Origin: an uncultured Hyphomicrobium sp.
GTDB taxonomy: Bacteria > Pseudomonadota > Alphaproteobacteria > Rhizobiales > Hyphomicrobiaceae
DNA length: 51,840 nucleotides
Assembly (NCBI GenBank): GCA_934555825.1
Contig: CAKTFJ010000009.1
Coordinates: forward strand, 1 to 51,840
Direction: 5' to 3'
Shown: in pieces, positions 1 through 51,840 of the stretch
How positions within the stretch are numbered: the stretch's first letter is position 1
Layout: each line of letters begins with the position of its first letter
The notes under the pieces: generated by a model
Seen by the model: only the letters and a program-made list of their open reading frames with translations
Database searches by the model: none
What the model was told of the DNA's origin: nothing
Translations under genes and position numbers: made by a program

Positions 1-66
1 GTGTGTGGGCAGAGGAGGGGGCGCTCCAGGCTTTATTCCATCAGCAACTCTTGGAGTGCCGTTACC

Positions 67-684
67 ATGACCAAGCGCATCCGCGCCAAGCATAAGATCG
101 ACCGCCGCCTCACCGAAAACATCTGGGGCCGGCCGAAGAGCCCGCTCAACAAGCGCCAGAGCCGCCCCGGCCAGCACGGTGAGCGCCGCGTTTCCAAGCT
201 TTCCGACTTCGGCCAGCAGCTTCGCGCCAAGCAGAAGCTCAAGGGCTACTACGCGAACCTTTCCGAGCGCCAGTTCCACCGCCTCTATGTCGAGTCGAGC
301 CGCGCCAAGGGTTCGACCTCCGAGCACCTGATCGGCCTCCTCGAGCGCCGCCTCGACGCCATCGTCTACCGCGCGAAGTTCGTGCCGACAGTGTTCGCTG
401 CGCGCCAGTTCGTGTCGCATGGGCATGTGACGGTGAACGGCCAGCGCGTGACGGTTCCGAGCTACCGCATCCGCATCGGCGACGTGATCGAGGTGAAGGA
501 AAAGTCGCGTCAGCTTCCGCTCGTTCTCGAAGCCATCAAGAGCTCCGAGCGCGACGTGCCGGATTATCTCGAAGTCGATCAGAACAAGCTGACGGCGAAG
601 CTCAACCGCGTGCCGGCTCTTTCCGACGTGCCCTATCCGGTCACGATGGAACCGAACCTGGTCGTCGAGTTCTACTCGCGCTAA
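67..684 (+). CDS. rpsD: 30S ribosomal protein S4
   Basis: Primary 16S rRNA-binding protein that nucleates assembly of the 30S subunit body. The 205-residue product opens with the family's [18 protein letters not shown] start, continues with the RPGQHG segment and ends with the S4 RNA-binding domain (about residues 95-160, with [14 protein letters not shown]). Length is normal for alphaproteobacterial S4. The ATG at 67 is chosen because GGAG lies 9 bases upstream and the protein aligns from there; an upstream in-frame extension to base 1 is not S4-like. It is followed at once by a strong intrinsic terminator and appears monocistronic. In other Hyphomicrobiales, from memory, rpsD lies near grxD, bolA and purL, as it does loosely here. 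Confidence 0.98.
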
Positions 685-710
685 TAGCGTTCGATGTCTC
701 GAATTTAGGA

Positions 711-740
711 AAGGCCGGCTCCCAAGAGCCGGCCTTTTCT
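711..740 (+). terminator. rho-independent terminator of rpsD
   Basis: A perfect 10-bp stem, AAGGCCGGCT (711-720) with AGCCGGCCTT (727-736), has a 6-base loop and runs into a T-rich tail. It starts 26 bases after the rpsD stop codon. Confidence 0.9.
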
Positions 741-760
741 CTTTGGCGATTACGTGTGCG

Positions 761-1777
761 TCACGTCTGTTGATAGACCGCGTGCACGCGCGAGAAATCG
801 TGGGCCGCTAAATCCGTTTTGCGGATCAGGAAATAGACCATGCCCTCGGTGAGATCCTGCTGCGCAAGATCGCCGAGGTTGAACTGCGCGAGCAACTGCC
901 AATCGAGTGCGCGCCTAGCTGCGTCCGTAAGCTGTTCGCCCTTCCAGGGTGCGGGTGGAAAGCCGTCGGCGACGATCGCGTCGAAACGCGGATCGTCCTG
1001 ATCCGGGATCGGTGGCCCGAGCACGCGATGCAAGCGAGCGCCGCGAAGGCCGTCGGTGATGAACTGGCCTTCGTCCATGGCCGTCAGCCGCGCGTAGCTG
1101 TTCTCGTGGCGCATGTCGTCGGCCAGTGCCGTGAGGAGGCCATTGGTGACCATGTCCGCGGTGTGACGGTCGGGCAGCGTCAGGATGGGGTTAAGCCGCA
1201 TCGGCCGCTCCGGATAGACATAGGGTTTCTTGAAGCGGCCCTCCGGATCGTAAGCGGCATCGAGCTCTTCAAGAGCGCGGGGAATCGCAAGACGTCTCAG
1301 CTCTTTGGCGGGTGTTCGGTCCCAGATCACGCGGCAGGCGGCCGGACCGGATTGGATGAGCCCCACTACGCCGTCCCAGAAGAACAGCAGCCGGCCGTCG
1401 TGCGGGAGTGCCGAGGCGTGCTCTGGGTGCGTGGCTGCTTCTGTGAGGTCGATCTGCGCCAGAAACTCGAAAGGCAGATCGCGCACGATGTGCTTTGCAA
1501 TCCAGTCGAAGTGCTGTTCCAAGTCCGCTGCAGTGCGCTCCGCGTCTGGCGGCGCCGGTCGCACCGGCCATACTGCGCCATCTGGAAGATCGGGACCACC
1601 ACCCAGGCGCGTCATGCCGCGATGGATTGCGCTTCCGTCATTGCGCGCGATCCAGAATTGCGGCGCGAGCGCTTCGATCAGGAGTTCGATCTGCTCGGAC
1701 GATATCGGCTCTTCGTCCGCGTCGTCGATGGCGATGTTCTGAATGACGGCGCGTGCGTGATCGCGGTCCCGAAACAT
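761..1777 (-). CDS. DUF1963 (YwqG-like) protein
   Basis: A soluble 338-residue protein of the DUF1963/YwqG family, whose biochemical role is not established. Family features are visible: a central TRLGGGPDLPDG segment followed by WP, then FEFLAQIDL, then GRLLFFWD, in the usual order (about residues 55-140). There is no signal peptide or membrane segment. The ATG at 1777 is preceded by AAGGGGG, a plausible ribosome-binding site. It is convergent with rpsD and shares its terminator region. The upstream gene on the same strand is an exported RlpA-like protein about 90 bases away, but no functional link is evident. Confidence 0.8.
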   Translation of the reverse strand: MFRDRDHARAVIQNIAIDDADEEPISSEQIELLIEALAPQFWIARNDGSAIHRGMTRLGGGPDLPDGAVWPVRPAPPDAERTAADLEQHFDWIAKHIVRDLPFEFLAQIDLTEAATHPEHASALPHDGRLLFFWDGVVGLIQSGPAACRVIWDRTPAKELRRLAIPRALEELDAAYDPEGRFKKPYVYPERPMRLNPILTLPDRHTADMVTNGLLTALADDMRHENSYARLTAMDEGQFITDGLRGARLHRVLGPPIPDQDDPRFDAIVADGFPPAPWKGEQLTDAARRALDWQLLAQFNLGDLAQQDLTEGMVYFLIRKTDLAAHDFSRVHAVYQQT

Positions 1778-1869
1778 GAGGCCCCCTTTTTATTGGACCC
1801 CGGATTTTGCGTGCGATTGGGGCGAATCCGAGAGGGAGAGCCGCTGTATCGACGCTGACTGCGACCGCG

Positions 1870-2352
1870 CTATTGAATAGGCCCGCTGATGACGGTCACC
1901 TTGATCTTTGCGACGCCCTTCTTTTTAAAGCCGAGTTCTTCCGCTGCCGCGCGCGAAACATCGAGCATGCGACCCTTTCGATACGGGCCCGAATTGTTCA
2001 CGCGAACGAGGAGCTTTGTGCCGTTCTTCTCCAGCAGCAGGATGGTGCCGTTCGGATAGACTGGGCTCGCTGCGTTATCCGGCAGGTCGGGCCGGTGCTC
2101 CTCACCGGAGGAGAGCCGGGTGCAGGGATTGAATTTGTCGACTTTGCAATCGTCGTAATAGGATGACACGACCTCCTCCTCGTGGCCGACCAGCTTTTCC
2201 ATCTCGTCCAGCGTTTTCACGCGGTGGCACACCTTATTGTAGCAATACGTTTTGCCGGGCGTTTTGGCTGCGGCGGTGTCGGCATATGCGACGAAGGTTG
2301 CGCTCGCCAGCGCCGCCACGGCAAATAAGGCGCGCCAAGGTGCGTGCGTCAT
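1870..2352 (-). CDS. exported RlpA-like double-psi beta-barrel protein
   Basis: A 160-residue secreted protein with an N-terminal signal peptide (about residues 1-28, ending near ADTAAA). Its C-terminal half resembles the RlpA-like double-psi beta-barrel: NGTILLLEKNGTKLLVRVNNSGPY, then KGRMLDVSRAAAEELGF. This matches the family pattern in which a conserved N-x-GPY/F and the L-D-x-S segment form the barrel. RlpA relatives act on or bind peptidoglycan, sometimes as lytic transglycosylases at septa. The usual catalytic Asp/His arrangement is not obvious here and there is no SPOR domain, so enzymatic activity is uncertain. Four cysteines in residues 35-80 may form disulfides in the periplasm. Confidence 0.72.
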   Translation of the reverse strand: MTHAPWRALFAVAALASATFVAYADTAAAKTPGKTYCYNKVCHRVKTLDEMEKLVGHEEEVVSSYYDDCKVDKFNPCTRLSSGEEHRPDLPDNAASPVYPNGTILLLEKNGTKLLVRVNNSGPYRKGRMLDVSRAAAEELGFKKKGVAKIKVTVISGPIQ

Positions 2353-2579
2353 TCGGCGTATCCCCCGAAAATGTTCCCCGAAGGCGGGAACAAACGCGCG
2401 ATTCTAAGCCGAAGTATGGCGGGCGCTCGTCGTCCACGGATTCGATAGGGCCTGCGGCAACAGGCTGCGTCTTGATGTGGAACAACCGGGCGGTGTCGTT
2501 CGTCATTTCCTACGAAGCGCCGTGCCTCTCACCGATTGGCGTGTGGCCGGGGCATCCGCTGATTGACGGAGGATTTCGC

Positions 2580-3296
2580 GTGAGCAGACGCCCTCTCGCG
2601 CCGACCGTCGTGTTCGATCTCGACGGAACGCTCGTGGATACAGTGGCCGACATGGCTACCGCCCTCGATTGCGCGCTGACGCCGTACGGTTGTGCGCCGA
2701 CGACGAGCGAAGAGGCTGCGAGCATGATGGGCGATGGCCTCTCGGGTTTCTTCTGGAAAGCGTTGGTTGCAAAGCGCCTCGATCTCTCGGCGGAAGACGC
2801 AGCGCTCGTCTATCAGCAGTTTCTGGCGGCCTACCGGCGGATGCCGGTGAGCGGATCGCGGGCCTATCCGGGCATCCGAGAGCTGGTCGAGGAGATCCGT
2901 GACTGCGGCGCCCACACGGCGGTGTGCACAAATAAGGTCGAGGACATCGCAATGGAGATCCTGAGGCGGCTCGATCTCGTTTCGCTGTTCGATGCCATTG
3001 TCGGGCACGTCGGCGACCGGCCGAAGAAGCCCGACCCGCTGACCCTCATTGAGGCGATTGGGCACGCAGGCGGGCGGCGCGAGCGCGCGATCATGATCGG
3101 CGATACGGGAGCGGATGTGGGAGCCGCGATCGCGGCCGGTATTCCGGCGATCCTCGTGTCTTACGGATACAGTCACGTTCCGACCCATGCCCTGCGCACC
3201 TATGTCCACGTCGATAGCGTAGATGAGCTACGCGACGCGGTTCTGCGCTTCATGGCGGCTGGAGATCGCCGCGTGCGTTCGCAGGTCTATCGCTGA
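2580..3296 (+). CDS. gph: HAD-family phosphatase, phosphoglycolate phosphatase-like
   Basis: A HAD-superfamily hydrolase of 238 residues. Motif I is VVFDLDGTLVDT (nucleophile and acid/base Asp), motif II is the CTNK turn, motif III is the KPDP lysine and motif IV is MIGDTGADVGAA, so all catalytic elements are present. A helical cap domain lies between motifs I and II, as in Gph. Gph removes 2-phosphoglycolate made by DNA repair or by Rubisco oxygenation; substrate cannot be fixed from sequence alone. The start chosen is GTG at 2580 because GGAGG ends 7 bases upstream and the HAD core begins 9 residues later. An open frame continues 139 codons upstream but is unlike any HAD protein. It is convergent with pqiA, with only 4 bases between stop codons. 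Confidence 0.85.
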   Translation: MSRRPLAPTVVFDLDGTLVDTVADMATALDCALTPYGCAPTTSEEAASMMGDGLSGFFWKALVAKRLDLSAEDAALVYQQFLAAYRRMPVSGSRAYPGIRELVEEIRDCGAHTAVCTNKVEDIAMEILRRLDLVSLFDAIVGHVGDRPKKPDPLTLIEAIGHAGGRRERAIMIGDTGADVGAAIAAGIPAILVSYGYSHVPTHALRTYVHVDSVDELRDAVLRFMAAGDRRVRSQVYR

Positions 3297-3300
3297 GCCT

Positions 3301-4422
3301 TCATGCGGGGCGGTGCCTGCGGGCGGGGTTCGTCGGCAGAGTAACGGCGCGCACAGGATCTCCATCGGGAGCTGCTTCTTCAACCGAAGGGCTCGATTCT
3401 CGTCGCTTGCTTGGCGTCTCGTGCGTGCGTCGCGCGGCAGGCACTGTGTTTGCCCACCCGTAGGCAAGCATGGTGATGATGGCGGAAGCGGCGAAGAAGT
3501 AGACGCCCGGCAGCACGGTCGCTTCAGTATAGCCGGATGAGTTCACGTAGAAGATGAGGAGGGCCAGCACCATCACGTCCGTCATCGAGTAGCGGCCGAG
3601 CCATTCCATCGTGGAAATCGACTTGCGGCGAAACTCAGGCGGGATGTCGGGGGATGTCACGAGCGTCAAGAGATAGAACAGCTTGAGGAACGGGAAAAAG
3701 ATCGAGAACAGGAACAGCACGACGGTGAGAAAGTATTCCTCGTTCTCGAAGAGCGCCCAGATGATGGTCGCAATGGAGTGCTCGTTGGTCCACACGTAGA
3801 TCGTCGTGAAGCGGATGACGGGCAGGATCACGCCGAGGACGAAGAAGACGGTCGCCACGATAATCAGGAACGACAGCACGAAATTGCGGAACGGCGAGAT
3901 GTGTCGCGCCATGAGCGTTTGCGTTGTCGGCTCTTGCGGCGGCGGACGCGCGGTCAACCCCTCATTGCGCAGCCAAGCGTACGAGAGGATCATCAGCACG
4001 ACGGCGGCTGTGAAGTAGTAGACGCCCGACAAGCTCGCCGCGTCGTAGACGCCCTGCGCTTTGATGAAAAAGATCGTGAGCGCGAGCACCAGCACGTCGT
4101 GCATGGACCACTTGCCGAGCCATTCGAGCGCCTTGAGGCGCGTATGCTGGCGTGTCAGCTCGGCGGCGGGAAGCGTTGAGAGCAGCAGCAGATAGAGCAG
4201 CTTCAAGACGGGCAGCACGATCGAGAAGACGAACACGGTGAGGCCGAGGAACGTCTGCCCGTCGCGGATCAGCACCTCGACGGTCGACAGCAGCGAGTGC
4301 TCTGTGGTCCAGAAGACGTATTTTGTGAGCCGCATGATCGGCAGCGAGATGCCGAGCGCGAGGCAGACGGCGGCGCCGATGATGGCGAGGCTCAACAGAA
4401 ATCGCCGGCCGCCCAAACGCAT
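3301..4422 (-). CDS. pqiA: PqiA-family inner-membrane protein
   Basis: A 373-residue polytopic protein made of two tandem PqiA domains (about residues 8-155 and 175-320). Each domain repeats the same order: LGI(S/L)LP(I/V)(M/I)R near a first helix, then EHS with a hydrophobic segment, LPVLKLLYL / FPFLKLFYL, then (L/M)EWLG(K/R)(W/Y)SM with DV(L/M)VLAL. PqiA/LetA proteins partner with MCE proteins in lipid transport between inner and outer membranes. The zinc-ribbon cysteines found before each domain in E. coli PqiA are absent here, and no pqiB (MCE) gene is adjacent. The C-terminal 40 residues are polar and poorly conserved-looking. Both domains face the gap that holds the inverted-repeat element. 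Confidence 0.85.
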   Translation of the reverse strand: MRLGGRRFLLSLAIIGAAVCLALGISLPIMRLTKYVFWTTEHSLLSTVEVLIRDGQTFLGLTVFVFSIVLPVLKLLYLLLLSTLPAAELTRQHTRLKALEWLGKWSMHDVLVLALTIFFIKAQGVYDAASLSGVYYFTAAVVLMILSYAWLRNEGLTARPPPQEPTTQTLMARHISPFRNFVLSFLIIVATVFFVLGVILPVIRFTTIYVWTNEHSIATIIWALFENEEYFLTVVLFLFSIFFPFLKLFYLLTLVTSPDIPPEFRRKSISTMEWLGRYSMTDVMVLALLIFYVNSSGYTEATVLPGVYFFAASAIITMLAYGWANTVPAARRTHETPSKRRESSPSVEEAAPDGDPVRAVTLPTNPARRHRPA

Positions 4423-4501
4423 CTATGATCCCTACTTTTGCCGACTATCGTTGCGCTGAGTAGAAGGGGCGCGCAGGGCAAAAGTAGGGCTCTGTTCTGG
4501 G

Positions 4502-4722
4502 TGACTCAAGCGGCGGGAAGCTTGTTCGACAGAGAGCGTGCGCTGTGTAGAGAGCCGCGGCACTTGCCGCGGGTCGCCTTGCTCCCGGGCGCTAACGCGC
4601 CGGTTTTACCGACGCGACAGCCAGCCCCGAAGGGGCTCAGGCGCCAAGGGCGCCCGGCGCAAGTGCGCCGGCTATCAGCACGGCACGCTCTCTGTCGAAC
4701 AAGCTTCCCGCCGCTTGTGTCA
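4502..4722. repeat. 221-bp element with 40-bp terminal inverted repeats (MITE-like)
   Basis: This element fills most of the 318-base gap between pqiA and grxD. Bases 4502-4541 and 4683-4722 are inverted copies matching at 39 of 40 positions, with a perfect 35-bp run (4507-4541 / 4683-4717). The interior holds further hairpins, including AGCCCC-GAA-GGGGCT (4623-4637) and GGCGCAAGTGCGCC (4656-4669). Neither strand carries a credible gene. A related copy lies at 14058-14290, sharing the 48-base core 4554-4601 and the arm at 4700-4725. No clear target-site duplication was found at the edges. Confidence 0.8.
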
Positions 4723-4740
4723 GGCACTCAAAAACAGCAA

Positions 4741-5082
4741 TCAGCCATGATTGCTGTGCGGAATTCCCTTCTCGTGGATCAGGGTGTGGAGTTCGCCGGC
4801 CTGGAACATCTCGCGGACGATGTCGGCGCCGCCGATGAACTCGCCCTTGACGTAGAGCTGCGGGATCGTGGGCCAGTTGGTGTAGGTCTTGATGCCTTCG
4901 CGCAGGTCCTGGTCTTCCAGCACGTTGACATCCTGGAAGGGTACGCCGAGGTGGAGAAGGATCTGTGCGACCTGAGCCGAGAAGCCGCACTGCGGGAACT
5001 GGGCGGTGCCCTTCATGAACAGGACCACGTCGTTGGATTCGATGGTCTTCTTGATCGCTTCGTGGGCGGCGGCTTCGCTCAT
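4741..5082 (-). CDS. grxD: monothiol glutaredoxin, CGFS type
   Basis: A 113-residue Grx4-type monothiol glutaredoxin that binds a glutathione-ligated 2Fe-2S cluster and passes clusters to targets in the cytoplasm. Diagnostic features are KGT followed by QCGFS (single active-site Cys), WPTIPQLYVKGEFIGG and D-I-V-REM, all in the standard order. Start at 5082 is preceded by GGAAG at a good distance; a 32-codon upstream extension is not family-like. It follows bolA on the same strand with about 100 bases between, so the two are probably co-transcribed. BolA and CGFS glutaredoxins form a heterodimeric Fe-S complex, which explains the pairing. Confidence 0.96.
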   Translation of the reverse strand: MSEAAAHEAIKKTIESNDVVLFMKGTAQFPQCGFSAQVAQILLHLGVPFQDVNVLEDQDLREGIKTYTNWPTIPQLYVKGEFIGGADIVREMFQAGELHTLIHEKGIPHSNHG

Positions 5083-5181
5083 GTTCGGTTCTTCCTTGAT
5101 TTTAGCCCGTCGTGACGCCGGGGGAATTGGCACTGTTGGCGCTAGATGTGGCGCGGGGCGGGCCGTTGTCAATCGCACCCG

Positions 5182-5418
5182 TCAATCGGGCGGCGATTGG
5201 GTCGTCAGCGCCAGCGCGTGAAGCACGCCGCCCATGCGGCCGCCGAGCGCGTCATAGACCATCTGGTGCTGCTGGACGCGGCTCTTGCCCTTGAATGCGC
5301 TCGTTACGACGCGGGCGGCAAAGTGGTCGCCGTCTCCGGCAAGATCCTGGATTTCGACGGTGGCGTCCGGGAACTTGGCCTTAATCAGGCTTTCGATCTC
5401 GCGCGGGTCCATAGGCAT
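5182..5418 (-). CDS. bolA: BolA-family protein
   Basis: A 78-residue BolA-like protein, a partner of monothiol glutaredoxin in Fe-S cluster trafficking and iron regulation. The MPMDPREIESLIKAKFPDA start is typical of alphaproteobacterial members, and the domain continues with DGDHFAARVVTSAFKGKSRVQQHQMVYDALGG, containing the conserved RVxxHxxVYxxL-type segment with its cluster-ligand His. Start at 5418 is chosen over 5412 because family members usually begin two residues before MDP. It lies upstream of grxD on the same strand. The long upstream open frame reading into the hairpin at 5449-5473 is not coding. Confidence 0.94.
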   Translation of the reverse strand: MPMDPREIESLIKAKFPDATVEIQDLAGDGDHFAARVVTSAFKGKSRVQQHQMVYDALGGRMGGVLHALALTTQSPPD

Positions 5419-5448
5419 GAGGCGGTGGGTTCTCCCTTGAATAGGCCA

Positions 5449-5473
5449 GAGGCCGCCCTTTTGGGGCGGCCTC
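5449..5473. terminator. GC-rich hairpin between orf 5513-6157 and bolA
   Basis: A perfect 10-bp stem GAGGCCGCCC (5449-5458) / GGGCGGCCTC (5464-5473) with loop TTTTG. It separates the minus-strand gene ending at 5513 from bolA. No uridine run follows on the minus strand, so it may be a rho-assisted terminator, an RNA-stability element, or only a hairpin. Confidence 0.45.
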
Positions 5474-5512
5474 GCGAGATTACCGTGCCTCAGAGGGGAG
5501 GGAAAGGCCGCC

Positions 5513-6157
5513 TCAGGGAGACGGGGTGGCGCAGGGGCCGATGATGGCTGGCTGCTCAATGCTGCCGGTCTCGATGGCGGATTTCGCGGTTGCGATCTGG
5601 ATCGCCGGCGGCTCGATGGGGCTCGTCGACGCGATCAGCGGTGCGAGGCGGCCGAGCGTCGTCCACATGGGTTCGTCGGTTGCGCGGGCATTGGAAATCA
5701 GCATCTCGGCCTGGCGCGTTGCGGCTGCGAAACTGTCACGAGCCTTGTCGGCTGCGATCTGCTGCGTGCGTATCTCGCGAGCGCTCTCATAGGCCGCGAG
5801 CGAACGGCGAATTTCAGCGTTGCGCTCGGCGGTGAACGCCATCATGTGGCTGTTGTCGAGGCGATAGGGCGCAGTTTCTGCCGTGCGGCGCCGGTCGTAC
5901 GCGCGGGCTGCAAGCTCGCGGGTGCGCTGAGCTGCGCGGTCCCTTTCGCGGGCCTTTGCAGCGCGTTGCATGGAGCGTTCGATTTCGCCGTTGCGCTCCA
6001 TCGTAAACACGATGGTCTGGATTTTTGCGTGGATTATGCTCGTTTCCGCGAGCTCCGGCACCGCGACAGCTTCGCTGGCGTGGCTCGGCGATTGCTGGTC
6101 GAGCGATAGGGGGATCAGGGCTGCCGCAAGCAGGCCCAGGGTTGTCGCTTTACGCAT
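5513..6157 (-). CDS. exported protein with an internal repeat, function unknown
   Basis: A 214-residue protein with a signal peptide (MRKATTLGLLAAALIPL, cleavage near SHASEA). The mature part is mostly charged helix rich in Arg, Glu and Ala. A motif of the form FT-x-ERN-x-EI-x-RS occurs twice, near residues 51-62 and 107-118, each followed by a similar Ala/Arg/Gln-rich helix. This indicates an internal duplication of roughly 55 residues. The C-terminal 50 residues are Pro/Ile/Ser-rich and probably disordered. I do not recognise the family. Its location, between bolA and a large upstream gap, is in the accessory stretch between bolA and purL. Confidence 0.7.
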   Translation of the reverse strand: MRKATTLGLLAAALIPLSLDQQSPSHASEAVAVPELAETSIIHAKIQTIVFTMERNGEIERSMQRAAKARERDRAAQRTRELAARAYDRRRTAETAPYRLDNSHMMAFTAERNAEIRRSLAAYESAREIRTQQIAADKARDSFAAATRQAEMLISNARATDEPMWTTLGRLAPLIASTSPIEPPAIQIATAKSAIETGSIEQPAIIGPCATPSP

Positions 6158-6407
6158 AACTCACTCCAACTCAAGCGATGACTTGAGACGGAGTATGGCG
6201 CATTTGAGTTAAATTACTGATGCATTTGATTGTTTCATTGCATTGATATTGCTTATATTTTCTCATGTCTTTAAAGGTTTTGTTTAGGCTGTTCGCGTGT
6301 TTCCTGGGTGTTGCGTGCCGTCGCCCGAGGAGGGCTTGGCGAGGCTTGGCGCTCCGTCCGGGCCATGCGAAGAGAGCATAAGGCTTCAAGCAAGGACGTG
6401 ATGGGGC
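6158..6407. other. AT-rich intergenic region with divergent promoters
   Basis: No gene is supported here. Bases 6190-6290 are conspicuously AT-rich for this window (runs such as TTAAATTACTGATG and TTGCTTATATTTTC). The gap separates divergent genes, so it probably holds promoters for both the exported protein (minus) and the aldehyde dehydrogenase (plus). I cannot place -35/-10 boxes with confidence. Confidence 0.5.
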
Positions 6408-7844
6408 ATGGCACAGCGCGACAAGTTCTACATCAACGGTGAGTGGGTGGCGCCCGTGGAGAGCGGGCGCACGTTTCCCGTCGTCAATCCGGCGACGGAA
6501 GAGGTGATGTACGAGATCGCGCTCGGTTCCGCGGCGGATGTGGATCGCGCGGTTGCGGCTGCCCGTGCCGCATGGCCGGCATTCGCGGCGACGACGCGCG
6601 AAGAGCGGCTCGCGCTGCTCGAGCGGGTGATGCAAGTCTACCGCAAACGCATGAAGGACATCGGCCGGGCGATCTCGGATGAGATGGGCGCCGCACAGCC
6701 CTTCGCGGAGCGTATTCAGGCGGGCGCGGGCCTTGGCCAGATCATGACCGTGTACGACGCGCTCAAGACGTATCCTTTCGAGGAGCGTCTCAAAAGCGCG
6801 ATGATCACGCGGGAGCCGATCGGCGTCGCGGGGATGGTGACGCCGTGGAACTGGCCGCTCAATCAGATCGGCTGCAAGGTGGCGCCTGCGCTCGCAGCAG
6901 GCTGCGCGATGATCCTGAAGCCCTCGGAATACACGCCGACGTCGGCGCTGATTTTTGCCGAAGTGCTCGACGAGGCGGGTGTGCCGCCCGGTGTGTTCAA
7001 TCTCGTCAATGGCCTTGGGCCGGACGTTGGCGTTGCGCTTTCATCGCATCCCGACATCGACACGATCTCGTTCACGGGCTCGACGCGAGCCGGCATCGAC
7101 GTTGCGATCCGGGCCGCGCCGACGGTGAAACGCGTGAGCCAGGAGCTTGGCGGCAAGTCGCCCAACATCATTCTGGCCGATGCCGATTTCGAGAAAGCGG
7201 TCACGGGTGGTGCGCGCCATTGCTTCAACAACGTTGGCCAATCGTGCAACGCGCCGACGCGGATGCTGGTGCCGGCTGACCGCATGAAGGATGCCGCGCG
7301 GATCGCGGCGGCTGTTGCGGACGGTCTCAAGGTCGGCGATCCGAACGAGGCGGGCACGGATCTCGGCCCTGTCGTGAATCGCACGCAGTGGGAGAAGATC
7401 CAGAAGCTGATCGAGGTCGGCGTCGAGGAAGGCGCGACACTGGCGGCTGGCGGCCCTGGCCGTCCGCAGGGGCTCAACAAGGGCTTCTTCGTTCGCCCGA
7501 CCGTGTTCGCAGACGTGGCGCCCGACATGACGGTCTCGCGCGAGGAAATCTTCGGGCCCGTGCTTTCGATCATTCCTTATGCGAGCGAGGACGAGGCGGT
7601 GCGCATCGCCAACGACACGCCGTACGGCCTCGCGGGCTACGTGTCGTCGGGCGATCTCAATCGTGCGCGCAACGTGGCCCGCCAGATCCGCGCCGGCAAC
7701 GTGAACATCAACGGTGCCGGCAACGAGCAGCACGCACCCTTCGGCGGTATGAAGCAGTCCGGCAACGGGCGCGAATGGGGCCGCTTCGGCATCGACGAGT
7801 TTATCGAGGTGAAGGCGGTGAGCGGCTGGGGGTTTGAGGATTAG
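6408..7844 (+). CDS. NAD(P)-dependent aldehyde dehydrogenase
   Basis: A 478-residue aldehyde dehydrogenase superfamily enzyme that oxidises an aldehyde to its carboxylic acid. Seen features are the substrate channel motif VTPWNWPL, the cofactor helix ILKPSEYTP, FTGST for the pyrophosphate, the general base Glu246 in QELGGKSPN and the nucleophile Cys280 in NVGQSC. EEIFGPVLSI near residue 385 and the C-terminal PFGGMKQSGNGREWG complete the fold, so it should be active. The substrate cannot be inferred; neighbours are unrelated exported proteins. It is transcribed alone after a 250-base AT-rich upstream region. Confidence 0.93.
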   Translation: MAQRDKFYINGEWVAPVESGRTFPVVNPATEEVMYEIALGSAADVDRAVAAARAAWPAFAATTREERLALLERVMQVYRKRMKDIGRAISDEMGAAQPFAERIQAGAGLGQIMTVYDALKTYPFEERLKSAMITREPIGVAGMVTPWNWPLNQIGCKVAPALAAGCAMILKPSEYTPTSALIFAEVLDEAGVPPGVFNLVNGLGPDVGVALSSHPDIDTISFTGSTRAGIDVAIRAAPTVKRVSQELGGKSPNIILADADFEKAVTGGARHCFNNVGQSCNAPTRMLVPADRMKDAARIAAAVADGLKVGDPNEAGTDLGPVVNRTQWEKIQKLIEVGVEEGATLAAGGPGRPQGLNKGFFVRPTVFADVAPDMTVSREEIFGPVLSIIPYASEDEAVRIANDTPYGLAGYVSSGDLNRARNVARQIRAGNVNINGAGNEQHAPFGGMKQSGNGREWGRFGIDEFIEVKAVSGWGFED

Positions 7845-8088
7845 CCCAGTTGAGCAAACCTGCCGAGATGCATCGATCTCATCCGTCCACGAGATCAATC
7901 CTGGCGTGCGGGCGGGTGAAAAATTGCTTCACCTGCCTGCGATTGCTGAATTCGTTATCAGTTATTGTTCAATAGAGCGGCAATCTTGGAGATTGCGGCC
8001 GAACTGAATCTCTATAGCATTTCAGACAAAGCAAAAAACGGCGAGGAACGTCTCGGGGCTTGATCGTCAGCCATTTGGCAGGTTCCCG

Positions 8089-9126
8089 ATGCTTCGTTCC
8101 CTTCGCGTGCATTCACGCCTCAAACCCACAGTTTCGCTCCGAGCGCTTGCCAAGGCGTTCGCGCGGTGCGGGGCATTGATGTTCGCTGTGTCCTGCGCGG
8201 CGCAGGGCGCTTTCGCTCAAGCATCGACGGATCTGCGGTCCATCGAGGATATTCTTCGATCTCGTGACTTGATCGTGCTTGCCGACGTCAAACACGGCGT
8301 TCGAGAACGCATTGCGTTCTTTTCATCGTCGGCTTTGTTCGAGACGATGAAGCGGGCAGGTGTGCGGCACGTCGCGATTGAAATGCCGCGCGTGTTGGGG
8401 CGTCAAGCCAAAGGCATCGAGACGGAATTCGACGTCGAGGCGTTTGCACAAGACGTCATTCGCTCGGGCCGGTGGCACTTCGTCGATCCCGACAATCCGG
8501 GGGTGAGATCCGACGTTACGCAGCACAGGGTTGCGTCCGCTCTGGGGCGTCAGGTGCTGCTCGCCAAACAGCTCGGCCTCAATGCGATCTTCTACGACTT
8601 CAACAATCCGCATGGCGGGTTCCGGACGTTCAACGATCCGGTCTATCGATGCCTTGCCCAGCTCGACGATATGGCTTGGCTGAGATACGGGCTCGATGGA
8701 AAAATTACGAAGGACGAGCGGGATGCTGCGATCATGCGCGAGCGTTTCAGCCATGACGATGAGCTTGCCGCATATGTCGAGCGTGAGGTGCAATCGAAGG
8801 GGGGCGGAAAGCTCGTGGTTATTCCGGGTTATGCGCACGCCGTGCTGCCGGGTGGGATCGCGGAGCGCCTCGAACATCGGTTGAGCACGAGCGCGGCCGT
8901 CGTCGCGGTCTTCAAGGACCGGGAGGAGGACAAAGCATTCCATTCCTTCCTCTGGGAGCAGTCGCGGCTGCTCGCCATCGACCTGTCGCGCCCACCGCAC
9001 TTCTACTATACGATTGCAGACGGCAATTTACGGGCGGATACTGCGCCCGGCCGCTACGCCGCTCTCGACGGGTCTCGCGACCATACCGTTCCAGCGATCT
9101 GCTATCAGATTGCGCAGAAGCACTAG
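8089..9126 (+). CDS. exported protein with a ChaN/EreA-like (Tiki-superfamily) fold, tentative
   Basis: A 345-residue protein with a long N-terminal region and a hydrophobic stretch ending near AAQGAFAQA (residues 30-46), suggesting export. The mature part begins with LIVLADVKHG, followed by a helix and GVRHVAIEMPR. A late VVIPGYAHAVLPGG segment gives the pattern of paired histidines and acidic residues seen in ChaN-like and erythromycin-esterase-like proteins (a His near the first strand, Glu after the next, G-x-x-H near the end). Enzymatic function is not established and the match is by pattern only. Upstream, bases 7845-8088 hold a GCAATCT/AGATTGC hairpin (7979-7997) but no gene. The next gene, 54 bases downstream, is another exported protein and may share its transcript. 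Confidence 0.6.
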   Translation: MLRSLRVHSRLKPTVSLRALAKAFARCGALMFAVSCAAQGAFAQASTDLRSIEDILRSRDLIVLADVKHGVRERIAFFSSSALFETMKRAGVRHVAIEMPRVLGRQAKGIETEFDVEAFAQDVIRSGRWHFVDPDNPGVRSDVTQHRVASALGRQVLLAKQLGLNAIFYDFNNPHGGFRTFNDPVYRCLAQLDDMAWLRYGLDGKITKDERDAAIMRERFSHDDELAAYVEREVQSKGGGKLVVIPGYAHAVLPGGIAERLEHRLSTSAAVVAVFKDREEDKAFHSFLWEQSRLLAIDLSRPPHFYYTIADGNLRADTAPGRYAALDGSRDHTVPAICYQIAQKH

Positions 9127-9180
9127 CAGCGGGGTTCGGGATTATTAGAGGACGGCGAGGGCAAGCGTTGGAGACTCGTC

Positions 9181-9663
9181 ATGCAGGCCATACACCGCTT
9201 CTCGTCTCTCGCCCTCGCAGGTCTTGCTGCATGGATGACGCTGGCCGGTGTATCTGCGGAGCAATCGCCATCGACGCCAGGATCGACTGCTGCGGTCGAG
9301 GAGGATCTGACGCTCGTCGTCGGGACGCGGTTCGTTTCGCCTGCGGCTGACGGCGGCTCACCCAAAGCGCAGTTCGCCGATGCGCGGATTCCTTTATCCG
9401 CGTTCAACGTGACCGATCACTGCGTGGATCAGCGCGCGCTCGAACTGGCGATGGACTATTTCAATAATCTTGGCCCCGTGCTCGGCAAGGCCGGTCACTA
9501 TTACTTCGTGCCGGATGCCGAACTCGCGAAAGCTGCGTCGATGTGCGAACGCATGCACGGCGCGCCGCCGCAGGCCTGGGTCGACACGAAAACGCAAGTC
9601 GTCGCGTTTGGCCGGATCGTGCCAACGGCCGATGCACCGGCGCTTGAACGTTCCATCCGCTGA
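9181..9663 (+). CDS. exported protein, function unknown
   Basis: A 160-residue protein with a clear signal peptide (cleavage near AGVSA|EQ, about residue 26). GGAGA lies just upstream of the ATG at 9181. The mature region is mixed alpha/beta-looking, with two cysteines (CVDQRALELAMDYF and ASMCERMHG) that could form a disulfide. I do not recognise a family. It probably follows the gene at 8089-9126 in one transcript. It is convergent with the double-glycine peptide genes, with 32 bases between stop codons. Confidence 0.65.
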   Translation: MQAIHRFSSLALAGLAAWMTLAGVSAEQSPSTPGSTAAVEEDLTLVVGTRFVSPAADGGSPKAQFADARIPLSAFNVTDHCVDQRALELAMDYFNNLGPVLGKAGHYYFVPDAELAKAASMCERMHGAPPQAWVDTKTQVVAFGRIVPTADAPALERSIR

Positions 9664-9695
9664 CGCGCTCGCGGTGCGTAATCGGCGATCTCGGA

Positions 9696-9905
9696 TTATT
9701 TGCCGAGGCTTTCCTTGGCACCTCGGACCGCGCCGCCGATAACTCCGCCTGCGAGGCCGGAGTAGGCCCGGACCACGCCGACGATGCCGCCGAAAAAGCC
9801 GCCGCCCGAAATGGCGTGCAGTGCGTCGTCGTTCAGATCTCCCTCTTCGTGAGAGATTTTCACTGCATCTGCCTCTTTAGCAACGCCGATATTTTCGTGG
9901 GACAT
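9696..9905 (-). CDS. double-glycine-leader peptide B (bacteriocin-like precursor)
   Basis: A 69-residue peptide. Residues 1-35 look like a double-glycine leader: acidic and hydrophilic, ending LNDDALHAISGG, which fits the L-x3-(E/A)-L-x2-(V/I)-x-G-G consensus cut by C39-peptidase ABC exporters. The predicted mature 34-mer starts GFFGGIVG and is cationic and Gly/Ala/Val-rich with several overlapping GxxxG motifs (for example GLAGGVIGGAVRG). GxxxG motifs mediate helix pairing in class IIb two-peptide bacteriocins. GAGGAAG upstream of the ATG is a good ribosome-binding site. It follows peptide A by 25 bases. No exporter, modification enzyme or recognisable immunity gene is adjacent. Confidence 0.75.
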   Translation of the reverse strand: MSHENIGVAKEADAVKISHEEGDLNDDALHAISGGGFFGGIVGVVRAYSGLAGGVIGGAVRGAKESLGK

Positions 9906-9930
9906 GGTCTGCTTCCTCGATATTGGGGGC

Positions 9931-10140
9931 TCAGCGCCTCGAGTCGCCGTTCATGCCTGCGCGGATTCCGTTGAGCCCGCCTTCGAACGCGCCGACTGCA
10001 ACGTTTTTGACGAATTTTCCAACGCTGGCCGCCGCACCAAGAATGAAGCCGCCGGCCACGTTGTCGAGTTCGGCATCCGTAAGGATTTCGTCGGCGGCAT
10101 TCGAGACGACGTCTTCGTTGCCGTTCGTAAGATCTGTCAT
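9931..10140 (-). CDS. double-glycine-leader peptide A (bacteriocin-like precursor)
   Basis: A 69-residue peptide with leader residues 1-31 ending LTDAELDNVAGG, an almost ideal double-glycine processing site (ELxxVxGG). The predicted mature 38-mer begins FILGAAASVGKFVKNV, is amphipathic and net positive, and carries tandem GxxxG motifs in AFEGGLNGIRAG. Its identical precursor length to peptide B and its immediate upstream position suggest a co-transcribed pair. The ribosome-binding site is weak (only GAG further upstream). The leader type is that of unmodified class II bacteriocins and related secreted peptides; alternatives are a quorum peptide or a toxin with another role. Confidence 0.75.
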   Translation of the reverse strand: MTDLTNGNEDVVSNAADEILTDAELDNVAGGFILGAAASVGKFVKNVAVGAFEGGLNGIRAGMNGDSRR

Positions 10141-10296
10141 GGTGTGACCCAGCTCTTGTGTGGTGGACTGGCTGGATCATGACAAATTCGGCGAGAGACG
10201 TTTGTCCGGGCGTCCGAGAAAATTTTCAGAACGTCCAGTCATGCGCGGGGCATAGGCCGGCGCTCGCGCAGCTCGTCCGTAGGCCGTGGGCTGCCG

Positions 10297-10926
10297 TCAG
10301 GAATGGCCGATGAACGGCTTTTGACGTAGGAAACTCGCATTCTCGAGACTGTCGAGGATGAAGCTCGCGACCTCGGCGCGGGTGACGGACGTCAATTGCA
10401 GCGCGTCCGGGATTTTTGTGTGGACCTGCAACGCGCCGGTCCCTGCCTTGGCGGTAAACGGCGCGGGTCTGACGATGGTCCACTCCAGATCGCTTTGCTC
10501 GACCATGTTCTCTTGCCGATCCTTGTCGGCGTAGCGGTTCCGGGTGAAGAGCGGGTAGATGACGGTATTGTAGAACCAGCCGCCGTGGCCCTTGCTATCG
10601 CCGGCTCCAACCCCCGTCACCGCGATCAGGCGTCGGACACCGGCTGAGTTCATTGCGGCAATGACCGCCTTCGTGCTTTCCGAGAACAAAGTCGTCCGGC
10701 CGATCCTGTCGACGCCGAGACACAGCATGACAGCGTCGTGACCGACGACGTGCTGCCGCAGGAATGCTTCATCGGTTGGTGAGCCGACGATGACGCTGAC
10801 GGCATCGCTTGCCGTCAGTTTGGATGGGGTGCGGGTTTGTGCGGTCACGCGGTGGCCGCGCGCAACGGCTTGCTCCAGCAAGCAGGAGCCAACACCGCCC
10901 GACCCGCCTAGAACAAGCAATCGCAT
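10297..10926 (-). CDS. NAD(P)-binding protein, NmrA/atypical SDR type
   Basis: A 209-residue cytoplasmic protein with an N-terminal Rossmann motif LVLGGSGGVGSCLLEQA (residues 4-20), an Arg after strand 2 for NADP(H) preference (AQTRTPSKL), and the family's late LEWTIVRPAPF segment (about residue 150). These mark atypical short-chain dehydrogenase/NmrA-like proteins that bind NAD(P)H and often act as redox-linked reductases or sensors; the usual YxxxK catalytic pair is not evident. GGAG sits 6 bases before the ATG at 10926. It starts 37 bases after the purL stop on the same strand and may be co-transcribed with it. Bases 10141-10296, towards the peptide genes, hold nothing else I can identify. 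Confidence 0.82.
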   Translation of the reverse strand: MRLLVLGGSGGVGSCLLEQAVARGHRVTAQTRTPSKLTASDAVSVIVGSPTDEAFLRQHVVGHDAVMLCLGVDRIGRTTLFSESTKAVIAAMNSAGVRRLIAVTGVGAGDSKGHGGWFYNTVIYPLFTRNRYADKDRQENMVEQSDLEWTIVRPAPFTAKAGTGALQVHTKIPDALQLTSVTRAEVASFILDSLENASFLRQKPFIGHS

Positions 10927-10962
10927 ATCGACTCCGATCGTCGTCGGAACGGCAAAGCGCGC

Positions 10963-13197
<2,235 letters not shown>

Positions 13198-13583
13198 CTC
13201 TGGCTTTCGGGTCTCTCGCGAGGAAGGCTGTGCGCTGCGGCGATAGCTTTTGTAGCCGCAGGCTACATCTGACGCGGTGCTTATAGCGACTGCTGCCTCG
13301 CTTGTCGCTTGCGGGAAGCCCCTTGGTCGCTGCGCGCTTCACCGCATCTTCGGAACTGATATGCTCGGGATATGGATTAGAAACTCTCTGGCCGTTCGCA
13401 AGGTGGTGCGACATCTGAGAGAATGCGACAGTACCGCGCTGCACAAAGTCGGCCGCTGCTATGCAGCATTATCAATTTTCGTCGGTGAGTCATGCTGTTA
13501 TCTCTATGTGCAAGCCGGCAGTGAGGGCGCAGGGTACCCGGTCGGCGATCATCAGAACTTCCCTGGCAACTAGGAGCACAACC
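13198..13583. other. intergenic region between divergent purL and a small exported-protein gene
   Basis: No supported gene in 386 bases. A perfect hairpin TGTAGCC-GCA-GGCTACA lies at 13251-13267, about 55 bases upstream of purL, inside its likely leader. It could be a regulatory or termination structure, but the purine riboswitch consensus was not seen. The right half probably holds the promoter of the gene at 13584. Confidence 0.4.
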
Positions 13584-13976
13584 ATGTTGAAAGCGACAAA
13601 GCGCATTTCATTGGTGAGTGTGTCGGCCCTTCTGGCCGCTGGTGCCGCTCTGGCAGGATCTGGCCTTCCGGCCGATCGTGGCAGTGACCATGAGATCATG
13701 TCTCCGAAGCGGGGCCTTTCGCTCGCCATTGGCGGTAAGCAGACCGTCACCTACTTCGAGACGCTCAACAACGCCTGCCATCTGACCCTCGTTCTCGCCG
13801 AGACGGAAGGTGACGCCTTCGTCGCCGGTCCGGGTACGCGGATCGTCGTTCCCATCAGCCAGGGTACCGGGTTCAAGCTCGATACTGCGTCTGGCGCGTC
13901 GGCCGAGTTCTTCTGCGGCCCGGGTGCGGAACGGATGAGCGCGCGCGTGTTCGACCGTGCGCCCTACAAGTCGTAA
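13584..13976 (+). CDS. small exported protein, function unknown
   Basis: A 130-residue protein with a signal peptide (residues 1-24, cleavage near AALAGSG). The start at 13584 is preceded by TAGGAG at a good distance; an upstream in-frame extension lacks signal-peptide features. The mature part looks beta-rich, with two cysteines (NNACHLTLVLAE and EFFCGPGAERM) that may pair, and no charged catalytic cluster that I recognise. A strong intrinsic terminator follows 39 bases after the stop, so this is a self-contained transcription unit. It is inserted on the opposite strand between purL and purQ. Confidence 0.72.
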   Translation: MLKATKRISLVSVSALLAAGAALAGSGLPADRGSDHEIMSPKRGLSLAIGGKQTVTYFETLNNACHLTLVLAETEGDAFVAGPGTRIVVPISQGTGFKLDTASGASAEFFCGPGAERMSARVFDRAPYKS

Positions 13977-14014
13977 GCGATAAGCGCCGTTTCCTCCTTA
14001 TTCGGTGCCACGCA

Positions 14015-14051
14015 GAAGGGGGCGGGAGAGCAATCTCCCGCCTTCTTTTTT
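14015..14051 (+). terminator. rho-independent terminator
   Basis: The stem GGCGGGAGA (14021-14029) / TCTCCCGCC (14034-14042) with loop GCAA is followed by TTCTTTTTTG. It ends the small exported-protein transcript. Confidence 0.9.
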
Positions 14052-14057
14052 GTTTTG

Positions 14058-14290
14058 GGCTGACACAAGCTGAGGGAAGCTTGGCGCCGGAGGCGTGCTG
14101 CTTTATGGAAGGCCGCGGCACTTGCCGCGTGTCGCCTTGCTCCCGGTCGCTTCGCGCCGATCTCGCGCCCTCATTTCTCGGGCTGACACCCGCGGCACTT
14201 GCTGCAGGTCGCGTCCAAGCGAAGCTTGGCTCCGCCAAGACGCTGCCGGGCGCATTGCGCCGATCTCCCGCCCTCTTTCCACTTTTGCCC
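14058..14290. repeat. second, degenerate copy of the dispersed repeat family
   Basis: Related to the element at 4502-4722. Bases 14058-14083 match one arm of that element (reverse complement of 4700-4725) at 23 of 26 positions. Bases 14112-14158 match its core 4554-4601, including 34 of the first 35 bases. The spacing between arm and core (28 versus 29 bases) is also kept. A shorter repeat of the core start (CCGCGGCACTTGC) recurs at 14190-14202, and the CGCCGATCTC-CGCCCTC words at about 14155 and 14261 indicate a partial tandem duplication. The opposite arm is not recognisable, so this copy is truncated or decayed. Confidence 0.7.
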
Positions 14291-14494
14291 CATTTTTCAG
14301 CACGTCACGGCTTTGGCGGGGAACTAGGCAGGGGGTGCGGGCCTCGCAGAGCTGGGGCGCTTCTGCCGCACTCGCCTTTGTCGGGACGAGTCTCTATATG
14401 AGGGGCACACGAACAGTTACGAGATCGGCACTCCGAGGCAAATCAGGCTCGGAGCGATCCCAGGTTCGAAATTTTGAATGAAGAGAGATCACAA

Positions 14495-14563
14495 ATGAAA
14501 GCCGTGTTGCTCGCGCTTCTGCAGGTTTGGTCCGCTCCGGACCGCAATCGCAAACAGCGCTGA
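14495..14563 (+). CDS. possible 22-codon peptide, uncertain
   Basis: ATG at 14495 is preceded by a purine-rich AAGAGAGATC site and opens a 22-codon frame (MKAVLLALLQVW start, basic end) stopped by TGA. A terminator-like hairpin follows at 14627. It could be a leader peptide or chance. The rest of the 13977-14681 gap contains only the terminator, repeats and hairpin listed separately. Confidence 0.2.
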   Translation: MKAVLLALLQVWSAPDRNRKQR

Positions 14564-14626
14564 GTTCGGCCCGCCCGGTGAGATGCCGGGACCCGAAACT
14601 CACCTTGCCTGAGGCAAGGGAAATAA

Positions 14627-14656
14627 TGGGGACGAACCTTCCGGTTCGCCCCCTTT
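14627..14656. terminator. bidirectional terminator-like hairpin downstream of purQ
   Basis: GGGG-A-CGAACC pairs with GGTTCG-CCCC (one bulged base). T-rich sequence follows on the plus strand (CCCTTTGCATTTTC) and ATTATTT follows on the minus strand. It sits 26 bases beyond the purQ stop and probably ends the purC-purS-orf-purQ transcript. Confidence 0.6.
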
Positions 14657-14681
14657 GCATTTTCAGCCCTATGGCGGAATG

Positions 14682-15386
14682 TCAGGCCGCGGCTTCCAGC
14701 GTGCTGAGGAGCGCGCTCTCGAAGATGCGCCGACCGTCGGTGCCGCCCAGGATCGCGTCGTAGAGGCGCTCCGGGTGGGGCATGAGGCCGAGGACGCGAC
14801 CGGTTTCGTCGGTGATGCCGGCGATGTTGCGCTGGGCACCGTTGATGCCGGTTTCGGGAGAGACGTTGCCGTCACGGTCGCAGTAGCGGAAAGCGACGCG
14901 ACCCTCGCCCTCGAGCCGGTCGAGCGTCTCGGAATCAGCGAAGAAGTTTCCTTCCGCGTGCGCGACCGGCATCCGGATCACTTCGCCCGGCCGATAGCAC
15001 TTGGTGAAGAAGCCCTTGTCCGTTTCCGCCTTCAGATAGACGTCGCGGCAGATGAAGTGGAGGGACGTGTTGCGCATCAGGACGCCCGGCAGCAGGCCCG
15101 ACTCGCACAGAACCTGGAAGCCATTGCAGATGCCGAGCACGGGCGTGCCCTTCTTCGCCTTCTCGACCACGTCGCGCATAATCGGCGAATGGGCCGCCAT
15201 GGCGCCACAGCGCAGGTAGTCACCGTAGGAGAAGCCGCCCGGCAACACGATCAGGTCGGACGCGGGGACGCTCGCGTCGCCGTGCCAAACCATTTTCACC
15301 GGGAAGCCCGTGATCGCTTCGAGCGCGACTTTCACGTCGCGGTCGCAGTTCGAACCTGGGAAGACGATGACGGAGGCGCGCAGCAT
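14682..15386 (-). CDS. purQ: phosphoribosylformylglycinamidine synthase subunit PurQ
   Basis: The 234-residue glutamine amidotransferase subunit that hydrolyses glutamine and channels ammonia to PurL. It is a class I (triad) amidotransferase: the nucleophile is Cys87 in GICNGFQ, and the His/Glu pair is in [11 protein letters not shown] near residue 210. The N-terminus [12 protein letters not shown] and [15 protein letters not shown] are diagnostic for PurQ. Start at 15386 is chosen because the protein aligns from [11 protein letters not shown]; the longer open frame upstream is not family-like and overlaps the preceding gene. It is last in purC-purS-orf-purQ and is followed by a terminator-like hairpin. 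Confidence 0.97.
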
Positions 15387-15421
15387 GGGTTCGGCTCTAC
15401 TTTCGTGTTCGAGACGGCGGA

Positions 15422-15862
15422 TCAGGGCGTGAGCGGCGATTGCTGTCGCTTGCGCTCTTCGACCTCGACGCGGGACGCGTTGGTCAATTCCGTGTCTCCG
15501 GACTTCATGTCGTTCATCAGGATGGTGAACTGGCCGGAGTTGCCAAATCCACATCCCTTGCTGTCGGCGGTCCAGACGTCCGTCACCTGCTTGCGTTGGG
15601 TACGCTGGACGACGGCGGGGTGGGCTGGATGGCTTTCAGTCGTGATGAAGATACGGGCGATCCAGCGATCCGGCTCAGAGACCGTTACGAAATCGAACCC
15701 GCCTTCGTGGCCGGTTTCCGCACCGGGGAGGGCGGTCGCGTAGAAACGCAGACCCTCGTAACCGAGCTCGCAATCGAGGTTGGGCGGGGCCGCGCGGGCA
15801 ATCACGGGCGAGACGACGATTGCGCTCACCAGCGCCAAGGCCCAGCGGCGGCGCCGGCCCAT
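15422..15862 (-). CDS. exported protein embedded in the purine operon, function unknown
   Basis: A 146-residue protein with a signal peptide ([24 protein letters not shown], cleavage near ARA|APP). The mature part has two cysteines (LDCELGYEG and [10 protein letters not shown]) and looks beta-rich; I recognise no family. Its ATG at 15862 overlaps the purS stop codon (TGATG), implying translational coupling, and it ends 35 bases before purQ. A periplasmic protein coupled to cytosolic purine enzymes is unexpected; co-transcription may be only for expression level. An upstream in-frame start at 15922 would overlap purS and lacks a better ribosome-binding site. Confidence 0.75.
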
Positions 15863-16104
15863 CAAGGCGCCAACTCGTAGGTGTAGTTTTCGATCACGGT
15901 GTTGGCCAAGAGGTCGCGGCACATCCGCTCCACTTGCGCGCGGGCCTCATCTTCGCTCATACCGGCGACGTCGACTTCGATGTATTTGCCCTGGCGGACG
16001 TCGTTGACGCCATCGAAGCCGAGCGCGCCAAGCGCGTTCTGGATGGCCTTGCCCTGCGGGTCGAGGACGCCAGGCTTCAGCGTCACCTTGATACGGGCCT
16101 TCAT
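15862..16104 (-). CDS. purS: phosphoribosylformylglycinamidine synthase subunit PurS
   Basis: The 80-residue PurS protein bridges PurL and PurQ in the FGAM synthase complex. The sequence MKARIKVTLKPGVLDPQGKAI with GVNDVRQGKYIEVDV and the C-terminal ANTVIENYTYEL segment are typical of the family, and the length is normal. It follows purC after a 161-base spacer that contains a REP-like palindromic element, and its stop codon overlaps the next start. The set purS, purQ, small purL identifies the three-subunit enzyme found in most alphaproteobacteria. Confidence 0.96.
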   Translation of the reverse strand: MKARIKVTLKPGVLDPQGKAIQNALGALGFDGVNDVRQGKYIEVDVAGMSEDEARAQVERMCRDLLANTVIENYTYELAP

Positions 16105-16120
16105 AGAATATCCCTCGAAT

Positions 16121-16240
16121 TGTCATCCCGGACGCCGCAATCAGCGGCGATCCGGGACCCAGAGGTTTCGTGCTTCGAACGGTGCAAGCGCTGCCCTGGG
16201 TCCCGGCTCTCCGCGCTAAAGCGCATCGGCCGGGATGACA
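16121..16240. repeat. nested palindromic (REP-like) element between purC and purS
   Basis: Two nested inverted repeats: outer TGTCATCCCGG (16121-16131) with CCGGGATGACA (16230-16240), and inner CCGGGACCCAG (16152-16162) with CTGGGTCCCGG (16196-16206), both perfect. The TGTCATCCCGG / GATCCGGGACCCAG words are typical of intergenic palindromic repeats dispersed in Hyphomicrobiales genomes. It lies inside the purC-purS spacer and would be transcribed as a long stem. Confidence 0.8.
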
Positions 16241-16265
16241 AGGGCGCCGAACGCCTCATCGCACG

Positions 16266-17054
16266 TTAGTTCGGCTTGCCGGTGGGGTTGGATGCCACGA
16301 GCACGGGGCCGATGCCCTTCGGCGGGCGGTTCTCAGTCAGCACGCCAAGGCGGCGCGCCACTTCCTGGTAGGCTTCGAGAACGCCGCCGAGATCGCGACG
16401 GAAGCGATCCTTGTCCAGCTTGTCGCCCGAGGAGATGTCCCACAGGCGGCAGCAGTCGGGGCTGATCTCATCGGCCAGCACGATGCGCATCTGCTCGTTG
16501 TCCCACAGGCGGCCGAACTCGACCTTGAAGTCGACGAGGCGGATGCCGATGCCGAGGAAGAGGCCGACGAGGAAGTCGTTCACGCGCAGCGCGAGCTGCA
16601 TGATCTCGTCGATTTCCTGCGGCGTTGCCCAGCCGAACGCCGTGATATGCTCTTCCGAGACCATCGGGTCGTTCAGGTTGTCGGCCTTGTAGTAGAACTC
16701 GATGATGGAGCGCGGGAGCTGCATGCCCTCTTCGAGGCCGAGGCGCGCGGAGAGCGAGCCAGCGGCCACGTTGCGCACGACGACCTCGAGCGGAATGATT
16801 TCCACTTCGCGGATCAGCTGCTCGCGCATGTTGAGACGCTTCAGGAAGTGCGTCGGCACACCGATCTCACCGAGACGTTGGAAGATGTACTCGGAGATGC
16901 GATTGTTGAGCACGCCTTTGCCTTCGATCAGCGCGTGCTTCTTCGCGTTGAACGCTGTGGCGTCGTCCTTGAAGTGCGCAATGAGGGTGCCGGGCTCGGG
17001 GCCTTCATAGAGCACCTTTGCCTTTCCCTCGTAGATCCGACGCCGCTTGTTCAT
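16266..17054 (-). CDS. purC: phosphoribosylaminoimidazole-succinocarboxamide synthase
   Basis: SAICAR synthetase joins CAIR and aspartate using ATP, a later step of purine synthesis. The 262-residue product begins [20 protein letters not shown], with [47 protein letters not shown] and [13 protein letters not shown] in order, all standard. Start at 17054 has AGGA about 9 bases upstream and matches the conserved N-terminus; a start 10 codons earlier (17084) is possible. It is first in the purC-purS-orf-purQ unit and its promoter must lie in the 359-base gap shared with the ATPase zeta gene. Confidence 0.97.
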
Positions 17055-17413
17055 CGATCCTGGTCCTTTGACGATCACGCTCATGCTCAGACTTATCTCT
17101 AGGAGAAGGGACGTTCCGCCCCGTTGAGCCAACCCCTTTATCTTGCAGCGAGTTTTTTTGGAATCTCGTCTTGGCGGGGGTCGGCCGGACGCATAAAAAA
17201 CATGTCCGGACACTAGCCGAACGAGGGGTGAGAAACAATCTAAACGAGGGTTCCGAGCCCCCTCAAGGTTACGGGTCAGGCAAGCCGTTGATTTGTCTGC
17301 CACGTCGGGTTAGGGCTCGCGGGTTAAGGGTCTGCGCTGGACCCATACAACATATGTTTCACGTGGAACAAATCCGGAACATGCGGATTTGCCACAGCCT
17401 TGCGGAGAGGGTC
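17055..17413. other. divergent promoter region between purC and the ATPase zeta gene
   Basis: A 359-base gap with no gene. The sequence near 17190-17215 is AT-rich (GCATAAAAAACATG) next to TCCGGAC words and may contain promoter elements. The right part contains the parS-like site described separately, 44 bases before the zeta start codon. Confidence 0.5.
17355..17370. promoter_or_regulatory. parS-like ParB-binding site
   Basis: TGTTTCACGTGGAACA matches the near-universal bacterial chromosomal parS palindrome TGTTTCACGTGAAACA at 15 of 16 positions, keeping the CACGTG centre. parS sites load ParB clamps for chromosome segregation and cluster near the replication origin, but parA, parB and dnaA are not in this window. 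No second site was noticed. Confidence 0.65.
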
Positions 17414-17734
17414 ATGACGACGTTCGAAGATCGCGAAAAAGGGTTTGAGAAGAAATTTGCCCACGACCAGGACCTCAAGTTCCGGGCCGAAAGCCGGCGC
17501 AACAAGGCACTCGCCGAGTGGGCGGCGGCGCAGCTCGGCATTGCGGATGTCGAGGCGTACGTGAAGGACGTGCGCAAGGCGGATCTCGCCGAGAAGGGCG
17601 ACGAGGACGTGGTGCGCAAGGTGAAGGCCGACTTCGATCAGAAGGGGATCGCGATCACCGAAGACGACATTCGCGCGAAGCTTTCCGAATTTCTCGCACA
17701 GGCCGTGACCGAGATCGAGGCGAGCAAGTCGTAA
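17414..17734 (+). CDS. F1FO-ATPase inhibitor zeta subunit (DUF1476)
   Basis: A 106-residue, highly charged helical protein of the DUF1476 family, known as the zeta subunit that blocks ATP hydrolysis by the alphaproteobacterial F1-ATPase. It begins MTTFEDREKGFEKKFAHD, the inhibitory N-terminal region, followed by LKFRAESRRNKALAEWAA and the four-helix body with a C-terminal IRAKLSEFLAQAVTEIE. Start at 17414 gives the family N-terminus exactly; upstream in-frame codons run through the parS-like site and are not coding. A terminator follows 29 bases after the stop, so it is monocistronic. In related genomes it also neighbours purC (from memory). Confidence 0.93.
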   Translation: MTTFEDREKGFEKKFAHDQDLKFRAESRRNKALAEWAAAQLGIADVEAYVKDVRKADLAEKGDEDVVRKVKADFDQKGIAITEDDIRAKLSEFLAQAVTEIEASKS

Positions 17735-17763
17735 GCACGGCAGCACCGTCGCTTGAACAGCTA

Positions 17764-17802
17764 CGGCGGACTTCGCAGATGCGAAGCCCGCCGTTTTCTT
17801 TT
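17764..17802 (+). terminator. rho-independent terminator of the zeta gene
   Basis: CGGCGGACTTCGCA (17764-17777) pairs with TGCGAAGCCCGCCG (17780-17793) with one mismatch, followed by TTTTCTTTTG. Confidence 0.88.
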
Positions 17803-17837
17803 GTCGCTTTCGTCGCGTTTGCGGAACCTGCGCGCGA

Positions 17838-18419
17838 TTATTCGTCGAGCGTTCTCAGGAACGCGCCGAACCTCAGCACGCCATCCGGCCAAGGGCCGTG
17901 CCCGGACGCGCTGTTGACGTGGCCGACGTCTCCCGCTTCGACGAGCGTCGAGCCCCACGCCGTGGCGAGGGCGTTTGCGCGTTCGAGCGAGCAATAGGCA
18001 TCGTTCGAGGAGGCGATCATGACCGACGGGAAGGGAAACGCCTTCTTCGGCAACGGCGCGAATCCGCTTGCCGTGCCGTCGAGGGTGAGGCCCTCCGTCT
18101 CGGGCCAAGCGCTCGCATTCTCTACGTCGGCAGGCGCGACGAGGAACGCGCCCGAGAGAAAGCCCTTGGGGATGCGTTCGGCCACGTGAGCGACGGCTGC
18201 AACGCCCAGGCTGTGGGCGACGAGCACGACGGGGCGATTGCTGGCGACCGACGCGTCGATGATGCGGCCGACCCACGCCTCGCGCTCGGGCGCGAACCAA
18301 TCGTCCTGCTCGACGCGGCGCGCGGTCTTCAGCGTGCGCTCCCAGCGGGACTGCCAATGGTCGGGACCCGAGCTCGACCAGCCGGGAACGATGAGAATGT
18401 CGACGTCAGATGTACGCAT
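17838..18419 (-). CDS. RBBP9/YdeN-family serine hydrolase
   Basis: A 193-residue alpha/beta hydrolase of the RBBP9 (PF06821) type. It opens with ILIVPGWSSSGPDHWQSRWE, has the nucleophile Ser70 in LVAHSLG, the acid region in IASSNDAYCS and the catalytic His in AGDVGHVNSASGHGPWPDG. All three are present, so it should be active; substrates of bacterial members are largely unknown. It begins 7 bases after the end of the SecY-like gene on the same strand and is therefore the likely last gene of the unit that starts with the Arg-Thr repeat peptide. Whether it belongs to that system or is only carried with it is open. Confidence 0.88.
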   Translation of the reverse strand: MRTSDVDILIVPGWSSSGPDHWQSRWERTLKTARRVEQDDWFAPEREAWVGRIIDASVASNRPVVLVAHSLGVAAVAHVAERIPKGFLSGAFLVAPADVENASAWPETEGLTLDGTASGFAPLPKKAFPFPSVMIASSNDAYCSLERANALATAWGSTLVEAGDVGHVNSASGHGPWPDGVLRFGAFLRTLDE

Positions 18420-18425
18420 GGGGCC

Positions 18426-19523
18426 TCATGTAGCCGGAAATCGCTCGGGTGCAAGGGGCGGGGTCTCGGTGTGCGTCGTCGCAGGGCGGATGGTTTCCAA
18501 TATGACGAGGCCGATGGCGGCGAGGAGCAGAGCGATCTTGGCGTGCGGGAAAAAGACGCTTGCCACGACGGCTGCCACGAGAGCCGCAATGACGGGTACT
18601 GCAGCGTGGACGTTCACCCGCTCGCCGGGAAGCAGCATGCTTTTCCTACGAAGGAGCACGACTGCGGCGACGGCGATGGTGAGCATGGGCAACGTGAGCT
18701 CCATGGCGATGCCTTCGGCTACGGCGAGGGCGCTGTCTCCAGGCAGCACGAGCCAGACCGTCATGAGGACAGCGCTCACGGCCAACGTGACAGCCATGGG
18801 CGCGACGAGCGGAACCCACAGCAATTCTTGCGGGGTGGAAAGAGGCGGGCGAGCTTTCACGAGCGCCGTCAGCGCCGCTGTTGTTAGCGCAAGAAACCCG
18901 AACCATGTGGCGATCGAGAGAAGATAGTTTCCGAAGCTGATTGCTCCCATCGCGAGCAGTGGAAGCTGCAGGACGAGCGGCTGAACGAAAGTTTCGGCGT
19001 AGCTTGCGGCGAGGAGAATCCAGAAGCCGTGGCCCAGTCCGTGCCGCGTGATGCCGTCGCTCAACCAGACGATGATGAGCGTGGCGCCGACGAACGATAC
19101 CGTGGCGCCCACTTGGAACGCGGCGCCGGGCGCGATCACCACGCCGGGGATCGCTTCGAGCGCGCGGGCCACGCCCCAGGCTTGCAGGGCGGCGAGGGTA
19201 AGCGCGGCGATGATTGCTCCGCGCCAGAGTTTCGTGCGTCCGCTCGGCGTTTCGCCCCACCGTCGAAGACGCGGCGAGAGGCACAGCAGACCTTCTGCCA
19301 AGACGAGTGCTGTCAGCAGCGGCAAAAGGCCAAGCGCCATGATGGACGTCGATGGGCGGGAGACGGAGAAGGTGTCGAGCGTGCCCGCCTGAGCCAAAGC
19401 CGCGAGATTGAGACCAGGCAAGGGGATCCACTGCCCGACGCGGTAGAGACCGAGGGCGAGTAGTGTGACGGCGATGCGGCGGAGGAGATCGGGAGTGAGG
19501 AAGCGCGCGGGGGTGTCTGTCAT
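18426..19523 (-). CDS. short SecY paralogue (protein-translocase-like channel)
   Basis: A 365-residue membrane protein with about 10 hydrophobic segments, the SecY number, but some 70 residues shorter than housekeeping SecY. The N-terminal half aligns with SecY position by position: LLRRIAVTLLALGLYRVGQWIPLPGLN, then SIMALGLLPLLTAL, then SGRTK before TM3, then VIAPGAAF and WLSDGITRHGLGHG (compare WLGEQITERGIGNG in E. coli). The cytoplasmic loops after TM6 and TM8, which bind SecA and ribosomes, are reduced to a few residues (LVKARPPLSTP and LLRRKSMLLPGERVN). Start at 19523 follows domain alignment; 19535 and 19559 are possible. It lies 75 bases after the PqqD-like gene, in the unit led by the Arg-Thr peptide. 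No secE, secG or secA is nearby. Confidence 0.82.
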   Translation of the reverse strand: MTDTPARFLTPDLLRRIAVTLLALGLYRVGQWIPLPGLNLAALAQAGTLDTFSVSRPSTSIMALGLLPLLTALVLAEGLLCLSPRLRRWGETPSGRTKLWRGAIIAALTLAALQAWGVARALEAIPGVVIAPGAAFQVGATVSFVGATLIIVWLSDGITRHGLGHGFWILLAASYAETFVQPLVLQLPLLAMGAISFGNYLLSIATWFGFLALTTAALTALVKARPPLSTPQELLWVPLVAPMAVTLAVSAVLMTVWLVLPGDSALAVAEGIAMELTLPMLTIAVAAVVLLRRKSMLLPGERVNVHAAVPVIAALVAAVVASVFFPHAKIALLLAAIGLVILETIRPATTHTETPPLAPERFPAT

Positions 19524-19598
19524 CGGCGCGATCATAGCCCGTCGCGGCGGCGTTCCCAAGCCGGGGTCCGGACTTCGGTCGCGCCCTGTTGCATCCGT

Positions 19599-19928
19599 TC
19601 AGCGGTCGGCGGCGACGTATCCCGCTTCGTGCAACGCATCCAGCACGGACTTGACGTCATGCGCGAGGTCTGTCCGGCTCCGCTCGGGATAGGCGGCGGC
19701 GAAGATATCGACGATCTCGGTCTCCGAGCGCGGGGTCTCAAGGAGTTTCCAGATTGCCGCGCCGGTGGGGTTCAGCTCGTGAATGGCGTTGAGGCTGCTG
19801 CCGGACAGGAAGAGGTGCGCATCCGCCGCCCGCGCCACAATGTCCGCCTGCCGGCGGTAGCGCGTCCGTGCCGACGGCCTACCGGCCGCGTCAGGCTGTG
19901 GGGAGCGCGCATGCGGTCGCGATATCAT
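19599..19928 (-). CDS. PqqD-like protein (RRE-type peptide-binding domain), HPr-rel-A system
   Basis: A 109-residue protein whose core (residues 30-108) is a PqqD/RRE winged-helix domain: a beta hairpin, LNAIHELNPTGAAIWKLLE, then ETEIVDIFAAAYP and DVKSVLDALHEAGYV. PqqD domains bind leader peptides of ribosomally made, modified peptides and present them to the enzyme. The N-terminal 25 residues are basic and low in complexity. Its start overlaps the end of the HprK-like gene by 38 bases, implying tight coupling. The pairing with an HprK-related kinase matches the TIGRFAM-defined 'HPr-rel-A system' (family recalled, not searched), whose function is unknown. Confidence 0.8.
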   Translation of the reverse strand: MISRPHARSPQPDAAGRPSARTRYRRQADIVARAADAHLFLSGSSLNAIHELNPTGAAIWKLLETPRSETEIVDIFAAAYPERSRTDLAHDVKSVLDALHEAGYVAADR

Positions 19929-20769
19929 CGGCGGCCTCCCTGAGGTTGCTGTAGCGAAGGCGAAAGATTTCGGCCTGGTTCAAGACGGCGTGCAGGGTGG
20001 CGAGGGCATGGGCGTGGTCTCCCCGGCAGCCGAAGCTCTGCAGCACGAGTTCGCGAAGCGCGTCGGCGGCGGAGAGGCGTTCGAGGCGTACGGCCCCGGA
20101 GGGCTTACGGTCGAGCAGAACGATGGCGCCCACCGGTGCCGTCGTGCCCTGTGCGGCCCAGTGGGCCGGGTCGGGCGGCACGTAGGCCCATTTCGCATTG
20201 GAGAGCCCGAGATGCGCCTTTGCATACGCCGTGATGCGCGCGCCCGGGCTGTGTGGAAACGGCCGGCGCATCACCGGCGCGACACCGAGGGCGATGCCGG
20301 CTAGCGTCTCGCCGTCGATGGCGAGCACGTCGTCGCAGAAGAACGTATGGCCCGCCGCGGCAAGCTCGATCGAAAGGCTCGACTTACCCGCCTTGCCGAC
20401 GGCGGGAAAGCATACGAGCTGCGATCCCACCCTCACGGCGCCCGCGTGCAGGCACAGCCTTTTCGGATGGGCGAGTTGATACCAGTCGAACAGGGCGTCG
20501 TGGATGTCCGAGACGGCGTCCCTGTCCGTGACCGGCGGTGACTCGTCCCAATATTTGGGTTTTGGGAGCGTTTCGGAGGCCCAGTCGTAGCCGTCCGCGG
20601 TGGAGGTGATTGTGACGTCGGCGCGGGTTGCGCGACTTTTCGGGAGGCGGACGAGGTCCCAGCCGTGAAGGATGGTCTCCAGGCCATGCAAGACAGGATC
20701 GCAATTGACGAATGCGATGGACCATCCGGCCTGGCGTGAGCGCACAACTGTGGTGACCGAGGTCGTCAC
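19891..20769 (-). CDS. HprK-related kinase A-like protein
   Basis: A 292-residue protein with an HPr-kinase-like core. Visible are LCLHAGAVRVGSQLVCFPA leading into the P-loop VGKAGKSSLS (about 124-133) and FFCDDVLAID (143-152), where the paired Asp residues act like Walker B in HprK. True HprK phosphorylates Ser46 of HPr; this family lacks the N-terminal HprK domain and its substrate is unknown. The start is GTG at 20769 with a strong GGGGAGG about 8 bases upstream. A 10-bp hairpin separates it from the Arg-Thr peptide gene 64 bases upstream, and the PqqD-like gene overlaps its 3' end. The context suggests it modifies a peptide or carrier in this unit. Confidence 0.82.
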   Translation of the reverse strand: MTTSVTTVVRSRQAGWSIAFVNCDPVLHGLETILHGWDLVRLPKSRATRADVTITSTADGYDWASETLPKPKYWDESPPVTDRDAVSDIHDALFDWYQLAHPKRLCLHAGAVRVGSQLVCFPAVGKAGKSSLSIELAAAGHTFFCDDVLAIDGETLAGIALGVAPVMRRPFPHSPGARITAYAKAHLGLSNAKWAYVPPDPAHWAAQGTTAPVGAIVLLDRKPSGAVRLERLSAADALRELVLQSFGCRGDHAHALATLHAVLNQAEIFRLRYSNLREAADDIATACALPTA

Positions 20770-20790
20770 GGGCCGTCCTCCCCTGAGAGG

Positions 20791-20815
20791 GCCAGCGCAG
20801 ACGAGCTGCGCTGGC
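20791..20815 (-). promoter_or_regulatory. stem-loop between the Arg-Thr peptide gene and the HprK-like gene
   Basis: A perfect 10-bp stem GCCAGCGCAG (20791-20800) / CTGCGCTGGC (20806-20815), loop ACGAG, located 18 bases after the peptide stop codon and 21 before the kinase start. No T run follows, so it is more likely a stability or partial-termination element. That would raise the amount of peptide mRNA over enzyme mRNA, as in many modified-peptide operons. Confidence 0.7.
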
Positions 20816-20833
20816 GGTCTTGCGGGAATGGCG

Positions 20834-21022
20834 TCAACGGCGGCGTGTGCGTGTGCGGGTTCGCGTCCGTGTTCGCGTGCGGGTCCGGCCGTGCGGATCG
20901 GCCTTGGCTTCCGTGAGGTTGAGAAGGGAGGGGGCCGCGTATCCGGCGGCCGCGGCGAGCCCGAGCATGGAGAGCGCGCGACGGCGCGAGAGGTGCGATC
21001 CGTCAGCCTTGTTCTTTGTCAT
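20834..21022 (-). CDS. Tat-signal peptide with seven Arg-Thr repeats (putative precursor)
   Basis: A 62-residue product. Residues 1-41 form a twin-arginine signal: SRRRALSML, hydrophobic GLAAAAGYAAPSLL, then an AKA cleavage site. The remainder is DPHG followed by (Arg-Thr)7 and Arg-Arg-Arg, giving a tiny, extremely basic mature peptide. The repeats use mixed synonymous codons (CGC, CGA, CGG; ACA, ACC, ACG), so they are kept as protein and are not simple DNA slippage. AGAGG lies upstream of the ATG at 21022. It heads a minus-strand unit with an HprK-like kinase, a PqqD-like protein and a SecY paralogue, which marks it as the likely substrate. Other readings: a small exported nucleic-acid- or polyanion-binding peptide. 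Confidence 0.78.
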   Translation of the reverse strand: MTKNKADGSHLSRRRALSMLGLAAAAGYAAPSLLNLTEAKADPHGRTRTRTRTRTRTRTRRR

Positions 21023-21195
21023 GACGTGCCTCTTTTCATGTGTATGCGAAAATCTTGCCCGGCAGACGACCGGCGTCTGTGCTCGGAAGCGAGCCTTCAG
21101 CCGCAACGTGACAGCACAATGGCTCCGATATGAACGGGAGATGAACCCGGCAGGCGTCGCACTCGGCGGATGATCGGCCTGAAAGCGTTTCGGGC

Positions 21196-22122
21196 TTACG
21201 GCGCAGATGTGCGTTTGGCCCGGCTGTCGCCCCAGGTGAAGAGGCCGACGCCGAGCAACACGAGCGCGGCGCCGAAGGCATCGGCGGCTGTGAAGGGCTC
21301 GTGCAGGATCGCGATGGCGAGGCCGATGGTCACCAATGGCGAGACGGTCGCGATCATGGAGACGGCCTGAGACGAGACGCGTGCGAGGCCCGCGCTGATC
21401 AGAAACGTCGGCAGCACCGTTGCGACGACGGCGCAGCCCGCGGCCAGCCACATGAAGCGTGGCGTGGCGGTGAAGCTTCCGCTCCCGAAGACAACGTGAT
21501 GGAGCACGCAGAAGACGCCGGCGGAGGTGAGCGCAATACTCGTGAAGAGTGTCGGCCCCAGGTGCAAGATCACGCGCTTGGCCAGGATCTGGTGCCAGGC
21601 GAACGAGATCGCCGCGCCGAGGACGAGGGCCGTACCTAGGGCCGTGTCGCGTCCGCCGACAGGAAGGTCGACCGCGAATACGACGGCAAGCCCGGCATAC
21701 GTGACGACGGCGGCGGCGATGCCGAACGCGGTGATGGCTTCGGCATAGAACACCGCGCCGATGATCATCACGAACAGCGGGTAGGTGAAGAGCACGAGCC
21801 GTTCGAGGCTGGCGGATATGTATTGCAGGCCCGCGAAGTCGAAAGCGGAGGCCATGTAGTAGCCGACGAAGCCTACGAAGCAGGCCCAGGCGATGCTTTG
21901 CCAATCGGGTGCGGGGTCGCCTTTCGCCATGCGCTTCGCCATGGCCCAGAGACCGATGGCGACGAACACGGGCGTTGCGAAGATCATGCGGTAGGCGAGG
22001 AACAGCGAGGCGTCGAGCTGATCCTGGTAGGCGAGCTTGATGAAGATCGCCTTCGTCGAGAAAAAGGCCGCGCCAAGGGCGGCGCAGCCGTAGCCGATAA
22101 GGCTGGTCAGGGGGCGGCTCAT
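21196..22122 (-). CDS. EamA/DMT-family permease
   Basis: A 308-residue inner-membrane protein with ten predicted helices in two EamA repeats (about residues 8-145 and 160-300), the layout of drug/metabolite transporters. Family marks are the early AALGAAFFSTKAIFIKLAY, the end-of-repeat helix LERLVLFTYPLFVMIIGAVFYAE and, in repeat two, VSMIATVSPLVTIGLAIAILHEPFT. The substrate is not predictable. It lies downstream of purB and 173 bases upstream of the Arg-Thr peptide gene on the same strand. That gap likely contains the promoter of the peptide unit, so linkage is uncertain. Confidence 0.9.
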   Translation of the reverse strand: MSRPLTSLIGYGCAALGAAFFSTKAIFIKLAYQDQLDASLFLAYRMIFATPVFVAIGLWAMAKRMAKGDPAPDWQSIAWACFVGFVGYYMASAFDFAGLQYISASLERLVLFTYPLFVMIIGAVFYAEAITAFGIAAAVVTYAGLAVVFAVDLPVGGRDTALGTALVLGAAISFAWHQILAKRVILHLGPTLFTSIALTSAGVFCVLHHVVFGSGSFTATPRFMWLAAGCAVVATVLPTFLISAGLARVSSQAVSMIATVSPLVTIGLAIAILHEPFTAADAFGAALVLLGVGLFTWGDSRAKRTSAP

Positions 22123-22179
22123 CGTCGGATGACCTGGGATTGCACGGTCGTGGGCCCGCGCCCTTCCGGCTGGGTGCGG

Positions 22180-23487
22180 TTATGCCGAGCCGAAGACGCG
22201 CGCGAAAATGGTGTCCACGTGCTTGAGGTGATAGCCGAGGTCGAACAGCGCTTCGAGCTCCGCTGCCGGGACTTTCGCCGTCACGTCCGTGTCGGCTTTG
22301 AGCTCGGCCAGGAAGTCTGCGCCGTGCTCCCACGTTTTCATCGCGTTGCGCTGGACGAGGGAATACGACTCCTCGCGTGAGGCACCGGCCTGGGTGAGCG
22401 CAAGCAGCACACGCTGCGAATTGTGCAGGCCGCCGAGCTTGTCGAGGTTTTTCTGCATGTTCTCAGGATAGACCACGAGCTTTTCGATGACGCCTGCGAG
22501 GCGGTTCAGTGCGAAGTCGAGGGTTACGGTCGCGTCTGGGCCGATCATGCGCTCCGCAGACGAGTGCGAGATGTCCCGCTCGTGCCAGAGCGCGACGTTC
22601 TCCATGGCGGGAAGCGCATACGCACGCACCATGCGGGCGAGGCCGGTGATGTTCTCGGTCAGCACGGGGTTTCTTTTGTGCGGCATGGCGGAGGAGCCCT
22701 TCTGGCCGACGGAGAAGAACTCCTCGGCCTCGAGCACTTCGGTGCGCTGCAGGTGGCGGATTTCGGTCGCGAGGCGCTCCATGGACGAGGCGACGACAGC
22801 GAGCGTGGCGAAGAACATGGCGTGGCGGTCGCGCGGGATGACCTGTGTCGAGACCGGCTCCGGTTCGAGTCCAAGCTTCTCTGCGACGTACACTTCAACC
22901 GAAGGATCGATGTTGGCGAAGGTGCCGACGGCGCCCGAAATGGCGCAGGTGGCCACCTCGCGGCGGGCCGCAACGAGCCGTTCGCGGGCACGGGCGAACT
23001 CCGCGTAGGCGTAGGCCAGCTTGACACCGAACGTCGTCGGTTCGGCGTGGATGCCGTGGCTGCGCCCGATGGTGACGGTGGTCTTATGCTCGAAGGCGCG
23101 CGTCTTGAGGGCCGCGAGAAGGCGGTCGACGTCGGCGATCAGGAGGTCGGCGGCGCGGACGAGCTGCACGTTGAGGCAGGTATCGAGTACGTCCGACGAC
23201 GTCATGCCCTGGTGCACGAAGCGTGCTTCCGGTCCCACGAGTTCGGCCAGGTGAGTGAGGAAAGCGATGACGTCGTGCTTGGTGACGGCTTCGATCTCAT
23301 CGATGCGCTGGGTGTCGAAGATGGCCTTTGAGCCCTTTTCCCAGATCACGCGCGCCGCATCCTTCGGCACGATTCCGATCTCGGCCATGGCGGTCGCCGC
23401 GTGCGCTTCGATCTCGAACCAGATGCGGAAGCGTGTCTCGGGCGTCCAGATGGATGCCATTTCAGGGCGCGTGTAACGGGGAATCAT
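22180..23487 (-). CDS. purB: adenylosuccinate lyase
   Basis: Cleaves SAICAR to AICAR and adenylosuccinate to AMP, releasing fumarate. The 435-residue protein begins MIPRYTRPEMASIWTPETRF, with KHDVIAFL, HQGMTSSDVLDT, SHGIHAEPTTFG (catalytic His) and the signature SSAMPHKRNPVLTE, the mobile loop with the catalytic Ser. Length is normal. It is separated from purC by about 5 kb carrying the zeta gene and the Arg-Thr peptide unit. The upstream gap of 583 bases contains no gene. Confidence 0.97.
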   Translation of the reverse strand: MIPRYTRPEMASIWTPETRFRIWFEIEAHAATAMAEIGIVPKDAARVIWEKGSKAIFDTQRIDEIEAVTKHDVIAFLTHLAELVGPEARFVHQGMTSSDVLDTCLNVQLVRAADLLIADVDRLLAALKTRAFEHKTTVTIGRSHGIHAEPTTFGVKLAYAYAEFARARERLVAARREVATCAISGAVGTFANIDPSVEVYVAEKLGLEPEPVSTQVIPRDRHAMFFATLAVVASSMERLATEIRHLQRTEVLEAEEFFSVGQKGSSAMPHKRNPVLTENITGLARMVRAYALPAMENVALWHERDISHSSAERMIGPDATVTLDFALNRLAGVIEKLVVYPENMQKNLDKLGGLHNSQRVLLALTQAGASREESYSLVQRNAMKTWEHGADFLAELKADTDVTAKVPAAELEALFDLGYHLKHVDTIFARVFGSA

Positions 23488-24070
23488 TTGGATCTCTTTC
23501 GGGCTCGAAGCGTGGGAAGGGCCTAGCAGAGCGGGCGGGCCGCTTCAATTGCGGGGCATGCCGCGCGGCCGGACGCCCTGGCGGGCCTGAACGCCAGTTG
23601 CGACATTATGTCGTGTCGCTGTCATGTGACGGCTTGGAAAGCCCGCCGACGCCCGTAATTCCCAGCTATTCAGCATTCTGCGGGTTTCAGAGTGCACCGC
23701 AAAATTCTTTCCGCATTTCCATCATGTAAACTTTGAAAAAGGACTGTGAGTCAGCCCGGTAGAAATTGCTGCGGCGCATTCGCCACAGTCGCGTGATGCA
23801 ATATTGCGCAACAATTAGTGAGCAAGAAGCGCCGCTATCGGGCCATATTCCGGTGTTTCATCAGGCCCCACGCCAAGGGAAGACATGAGCTGGAAACACA
23901 ACTGTTGCGAATTTGTCAGCGCAAACTCGTCCCGATCCAGGTATTCTGAACATGTGATGCGATCCCATACCGGGGTTTGAAAGTTTAGTAACCAAGTGTG
24001 GATTGTCTTCGCGCCGGGATCTTACGCGAATGCCGGACAAAATACGCGGCGAAACCAGAGGTAAGGAGAT
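23488..24070. other. 583-base intergenic region, no gene seen
   Basis: Neither strand has a convincing coding frame. It separates divergent purB (minus) and a small gene (plus), so both promoters probably lie here. The middle (23690-23830) is relatively AT-rich and contains the palindrome TTGCGCAA near 23802; a small RNA cannot be excluded. The last 15 bases carry the strong AAGGAG ribosome-binding site of the next gene. Confidence 0.45.
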
Positions 24071-24268
24071 ATGACGGAACAAATGCAGGCGGAGATTGCT
24101 GAACTCAATCATCGCCTTGAGGAGATCGACGACCCTCGCCGGTCTTACGCCTTGGTGCTGGAGCGCATCCGCTCCTATCGCAGCCGCGGCCAACAGGTGC
24201 CCGAGCCACTTACGCTCATGGAGCGCCGCCTGGCCCGCGAATGCCTGATTGAATCCCAGGGACGCTGA
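24071..24268 (+). CDS. small charged helical protein, function unknown
   Basis: A 65-residue cytoplasmic protein, rich in Glu and Arg and probably a helical hairpin: EIAELNHRLEEIDDP then YALVLERIRSYRSRGQQVPEPLTLMERRLARECL. A near-ideal ribosome-binding site (AAGGAG, 5 bases before ATG) and balanced codon use support it. I recognise no family. It stands alone between a large upstream gap and a terminator-like hairpin about 65 bases downstream. Confidence 0.75.
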   Translation: MTEQMQAEIAELNHRLEEIDDPRRSYALVLERIRSYRSRGQQVPEPLTLMERRLARECLIESQGR

Positions 24269-24331
24269 TCCTCAGTCCATTTTTGAACGTCGTCGTCGCC
24301 AATTGAGACGTGCGCCACGCATGTAGGGGTT

Positions 24332-24368
24332 CGGGCTCCACGTAGAGCCCGTTCCAGATTGCTTTTTT
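24332..24368 (+). terminator. probable terminator of the small helical protein gene
   Basis: The 7-bp stem CGGGCTC (24332-24338) / GAGCCCG (24345-24351) is followed after about 10 bases by a run of seven T. The distance to the T run is longer than ideal. The remaining bases up to 24512 contain a GCTCGCC/GGCGAGC hairpin but no gene. Confidence 0.5.
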
Positions 24369-24512
24369 TGCTCGCCCTGCGTCGTTGTTGTGCGGCGAGC
24401 GGCCCGTTTTCGACCTTCGTTTGGTCGTGCTCAGAAAACGAGTGGGCCGGTGGGTTTATTCCCCGGCCGTGGCGTGAACTGCGGCCCTCGACTTTCGGTT
24501 CCACACGAGCCG

Positions 24513-25664
24513 TTATCGCTCTCGCACCCAGCCGATGGCCGCTGCCGACGCCGGAACGAACGCCTCTCCTACGAGATCCCCATTTTTGTCGAAGCGAAGG
24601 ACGCCCAGCGTGCGCGTCTCGACAGCGCTATCGCGAAGCGCGCCGCCAGCGGATACGGCGTCCGTTGTGCCGATGCGCCGTATTGTTGAAAGCCACGCTT
24701 CGAGCGCGGCCTGCGCGAGGGCAGCTGAGCCGTGATGGGGGCCGATTGCGGGCGCGAGGGTGTCCTGGGCATCCGTAGGGGGCGCGAGGGCTTGCGGATC
24801 CGATGGCAGGAGGACGCGAACGGGCGTGGTTGTCCGCCGTGCGATTTCCGCAAAGCCGGGTGTCGCGAGGCTATCCGTTCCGAGAAGCGGGATCGTGGGG
24901 CCGTTTTCGGCCAGACCTGCGGCGATGATGGCCGCTTCGTCAGGAAAACCAGCGAAGAAAACGGCCTCAGCTCCAGCGGCGCGAATTTCCGCGACGGTCT
25001 CGCGATAGTCGCGGTTGCCGGCGACGATTGTGAGATCGACGATCGAGCCGACGCGGGCTGCGTCCAGAGCGGCTTTTGCACGAGTTGCGATGGCACGCGC
25101 GTAGGCGGTGCGGTCGTGGACGATGGCGATGCGTCCGGTGGAAGCGTGTTCGATCAACCAGTGTGCGGCCGCGTCGCCCTGACGGTCGTCACGTCCCCCG
25201 AGCCGCAGGACGAGCGCGTCGGCATCGCCGCCTTTCGTGACGTCGGGATGGCGCGCACCAACGGCGATCAGGAGCACGCCAGCCCGGCGGTAGAGGGTTG
25301 CGGCCTTCGTTGCCGCGCCGGAGCACGGATGGCCGATAACGAGGGCGGGGCGTTCAGCGATGAGCGATGTGGCGGCCTGCTCGGCCTTAGCGCTTGAGCA
25401 GGCGTCATCCGCGACGACGAGCGTGAGCCGCTGGTCCGCGAACCCTCCGGACGTGTTGACCTCCGCGATGGCTGCTTCGAGGGCGCTTCGCATCGCGGCG
25501 CCAACAGAGGCCATCGGCCCCGAGAGCGGCGCTGCGAGACCGACGCGGATGTCCGCGGCGGCATGTTGTGTGAAAACGAGAAGCGCGAACGCGCCGGTGA
25601 CCAAGCGCATTGCGAAGCGGCAAGGCGGCCTACGGCACAAGAGAGAAAGGCTCCCGTGCCCCAT
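24513..25664 (-). CDS. periplasmic branched-chain amino-acid-type binding protein (second LivK-like)
   Basis: A 383-residue type 1 periplasmic binding protein: signal region ending FTQHAAA|D, then IRVGLAAPLSGPMASVGAAMRSALEAAI, LTLVVADDACSSAKAEQAA and VIGHPCSGAATKAA, as in Leu/Ile/Val-binding proteins. Later segments GRIAIVHDRTAYARA and EAVFFAGFPDEAA fit the second lobe. There is no lipobox, so it should be free in the periplasm. Start at 25664 has GAGGAG 10 bases upstream; 25610 would give a shorter signal peptide but lacks a ribosome-binding site. It follows the lipoprotein-type binding protein by 39 bases and is last in the liv unit. The ligand may be an amino acid, amide or aromatic acid. 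Confidence 0.87.
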   Translation of the reverse strand: MGHGSLSLLCRRPPCRFAMRLVTGAFALLVFTQHAAADIRVGLAAPLSGPMASVGAAMRSALEAAIAEVNTSGGFADQRLTLVVADDACSSAKAEQAATSLIAERPALVIGHPCSGAATKAATLYRRAGVLLIAVGARHPDVTKGGDADALVLRLGGRDDRQGDAAAHWLIEHASTGRIAIVHDRTAYARAIATRAKAALDAARVGSIVDLTIVAGNRDYRETVAEIRAAGAEAVFFAGFPDEAAIIAAGLAENGPTIPLLGTDSLATPGFAEIARRTTTPVRVLLPSDPQALAPPTDAQDTLAPAIGPHHGSAALAQAALEAWLSTIRRIGTTDAVSAGGALRDSAVETRTLGVLRFDKNGDLVGEAFVPASAAAIGWVRER

Positions 25665-25703
25665 GCCCGTTCCGCTCCTCGATCTCAACCGTTTCCTGCG
25701 GCG

Positions 25704-26825
25704 TCAGTTCTCGACGAAACCGATGGTGCCGTCTGCCTGCGTCTTCCACGTGTACATCACGTAGTCGATCCGCGTGACGTCGCCCTTCTCGTCGAAGGAG
25801 ATGTCGCCGATCACGGTCTTGTAGGTCTTGCCACCCGTGCGCAGCTCGTTGGCGACGGCCGTGGGATCGAGCGAGCCGATGTCGGTCGCAGCCTGGGCGA
25901 TGACCTGGACGGCGGCGTAGGAATAAAGCGTGTAAGACTCGGGCCGGAAGTTGCGGGCCGCGAACTTCTCCAGAACCGGTTGGGCCTCGGGGCGCTTCTG
26001 CGGATCCGGGCCGAACGTCATGAGTGTGCCTTCCGTGCCCGGCCCTCCAAGAGCTGCGAACTCGTTGGTGGCGATGCCGTCGCCTCCCATCAGGACGGCG
26101 TTGACGCCGGCAGCGCGCATCTGGCGCAGGATCGCGCCGCCCTCTGTGTGGACGCCGCCCCAGTAGACGAGGTCGGCGTTCGATTGCCGGATCAGCGATA
26201 CGAGTGCGGAGAAGTCACGTTCGCCCGTGTTGACGCCCTCGTAGAGCACCTCCTGAATACCGAGGCCGTTCATGACCTTCTTGGTCTCGTCGGCGAGGCC
26301 TTTTCCGTAGGTCGTTTTGTCGTGAACGACGGCGACGCGCTTATCCTTGAAATGCTGGGCGATGTATTCGCCCGCAACCTTGCCCTGCTGGTCGTCGCGG
26401 CCGCAGATCCGGAACACGTTGGTGAGGCCGCGCTCGGTGATGCGCGGGTTGGTCGAGCCCGGTGTGATCATCAGAATGCCGTTCTCGGCGTAGACATCGG
26501 ATGAGGGCTCGGTGACGCCGGAGTTGAAGTGGCCGATCACGAAGCTCACGCCTTCGCCCACGAACGTGTTGGCCACGGAGCGTCCCTGCTTGGGATCGCC
26601 CGCGTCATCGCCGAATATCAGCTCGATCTGCTGGCCATTGAGGCCGCCCGCGGCGTTGATGTCCTGTACCGCTTGCTCGGCGCCATTGCGCAACTGGGCA
26701 CCGAACACGGCGTCGCGGCCTGTGAGGGGCCCGGCAAGGCCGAATTTGAGCCGTTGCTCGCTCTCGCCACACGATGCCAGTGCCAGGGCGACGCTGAGGA
26801 CACCTGCAAATCTCATGAGGCGCAT
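25704..26825 (-). CDS. livK: branched-chain amino-acid ABC transporter binding lipoprotein
   Basis: A 373-residue substrate-binding protein. The lipobox LASC at residues 16-19 indicates a lipid-anchored protein. The core reads KFGLAGPLTGRDAVFGAQLRNGAE, INAAGGLNGQQIELIFGDDAGDPKQG, VSFVIGHFNSGVTEPSS and RVAVVHDKTTYGKGLAD, all typical of LivK/LivJ. Start at 26825 is supported by AAGGAG upstream; a start 7 codons earlier destroys this. It lies 143 bases after the DUF6867-like gene and just before a second binding protein, so the transporter probably serves two ligands or two affinities. Confidence 0.93.
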   Translation of the reverse strand: MRLMRFAGVLSVALALASCGESEQRLKFGLAGPLTGRDAVFGAQLRNGAEQAVQDINAAGGLNGQQIELIFGDDAGDPKQGRSVANTFVGEGVSFVIGHFNSGVTEPSSDVYAENGILMITPGSTNPRITERGLTNVFRICGRDDQQGKVAGEYIAQHFKDKRVAVVHDKTTYGKGLADETKKVMNGLGIQEVLYEGVNTGERDFSALVSLIRQSNADLVYWGGVHTEGGAILRQMRAAGVNAVLMGGDGIATNEFAALGGPGTEGTLMTFGPDPQKRPEAQPVLEKFAARNFRPESYTLYSYAAVQVIAQAATDIGSLDPTAVANELRTGGKTYKTVIGDISFDEKGDVTRIDYVMYTWKTQADGTIGFVEN

Positions 26826-26968
26826 GAATAGTTCTCCTTCCGGCATCGGCGCGGCGTGGACTTTCCCATGCTGCGCAATCGAGTTTCTGGCGACGTTGTC
26901 CCTCGAAAACGAGGCGGAGTCACGCCCTTCGGCGTTCGTCCGTCAGGTCTTTTCATCAGACCGATGGT

Positions 26969-27355
26969 TCATGCTTCGGGCCGATGGGGCTTGGCCTTCC
27001 ACGTAAACGGGCTCGTGCGCACGAACATCCAGGGATATTGCTCCGTGATGTGACGGGCGCGGCGGACGCGATGTGCAAGGAGCCCGATGGTGATGAGGAT
27101 CAGAGCGTCGATCGCGTAGCTCGTAAGCGAGAGTAGCTCGGCGCCGAACAAGGCATAGTGCAGGAAGCGGACGGCGACAGCGATGAGCAGCGTGTAGGCC
27201 ACGACGGGCCAGAGCTCGCCCCAGCGTTCGGCCACGGCTTGGCCCGTGCGCCATGCGGCGCCGCCCCCGGCTGCGAGCGTGAGAAGCAGAAACGGCACGA
27301 TGCTCCCGTTGGGTGGGAGTGCGTAGCCGATCGCGGAGAGGGTGTTTTCGAGCAT
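26969..27355 (-). CDS. DUF6867-like membrane protein of the liv operon
   Basis: A 128-residue protein with about three membrane helices: SIVPFLLLTLAAGGGAAW, LWPVVAYTLLIAVAVRFLHYALF and YAIDALILITIGLLAHRV. The C-terminus is RRARHITEQYPWMFVRTSPFTWK, in which the QYPW segment is characteristic of small proteins encoded between livF and livK in Hyphomicrobiales (DUF6867 recalled from memory, not searched). It starts 12 bases after livF. Function is unknown; position suggests a role in transporter assembly or regulation. Confidence 0.75.
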   Translation of the reverse strand: MLENTLSAIGYALPPNGSIVPFLLLTLAAGGGAAWRTGQAVAERWGELWPVVAYTLLIAVAVRFLHYALFGAELLSLTSYAIDALILITIGLLAHRVRRARHITEQYPWMFVRTSPFTWKAKPHRPEA

Positions 27356-27367
27356 GAGCGTCGCGTC

Positions 27368-28090
27368 CTAATGCCGTCCGCCTTCGAGATAGGCTTGGCG
27401 GATTTCGGGTTGCGCGAGGAGTTCGCGGCCGGAGCCCGTCATCGTGATCGCTCCGTTGACCATCACGTAGGCCCGATGGGCGAGCTTGAGCGCGTGGAAG
27501 GCGTTCTGCTCCACCAGGAAGATCGTCATGCCCTGCGCGTTGAGCTCGGCGAGAGTCGAGAAAATCTGCTTCACGATGAGCGGGGCGAGGCCGAGCGACG
27601 GCTCGTCCAGCATCAGAAGCTTGGGGCGGCTCATGAGCGCGCGTCCGATGGCCAGCATCTGCTGCTCGCCCCCCGAGAGCGTTCCGCCGCGTTGGGTGAG
27701 CCGCTCCTTGAGACGTGGAAACAGCGTACAGACGCGCTCAAGATCGGAATCGAACGTATCGCTTCCCGTCAAGGCCGCGCCCATCTGCAGGTTTTCGAAG
27801 ACGGTCATGCGCGGGAAGATGCGCCGCCCCTCGGGCACTTGCGCGATGTTGAGGCGGGCGATGTGATGCGTGGAGAGGTGCGTGATCGGCTGGCCGTCGA
27901 AAGCGATGGCGCCTTCGCGCGCGCGCGGATTGCCGAACACGGACATCATGAGCGTGGATTTGCCCGCGCCGTTGGCGCCGATCAGGGTGACGATCTCGCC
28001 GCGTTTGACGTCGAGCGAAACGTTTTTGAGCGCCTGGATATTGCCGTAGAAGGCCGAGATGCCGTCGATGGCGAGAAGAGGGCCGCTCAT
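27368..28090 (-). CDS. livF: branched-chain amino-acid ABC transporter ATPase LivF
   Basis: A 240-residue ABC ATPase that energises the transporter with LivG. Seen are Walker A GANGAGKSTL, the signature LSGGEQQMLAIGRAL, Walker B KLLMLDEPSLGLAP and the switch His in FLVEQNAF-type context. The N-terminal ISAFYGNIQALKNVSLDVKRGEIVTLIG is the LivF type. Its ATG overlaps the livG stop by 4 bases (ATGA), showing translational coupling. Length is normal. Confidence 0.96.
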   Translation of the reverse strand: MSGPLLAIDGISAFYGNIQALKNVSLDVKRGEIVTLIGANGAGKSTLMMSVFGNPRAREGAIAFDGQPITHLSTHHIARLNIAQVPEGRRIFPRMTVFENLQMGAALTGSDTFDSDLERVCTLFPRLKERLTQRGGTLSGGEQQMLAIGRALMSRPKLLMLDEPSLGLAPLIVKQIFSTLAELNAQGMTIFLVEQNAFHALKLAHRAYVMVNGAITMTGSGRELLAQPEIRQAYLEGGRH

Positions 28091-29007
28091 GGCTTGATCT
28101 CCTCGGTGGTGGCGGCCACGGCCTCGGCTTCCTCCTCATCCTCGACGCCGAGATAGGCGGCGATCACCTTGGGATCGTTTTTCACGGCGTCGGCCGTGTC
28201 GTCGGCGATCTTGGTGCCGTACTCGATCACGACGACGTGGTCGGAGATGTCCATCACCACGCTCATGTCGTGCTCGATGAGCAGGATCGAGACGCCGGTC
28301 TGCGCGCGGATGCCACGCAACAGCCGCGTCAGCTCCGCGCTTTCGCGGTTGTTGAGGCCGGCTGCCGGCTCGTCGAGGCAGAGAAGGACGGGGTTCGTGC
28401 ACATGGCGCGCGCGATCTCAAGGCGACGTTGTGCGCCGTAGGGCAGCTCTCCCGCCGGCATGTCAGCGCGGTCGGTGAGTTCCACGACGTCGAGCCAGGC
28501 GCGGGCGAGGTCGAGCGCCTTCTTCTCTGCTGCACGATAGCCTGCAAGGCCCAAGAGGCCTGCCATGCTAAGCCTGGACGCACGCATCAGTGTTTTATGC
28601 TGCGCGACGATCAGGTTTTCGAGCACCGTCATTCCAGGAAAGAGGCGGATGTTCTGGAAGGTGCGCGCGACGCGGGCGGTGGCTGCGATCTCGTGGTCGC
28701 TCATGCGTTCGAGCAGGAACAGCTCGGGCTTCTCGCCGTGTGTGTGGCGCCGGTCGGAGCCGGTGAGCGTATCGACGGCTTCAGCGGTTGCCGCGCCGCC
28801 GTGGGCGAGCGCGATGCGGCCGCTGGTCGGTTTGTAGAAGCCGGTGATGCAGTTGAAGACGGTGGTCTTGCCGGCGCCGTTCGGGCCGATGAGGGCGGTG
28901 ATGTCTCCGCGTCCCACCGTGAACGAGAGATCGTTCACGGCGACGAGCCCGCCGAAGCGCATGGAGAGATGATCGACAACGAGGAGCGGGTCGGTTTGCC
29001 AGCGCAT
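28087..29007 (-). CDS. livG: branched-chain amino-acid ABC transporter ATPase LivG
   Basis: A 306-residue ABC ATPase with Walker A GPNGAGKTTVFN, a long LivG-specific insert after it (QNIRLFPGMTVLENLIVAQHK), signature LPYGAQRRLEIARAM, Walker B LLCLDEPAAGLN and switch SILLIEHDMSVVM. It is about 50 residues longer than typical LivG, largely because of an insert near residues 60-90 (containing AHGGAATAEAV and an acidic stretch) and a C-terminal EDEEEAEAVAATTEE tail. Start at 29007 lies 7 bases after livM's stop; the longer upstream frame overlaps livM. Confidence 0.94.
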   Translation of the reverse strand: MRWQTDPLLVVDHLSMRFGGLVAVNDLSFTVGRGDITALIGPNGAGKTTVFNCITGFYKPTSGRIALAHGGAATAEAVDTLTGSDRRHTHGEKPELFLLERMSDHEIAATARVARTFQNIRLFPGMTVLENLIVAQHKTLMRASRLSMAGLLGLAGYRAAEKKALDLARAWLDVVELTDRADMPAGELPYGAQRRLEIARAMCTNPVLLCLDEPAAGLNNRESAELTRLLRGIRAQTGVSILLIEHDMSVVMDISDHVVVIEYGTKIADDTADAVKNDPKVIAAYLGVEDEEEAEAVAATTEEIKP

Positions 29008-29014
29008 GTGCAGA

Positions 29015-30355
29015 TCACTCCGCCGGAACGGTGACGGGGCCGGTGCGGGCGGGCGGCTTGCTGCCGAGCCGCACGCTTGGCTCACGCGAGGCGATGAGCC
29101 CCTTCGGACGCCAGACCATGATCATGACCATCGCCAACCCGAACAGCAGCATCCGGTACTGGGTGGGGTCGAAATCCTGACCGAACACGCGCTTCAATAC
29201 CGTGAGCTCGCGCAGCAGCTCAGTGCCTCCGATCATGACGACGGCAGCAATCGCGACGCCCATCATATTGCCGAGGCCGCCGAGCACGACGATAGCAACC
29301 AGAACCGCGCTCTCCATGAAGACGAAGCTTTCCGGGCTGATGAAGCCCTGGCGGCTCGCGAAGAAGGCGCCGCCAAGGCCGCCAAAGAAGGCGCCGGCCG
29401 CCATGGCGGAGAGCTTCGTCTTGGCAATCGAAATGCCGAGCGAGCGACAGGCGATCTCGTCCTCGCGCATCGCTTCCCAAGCGCGCCCCACGGGAAGCGT
29501 GCGCAGACGCGTCGTCACCCAGTAGCAGAGGACGACGAGGGCCAGGATCAAGTAGAAGAGAAAGAACAGGCGGTAGAGGGGCGAGGGCGGCAGACCTAGA
29601 GCGGTGGCGATGTTGTTCGGTCCCATCGTGAAGGTGTAGCCCGCGATGGACGGCGCCGGAATGCCGGACACGCCCGCGTAGCCGCCGGTCACCGGCACCC
29701 AGTTGACCAGCACGAGGCGGACGATTTCCGCAAAGGCGAGCGTGACGATGGCGATGTAGTCGCCGCGAAGGCGGAGGACGGGAAGGCCGACGATCAGCGC
29801 CCAGAATGCGGCGAGAATTCCCGCGAGCGGCAGCAGGATCCAGAACGAGAGGCCGAAGGTCTTCGCCAGCAATCCGGTCGAATAGGCGCCGACGGCGTAG
29901 AATGCGACGAAGCCGAGGTCGAGCAGGCCAGCGAAGCCGACGATCACGTTGAGGCCCCAGGCCAGCAGGATATAGATCAGGATCTGGATGCCGAAATTAT
30001 CGATCCATTTGACGGCGCCCGCGTTGCCCGTCGCCAGCAGGACGAGAAACGGATAGGCGATGAGGAAGACGAGGCCGACGCGAGGCAGCGCGCGAATGAT
30101 CGGGTGAGGGGGCGCCGTGCTCATCACAGTGGTGAGCGGCGCGCGCTCCGTGCCGCCAGGGCGGAGGATTGCGATCGTAAAGGCGATGATGAAGGCGGCG
30201 CCGGCAAAAAGAGCGGCCAGCCACCAGCGTTGTTGGAGAACGAGCTGGTTGGAGAGATTCACGCTCGTCACGAAAACGACGATCGGGAACGAGAGTCCGA
30301 AGGTGACGAGGGCCGCAAGCAGGGCCTTCTTGATGGCGTCCCCCAGCGGTCCCAT
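29015..30355 (-). CDS. livM: branched-chain amino-acid ABC transporter permease LivM
   Basis: A 446-residue permease. Residues 1-115 form an N-terminal extension with two or three helices as found in long LivM proteins; the core follows with NVIVGFAGLLDLGFVAFYAVGAYS, LPVLRLRGDYIAIVTLAFAEIVRL and the ABC-coupling region WEAMREDEIACRSLGISIAKTKLSA. About ten helices in total. It forms the channel with LivH. It starts 5 bases after livH and is followed at once by livG, so the operon is tightly packed. Confidence 0.95.
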   Translation of the reverse strand: MGPLGDAIKKALLAALVTFGLSFPIVVFVTSVNLSNQLVLQQRWWLAALFAGAAFIIAFTIAILRPGGTERAPLTTVMSTAPPHPIIRALPRVGLVFLIAYPFLVLLATGNAGAVKWIDNFGIQILIYILLAWGLNVIVGFAGLLDLGFVAFYAVGAYSTGLLAKTFGLSFWILLPLAGILAAFWALIVGLPVLRLRGDYIAIVTLAFAEIVRLVLVNWVPVTGGYAGVSGIPAPSIAGYTFTMGPNNIATALGLPPSPLYRLFFLFYLILALVVLCYWVTTRLRTLPVGRAWEAMREDEIACRSLGISIAKTKLSAMAAGAFFGGLGGAFFASRQGFISPESFVFMESAVLVAIVVLGGLGNMMGVAIAAVVMIGGTELLRELTVLKRVFGQDFDPTQYRMLLFGLAMVMIMVWRPKGLIASREPSVRLGSKPPARTGPVTVPAE

Positions 30356-30360
30356 GGAGC

Positions 30361-31275
30361 CTAAACCTTCTCGACGTCAGGGCGTCCGAGCAGGCCGGAC
30401 GGCATGAAGATGAGAACGATGGCGAGGATCGAGAAGGCGGCGACGTCCTTGTAGTCGATCGAGAAGTAAGCCGACCAGAACGTCTCGATCAGGCCGATCA
30501 GAAGTCCGCCCAGGACAGCGCCCGGAAGAGAGCCGATCCCGCCGAGCACGGCTGCCGTAAACGCTTTGATGCCGGGGACGAAGCCGTCGGAGAAGCTTAC
30601 GACGCCGTAGTAGGTGATCCAAAGGAGGCCTGCGACGGACGCAAGTGCCGCGCCCATGATGAAGGTGAGCGCCACCGTGCGATTGACATCGACGCCCAGG
30701 AGAGCGGCCATTTGCCGGTCCTGCTCGCAGGCGCGCTGTGCGCGGCCGAGCGGCGTGCGCTGGACGACGTACCACAGGATGGCGAGGAGGGCTGCCGTCA
30801 CCACCATGATCAGCAGCTGCTTTTCAGCGAGCGTGACCGTGCCCGCTCCCATGGGAATGACGAGGACGTTCGTAAGGATGGGCTCGAGCGACTTGTTGTT
30901 CGGGCCCTGCATGAGCTGGACGAAATTCGACAGGAAGATCGACATGCCGATCGCGGAGATCAGCGGGGCGAGACGAAACGAGCCTCGCAACGGCCGATAT
31001 GCCAATCGCTCGATAACCCACCCCCAGAGGCTGGTCAGCGCCATGCCGAGCACAAGCACGATGAGGAGCGCAAAGCCGATGGCAGCGATACCGAGGATCT
31101 GGGTGAGGATGAGGAAGAGGATCAGCGCGATGAACGCCGAGACCATGAAGACGTCGCCGTGGGCGAAGTTCACCATGCCGATGATGCCGTAGACCATCGT
31201 GTAGCCGATGGCGATGAGGCCGTAGATGGAACCAAGCGTAAGCCCGTTGATGAGCTGCTGGAGGAAATAATCCAT
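30361..31275 (-). CDS. livH: branched-chain amino-acid ABC transporter permease LivH
   Basis: A 304-residue inner-membrane permease and the first gene of the liv unit. It shows the family start LINGLTLGSIYGLIAIGYTMVYGIIGMVNFAHGDVFM, the coupling segment GRAQRACEQDRQMAALLGVDVNRTVALTF and GGIGSLPGAVLGGLLIGLIE near the end. The order livH-livM-livG-livF-orf-livK-orf is complete. Its promoter should lie in the 287 bases up to the CDGSH gene (31276-31562), where I see no gene and only weak hairpins. Confidence 0.95.
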   Translation of the reverse strand: MDYFLQQLINGLTLGSIYGLIAIGYTMVYGIIGMVNFAHGDVFMVSAFIALILFLILTQILGIAAIGFALLIVLVLGMALTSLWGWVIERLAYRPLRGSFRLAPLISAIGMSIFLSNFVQLMQGPNNKSLEPILTNVLVIPMGAGTVTLAEKQLLIMVVTAALLAILWYVVQRTPLGRAQRACEQDRQMAALLGVDVNRTVALTFIMGAALASVAGLLWITYYGVVSFSDGFVPGIKAFTAAVLGGIGSLPGAVLGGLLIGLIETFWSAYFSIDYKDVAAFSILAIVLIFMPSGLLGRPDVEKV

Positions 31276-31562
31276 ACGGCGGCCTGCCCCCCAAGTTTGG
31301 CACTGCGAATGGGTCTCTCGCGCGTGGCGCTATTCGATGACTGCGCACCCCCTGCACGCAGTCTCGCAGCGCCCCGCTGGGGAAGGCCTGCCTCCCCGGA
31401 ACCCATTGCTCGTCGTTTCGCGAACCCCTTGGTCCCGCGAGTCACTGAAAAACCCGTGGACTCTAGCGTGGAAGACACCAAAGGGAACTTATTTTTCGCG
31501 TTGAGGGCGCAGTGCCTCCCAGCCGCTCGACATGCTGTGGATTTAGGCAGACGACGCCAGGA

Positions 31563-31805
31563 CTAGATGAGGTTGTGGCTGCCGTCGCACCAGGGCTCGT
31601 CATCGGTCGCTTTGCAGCCGCACAGGTTGAACGTTCCTGTCGACGGGGCGACAAACTTCAGCGGCTCGATGCCCGTGTCCTTGTGTTTGCCGTCACAGAA
31701 GGGCTGTTTTTCCGAGCGGCCACATCGGCAATACCAATAGGATTTTCCTTCGGTCAGATCGACCTGATACGGACCCGTTTGTGCGACGATGGGTTCTTCG
31801 GCCAT
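31563..31805 (-). CDS. CDGSH-type iron-sulfur protein (two motifs)
   Basis: An 80-residue protein with two CDGSH-type Fe-S motifs: WYCRCGRSEKQPFCDGKH (residues 24-41) and NLCGCKATDDEPWCDGSH (residues 60-77). Each supplies three Cys and one His for a 2Fe-2S cluster. Such tandem small CDGSH proteins are thought to act in redox or cluster transfer. Start at 31805 has AAGGGG upstream; an earlier Met at 31859 adds a basic stretch without a ribosome-binding site. It follows soxZ on the same strand, 141 bases downstream. Confidence 0.93.
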   Translation of the reverse strand: MAEEPIVAQTGPYQVDLTEGKSYWYCRCGRSEKQPFCDGKHKDTGIEPLKFVAPSTGTFNLCGCKATDDEPWCDGSHNLI

Positions 31806-31946
31806 GGCGCGCGCCCCTTTTAATTTCTTCTGTACTGGCTTTCGGCGTACCGGCTTCAAGCGGCGCGGGCAAGCCCTGCGGGTGCGATATTTTCAGGCGG
31901 CGGTCGGGCTGACGGAGCGCGCGCGAGCGCGGGGGGAGATAGTTCG

Positions 31947-32282
31947 TCACTCCACCTTGAGCTTATAGCGCTCGATGGTGATGCCTCCGTCGTCGTCATG
32001 CCAGGCGACGCGCAGTTCGCCGGGGCCGGGCACCTTCATATGAAATGCGAGAAACGGGTTTGCTGAAATGCCCGAGCTTAGCTCGGCCTTGAACACCAGA
32101 TCCCCTTCAAAGTGGGCGGTGACGGTGTGGATGATGTTGCGTGGTACGCGCCGGCCTTCGGCATCCGTGCGATTGCCCGTTTCCATCACGTGGGTGATCA
32201 GAGCGCGGATCTCGATGATCTCGCCGACAGCGGCGGTCTCGGGTAGGCGAACACGGGGCTTGGACGGGCTCATCATGCTCAC
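31947..32282 (-). CDS. soxZ: sulfur-carrier complex subunit SoxZ
   Basis: A 111-residue protein that forms the periplasmic SoxYZ heterodimer, which carries sulfur intermediates during thiosulfate or sulfide oxidation. It has the immunoglobulin-like SoxZ fold: PRVRLPETAAVGEIIEIRALITHVMETGNR, GRRVPRNIIHTVTAHF, SSGISANPFLAFHMKVP and WHDDDGG. It has no signal peptide and relies on co-export with SoxY through Tat, as is normal. Its ATG overlaps the soxY stop (ATGA). Confidence 0.96.
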   Translation of the reverse strand: MSMMSPSKPRVRLPETAAVGEIIEIRALITHVMETGNRTDAEGRRVPRNIIHTVTAHFEGDLVFKAELSSGISANPFLAFHMKVPGPGELRVAWHDDDGGITIERYKLKVE

Positions 32283-32818
32283 CCTTCTCCGCAGCCGCCG
32301 ATGCCGACGTATACAATTCGGCGCGCGACGAGGTGCGTGTTCGCAGTTGTGACGGCAACGGCGATCACCTCTTGCGTCTTGGCGAGCCTCATTCTCCCCT
32401 GGACAGCGGCTTGTCCCGAGAGCGGCGTGAAATGAAACGTTGCGACGTGCGCCTGCGGGTTCTGCGTCGAGAACAGGTGGACGCGGGTCACGTGATCCTC
32501 GGCCGTCATCGGACTTTCGACGCCGATGCGATAGGGCACGATGTTGCCGTTCTCGGCTTCCTCGGGAAGCTCGAGGCTTAGTCCTCCGTCTTCAAGGAGC
32601 GTGGCCTTGCCGACGATGTCGGTGAAGGCTTTCTCGAACTGCGGCGTGGGTGTCAGCGGTGCGGGTTCGGCGAGGGCGGCGGCTGCGCGATCCGAGACGA
32701 CACCTCCTGCAAATGTATCGCGTGATGTGAGCGCGCTCGTGACAGCGGCGGCGGCGCTCGCGGCCAGCAGTGTGCGGCGATCGATGCGTTGAGGCGATTG
32801 TCTCGTCGCGGACGTCAC
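32279..32818 (-). CDS. soxY: sulfur-carrier complex subunit SoxY
   Basis: A Tat-exported SoxY of about 179 residues. The signal is DRRTLLAASAAAAVTSA. The mature part is SoxY-like (ITEDG-type region as VGKATLLEDGGLSLELPE, then VPYRIGVESPM), and the C-terminus is GGCGEG, the swinging arm whose Cys binds sulfur; most SoxY end GGCGG, and here Glu precedes the last Gly. The GTG start at 32818 gives a normal Tat n-region and has AGGAG 13 bases upstream; the ATG at 32878 has its GGGAGG touching the codon and is less likely. It is divergent from soxS across about 100 bases, which must hold both promoters. Confidence 0.93.
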   Translation of the reverse strand: MTSATRQSPQRIDRRTLLAASAAAAVTSALTSRDTFAGGVVSDRAAAALAEPAPLTPTPQFEKAFTDIVGKATLLEDGGLSLELPEEAENGNIVPYRIGVESPMTAEDHVTRVHLFSTQNPQAHVATFHFTPLSGQAAVQGRMRLAKTQEVIAVAVTTANTHLVARRIVYVGIGGCGEG

Positions 32819-32920
32819 GATTGGCTTTTCACTCCTGTCGGCGGGGCCAAGCCTCGCGGTCATCGTGCTTTTCGGCATCCTCCCGGACTGCTAGCATGGG
32901 AGCAAAAGAAGGTGCAAATC

Positions 32921-33325
32921 ATGTGGCTTCCATCGCGCGGTGGTTGGGGAGACGGGGTGAGGGTTGCGGCGGCGCTGACCCTCATGGTGTTTGCAGCCGT
33001 GTCGTCGGCTGTGGCCGGCGAGCGGAGTGCCGATGTCGCGCTGATCATGGTGGACGATCCGGCGTGCCGCTTCTGCCAGAAATGGAACGAAGCGGTTGGC
33101 AAGGGCTATGCGAAAAGTCCTGAAGGGGAAGCCGCACCGCTTAAGCGCGTACCGCGCGGGGCGCCGGAGCTTCAGGGGCTGGCTCCCGTCATCTATACGC
33201 CGACCTTTATCGTCATGGATGGCGGCCGGGAACTGGGCCGCATCTCCGGCTATTCGGGGCCCAGCTATTTCTATGCCGATCTCCGGGATATTCTGGCGCG
33301 CGCCGGGCATCTGCGCGGCTCTTGA
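32921..33325 (+). CDS. soxS: periplasmic thioredoxin-like protein SoxS
   Basis: A 134-residue exported thioredoxin-fold protein. After a signal peptide (cleavage near SAVAG|E) come ALIMVDDPACRFCQKW with a CxxC pair, KSPEGEAAPLKRV, and PVIYTPTFIVMDGGRELGRISGYSG with the cis-Pro. This pattern is that of SoxS, which keeps the SoxYZ carrier Cys reduced and active. Start at 32921 has GAAGGTG upstream; the longer frame would read through the divergent promoter region. It is followed by soxF after 27 bases, so the two are co-transcribed. Confidence 0.9.
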   Translation: MWLPSRGGWGDGVRVAAALTLMVFAAVSSAVAGERSADVALIMVDDPACRFCQKWNEAVGKGYAKSPEGEAAPLKRVPRGAPELQGLAPVIYTPTFIVMDGGRELGRISGYSGPSYFYADLRDILARAGHLRGS

Positions 33326-33352
33326 TCTCAACGCCATGGAGGCGCGCGGCCT

Positions 33353-34666
33353 ATGCGCGATGTGATCCGTCGTGAAATGACCCGCCGTGCGGTCACGGCA
33401 GGACTTGCCGCCTTGCCGTTGTTCGGCGCCGTGGGTGCGCGTGCAGCCTCGGGCGCGCGGGTGGTCATCGTCGGCGGTGGTGCCGGCGGGGCGACGGTCG
33501 CGGTGACGCTCAAACGCGCTGTGCCACTGCTTGACGTCACGTTGATCGAGCCGGAGCAGGATTACACGAGTTGCTTTCACTCCAACCACTACCTCGGCGG
33601 GTTCGTCCCGGTGGAACGCATCACGCATGGATATAGTGGACTGTCTGCCCTCGGCGTCACGCTGGTTCGCGATCGCGCGGTGGGGTTCGACTTTTCGAAC
33701 AGAGAGGTGCGAACGGAGGGCGGCGCCAGCATAGGTTACGACCGGCTGGTCGTGGCGCCCGGCATCGGTTTCAAAAAGGACGAGATCGAAGGCTATGACG
33801 ACACCGCGCGCGAGGTCATGCCTCATGCATGGTCTGGTGGCGTGCAAGTGCGGGCGCTCAGGTCGCAGATCGAGGCGATGGAGGATGGCGGTCTCGTCGT
33901 TATCGCGCCGCCGCGCAATCCCTACCGCTGCCCGCCGGGGCCTTACGAGCGCGCGTGCCTGATTGCGCACTACCTCAAGACCGCCAAGCCCAAGAGCAAA
34001 GTGATCGTGATCGATCCTAAGATGACGTACTCGAAGCAAGCCGTTTTCGAGGAGGGGATCGCGAAATACTACAAGGATCTCATCGAAGTTCATCTGACCA
34101 ACGATCTCGACGATATGGCGCTGCAACGGGTGGACGCTCGGACCGGAGAACTCGTTACTAAATCCGGGGACGTCTTCAAGGCGGCGGTGGCCAACGTCAT
34201 TCCCGATCAGACGGCCGGCAAGATCGCCCTCGATGCCGGGCTGACCGACAAGAGCGGGTGGTGCCCAGTCGAGCTATCGACCTTCCGCTCCACGATGGCT
34301 GAGCATGTGTACGTGGTGGGCGATGCGGCGGTGGCGGCCGAGATGCCGAAGTCCGCCTATTCCGCCAGCGATCAGGCGCGCGCGGTGGCCGGGCATATTC
34401 TCGCAGATCTCACGGATACGCCGCGTCCGCCTGCGGTCTACCGTAACACGTGCTGGTCGATGCTCGCGCCCGACGACAGCGTCTGGATCGGTGCCGATTA
34501 TGCCCCCGGAGAGTTCCGCGGGCGTGCGGTTCTCGTGCCGCGCGACAGCTTCATCTCGGCGCCGGGGGAGCAGGCGAGCGTGAGGAAGGCGACCTATGAT
34601 GGTGGGATCGCCTGGTATCAGACGCTGACCGACGAGATGTTCGCGAAGGCCGATGCGCGGAACTGA
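33353..34666 (+). CDS. soxF: sulfide dehydrogenase flavoprotein SoxF/FccB
   Basis: A 437-residue Tat-exported FAD enzyme (signal TRRAVTAGLAALPLFGAVGARAA). It has the FAD motif VVIVGGGAGGATVA, the region YTSCFHSNHYLGG, the redox Cys in NPYRCPPGPYERAC and its partner Cys in YRNTCWSM, which together form the active-site disulfide of flavocytochrome c sulfide dehydrogenase. HVYVVGDAA is the second FAD contact. It would oxidise sulfide to sulfur or polysulfide, or reactivate SoxYZ. The usual cytochrome partner gene (soxE/fccA) is not adjacent; downstream is a 315-base gap and then fadE. Confidence 0.94.
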   Translation: MRDVIRREMTRRAVTAGLAALPLFGAVGARAASGARVVIVGGGAGGATVAVTLKRAVPLLDVTLIEPEQDYTSCFHSNHYLGGFVPVERITHGYSGLSALGVTLVRDRAVGFDFSNREVRTEGGASIGYDRLVVAPGIGFKKDEIEGYDDTAREVMPHAWSGGVQVRALRSQIEAMEDGGLVVIAPPRNPYRCPPGPYERACLIAHYLKTAKPKSKVIVIDPKMTYSKQAVFEEGIAKYYKDLIEVHLTNDLDDMALQRVDARTGELVTKSGDVFKAAVANVIPDQTAGKIALDAGLTDKSGWCPVELSTFRSTMAEHVYVVGDAAVAAEMPKSAYSASDQARAVAGHILADLTDTPRPPAVYRNTCWSMLAPDDSVWIGADYAPGEFRGRAVLVPRDSFISAPGEQASVRKATYDGGIAWYQTLTDEMFAKADARN

Positions 34667-34981
34667 AATACTCACCGCCCCGTTCTTTGATCGGGCGTTG
34701 GGTGCGTTGCGTTTTCTTTAGGAAATACAACGCGACCCGCCGGGCTGCTCAGGAAATATCCACAGCCGGTCCGGCTTACCCATGTCTCAGAGGGAAACGC
34801 TTTAACATTCTCCGCGTATCGTGTGGTGGCGTGGTGGATTTTCGACCGGGTGATCCGTGTGGAATGGGGGCGTGAATGCTTGGGGCCTCTGCAACACAAG
34901 GTGTGCTCGCGTCCGATCGGTCGCCGGGTTTTCTGAGGCGCGATCCGCGCCCGGCCCGGTGAGCTGCGAGCGGAGACTTCG
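34667..34981. other. intergenic region between soxF and fadE
   Basis: No gene supported in 315 bases. An imperfect inverted pair GTTGCGTTTTCTTT / AGGAAATACAACGCG lies near 34708-34735, about 40 bases after soxF, and may act as a terminator. The fadE promoter should lie to the right. A single weak DnaA-box-like word (34756-34764) is considered chance. Confidence 0.4.
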
Positions 34982-37504
34982 ATGACGGTGATCCTGCTCC
35001 TGATGGTTCTTGTCGCCGTTGCGGTGGCGCTCGGCATGTTGCGTGCCGCGCCGTGGCAATGGGCAGTGGCGCTTGGGCTTGTGACGCTCTCCTGGCAGGC
35101 GGGCCTCTTTCATGGCGTCCCTTCCGTTCCGCATGTGAGTTTTCTCGGCTTCTTTGTGTGGCTTGCGATCGCGGGTCTCGCTGCGCAGTCTCTTCCAAAC
35201 GTGCGCCGGCGGCTCGTGACCGAGCCTGCGTTCAAGCTGGTCGGCCGTGTACTGCCCAAGGTGTCCGACACCGAGCAGCAAGCGCTAAATGCGGGAACGG
35301 TCGGTTTCGACGCCGAGATCTTTTCCGGCACGCCGGATTGGACGAAGCTTCGCGCCGTGCCGCCCATTGTCCTGACGCCGGACGAGCGCGCGTTCCTCGA
35401 CGGGCCGACGGCCGAACTTTGCAGCATGATCGACCACTGGAAGATCCGCCACACGGATCGGCGGATGCCGACCGAGATCTGGGATTTCGTGAAGGCTCAC
35501 GGTTTCCTCGGGATGCTCATCTCGAAGGAGCATGGGGGGCTTGGCTTCTCCGCGCAGGCGCAATCGCTGATCCTCGGCATGATCGCGTCGCGGTCGCCGG
35601 ATGTCGTCACCATCGTGATGGTGCCGAATTCGCTGGGCCCCGGAGAGTTGATCGAGAAGTACGGAACGGACGAGCAGAAGCATCACTATCTGCCGCGGCT
35701 CGCACGCGGCGAAGAGGTCCCGTGCTTCGCGCTGACAGGGCCCACGTCCGGCTCGGACGCCGCCACCATGCGCGACATCGGCTATGTCACGAGAGGCGAG
35801 CACGAGGGCCGACAGGCAGTCGGCATCCGCGTGTCATGGGACAAGCGGTATATCACGCTTGGGCCTGAGGCGACGCTGCTCGGCCTCGCGTTCCGCTTGT
35901 TCGATCCGGACAAGCTTCTGGGCGAAACAGAAGACATCGGCATCACGGTTGCGCTCATTCCGACGACGCATCCAGGCGTAAAGATCGGGCGGCGGCATCT
36001 GCCCTCGGGTGCGGCATTTCCGAACGGTCCCAACTGGGGCACTGACGTTTTCATTCCCATCGACTGGGTGATCGGCGGTCAGGCCATGGCCGGCCAGGGC
36101 TGGCGGATGCTCATGGAATGCCTCGCAGCCGGACGCGCGATTTCGCTGCCGTCGTCGGCTACGGCAGGTGCCAAGGCCATGCTGCGCTTCAGCACGGCTT
36201 ATGCACGCATTCGACGACAGTTCGGGCTCTCCATCGCGCGGATGGAAGGCGTGGAGGAGCCGCTCGCTCGTCTCGTCGAAACGGCGTACGTGAACGAAGC
36301 CGCGCGTGCGGTGACGGCGGCGATGGTCTCGCGCGGCGAGCGGCCATCGGTGATTTCCGCGCTCATGAAGTATCAAACGACGGAGCGCATGCGCCGCGCC
36401 GTCAACGACACCTTCGACATTCATGGCGGGCGCGCGATCTGCGACGGGCCTTCGAACTATCTGCAGTCGGCCTATCAGATGGTGCCGGTCGGGATCACGG
36501 TGGAAGGCGCGAACATTCTGACGCGCACACTCATAACGTTCGCGCAAGGCGCGCTGCGCTCCCACCCCTATCTCTATCGCGAGGTGCAGGCCGTGCAGGA
36601 GCCCGACCGGGAGAAGGGACTTCAGGATTTCGAGGATGCGTTCCTCGGGCACATCGCCTTCTCGATCTCGAACGTCACGGGTGCGTTCTTCCACAATCTG
36701 ACGCTGGGTCTGTTCGCGGAAGTGCCGGAGCGCGCGCAAGGGCTCGAAGCGATTTATCGGCAACTTTCGCGAGCCTCGCGCAATTTCGCGCTTGTTGCTG
36801 ATATGACGGTGGCGCTGCTCGGCGGCGGGCTCAAGGTGAAGCAGAAGCTCACGGGCCGTCTCGCCGATGCGCTGTCGGAAATCTATCTCGCGTGCTGTGT
36901 GGTGAAGCGCTTCGAGGACGACGGGCGGCCGGATGCGGACAGGGCCATCGTCGCCTTTGCCGTGACGAACGGGCTCTATCGCTATGAGGAGGCGATGCGC
37001 GGCGTCGTCGAGAATTTTCCGAACCCGGCCGTGCGCGTTTTTCTGCGCGTGCTCGTGTTCCCGTTCGGGCGGCACTACTATCCCGCTCCCGATGCGCTGG
37101 GCTCGCGGATCGTGCGGCTTGCAATCGAGCCCGGCGAGGTGCGCGATCGCCTCACCCGCGACATCTATATTTCCGACAATCCGGACGATCCGACAGGACT
37201 TCTCGAAGCGGCGCTGAAGAAGGTCGTTGCGGCGGAGGCGGCCGAAAAGAAGGTCGAGCGCGCTATTCGTGCCGGGATCGTGCGGCGCTATCATGGCCTC
37301 GACTGGATTGGTGAGGCGGCCGATGCCGGCACTATCACCGAGAGCGAGGCGCAGCTTTTGCGGGAGGCGGAGGCGCTGACCCAGCGGGTTATCGCTGTCG
37401 ACCACTTTGCGCCGGAGGATTTGATGCCCAACTATCGGAAGGCTCAGCCTCCGGGGTTGGGCCACAACGTGCGCGCCGCCACGGCCGGCGCGGAGCAATC
37501 GTAA
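34982..37504 (+). CDS. fadE: acyl-CoA dehydrogenase, FadE type
   Basis: An 840-residue acyl-CoA dehydrogenase of the long FadE family, catalysing the first, FAD-dependent step of beta-oxidation. Residues 1-60 hold two hydrophobic helices for membrane association. The dehydrogenase core follows: KEHGGLGFSAQAQS, CFALTGPTSGSDAA, GRAISLPSSATAGAK and the late DIHGGRAICDGPSN with its FAD contacts. Then comes the FadE-specific C-terminal DUF1974 region (from about residue 520). Length is close to E. coli FadE (814). It starts a unit with fadJ 15 bases later. Confidence 0.95.
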   Translation: MTVILLLMVLVAVAVALGMLRAAPWQWAVALGLVTLSWQAGLFHGVPSVPHVSFLGFFVWLAIAGLAAQSLPNVRRRLVTEPAFKLVGRVLPKVSDTEQQALNAGTVGFDAEIFSGTPDWTKLRAVPPIVLTPDERAFLDGPTAELCSMIDHWKIRHTDRRMPTEIWDFVKAHGFLGMLISKEHGGLGFSAQAQSLILGMIASRSPDVVTIVMVPNSLGPGELIEKYGTDEQKHHYLPRLARGEEVPCFALTGPTSGSDAATMRDIGYVTRGEHEGRQAVGIRVSWDKRYITLGPEATLLGLAFRLFDPDKLLGETEDIGITVALIPTTHPGVKIGRRHLPSGAAFPNGPNWGTDVFIPIDWVIGGQAMAGQGWRMLMECLAAGRAISLPSSATAGAKAMLRFSTAYARIRRQFGLSIARMEGVEEPLARLVETAYVNEAARAVTAAMVSRGERPSVISALMKYQTTERMRRAVNDTFDIHGGRAICDGPSNYLQSAYQMVPVGITVEGANILTRTLITFAQGALRSHPYLYREVQAVQEPDREKGLQDFEDAFLGHIAFSISNVTGAFFHNLTLGLFAEVPERAQGLEAIYRQLSRASRNFALVADMTVALLGGGLKVKQKLTGRLADALSEIYLACCVVKRFEDDGRPDADRAIVAFAVTNGLYRYEEAMRGVVENFPNPAVRVFLRVLVFPFGRHYYPAPDALGSRIVRLAIEPGEVRDRLTRDIYISDNPDDPTGLLEAALKKVVAAEAAEKKVERAIRAGIVRRYHGLDWIGEAADAGTITESEAQLLREAEALTQRVIAVDHFAPEDLMPNYRKAQPPGLGHNVRAATAGAEQS

Positions 37505-37519
37505 TGGGAGACGCGACCG

Positions 37520-39544
37520 ATGGCGCATGAGACCGAAGCGGCGCTGGGCGAGACAGCGACGACGCCGGTTTTCCGGGATTGGCGGTATTCCGTCGATCTG
37601 GAAGGGATCGGCTGGGCCGTGTTCGACCGCGAGGGCCAGAGCGCCAACGCGCTCGGCACACGGCCGCTGGAGGAGCTGGCAGCCATCGTGGCGCTCGCTG
37701 AGGAGGGCGCCCGCGCGCGCACGCTCACTGGCCTCGTCATCATTTCCGGCAAGGAGAAGGGCTTCATTGTCGGCGCGGACATCAACGAGTTCGACGGATT
37801 TACGTCGGAGTTCGAGGTGATCGAGCGCTTGCGTCCCGTGCTCGCGCTGTTCGACCGGATCGAGAAACTGCCTGTTCCGGTCGTCGCCGCCATTCATGGT
37901 GTGTGCGTGGGCGGGGGGCTCGAACTGGCGCTCGCGTGCCATTACAGAATTGCGACGCGCGACGAGAAAACCCGAGTCGGTTTCCCCGAGGTGAAGCTCG
38001 GCATCTTCCCCGGCTGGCACGGCACCGTGCGCTCGATCCGTCAGGCGGGGCCTGTTGCGGCCATGCAGGCAATGCTGACGGGCAGCATGATCGGCGCGAG
38101 CCGCGCGCGGGGGATGGGCCTCATTGATCAGCTCGTCGCATCGCCGGACATGCTCCGCTGGGCCGCGCGCAAGGCCATTCTCCAGAAGCGCAAAGCGAAA
38201 CCAGCCGGGCTTGCCAAATCTCTGCTCGCGCGCTGGCCGGCACGCACGCTTCTCGTCAAGAAGATGCGCGATGCGACAGCAAAGAAAGTGCGCGAGGATC
38301 ATTATCCCTCGCCCTTCCGCCTCATCGATCTGTTCGAGCTGCATGGCGGCGATCCGGAAGCCCTCAAAGCCGCCGAGACGCGTTATTTCGCACCGCTTCT
38401 CGTTTCCGATACGTCGCGCAACCTGCGGCGCGTATTCAAGCTTTCCGAGCTGTTGAAGGCCCAGGCTCCGAAGAAACAGGCATGGAGGCCGCTTCGCGTG
38501 CATGTGATCGGCGCGGGGACGATGGGCGCCGACATCGCGGGATGGTGCGTCGCGAACGGAATGGAAGCGACGTTGCAGGATCTCTCGGACGAGGTGATCG
38601 CGAAGGGCATCAAGGCGCAGGGGCGCGTGCTCAAGCGCCGCTTCAAGACGAAGGCGGCGCTCGCCGCGGCGAAGGCGCGGCTGATTGCGGATGCCGCCGG
38701 TGACGGCGTCGTGCATGCCGACGTGATCATCGAGGCGATTGTCGAGCGGCTCGACGTCAAGCAGGAGCTGTTCAAGTCGCTCGAAGGCAGGATCAAGCCG
38801 GATGCGCTGCTCGCGACCAATACGTCATCGCTTGAAATCGAGGCCATTGCCGAGCCGCTGGCCGACCCAGGTCGTCTGATCGGCATCCACTTCTTCAATC
38901 CCGTGGCGCAGATGCCGCTCGTCGAAGTGGTGCGCGGGGCGCAGAGCCGTGAGGAGGAAGTGCTGAAGGGCGCGACGTTCGTCACCGCCATCGGCAAGTT
39001 TCCGCTTATCACGAAGAGCGTGCCCGGTTTCCTCGTGAACCGCGTGCTGGCGCCCTACATGATGGAAGCGATGGCGCGCATCGAGAAGGGCGAGGAGAAG
39101 GAGCGGATCGACGAAGCCGCGCGCGCGTTCGGCATGCCGATGGGTCCGATCGAGCTTGCGGACACCGTGGGGCTCGATGTCTGCGCGCATGTCGGTAGGA
39201 TCCTTGGGCTCTCGCCCGAGGGCTCGCATCTCGACCGGCTGGTGGCCGCGAAGAAGCTCGGCAAGAAAACGGGCGAAGGGTTCTACGTCTGGAAGGACGG
39301 CAAGCCCGACAAGGGCTTCAAGGATTACACGCCGCTCGAACTCGAACGCTTCGGGCGCATCCTGATCGAGCCGTTGATCCGTGAATCGGAGCGTGCTCTC
39401 GCCGACGGCGTGGTGGAGAGCGCGGATCTCGTCGATGCGGGCGTGATCTTCGGCACCGGCTTTGCGCCGTTCCGTGGCGGGCCCTTGCATTACAAGGCGA
39501 GCCTGGAACCTCGCGATACGGTTCCAGCGGAAGCGGCTGAATAA
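37520..39544 (+). CDS. fadJ: fatty-acid oxidation multifunctional protein (enoyl-CoA hydratase / 3-hydroxyacyl-CoA dehydrogenase)
   Basis: A 674-residue fusion. Residues 20-200 are the crotonase domain, with the oxyanion-hole AAIHGVCVGGGLELALACHYR and the acidic EVKLGIFPGWHG. From about residue 325 comes the NAD-binding domain with VIGAGTMGADIAGWC, then HFFNPVAQMPLVEVV (catalytic His) and KSVPGFLVNRVLAPYM, with a C-terminal dehydrogenase domain (GFAPFRGGP). It hydrates and then oxidises acyl-CoA intermediates. It resembles FadJ/FadB; which one is not decided here. It is 15 bases downstream of fadE and 59 upstream of the thiolase. Confidence 0.95.
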   Translation: MAHETEAALGETATTPVFRDWRYSVDLEGIGWAVFDREGQSANALGTRPLEELAAIVALAEEGARARTLTGLVIISGKEKGFIVGADINEFDGFTSEFEVIERLRPVLALFDRIEKLPVPVVAAIHGVCVGGGLELALACHYRIATRDEKTRVGFPEVKLGIFPGWHGTVRSIRQAGPVAAMQAMLTGSMIGASRARGMGLIDQLVASPDMLRWAARKAILQKRKAKPAGLAKSLLARWPARTLLVKKMRDATAKKVREDHYPSPFRLIDLFELHGGDPEALKAAETRYFAPLLVSDTSRNLRRVFKLSELLKAQAPKKQAWRPLRVHVIGAGTMGADIAGWCVANGMEATLQDLSDEVIAKGIKAQGRVLKRRFKTKAALAAAKARLIADAAGDGVVHADVIIEAIVERLDVKQELFKSLEGRIKPDALLATNTSSLEIEAIAEPLADPGRLIGIHFFNPVAQMPLVEVVRGAQSREEEVLKGATFVTAIGKFPLITKSVPGFLVNRVLAPYMMEAMARIEKGEEKERIDEAARAFGMPMGPIELADTVGLDVCAHVGRILGLSPEGSHLDRLVAAKKLGKKTGEGFYVWKDGKPDKGFKDYTPLELERFGRILIEPLIRESERALADGVVESADLVDAGVIFGTGFAPFRGGPLHYKASLEPRDTVPAEAAE

Positions 39545-39603
39545 GACACGGTTGACGGTGGATCGCGCCCCGAGACGTGCGGCGCAGAGGGAGTTCATGA
39601 GAG

Positions 39604-40908
39604 ATGGGTGATCGACTGAGACGGGTCGGGATCGTGGGCGGCGTCCGCACGCCCTTCTGCCGTTCGAACACGTTCTATGCCGACCTCAGCAACCTGGACC
39701 TGATGACGGCGGCGCTCAACGGACTGGTCGACAAGTACGGGCTCAAAGGCCAGCACATCGACGAAGTCGTCGGCGGTGCGGTGGTCAGCCATTCGAAGGA
39801 CTACAATCTCGCACGCGAGGCGGTGCTGGGTACCAGGCTCGCGCCCTCCACGCCGGGCGTGACGCTGCAGCAGGCGTGCGGGACGAGCCTGCAGGCGGCG
39901 GCGATGATCGGCGCCAAGATCGCCTCAGGCGAGATCGAGTGCGGCATTGCGGCAGGCTCCGATACGACGTCGGATGCGCCCATCGTCTTTTCAAAGAAGT
40001 TTTCGAGCCGTCTCGTGCAGCTTCCGCAGCAGAAGACGGCGATGGACCGCGTGCGTGTGTTCAAGGGGTTCAGTCCGAGTGAGCTTGCGCCGCAGCCGCC
40101 AAACGTGGCGGAGCCGCGCACGGGCCTCAGCATGGGCCAGCATTGCGAGCTGATGGCGCGCGAATGGAAGGTGGGGCGCGCGGAGCAGGATCGCTTCGCG
40201 TTCGAAAGCCATCGCAAGGGTGCCGAAGCCTATCGCACGGGCTACATGGACGACCTTCTCGTGCCGACGGCCGGTGTGTTCCGCGATAACAACCTGCGCG
40301 AGGACATCAGCCTCGACAAGCTCGCGACGCTCAAGACCGCGTTCGACAAGTCGGATAAGGGAACGCTCACGGCCGCCAACTCGACACCGATGACGGATGG
40401 TGCGGCCACCGTGCTGCTTGCGAGCGAGGAATGGGCTGCGGCGCGCGGGCTTCCGATCCAGTCCTTCCTGACGTACACGCAGACGTCGGCCAACAACTTC
40501 GTGGCGGGCGAAGGGCTCCTGATGGCGCCGACGATTGCGGTGGCGAAGATGCTGCAACGTGCCGGGCTCACGCTGCAGGATTTCGATTTCTACGAGATCC
40601 ACGAGGCGTTCGCAGCACAGGTGCTGGCGACGCTGAAAGCGTGGGAAGATCCTCAGTACAACCGTACACATCTCGGCCGTGACGTGCCGCTCGGGTCCAT
40701 CGACCGGGCGAAGCTCAACGTGAGGGGTTCGTCGCTCGCGTTCGGCCATCCGTTTGCGGCCACGGGTGCGCGCGTGCTGGGCAATCTCTCGAAGCTGCTC
40801 GCAGACAACGGCGGGCGCGGGCTGATCTCGATCTGCACCGCGGGCGGCATGGGCGTGGCCGCGATCCTCGAAAGTGCGCGCCAATCCGAAGCCCGCGCCG
40901 CAGCCTGA
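39604..40908 (+). CDS. fadI: acetyl-CoA C-acyltransferase (3-ketoacyl-CoA thiolase)
   Basis: A 434-residue thiolase that releases acetyl-CoA in the last beta-oxidation step. Motifs: nucleophile Cys in LQQACGTSLQAAAM (about residue 92), YEIHEAFAAQ, GHPFAATGAR with the catalytic His, and the C-terminal CTAGGMGVA Cys. The FVAGEGLLMAPT-type insert and length place it with the FadI rather than FadA branch. It follows the multifunctional gene and completes the operon. Confidence 0.95.
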   Translation: MGDRLRRVGIVGGVRTPFCRSNTFYADLSNLDLMTAALNGLVDKYGLKGQHIDEVVGGAVVSHSKDYNLAREAVLGTRLAPSTPGVTLQQACGTSLQAAAMIGAKIASGEIECGIAAGSDTTSDAPIVFSKKFSSRLVQLPQQKTAMDRVRVFKGFSPSELAPQPPNVAEPRTGLSMGQHCELMAREWKVGRAEQDRFAFESHRKGAEAYRTGYMDDLLVPTAGVFRDNNLREDISLDKLATLKTAFDKSDKGTLTAANSTPMTDGAATVLLASEEWAAARGLPIQSFLTYTQTSANNFVAGEGLLMAPTIAVAKMLQRAGLTLQDFDFYEIHEAFAAQVLATLKAWEDPQYNRTHLGRDVPLGSIDRAKLNVRGSSLAFGHPFAATGARVLGNLSKLLADNGGRGLISICTAGGMGVAAILESARQSEARAAA

Positions 40909-41001
40909 TCCAGATCAGACGACGGAAATCGTCTGGCCTGTGCGTTCTCGCGCTTGAAGGGGCGATCCACGGATCGCACCTTATTACGCATGGGGACGAA
41001 A

Positions 41002-41883
41002 ATGACAGAGAACAACGGGATCTCACGTCGCGGCGCGCTGGCAGGGCTGGCCGGGTCTGCGGCGCTTTTGGGTGGCGGCAACCGTGCGTCGGCGGCAGGG
41101 CCGGAGATATCCGCCCCCGCGGCAGCCTCGCCGCATGGCGTCTGTCACATGACGCCGCGGATGGTGGAAGGCCCATTCTATTTCGACCCTGACCTGGTCA
41201 GGAGCGACATCACGGAGGGACGCGCCGGCGTTCCGCTCCGCGTCGTGCTTCAGATCACAGACGGCGCGACATGCCAGCCCATCCCGGGCGCTCGCGTCGA
41301 TCTCTGGCATTGCGATGCCACGGGGCAGTATTCCGGCTACGATGGTCAGGGCGACGATCGGAGCATTTCAACCAAGGGCGAAAAGTTTCTGCGCGGAACG
41401 CAGACGACGAACGCCACGGGCGAGGTTGCGTTCACGACGATCTACCCCGGATGGTATCGGGGCCGCACGACGCACATTCACTTCAAGGTGTTGCTCGACG
41501 AAAAATCGATGCTGACAGGGCAGATGTATTTCCCGGATGCGCTCTCGGAATACATCTTCACAAACATCGCGCCCTACACGGAGCGTACGGCCAAGCGCGA
41601 CACGCTGAACAGCACGGATTGGATTGCGGCCGCGGATGGGGATCACATCACGTACGTCGGTGTGCGCGAAGAGGCGGACGCTTACGTGGCGACGCTCGTC
41701 ATCGGTGTGGACCCTGCAGCCGCGCCCGAGCGGGCCGGGATGGGCCGGCCTCCCGGACCGCCGCCCGGTGGCCCGGGTGGTCCGCCGCCTGGAGCGCGTC
41801 CGCCGGGACCTCCGCCGGGGATGGAAGGCGGTCCGACGCGACCGCGGGGGACCGGCTCCATCGTGCCGGGCGGCGAGACCTGA
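41002..41883 (+). CDS. Tat-exported intradiol dioxygenase-like protein with a Pro/Gly-rich tail
   Basis: A 293-residue protein. A Tat signal (ISRRGALAGLAGSAALLGG) leads to an intradiol ring-cleavage dioxygenase-like domain. It has GVPLRVVLQI, PIPGARVDLWHCDATGQYSGY (first Tyr ligand region) and PGWYRGRTTHIHFKV, which carries the second Tyr and the two His of the 2-Tyr/2-His Fe(III) site. All four ligands appear present. Cytoplasmic intradiol enzymes cleave catechols; exported ones have unclear substrates. The final 60 residues are Pro/Gly-rich (repeats of PPGPPPG) and probably disordered. Start at 41002 gives the Tat n-region; 40990 is possible. It lies after fadI and converges with fadD. Confidence 0.86.
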   Translation: MTENNGISRRGALAGLAGSAALLGGGNRASAAGPEISAPAAASPHGVCHMTPRMVEGPFYFDPDLVRSDITEGRAGVPLRVVLQITDGATCQPIPGARVDLWHCDATGQYSGYDGQGDDRSISTKGEKFLRGTQTTNATGEVAFTTIYPGWYRGRTTHIHFKVLLDEKSMLTGQMYFPDALSEYIFTNIAPYTERTAKRDTLNSTDWIAAADGDHITYVGVREEADAYVATLVIGVDPAAAPERAGMGRPPGPPPGGPGGPPPGARPPGPPPGMEGGPTRPRGTGSIVPGGET

Positions 41884-41889
41884 TCGGCA

Positions 41890-41927
41890 GCAAGAAGCCC
41901 GGCCGCCTTCTTAGCTGCTGGGCTTCT
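41890..41927. terminator. possible bidirectional terminator between the dioxygenase and fadD
   Basis: AAGAAGCCC and GGGCTTCTT form a 9-bp stem around a 20-base loop, with CTTCG / T-rich sequence on the plus side. It overlaps the last codons of fadD. Likely shared by the two convergent genes. Confidence 0.4.
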
Positions 41928-43644
41928 TCTTCGATTTCTCGATCTCTTCAGCCTTCAGCTCCTTCTTCGAGAGCTTGCCGATCATCGTTCGGGGCAGCTT
42001 GTCGCGGAACTCGATGTCGGCCGGCATCTCGATCTTGGAGAGTTTGGCTTCCAGGTGCTTCATGAGCACGGCTTTGCTTGTCTCCTCGCCCTCCTTGAGT
42101 TTCACGAAGGCTTTCGGCGCTTCGCCTCGGTATTTGTCGGAGATGCCGATGACGATCACCTCCTCGACGGTGGCGTGCTCATAAAGCGCTTCCTCGACGC
42201 GTCGGGGGTAGACGTTGTAGCCTGAGCAGATGATGAGATCCTTGATGCGGTCGACGATGAAGAAGAAGCCATCCTCGTCCATCACGCCGACGTCGCCCGT
42301 TCGCACGAACTCGCCCACGAACTGATCCAGCGTTTCCTGTGGACGGTTCCAGTAGCCTTTCATCACTTGAGGCCCCGCAACGCACACCTCGCCGCGCTCG
42401 CCCTGCGGAACTTCGCGCGTGGGATCGGTGAGGTCACGCAGTGAAACGATCGTTGCCGGGAGAGGAAGGCCGATCGAGCCGCTCTTCACTGGGCCGTCGA
42501 GCGGGTTGCACGTGACGACGGGAGACGCTTCCGAAAGGCCGTAGCCCTCCACCAGCGCACATGCCGTGACCGCTTCGAAGCGCTCTTTGATTTCCAACGG
42601 AAGCGCTGCGCCGCCCGAGATGCAGAACTTGAGGCTCGTCAGGTCGTAGGACTTGATATTGGGATGGTTCAGGATAGCGTTGAACAGTGTGGGTACGCCC
42701 GGCATGAGCGTCGGACGATGCTTCGTGATCAGATCGAGTGCGTCTGCCAGCGTGAAGCGCGGCATGAGGATCTGCTCGGCTGCGATCCTGACGCCGAGGT
42801 TCAGAACCACCGTCATCGCAAACACATGGAAGAAGGGAAGGACGGCGAGCACCTTCTCCTCACCGGGTACGAGGCGCGGCGCCCAGGTGACGATCTGTTC
42901 AACGTTCAGATAAACGTTGGCGTGGGTCAGCATCGCACCCTTGGGCGTGCCGGTGGTGCCGCCGGTGTATTGCAGGACGGCAATGTCGGTTTCGGGATCG
43001 ATGGGGACGGGCGTGAACGTTTCCGGATCGGTCAGCACCTCGGCTTCGAGGCGGATGATATCGCGGGCCGGCGACGTTTTCGGGCGCGCCAGCTCTTTGG
43101 ATTTGAACAGTTTGAAGAGAACGGCCTTCGTGGCCGGCAGCAGCGCCGGAAACGAACAGACGACCGCGCCCTTCAGCACCTTGTCGGTGAGAAGGCGATC
43201 GACTTTCTCGAACAGGACTTTGAGATCGAGCGTCACCATCAGCTCGGTCTCGCTGTCCTTCACCTGGAATGTGAGTTCGTCCAGGGAATAGAGCGGGTTG
43301 TAATTGACGACGACGCCACCGGCCTTGAGCACGGCGAAGTAGTAGACGATGAACGTCGGGCTGTTGGGCAGGAAGAGGCCGACCTTGGTGCCTTTGACGA
43401 CGCCGAGGGCCTGAAGCCCGGCGGCTGCGCGATCCACGAGGTCGGCGATCTCTCTATACGTGAGGCTGTGGCCAAGAAAATTCGTGCATGGACGTTCCGG
43501 GTGCTCAGCAGCGGCCGTCTCGATAAGGCTGAATAGCGGCCGCGGCTCTGCCGCCATGGTCCAATCGACGTCTTTGGGGTAGCTTCTGAGCCAAGGATAG
43601 GCTGGAGGGGCGGCGGCGCCTCGGGCCGTCTCAGTGCTCACCAT
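41911..43644 (-). CDS. fadD: long-chain fatty-acid-CoA ligase
   Basis: A 577-residue ANL-superfamily adenylate-forming enzyme that activates fatty acids to acyl-CoA for the beta-oxidation enzymes encoded opposite. Motifs: P-loop YTGGTTGTPKGAMLTHANV, EGYGLSEASPVV, then EFVRTGDVGVMDEDGFFFIVDRIKDLIICSGYNVYPRRVEE with hinge Asp, and the C-terminal catalytic Lys in PRTMIGKLSKKEL. The N-terminal YPKDVDW region is common in FadD. The Lys/Ser-rich C-terminus overlaps the hairpin above. Confidence 0.95.
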   Translation of the reverse strand: MVSTETARGAAAPPAYPWLRSYPKDVDWTMAAEPRPLFSLIETAAAEHPERPCTNFLGHSLTYREIADLVDRAAAGLQALGVVKGTKVGLFLPNSPTFIVYYFAVLKAGGVVVNYNPLYSLDELTFQVKDSETELMVTLDLKVLFEKVDRLLTDKVLKGAVVCSFPALLPATKAVLFKLFKSKELARPKTSPARDIIRLEAEVLTDPETFTPVPIDPETDIAVLQYTGGTTGTPKGAMLTHANVYLNVEQIVTWAPRLVPGEEKVLAVLPFFHVFAMTVVLNLGVRIAAEQILMPRFTLADALDLITKHRPTLMPGVPTLFNAILNHPNIKSYDLTSLKFCISGGAALPLEIKERFEAVTACALVEGYGLSEASPVVTCNPLDGPVKSGSIGLPLPATIVSLRDLTDPTREVPQGERGEVCVAGPQVMKGYWNRPQETLDQFVGEFVRTGDVGVMDEDGFFFIVDRIKDLIICSGYNVYPRRVEEALYEHATVEEVIVIGISDKYRGEAPKAFVKLKEGEETSKAVLMKHLEAKLSKIEMPADIEFRDKLPRTMIGKLSKKELKAEEIEKSKKKPSS

Positions 43645-44203
43645 CGACCGTTCTCCCGGTGATTGCCGTCAGGGGCTCGTCCTGGAGGAGTGGCTGGGCG
43701 GTCCTTAAGCGGTCCCGCGTCCCAGTGCCGCGCTGCGGCCAAGGCCTTTGCCATCCTCCGGGCAAGCATTATCTTTAAATGTTCAAGACGCTCAGCGTCG
43801 TTAGCGGACATTGAACACTTTTTTGGCTTCTTCGCCTAGGCCACATGCCTGTAACGGCGCGGGCGCCGTGGCGTTCAGATGCGGCCTAAGTTTCTGTTTT
43901 AGAGTCTGATTCACGGGTTTGGTTTAGTTACATCACACCCGGTGTTGGGGGGTGTTCCTGCAGTTCGGCGCTGAAACGCTGTGCCTGATGGAACTTCGCA
44001 CCGCCTGCGGATCTGAGAAGAAGGGGCTTGTGCCGGTCGGTCACAGGGGGGGTATCCCCTCGGCTGGACTTCAGCCTGGTTTAAGGATATGTGACGCCCA
44101 AGCTTGTGATGATTGCAGCCCTGATCTACTTAAGTGTGCAATGACTTAAGTCGAATACACCGGGGTCCCTGCAAGTCGCGTTGGGCAGGGTTTGGAGAGC
44201 AAG
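43645..44203. other. 559-base intergenic region between divergent fadD and acyl carrier protein genes
   Basis: No convincing gene; a 65-codon frame at 43952-44149 has no ribosome-binding site and unlikely composition. It contains a nested hairpin at 43780-43817 (TGTTCAA ... TTGAACA enclosing GACGCT-C-AGCGTC) followed by CTTTTTTGG, which looks like a plus-strand terminator with no gene before it. Near the right end are the paired palindromes listed next. Confidence 0.5.
44128..44151. promoter_or_regulatory. paired ACTTAAGT palindromes upstream of the acyl carrier protein gene
   Basis: The 8-bp palindrome ACTTAAGT occurs twice, at 44128-44135 and 44144-44151, 16 bases start to start and about 52 bases before the ATG. 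The arrangement resembles a dimeric repressor operator, but the cognate regulator is unknown. Confidence 0.4.
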
Positions 44204-44470
44204 ATGGACGAAGTCGCAACCAAAATCATTGAGATTCTCAAGAAGCATATGAAGGAGCCGAGGGACGACATCTCTCTCTCGACCGCTTTGACGGATCTCA
44301 AGATCGAGTCACTTGATCTTGCGATGATTGTCTTCGACATCGAAGATACATTCGGTATCGAGATCCCGTACAACGCCAACGAGGACGTCGGCGACTTCAA
44401 GACGGTCGGTTCGGTCGTCGACAAGGTTAAGGACCTGATGGCTGCCGGTCCTGCAGCGGCGAAGGCCTGA
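44204..44470 (+). CDS. dedicated acyl carrier protein
   Basis: An 88-residue acidic acyl carrier protein. The phosphopantetheine-bearing Ser is in LKIESLDLAMIVFDIEDTFGIEIP; the usual Asp-Ser-Leu is Glu-Ser-Leu here. The helix I sequence EVATKIIEILKKHM and the order of helices are otherwise normal. Differences from housekeeping AcpP, and its pairing with a ketoacyl synthase 100 bases downstream, suggest a specialised ACP (as in NodF/NodE or other lipid systems). Start at 44204 has GGAG 6 bases upstream; a TTG four codons earlier is less likely. Confidence 0.9.
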   Translation: MDEVATKIIEILKKHMKEPRDDISLSTALTDLKIESLDLAMIVFDIEDTFGIEIPYNANEDVGDFKTVGSVVDKVKDLMAAGPAAAKA

Positions 44471-44504
44471 TAGCGCGAATTCCATCGGCGCTTGAGGCGC
44501 GCGC

Positions 44505-44529
44505 CGAGGCTACCTCGCAGGTAGCCTCG
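44505..44529 (+). promoter_or_regulatory. stem-loop between the ACP and ketoacyl synthase genes
   Basis: A perfect 11-bp stem CGAGGCTACCT (44505-44515) / AGGTAGCCTCG (44519-44529) with a 3-base loop and no T run. It may protect or partly end the ACP transcript, allowing more carrier than enzyme. Confidence 0.55.
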
Positions 44530-44570
44530 CGGCAGCGCGTGCCGTGTATTGCATACAGCCTGGGAATGAA

Positions 44571-45818
44571 ATGATGACAAAGGGCAACGGCACACGTCGT
44601 GTGGTCGTAACGGGTCTCGGCGTAGTCACGCCGATCGGCCTCAACGTGGCGGACTTCTGGTCCAGCATGAAGGCCGGCAAGTCCGGCGTCTCCGAGCTCG
44701 GAGGCTTTCCGCTCGAAGATCTCAAGATCCTCATCGCTGCGCAGATCAAAGGGTTCGATCCCAAGGTCCAGCTCAAGGGCTACAAGCGCGACAAGATCAT
44801 CATGCACGCGGATCGCTATTCGTGGTTCGCAGCTGCGGCTGCGGCCGAGGCGGTGGAGCAGTCGGGCCTCGAATTCCCGCTTGAGAATCCGTATCGCACG
44901 GCGTGCATCATCGGTTCGGGTGCCGGCGGTCTCACAACGTTCGAGAACGCGTATCGCGATCTCTTCATTCACAACAAGCGCGCGACCAACCCGCTCACGC
45001 TGCTTCGGATCATTGGCTCGTCCGCGTCTGCGCACGTCGGTATCGAGTACGGCATCAAGGGGCCGACGTTTGCGACGTGCTCTGCCTGCTCGACGGCTTC
45101 GCATGCCATCGGGATCGCGCGCGATTACATCAAGAACGATCTTGCAGATGTGGCGATCGCTGGCGCATCCGAGTCGGTGATCAACTACGGCACAATGAAA
45201 GCTTGGCAGGCGCTGCACGTGCTCTCGCCGCAGGGCTGCTTCCCGTTCGCCAAGAAGCGCAACGGTACGGTGCTCGGCGAAGGCGCCGGCATTCTTATCC
45301 TCGAAGAGTACGAGCATGCGAAGCGCCGCGGCGCGACGATCCTTGCGGAACTCTCCGGCTACGGCATGGCGTCCGACAGTCAGGACATGGTGAAGCCGAC
45401 CGTCGAGGGTCCGAGCTACGCGATGAATATGGCGCTTCAGGATGCCGGCATCGAGGCGTCCGAGATCGACTATCTCAATGCGCATGGGACCGCGACGCGC
45501 GACAACGACATCAACGAGACCAAAGCCATTAAGGAGGTGTTCAAGAACGCCGCCTCGAAGCTCGCCATCTCGTCGACCAAGTCGATGACAGGCCATCCGC
45601 TCGGCGCGGGTGGCGGCATCGAAGCCGTCGCTTGCATCAAGGCGATGCAGGAGAGCTGGGTGCCGCCCACCATCGGTCTCGACGAGGCCGACTCCGAGTG
45701 CGACCTCGATTACATCCCGAACGAGGGGCGCAATCTCACGGTCAACTACGCGATGTCGAATTCGTTCGCGTTCGGCGGGCTCAACGCGGTGATCGTGTTC
45801 GGGCCGCCGCCCGCCTGA
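44571..45818 (+). CDS. beta-ketoacyl-ACP synthase (FabF-like, partner of the dedicated ACP)
   Basis: A 415-residue KAS II-type condensing enzyme. Nucleophile Cys is in TCSACSTASHAIG, and the two catalytic His are in NAHGTATRDND and SMTGHPLGAGGGIEA; all are present. It begins RRVVVTGLGVVTPIGLN and ends SFAFGGLNAVIVF, as the family does. Encoded right after a special ACP, it probably elongates an acyl chain for a particular lipid rather than bulk fatty acids. ATG at 44571 or 44574 is possible; GGGAATGA precedes both. Past its stop, a hairpin at 45858-45880 lacks a T run. Confidence 0.93.
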   Translation: MMTKGNGTRRVVVTGLGVVTPIGLNVADFWSSMKAGKSGVSELGGFPLEDLKILIAAQIKGFDPKVQLKGYKRDKIIMHADRYSWFAAAAAAEAVEQSGLEFPLENPYRTACIIGSGAGGLTTFENAYRDLFIHNKRATNPLTLLRIIGSSASAHVGIEYGIKGPTFATCSACSTASHAIGIARDYIKNDLADVAIAGASESVINYGTMKAWQALHVLSPQGCFPFAKKRNGTVLGEGAGILILEEYEHAKRRGATILAELSGYGMASDSQDMVKPTVEGPSYAMNMALQDAGIEASEIDYLNAHGTATRDNDINETKAIKEVFKNAASKLAISSTKSMTGHPLGAGGGIEAVACIKAMQESWVPPTIGLDEADSECDLDYIPNEGRNLTVNYAMSNSFAFGGLNAVIVFGPPPA

Positions 45819-46040
45819 CGTTCGGCATACCATCCGCGTGGCCATAAAGCTTTCAAAGCGCGTGGAAATGTTTCACGCGCCACGAAAGCCTTGAAGGATG
45901 GCCGATCAGATGAGAAGCTGTGGTCCGACGGTTGCCTCGCGCGCCCCTGAAGGTGCGTGGGCTGCTTAAGCTGGGTCGTCGCTCGCGGCGGGAATTGCGA
46001 GTGAATACCGCGCCGTCCAATAAGGGCTCGGGAGGCTTTG

Positions 46041-46499
46041 GTGCGGCAGATACTCATCAAGGCGGGGAAAGTGACCATCCGCGCGCGGCTGTTGGCGACG
46101 CCGACGGCCGACCGCATTTGGGATGCATTGCCGATTCACGGTGCAGTGCAGACCTGGGGCAAAGAGGTCTATTTTCGGACGCCGATTTCGCACGATACAG
46201 AGCCCGATGCCCGCCTCGTCGTGAGCAAAGGCGAGATCGCGTTCTGGCCGGACGGGGACGCGATTGCCATCGGCTTCGGTCCAACGCCGATCTCGAAGCG
46301 TGGAGAGATCCGCTTTACGAATAAATGCAACGTATGGGCGATTGCGCTCGACGATGTCGACCAGCTCAAGGGCGTCTATGCGGGCGAGCAGGTTTCCGTC
46401 GTTGAGTCCGAAGGGGACAGCCAAGCCTGGACCAAGCGCGCACCGCCTCGCGCTTCGCGGCGCACCAGCCGTCAGGGGCTCGACGGCGCGGGCTGCTGA
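46041..46499 (+). CDS. cyclophilin-like fold protein (PF04126 type)
   Basis: A 152-residue protein of the small bacterial cyclophilin-like family (TM1367-like). Seen are LPIHGAVQTWGKEVYFRTPI, VSKGEIAFWPDGDAIAIGFGPTPISKRGEIR and CNVWAIALDDVDQLKGV, the full family pattern over residues 30-120. The role of these proteins is not established; prolyl isomerase activity is not assumed. The C-terminal 30 residues are basic (KRAPPRASRRTSRQG) and extra to the family. The start is GTG at 46041, with GGGAGG 6 bases before; the TTG just before is too close. Confidence 0.87.
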   Translation: MRQILIKAGKVTIRARLLATPTADRIWDALPIHGAVQTWGKEVYFRTPISHDTEPDARLVVSKGEIAFWPDGDAIAIGFGPTPISKRGEIRFTNKCNVWAIALDDVDQLKGVYAGEQVSVVESEGDSQAWTKRAPPRASRRTSRQGLDGAGC

Positions 46500-46541
46500 T
46501 GCCTCCCGATCCCGGTTACAATTCCTTCGACATCGACTAAC

Positions 46542-46577
46542 GAAAAAAGACCGGGGCGTGGAGAGCCACCCCGGCCT
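46542..46577 (-). terminator. rho-independent terminator of the Cys-rich protein gene
   Basis: On the minus strand GGCCGGGGTGG pairs with CCACGCCCCGGTC (loop CTCT, minor mismatch), followed by TTTTTTCG. It lies about 45 bases beyond the stop codon at 46623. Confidence 0.85.
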
Positions 46578-46622
46578 GGATGCTGCCTGTTACGGGAGCG
46601 AGGAACGATTGGCGCGCCGTGC

Positions 46623-46904
46623 TCAGCGGGCGGCGACGCGGCGCTCGACTTCCGACTTCGAGACTTCGCCGGCCTTGATGAGAGCGGTGACGCAGCGGTT
46701 CGAGAGGTTGTGGCCGTTGGCCCGCATGCACTTGCGGACGCCCGGGCTGCCGACGGCGTGCTGGCTGCAGTAGGAGTAGTAGTCGGAGGCGCAGGCCATC
46801 TTGACGCCGAGGCTGACGGCGGCGGCCTGCTGGGGAGCTGCGAGGGCGAGGACGGCTGCTGCAGCGGCGAGGGCGGTGCGGAAGGTCTTGGTCATCGGGG
46901 TCAT
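46623..46904 (-). CDS. exported Cys-rich repeat protein (GLG1/PF00839-like)
   Basis: A 93-residue protein with a signal peptide (cleavage near QQAAA|V). The mature domain has four cysteines in the pattern C-x7-C-x12-C-x11-C: ACASDYYSYCSQHAVGSPGV, RKCMRANGHNLSNRC. This looks like a single Cys-rich repeat of the kind found in Golgi GLG1 and in many small alphaproteobacterial periplasmic proteins. Function is unknown. Start at 46904 has GGAGAG upstream. It is monocistronic with its own terminator. Confidence 0.82.
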   Translation of the reverse strand: MTPMTKTFRTALAAAAAVLALAAPQQAAAVSLGVKMACASDYYSYCSQHAVGSPGVRKCMRANGHNLSNRCVTALIKAGEVSKSEVERRVAAR

Positions 46905-47055
46905 GGCGATCTCTCCATCGTCCAGTGTGCGTTTCGATGGAGAGACTTTGCGCCATATGCCGCGCCGTCGCTGTTCCCGGAGGAACGGGCCGACAAAAAG
47001 CTGGATACTTCGAAATCCTGGGGCTGACCCGCTGATTGGCGATGCCTTGCGGCGG

Positions 47056-47772
47056 TCAGCCTGCCGCGGCGGGGGTAAGACCGACCATGCCCGGGAGACG
47101 CTGGCCGAGCTCGTCGAGCTCCGCCTTGTCGATCCGGAAGAACATATTGCGGGCCATGCGGCGGCGGAGATCCGCGTCGAGCTCACGGGTGAGCAGAATG
47201 ACCGGGACATCGCCCGGCGGGTAGAGCTGAGCGGCCCCCGTAACCTTGAAGTCCAGCACGTGCTCGTAGAAGCTCTGCCACTTGGTCTGTGTGGCGGCGA
47301 TCAGGTGGCGGGCATCGAGCGCGACGCAGCCCATGATGCCGGCCCGGATGGCAGCGGCGTAAAGGCGGGCGCGATAGCGCGTGTTCGTGATCTCGGGATC
47401 GATAGAGAGACGCGACAGCTCAACTATCGGGCCCTTGGCGCTGGCCTTCAGGGCCTCGACTTCCGGATAAACCTTTTCGCACGGAATGGCCGGGCCTTCG
47501 GTGCCTGGAACGTAAAGGCTGATCCTCAGCGTGGCGATGCAGGCGCCACGGCGATACAAGGCGGCCACCAGGGTTGTGCCGAGATCGTCATAAGCGTCCG
47601 TGTAGATTTCGAACGGGGAAGGCTCGATCAAGCCCGCGTTCACGTATCCCCGATAGCGAAGAGCAAAGGCTTCGCGACGATTGTCCGTGCACGCATACCA
47701 TGCCGTGCGAACGACCGAGTCCGATTGGTCCGCCTCGTTAAAAGCGGCCTCATGTTGAGCATGCGGCTTCAC
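47056..47772 (-). CDS. FeeM-like N-acyl amino acid synthase (GNAT fold)
   Basis: A 238-residue protein with the FeeM-type acyltransferase pattern: REAFALRYRGYVNAGLIEPSPFEIYTDAYDD near the N-terminus, IATLRISLYVPG, then VELSRLSIDPEITNTRYRARLYAAAIRAG. This matches N-acyl tyrosine synthases, related to acyl-homoserine-lactone synthases and using acyl-ACP donors. It has no signal peptide. The start is GTG at 47772, with GGGA a few bases before. No response regulator is adjacent, but a dedicated acyl carrier protein and ketoacyl synthase lie about 2 to 3 kb away, so a shared acyl supply is conceivable. Confidence 0.82.
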   Translation of the reverse strand: MKPHAQHEAAFNEADQSDSVVRTAWYACTDNRREAFALRYRGYVNAGLIEPSPFEIYTDAYDDLGTTLVAALYRRGACIATLRISLYVPGTEGPAIPCEKVYPEVEALKASAKGPIVELSRLSIDPEITNTRYRARLYAAAIRAGIMGCVALDARHLIAATQTKWQSFYEHVLDFKVTGAAQLYPPGDVPVILLTRELDADLRRRMARNMFFRIDKAELDELGQRLPGMVGLTPAAAG

Positions 47773-48003
47773 GTAAGCGTCCCAATTGCGTGACGAGGAG
47801 AGGATCCTGTTGCCAGATCCCTCAGTACCCCTGAACGTTTATCAGATAATTGAGTTCCTGTAAGGCGGCACGCTCTTTTCTTGAGACTAAATGTCACGCA
47901 TCTGACAAACACCGTGCCCGTCCGGCGACGGACGAAGTGTTCCTCCGGACGGTGACAATCGATGCGCATGGCCGCCTGAGCAGATCGTCGCGTGTGCAAC
48001 ATA

Positions 48004-48079
48004 TGGTGGGCCCGCCAGGACTCGAACCTGGAACCAGGCGGTTATGAGCCGCCAGCTCTAACCATTGAGCTACGGGCCC
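48004..48079 (-). tRNA. tRNA-Ile2 (anticodon CAT, lysidine-type)
   Basis: A 76-nt gene with encoded CCA. Acceptor GGGCCCG / CGGGCCC, D arm GCTCAATGGTTAGAGC, anticodon stem GGCGG / CCGCC with loop CTCATAA (anticodon CAT), and T arm CCAGG-TTCGAGT-CCTGG. The anticodon could be Met, but the GGGCCCG acceptor and GGTTAGAGC-type D arm resemble tRNA-Ile2, whose C34 is changed to lysidine by TilS to read AUA. Bases 47773-48003 contain nothing else recognised. Confidence 0.93.
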
Positions 48080-48226
48080 GCCCTCTGCCGAATGGGACGA
48101 GGGGCGGACCTTCTATATCAGAGTTCGCGAGAGGTTCCAGCGCGCGTGCATGGGGTTATTCGGCCTTCATTCCTCCCTCATGCTTCCGTATGCGGGACCT
48201 CCGACACCTCAGGAGGAGCCCGCCCC

Positions 48227-48940
48227 ATGCATCCGATGACGTCTTTCAAGCCCGCCGCCTTGTTGTCTGCCTTTCTCCTCCTTCTCCCGGCCAGCCCGAT
48301 ATTTGCTCAGGACAAGCCCATGGATCGTCTGATCACCGTATCTGCAACTGGCTATGCGTCGGCTGAACCCGATCGGGCGCGAATCTCCACTGGTGTCGCG
48401 GCCGATGCGGCAACTGCCCGGGAGGCGCTCGCGGCGAATACGGAAGCGATGAAGGCGGTGATCGCGGGGCTCAAGGAGAGCGGCATCGAGGCCAAGGATA
48501 TCCAGACCAGCTTGTTCAACGTCGAGCCGCGCTATACGCATCCGCGCGATGGAACGGCGCCTGTGGTCGATGGCTATCGTGTCTCCAATCAGGTCGAAAT
48601 CGTCGTACGGGATCTCGCGTCTCTCGGCGGCCTTCTCGACCAGCTGGTGACGCTTGGGGCCAATCAGATGCATGGGCTTGGGTTCGAAGTCAGCGAGGCG
48701 GACACGCTGAAGGATTCGGCACGCAAGGAAGCGATTGCGAATGCACGCCGGCGCGCGGCGCTTCTGGCCGGTGCGGCGGGGGCCGAGGTCGGGGAGGTCG
48801 TGACGATCACCGAAGAGGTTCAGTTCGATGGACCGCGCCCGATGGCGATGCGGGCTTCTGTGGCCAAGGAAGCCGCGCCCATCGAGAGCGGTACGGCAAC
48901 GCTTGAGGCGCGCGTCACGGTGACGTGGCGTCTGAAGTAG
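48227..48940 (+). CDS. exported SIMPL-domain (DUF541) protein
   Basis: A 237-residue periplasmic or outer-membrane-associated protein with a signal peptide (cleavage near PIFAQ|D). The SIMPL domain is clear: LITVSATGYASAEPDRARISTGV, TEAMKAVIAGLKESGIEAKDIQTS, YRVSNQVEIVVRDLASLGGLLDQLVTLGANQ and a C-terminal beta strand ending VTVTWRL. SIMPL proteins form oligomeric shells of uncertain function, some linked to stress resistance. The ATG at 48227 has AGGAGG about 10 bases upstream; earlier in-frame codons overlap the tRNA. Confidence 0.91.
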   Translation: MHPMTSFKPAALLSAFLLLLPASPIFAQDKPMDRLITVSATGYASAEPDRARISTGVAADAATAREALAANTEAMKAVIAGLKESGIEAKDIQTSLFNVEPRYTHPRDGTAPVVDGYRVSNQVEIVVRDLASLGGLLDQLVTLGANQMHGLGFEVSEADTLKDSARKEAIANARRRAALLAGAAGAEVGEVVTITEEVQFDGPRPMAMRASVAKEAAPIESGTATLEARVTVTWRLK

Positions 48941-49027
48941 AACGCCTGAAATATGCGCCTTGCCGCGGCCCGGAGGACGTCCCTTCGGGCCGCATTCGTT
49001 TGTTGGCGCTCGTGCGAAGAATGGGCG

Positions 49028-49915
49028 CTAGTTCTTCCCGCTGGTCTTCGGCAGGCGTGCGATGAGGCTCGACGTATCCCATCGGCCCCCGCCGATATTC
49101 TGCACCTCGGCGTAGTAGCGGTCGACAAGCTCGGTGACGGCCAAGGTCGAGCCATTGCGCTTGGCTTCGGCGAGGCAGATCGCGAGGTCTTTGCGCATCC
49201 AGTCGACCGCGAAACCGAAATCGAAACGGCGCTCGTGCATGCTTTGCCAGCGGTTCTCCATCTGCCAGGATTGGGCAGCCCCCTTCGAGATGGTGTCGAT
49301 GACCGCGGCGACGTCGAGCCCTGCATTCTCTGCGAAGGCGATGGCTTCAGAGAGACCCTGCAAGAGACCGCCGATCGCGATCTGGTTGACCATCTTCGCG
49401 AGCTGGCCGGAGCCGGCAGGGCCCATGAGGCGCACGGCTCTGGCGTAGTTGCGGATCACGGGATCGGCAACATCGAAAGCCTCTGCGTCGCCGCCACACA
49501 TCACAGTGAGCTGGCCCGCTTCAGCGCCTGCCTGGCCGCCGGAGACGGGCGCATCGACGAAGGCTAGTCCCTTGGCTCGGGCTGTATCGAACAATTCGCG
49601 TGCAACGTCGGCGGACGCCGTTGTGTGGTCGACGAAGATCGCGCCGGGCCGCATCGTCGCGAACGCGCCATGCGGGCCGGTCGTGACCTCGCGCAGGTCA
49701 TCGTCGTTTCCGACGCAGGCGAAGACGAAATCGGCATCTTTCGCCGCTTCGGCGGGCGTGGCGTGATGTGTGCCGCCAGCGTAGGCGTTAACCCACGCTT
49801 CGGCCTTGGCGCGGGTGCGATTGTATACCGCGACGCTGTGGCCACCGCGGGTCAACAGGTAGCCGGCCATGGGGGTGCCCATGACGCCCAATCCGATCCA
49901 TGCGACCTTTGCCAT
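49028..49915 (-). CDS. NAD(P)-dependent 3-hydroxyisobutyrate dehydrogenase-like oxidoreductase
   Basis: A 295-residue beta-hydroxyacid dehydrogenase. It has VAWIGLGVMGTPMAGYLL (Rossmann), VYNRTRAKAEAW (Arg suggests NADP), VDAPVSGGQAGAEAGQL (substrate loop) and GSGQLAKMVNQ with the catalytic Lys. Possible substrates include 3-hydroxyisobutyrate, tartronate semialdehyde or glyoxylate/succinic semialdehyde. Start at 49915 gives the family N-terminus. It is divergent from the threonine dehydratase gene, with 71 bases between the two start codons. Confidence 0.93.
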   Translation of the reverse strand: MAKVAWIGLGVMGTPMAGYLLTRGGHSVAVYNRTRAKAEAWVNAYAGGTHHATPAEAAKDADFVFACVGNDDDLREVTTGPHGAFATMRPGAIFVDHTTASADVARELFDTARAKGLAFVDAPVSGGQAGAEAGQLTVMCGGDAEAFDVADPVIRNYARAVRLMGPAGSGQLAKMVNQIAIGGLLQGLSEAIAFAENAGLDVAAVIDTISKGAAQSWQMENRWQSMHERRFDFGFAVDWMRKDLAICLAEAKRNGSTLAVTELVDRYYAEVQNIGGGRWDTSSLIARLPKTSGKN

Positions 49916-49986
49916 GCGCGTTGCCCCTGTTCCTTGTCCGCCGGCCGTTGTATCGAATTCGGTCCAAATCTCAAGGCACAGGACCG

Positions 49987-51231
49987 ATGGCTGACCAACC
50001 CGAAACACTTCCGACCGTGACGCTTGCGGATGTCGAGCGCGCTGCGCGCGTGATCGAAGGCGCGGTGGTGCGCACGCCCTGCGACCGCAGCCACACGCTG
50101 AGCCACGACCTCGGTGCCGACATCTGGTTCAAATTCGAGAACCTTCAGTTCACGTCGTCCTACAAGGAGCGCGGCGCGCTGGTGAAGCTCTCCTCACTGT
50201 CGGACGAGGAGCGCCGCCGTGGCGTCATCGCGATGTCGGCGGGCAATCATGCGCAAGGCGTTTCCTATCATGCCGGGCGGCTCGGCATTCCGGCGACGAT
50301 TGTGATGCCGGAGGGTACGCCTGCGGTGAAGGCGGAGAACACGCGGCGTTGGGGTGCGCAGGTTATCCTGAAGGGCAAGACGCTAGAGGAAGCCGCGGAG
50401 TTCGCTCATGCCTATGGCGATGAGCATGGGCTCGTGTTCGTGCATCCCTACAACGATCCGTTGGTGATCGCGGGGCAGGGGACCGTGGCGCTCGAAATGC
50501 TCGAAGCCGTGCCGGATCTCGATGCGCTGATCGTGCCAGTCGGCGGGAGCGGGCTCATCGCGGGCATGGCCACGGCAGCCAAAGCGATCAAACCGAGCAT
50601 CGAGGTGATCGGCGTCGAGGCTGCGCTCTATCCCTCGCTCTACAACAAGGTGAAGGGCACGCACCTGCCGACGCGCGGCGATACGCTGGCCGAGGGCATC
50701 GCGGTGGCGCAGCCGGGGCCCATCCCCGGCGCCATCGCGGCTGCGCTTGTCGATGACGTGGTGCTGGTGAGCGAAACGGATCTCGAACGCGCGACGTTCG
50801 CACTCCTCATGATCGAGAAGACGGTCGTCGAGGGTGCGGGCGCTGCGGGGCTTGCCGCGATTATGGCCGATCGTGCGCGCTGGAAGGGGCGCAAAGTCGG
50901 ACTGCCGCTGACGGGCGGCAATATCGATCCGCGTTTGCTCGCGAGCGTGTTGACGCGCGAGCTTGCGCGCGAAGGCCGGCTGTCGCGCCTCACGATCGAT
51001 ATTCCGGATCGGCCTGGGGAGCTGTCTCGTGTTTCGGGGCTCGTCGGCAAGGCGGGTGCGAACATCGTCGAGGTCTATCACCAGCGCGTATTCACGGACC
51101 TGCCGGCGCGTGGCACGGAACTCAATCTCGTGATCGAGACGCGCGACCGCACGCAGTTGCAGGCCGTGCTGACGCAACTCGAAGCCGCAGGCTACCGCGT
51201 GCACGTGAAGGCTGCGCAGGCGGGGGCGTAG
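49987..51231 (+). CDS. ilvA: threonine ammonia-lyase with C-terminal ACT domain
   Basis: A 414-residue PLP enzyme converting threonine to 2-oxobutanoate and ammonia, feeding isoleucine synthesis or degradation. The PLP Lys is Lys60 in TSSYKERGA; AMSAGNHAQG and VPVGGSGLIAG (phosphate-binding) follow, and the last 85 residues form an ACT-like domain (RLTIDIPDRPGELSRV). The length and single ACT domain fit the shorter, TdcB-like or alphaproteobacterial IlvA type rather than the 510-residue E. coli IlvA. Start at 49987 matches the family. It probably has its own promoter; two hairpins follow before the next gene (51260-51281 and 51291-51309). Confidence 0.95.
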   Translation: MADQPETLPTVTLADVERAARVIEGAVVRTPCDRSHTLSHDLGADIWFKFENLQFTSSYKERGALVKLSSLSDEERRRGVIAMSAGNHAQGVSYHAGRLGIPATIVMPEGTPAVKAENTRRWGAQVILKGKTLEEAAEFAHAYGDEHGLVFVHPYNDPLVIAGQGTVALEMLEAVPDLDALIVPVGGSGLIAGMATAAKAIKPSIEVIGVEAALYPSLYNKVKGTHLPTRGDTLAEGIAVAQPGPIPGAIAAALVDDVVLVSETDLERATFALLMIEKTVVEGAGAAGLAAIMADRARWKGRKVGLPLTGGNIDPRLLASVLTRELAREGRLSRLTIDIPDRPGELSRVSGLVGKAGANIVEVYHQRVFTDLPARGTELNLVIETRDRTQLQAVLTQLEAAGYRVHVKAAQAGA

Positions 51232-51334
51232 AGCGCCCTTCCGATTTGGCGAGACGGCACAACGCGCCGGCTTCCGCGTTGAGCGGCGAAACACCTCAGA
51301 GCGAGGTGTTGCGTCAGCTCAATGCGAGGATGCC

Positions 51335-51835
51335 ATGGAGAGCCTGTTCGCCGTCGACTGGAAGGGGATGTTCGTTCCGAGCCTCGGACTGCTCGAGATT
51401 ATCCTGCGCGGAAGTCTGATGTACCTCGCGCTATTTGCGATCCTGCGCTTTATCGCGCGGCGGCAGGCCGGGCGGTTCGGGCCTGCCGACCTGCTCGTCA
51501 TCGTGCTGATCGCGGACGCGGCCCAGAACGGCCTTGGCGATTATGCGTCTGTCAGCGAAGGCGTGGTGCTGGTGCTCACCATCGTCGCTTGGGAATACAC
51601 GATCGATTGGGCGGCGTGGCGGTTTCCAAAACTGAGGCCGATCCTGACAGCGCCTTCGGTGAAGCTCGTCGAAAACGGCGCCGTGGTGGCAGACGCCATG
51701 CGGCGAGAAATGCTGACCGACGAAGAGCTGATGAGCCAGCTTCGCCAGAACGGTATCGAGCGCCTCGACGACGTGCGTGTTGCGCGGCTCGAAGGCGATG
51801 GGCGGCTGAGCGTGCTGAAGCAGACAGGCGCTTAA
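51335..51835 (+). CDS. DUF421 (YetF-like) membrane protein
   Basis: A 166-residue protein with three N-terminal helices (ILRGSLMYLALFAILRFIARR, DLLVIVLIADAAQNGL and EGVVLVLTIVAWEYTIDW) and the DUF421 cytoplasmic domain, ending with PSVKLVENGAVVADAMRREMLTDEELMSQLRQNGI. Members are widespread inner-membrane proteins of unknown function, some sporulation-linked in Bacillus. It is complete and ends five bases before the window ends. Confidence 0.9.
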   Translation: MESLFAVDWKGMFVPSLGLLEIILRGSLMYLALFAILRFIARRQAGRFGPADLLVIVLIADAAQNGLGDYASVSEGVVLVLTIVAWEYTIDWAAWRFPKLRPILTAPSVKLVENGAVVADAMRREMLTDEELMSQLRQNGIERLDDVRVARLEGDGRLSVLKQTGA

Positions 51836-51840
51836 TTCGC

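What the first reader, a model, noticed from the sequence alone, without database searches (positions are those of the whole stretch)
17838..21022. Unit with Tat-type Arg-Thr repeat peptide, HprK-like kinase, PqqD-like binder and short SecY paralogue
Five minus-strand genes lie in order with gaps of 75 bases or less or with overlaps. First is a 62-residue peptide with a Tat signal and a (Arg-Thr)7-RRR tail, then an HprK-related kinase, a PqqD/RRE-type protein, a 10-helix SecY relative with reduced cytoplasmic loops, and a small serine hydrolase. Kinase plus PqqD-like protein corresponds to the uncharacterised 'HPr-rel-A' pairing. PqqD domains bind peptide leaders and HprK-type kinases act on Ser/Thr, so I infer that the peptide is the substrate (possibly Thr-modified) and that the SecY-like protein takes part in export or insertion. 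I know of no description of this combination.
Basis: partly seen in the sequence, partly recalled or inferred. Interest (0 to 1): 0.92.

Follow-up and report, generated by a model that had tools for sequence, protein, structure and literature searches.

The report
Export-signal peptide with kinase and adaptor
A tiny, very basic bacterial peptide that carries an export signal is encoded next to a kinase and a peptide-binding adaptor, and related gene sets suggest that the adaptor grips the export signal so that the kinase can modify the peptide before it leaves the cell; this is predicted from sequence and not yet tested.

Summary
The five genes are there as described, but they are not one unit. 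The recurring core is peptide + HprK-like kinase + PqqD-like adaptor. A small RR-signal peptide lies beside the kinase in 16 of 20 plasmid loci fetched; none of 24 loci has the short SecY or the hydrolase. The hydrolase is an old neighbour of DUF1476-purC.

The peptide's Tat-like signal holds YAAPSL, fitting the [Y/W]xxPx[L/V/I/F/A] motif bound by lasso and LPP adaptors. The adaptor keeps the Asp and Asn that contact Tyr and Pro in the solved LppB complex. In Shinella and Paracoccus the neighbouring S8 protease bears the same RR...YxxP...AxA leader. Within 30 residues of RR, YxxP occurs in 0 of 40 other Tat signals from the same and related plasmids.

Best reading: a relative of linear polyphosphorylated peptides (LPPs) in which the Tat signal doubles as adaptor-binding leader; a kinase with the lasso-kinase His-Lys-Asp-Asp set modifies the tail before export. 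Pairing is supported by comparison; binding, phosphorylation and export are inferred. It misses the HPr-rel-A cut-offs. The SecY paralogue is real (10-helix SecY fold) but its link is unproven.

The parts
20834..21022 (-). 62-residue peptide: RR signal, YAAPSL motif, AKA site, (Arg-Thr)7-RRR tail; proposed substrate
   Evidence: relatives
20924..20941 (-). YAAPSL (residues 28-33), fits the [Y/W]xxPx[L/V/I/F/A] motif bound by lasso/LPP adaptors
   Evidence: motif from PMC13381572
20837..20887 (-). (Arg-Thr)7-RRR tail, mixed codons; the seven Thr are the candidate phosphorylation sites
   Evidence: site is inferred
19891..20769 (-). HprK-like kinase, GTG start; His108, Lys129, Asp146, Asp147
19599..19928 (-). 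PqqD-like adaptor (RRE); Asn53 and Asp91 align with LppB N33 and D70
   Evidence: contacts from PMC13381572 section 8
18426..19535 (-). Short SecY paralogue, 369 aa, ten helices; adjacent, link to the unit unproven
   Evidence: absent from L003-L026
17838..18419 (-). RBBP9-type serine hydrolase (PF06821); chromosomal backbone, not part of the unit

Best explanation
Peptide, kinase and PqqD-like protein form a small peptide-modification system related to linear polyphosphorylated peptides and phosphorylated lasso peptides, but exported by the Tat route. The PqqD-like adaptor binds the YxxPxL motif that lies inside the peptide's Tat-type signal and presents the tail to the HprK-like kinase, which phosphorylates hydroxyl residues (here probably Thr of the Arg-Thr repeat). 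The adaptor then lets go, Tat exports the modified peptide, and signal peptidase cuts after A-x-A. Shown by comparison: gene linkage, leader motif, adaptor contact residues, kinase catalytic residues. Inferred: binding, phosphorylation, the residue modified, Tat export, and the function outside (perhaps a charged envelope or matrix component). The SecY paralogue is an optional or unrelated neighbour; the hydrolase is backbone.
For: RR-signal small ORF near the kinase in 16 of 20 loci; in 23 loci the script gave 18 hits, of which I reject one (L020) by reading, against a chance expectation of 0.17 per locus. YxxPx[L/V/M] in the window peptide, P0018 and the Shinella, Paracoccus (2) and Methylobacterium peptides, Tyr 13-18 residues after the first R. 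The S8 proteases beside the Shinella and Paracoccus kinases have the same leader; seven leaders share M, R, R, L, G, Y, P, A, A. Control: YxxP within 30 residues of RR in 0 of 40 Tat signals. A leader profile finds only peptide and S8 in Shinella, these plus one weak place in Paracoccus, the peptide in Methylobacterium. Adaptor profile matches TbiB1, TfuB1, LppB, PbaB1; Asp91 in 9 of 9, Asn53 in 8 of 9. Kinase His-Lys-Asp-Asp in 19 of 19, the set reported as essential in lasso kinases (PMC9266682 passages). LppK, an HprK-like kinase with an RRE partner, phosphorylates its peptide (PMC13381572).
Against: No biochemical data. No Tat model reaches its cut-off on the window peptide. LppK did not modify Thr in place of its Ser, and the window peptide has no Ser just after A-x-A, unlike most relatives. 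12 of the 18 aligned peptides lack YxxP and have another motif. The single window PqqD matches TbiB1 only at E 0.017. Kinase relatives without a peptide exist: L017, and three lasso-type clusters L020, L024, L026. The HPr-rel-A Vibrio locus shows no PqqD in its 7-kb flanks by annotation or profile. Loci are related to each other and all come from plasmid records; no genome of the window's own kin could be read.
Confidence: 0.62

Rival explanations
1. The whole block is one export machine: the short SecY moves or inserts the modified peptide.
For: Same strand, gaps of at most 64 bases; full SecY fold; no exporter otherwise beside the genes.
Against: SecY-short matches none of 24 related kinase loci. 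SecY relatives at 50% identity or more form 9 clusters, kinase relatives 4, with no shared contig length (weak, as lengths may be those of cluster representatives and candidates were capped). Its loops after model helices 6 and 8 are 7 and 8 residues. The leader is of Tat type by reading.
Confidence: 0.12
2. The pair modifies something else (for example a sugar, lipid or another protein) and the peptide is an independent Tat-exported or membrane peptide that merely shares the operon.
For: No binding data. Three of the four loci with no peptide copy are lasso-type clusters, so this kinase family has other substrates. One Leisingera and one Parasedimentitalea locus lie beside polysaccharide genes.
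Against: Repeated linkage of RR-signal peptides to the pair; leader motif confined to linked genes in the plasmids searched; same leader on neighbouring S8 proteases.
Confidence: 0.12
3. The adaptor-kinase pair adds a different group: the kinase primes Ser/Thr and a nucleotidyltransferase encoded elsewhere finishes a nucleotidyl or sugar modification, as reported for pseudomycoidin.
For: NTP_transf_5 genes lie by the kinase in group II loci and in the two HPr-rel-A loci; PsmN adds hexose to the phosphorylated Ser (PMC9266682 passages).
Against: No such frame in the window, and none annotated near the Shinella and Paracoccus fusions.
Confidence: 0.1

Closest known systems
Linear polyphosphorylated peptides (LPP) of Bacillota (Popov et al., Nat Commun 2026, PMC13381572; abstract, passages, sections 6, 8, 12 read)
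   Same: HprK-like kinase, discrete RRE, precursor of 35-200 aa with YxxPxV/L in its N-terminal part and a variable tail
   Different: LPP clusters have a SipW-like peptidase LppS, an MsbA-like exporter and an NTP transferase, none seen beside the window unit; there the leader is not described as a Tat signal; LppK acts on Ser, not Thr
Phosphorylated (paeninodin-type) lasso peptides with PadeK/ThcoK kinases (PMC9266682 passages)
   Same: HprK-like kinase with His-Lys-Asp-Asp; RRE binding [Y/W]xxP leaders
   Different: No B2 protease or macrolactam cyclase in the unit; tail is a basic repeat
HPr-rel-A (NCBIfam TIGR04352 / TIGR04353)
   Same: Homologous kinase; PqqD-like partner; RR-signal neighbour in the Sphingomonas (L023) and Vibrio (L025) loci
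   Different: Window proteins far below both cut-offs; no nucleotidyltransferase
Housekeeping SecY / accessory SecY2 (for the neighbour gene)
   Different: 369 aa; loops after model helices 6 and 8 only 7-8 residues, where SecA and ribosomes dock in SecY (docking recalled); sequence match limited to profile positions up to about 229 of 360

Membership tests
LPP (linear polyphosphorylated peptides) | HprK-like kinase | tested here: met
   Catalytic residues 19 of 19; PEPCK/HprK fold
LPP (linear polyphosphorylated peptides) | Discrete RRE with YxxP contacts | tested here: met
   Profile match to LppB and relatives; D91 9 of 9, N53 8 of 9; contacts. By sequence only
LPP (linear polyphosphorylated peptides) | Precursor with YxxPxVLxHQxIxFETxxS | tested here: inconclusive
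   YAAPSLL matches the first part only
LPP (linear polyphosphorylated peptides) | SpI peptidase, MsbA-like exporter and NTP transferase in the cluster | tested here: not met
   No NTP transferase frame in the window; none of the ten genes from purQ to purB scanned with Pfam is a peptidase of that kind or an ABC exporter
LPP (linear polyphosphorylated peptides) | Peptide is phosphorylated | not testable with these tools
   Needs mass spectrometry
HPr-rel-A | TIGR04352 at or above 200 bits | tested here: not met
   42.1 bits
HPr-rel-A | TIGR04353 at or above 35 bits | tested here: not met
   14.9 bits
Lasso peptide cluster | B2 protease and Asn-synthetase-like cyclase | tested here: not met
   None among the genes scanned with Pfam around the unit
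Tat substrate | RR motif, hydrophobic stretch, A-x-A | tested here: met
   By reading: SRRRALSMLGLAAAAGYAAPSLLNLTEAKA
Tat substrate | Curated Tat model over its cut-off | tested here: not met
   Best formate_TAT 14 v 48.45 bits
Tat substrate | Tat-dependent export | not testable with these tools
   Needs an export assay
SecY / SecY2 (neighbour gene) | SecY fold | tested here: met
SecY / SecY2 (neighbour gene) | NCBIfam equivalog cut-offs (TIGR00967 253.6; TIGR02920 249.6 bits) | tested here: not met
   77.6 and 23 bits

The most novel reading that the evidence does not exclude
A class of peptide-modification systems in Proteobacteria uses the Tat export signal itself as the leader: the adaptor-binding motif is built into the signal's hydrophobic part, so the PqqD-like adaptor is both the guide for the kinase and a Tat-signal chaperone, and export waits for modification. 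The same leader has been placed on full proteins (S8 proteases with Arg/Ser-rich linkers), so the system modifies exported proteins as well as peptides. The annotated but unexplained HPr-rel-A pairs would be further members.
Probability: 0.45. Interest if true: 0.88.

Novelty: new variant of a known kind. Interest (0 to 1): 0.74.

Why it matters
If right, it gives a substrate and a direction to kinase/PqqD pairs that are annotated without a known role, and shows that an export signal can double as a recognition leader, so that modification and Tat export compete for, or hand over, one sequence. It predicts phosphorylated, Arg-rich exported peptides and proteases in soil and marine Alphaproteobacteria and can be tested with three small proteins in E. 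coli.

Tried and rejected
HPr-rel-A membership: rejected on cut-offs. SecY and hydrolase as core parts: not supported by relatives. Viral contigs for the SecY paralogue: 11 stretches matched a pattern, none encodes a relative. Plasmids: 23 records match SecY-short, none over 80% of it; the annotated ones are named SecY. The genome-contig scan gave one locus, an ordinary SecY in a Phycisphaeraceae bacterium, so the chromosomal context of close relatives could not be read; kinase and PqqD family searches in that one genome were uninformative. Contig lengths of SecY and kinase clusters share nothing, but may be those of representatives only: weak. Microsatellite origin of the repeat: unlikely, mixed codons. 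Promoter/terminator scan: one sigma-70-like site at the SecY start, none upstream of the peptide, no terminator. Co-variation of the adaptor Asp with YxxP leaders: 4 of 4 against 3 of 12, p 0.019; poor alignment of group II and related rows, so not used as main evidence; one search also compared 9 of 21 leaders with 0 of 40 (p 1.7e-5), not quoted as evidence because the leaders are homologous and P0018's linkage is unknown. PqqD by Pfam was checked in group II only for L005 and L018. P0019 as a plasmid query found only Shinella; P0018 lies on a 1,096-base contig, context unknown. Literature: no paper holds 'HPr-rel-A', 'HprK-related kinase' with 'PqqD' or 'PqqD' with 'HprK'; other searches: 58 (4 papers), 73 (15 of 33 listed), 99 (1), 100 (2), 103 (0), 126 (10 of 381 listed), 127 (2), seen as listings except PMC13381572 and PMC9266682. 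Only open PMC papers are held.
Full report
Observation. On the minus strand the window reads purB (22180-23487), an EamA transporter (21196-22122), peptide, kinase, PqqD-like gene, SecY relative and hydrolase; then a DUF1476/ATPase-zeta gene on the plus strand (within 17411-17734) and purC, purS (by reading) and purQ on the minus strand. Gaps within the block are +64, -38, +63 and +6 bases; EamA ends 173 bases before the peptide. The peptide is MTKNKADGSHLSRRRALSMLGLAAAAGYAAPSLLNLTEAKADPHG(RT)7RRR. Its repeat uses mixed codons. One database relative was found, P0018, with the same leader and a tail of Arg, RT and RG.

Which genes belong together. tblastn of the kinase against 72,556 plasmid records gave 7 records; I fetched 4 of the 7. 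Shinella and Paracoccus plasmids carry a kinase fused to PqqD (413-417 aa), directly upstream a small RR-signal basic peptide, before it an S8 protease, and a divergent sigma factor with a further gene that reads as anti-sigma. A Sinorhizobium record has a PqqD-kinase fusion, a nucleotidyltransferase and an RR-signal small protein. Searching with that fusion gave 35 records; I fetched 16 of them, chosen from the hit table before looking at their peptides. A script for short ORFs with RR and a hydrophobic stretch, read for position, found one near the kinase on the same strand in 16 of these 20 loci. The four without: L017 (Methylosinus, none seen), L019 (Asn synthase present), L020 (lasso cluster) and L021 (peptide present but leader and tail in different frames).

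A wider count used 23 loci, with L026 standing for L019 (same record) and L023-L025 added (1 of 5 records and 3 of 30, L026 among them). The script gave 18 of 23. One of these (L020) I reject as a spurious frame, leaving 17. L021 has the broken copy; L025 (Vibrio) was missed by the script but its 270-aa neighbour reads SRRRFIRSAAISSPILL; L017, L020, L024 and L026 have none. Twelve hits in the remaining sequence give a chance expectation of 0.17 per locus. The Sphingomonas locus annotated HPr-rel-A has a 161-aa RR-signal protein right before PqqD; its kinase and the Vibrio one pass TIGR04352 (228.2 and 323.9 v 200 bits). No PqqD is annotated or found by profile in the Vibrio flanks. Loci of one genus are not independent; those with a peptide come from Shinella, Paracoccus, Sinorhizobium/Ensifer, Rhizobium, Leisingera, Parasedimentitalea, Novosphingobium, Methylobacterium and Sphingomonas.

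The leader. The 18 aligned peptides share RR and a Gly. Six of 18 (window, P0018, Shinella, Paracoccus twice, Methylobacterium) contain Y-x-x-P-x-[L/V/M] in the signal, Tyr 13-18 residues after the first R; 11 of the other 12 have [F/Y]xxx[T/V/A][P/T]P[A/V], and L010 has YAAATPAA. Popov et al. state that most discrete lasso adaptors bind [Y/W]xxPx[L/V/I/A/F/Y] and that YxxP is essential for LppB; Met, in the Shinella peptide, is outside that list. The S8 proteases beside the fusion kinases begin with LTRRRMLQRLGIATGLAYAAPALLG (Shinella, after 14 residues) and TTRRALLTRMGLAAGLAYATPTLIG (Paracoccus, after 6), then an Arg/Ser-rich linker and the protease domain. Seven such leaders share M, R, R, L, G, Y, P, A and A.

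Controls for the leader. Seven plasmid records gave 74 TAT_signal_seq matches at E 1 or better (an eighth record was not searched). I took the 40 best (E up to 0.05, four of them under the model's cut-off; 5 of the 40 come from the two plasmids with YxxP leaders, 35 from group II plasmids). Within 30 residues of RR, YxxP occurs in 0 of 40 and the second motif in 0 of 40. Within 40 residues bare YxxP occurs in 5 of 40 and the full motif in 0; extending to 45 brings one full motif (L070, YRNPAL). In all five the Tyr is 34-36 residues after the first R, by reading in the mature part. Shuffling single leaders gives the motif with probability 0.015-0.032. A leader profile found two places in the Shinella plasmid (peptide, S8), those two plus one at E 0.002 in the Paracoccus plasmid, the peptide in Methylobacterium, and none in two group II records; these loci helped build the profile, so only the lack of other places is informative. 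S8 relatives are common (130 records, 25 listed): the 6 listed that carry the kinase (Paracoccus 4, Shinella 2) align from residue 1-5, the other 19 only from residue 70 or later. The two I read (Sinorhizobium medicae, Paracoccus sp. TOH) have a hydrophobic N-terminus without RR and an Asp-rich linker, beside a sigma factor gene as well. So the leader seems to be on the protease only where the kinase is.

Adaptor and kinase. A profile of nine adaptors matches TbiB1 (3e-9), TfuB1 (3e-8), LppB (4e-5) and PbaB1 (2e-4); the kinase-PqqD profile matches LppB best (1.5e-8); the window PqqD alone reaches TbiB1 only at E 0.017. In the LppB-leader complex D70 hydrogen-bonds the Tyr and N33 fixes the Pro kink. 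From the alignment (chain numbering minus 18, my deduction from the residues named in the paper) these are D91 and N53 in the window; D91 is kept in 9 of 9 and N53 in 8 of 9. In the diverged group II adaptors the Asp is kept in 3 of 12, which would fit their different motif but rests on a poor alignment. The kinase keeps His108, Lys129, Asp146 and Asp147 in 19 of 19; a review reports this set as conserved and essential in lasso kinases (PMC9266682 passages). Its model (pLDDT 90.6) matches PEPCK first (TM by query length up to 0.62) and HprK/P from rank 32, the PEPCK/HprK fold.

Mechanism. The most economical reading is adaptor-guided phosphorylation of the tail before Tat export. LppK puts several phosphates on one Ser at core position 3, and Thr there was not modified. 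By reading, all 12 group II peptides and 4 of the 6 YxxP peptides have Ser at +1 or +2 after A-x-A; the window peptide and P0018 do not. In the window only the seven Thr remain in the mature part, so the target residue is the weakest link. Export is inferred from the RR signal. The rival that the SecY paralogue exports the peptide is not excluded locally but has no support from relatives.

Novelty. Kin are LPP, phosphorylated lasso and HPr-rel-A systems; the window misses defining genes or cut-offs of each. What I did not find in the held library (several lists were cut) is a Tat signal that is also the adaptor-binding leader, or this peptide-kinase-PqqD set in Alphaproteobacteria.

Noticed in passing
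L003 5064-6401; L004 5200-6468; L006 5209-6477: S8 proteases beside the kinase-PqqD fusions carry an RR/YxxP leader and an Arg/Ser-rich linker, where the two kinase-less relatives read (L103, L104) have a signal without RR and an Asp-rich linker.
   Followed up: partly
L005-L016, L022 small proteins: Group II peptides have a different kept signal motif, [F/Y]xxx[T/V/A][P/T]P[A/V], and Ser at +1 or +2 after A-x-A; this may be a second adaptor-binding motif.
   Followed up: partly
L023 7026-7511; L025 5878-6690: Loci annotated HprK-related kinase A in Sphingomonas and Vibrio also have an RR-signal protein next to the kinase, possibly the missing substrate of HPr-rel-A.
   Followed up: partly
L020, L024, L026: Lasso-type clusters on Azospirillum and Butyrivibrio plasmids and on a Hyphomicrobiales plasmid include a relative of this kinase; the Azospirillum one also has a 2OG-Fe(II) oxygenase.
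   Followed up: no
window 18426-19535 and P0004, P0006, P0008: SecY-short relatives at 53-60% overall identity share a nearly identical N-terminus (MIAPMTDT.ARFLT.DLLRRI), while the 75% relative P0003 does not.
   Followed up: no
window 32279-32878 and 33353-34666: SoxY-type (PF13501) and flavocytochrome c sulfide dehydrogenase-type genes, both with RR signals by reading: sulfur oxidation genes about 11 kb from the unit.
   Followed up: no
window 40990-41883: An RR-signal protein with a dioxygenase C domain (PF00775); its signal lacks YxxP.
   Followed up: no
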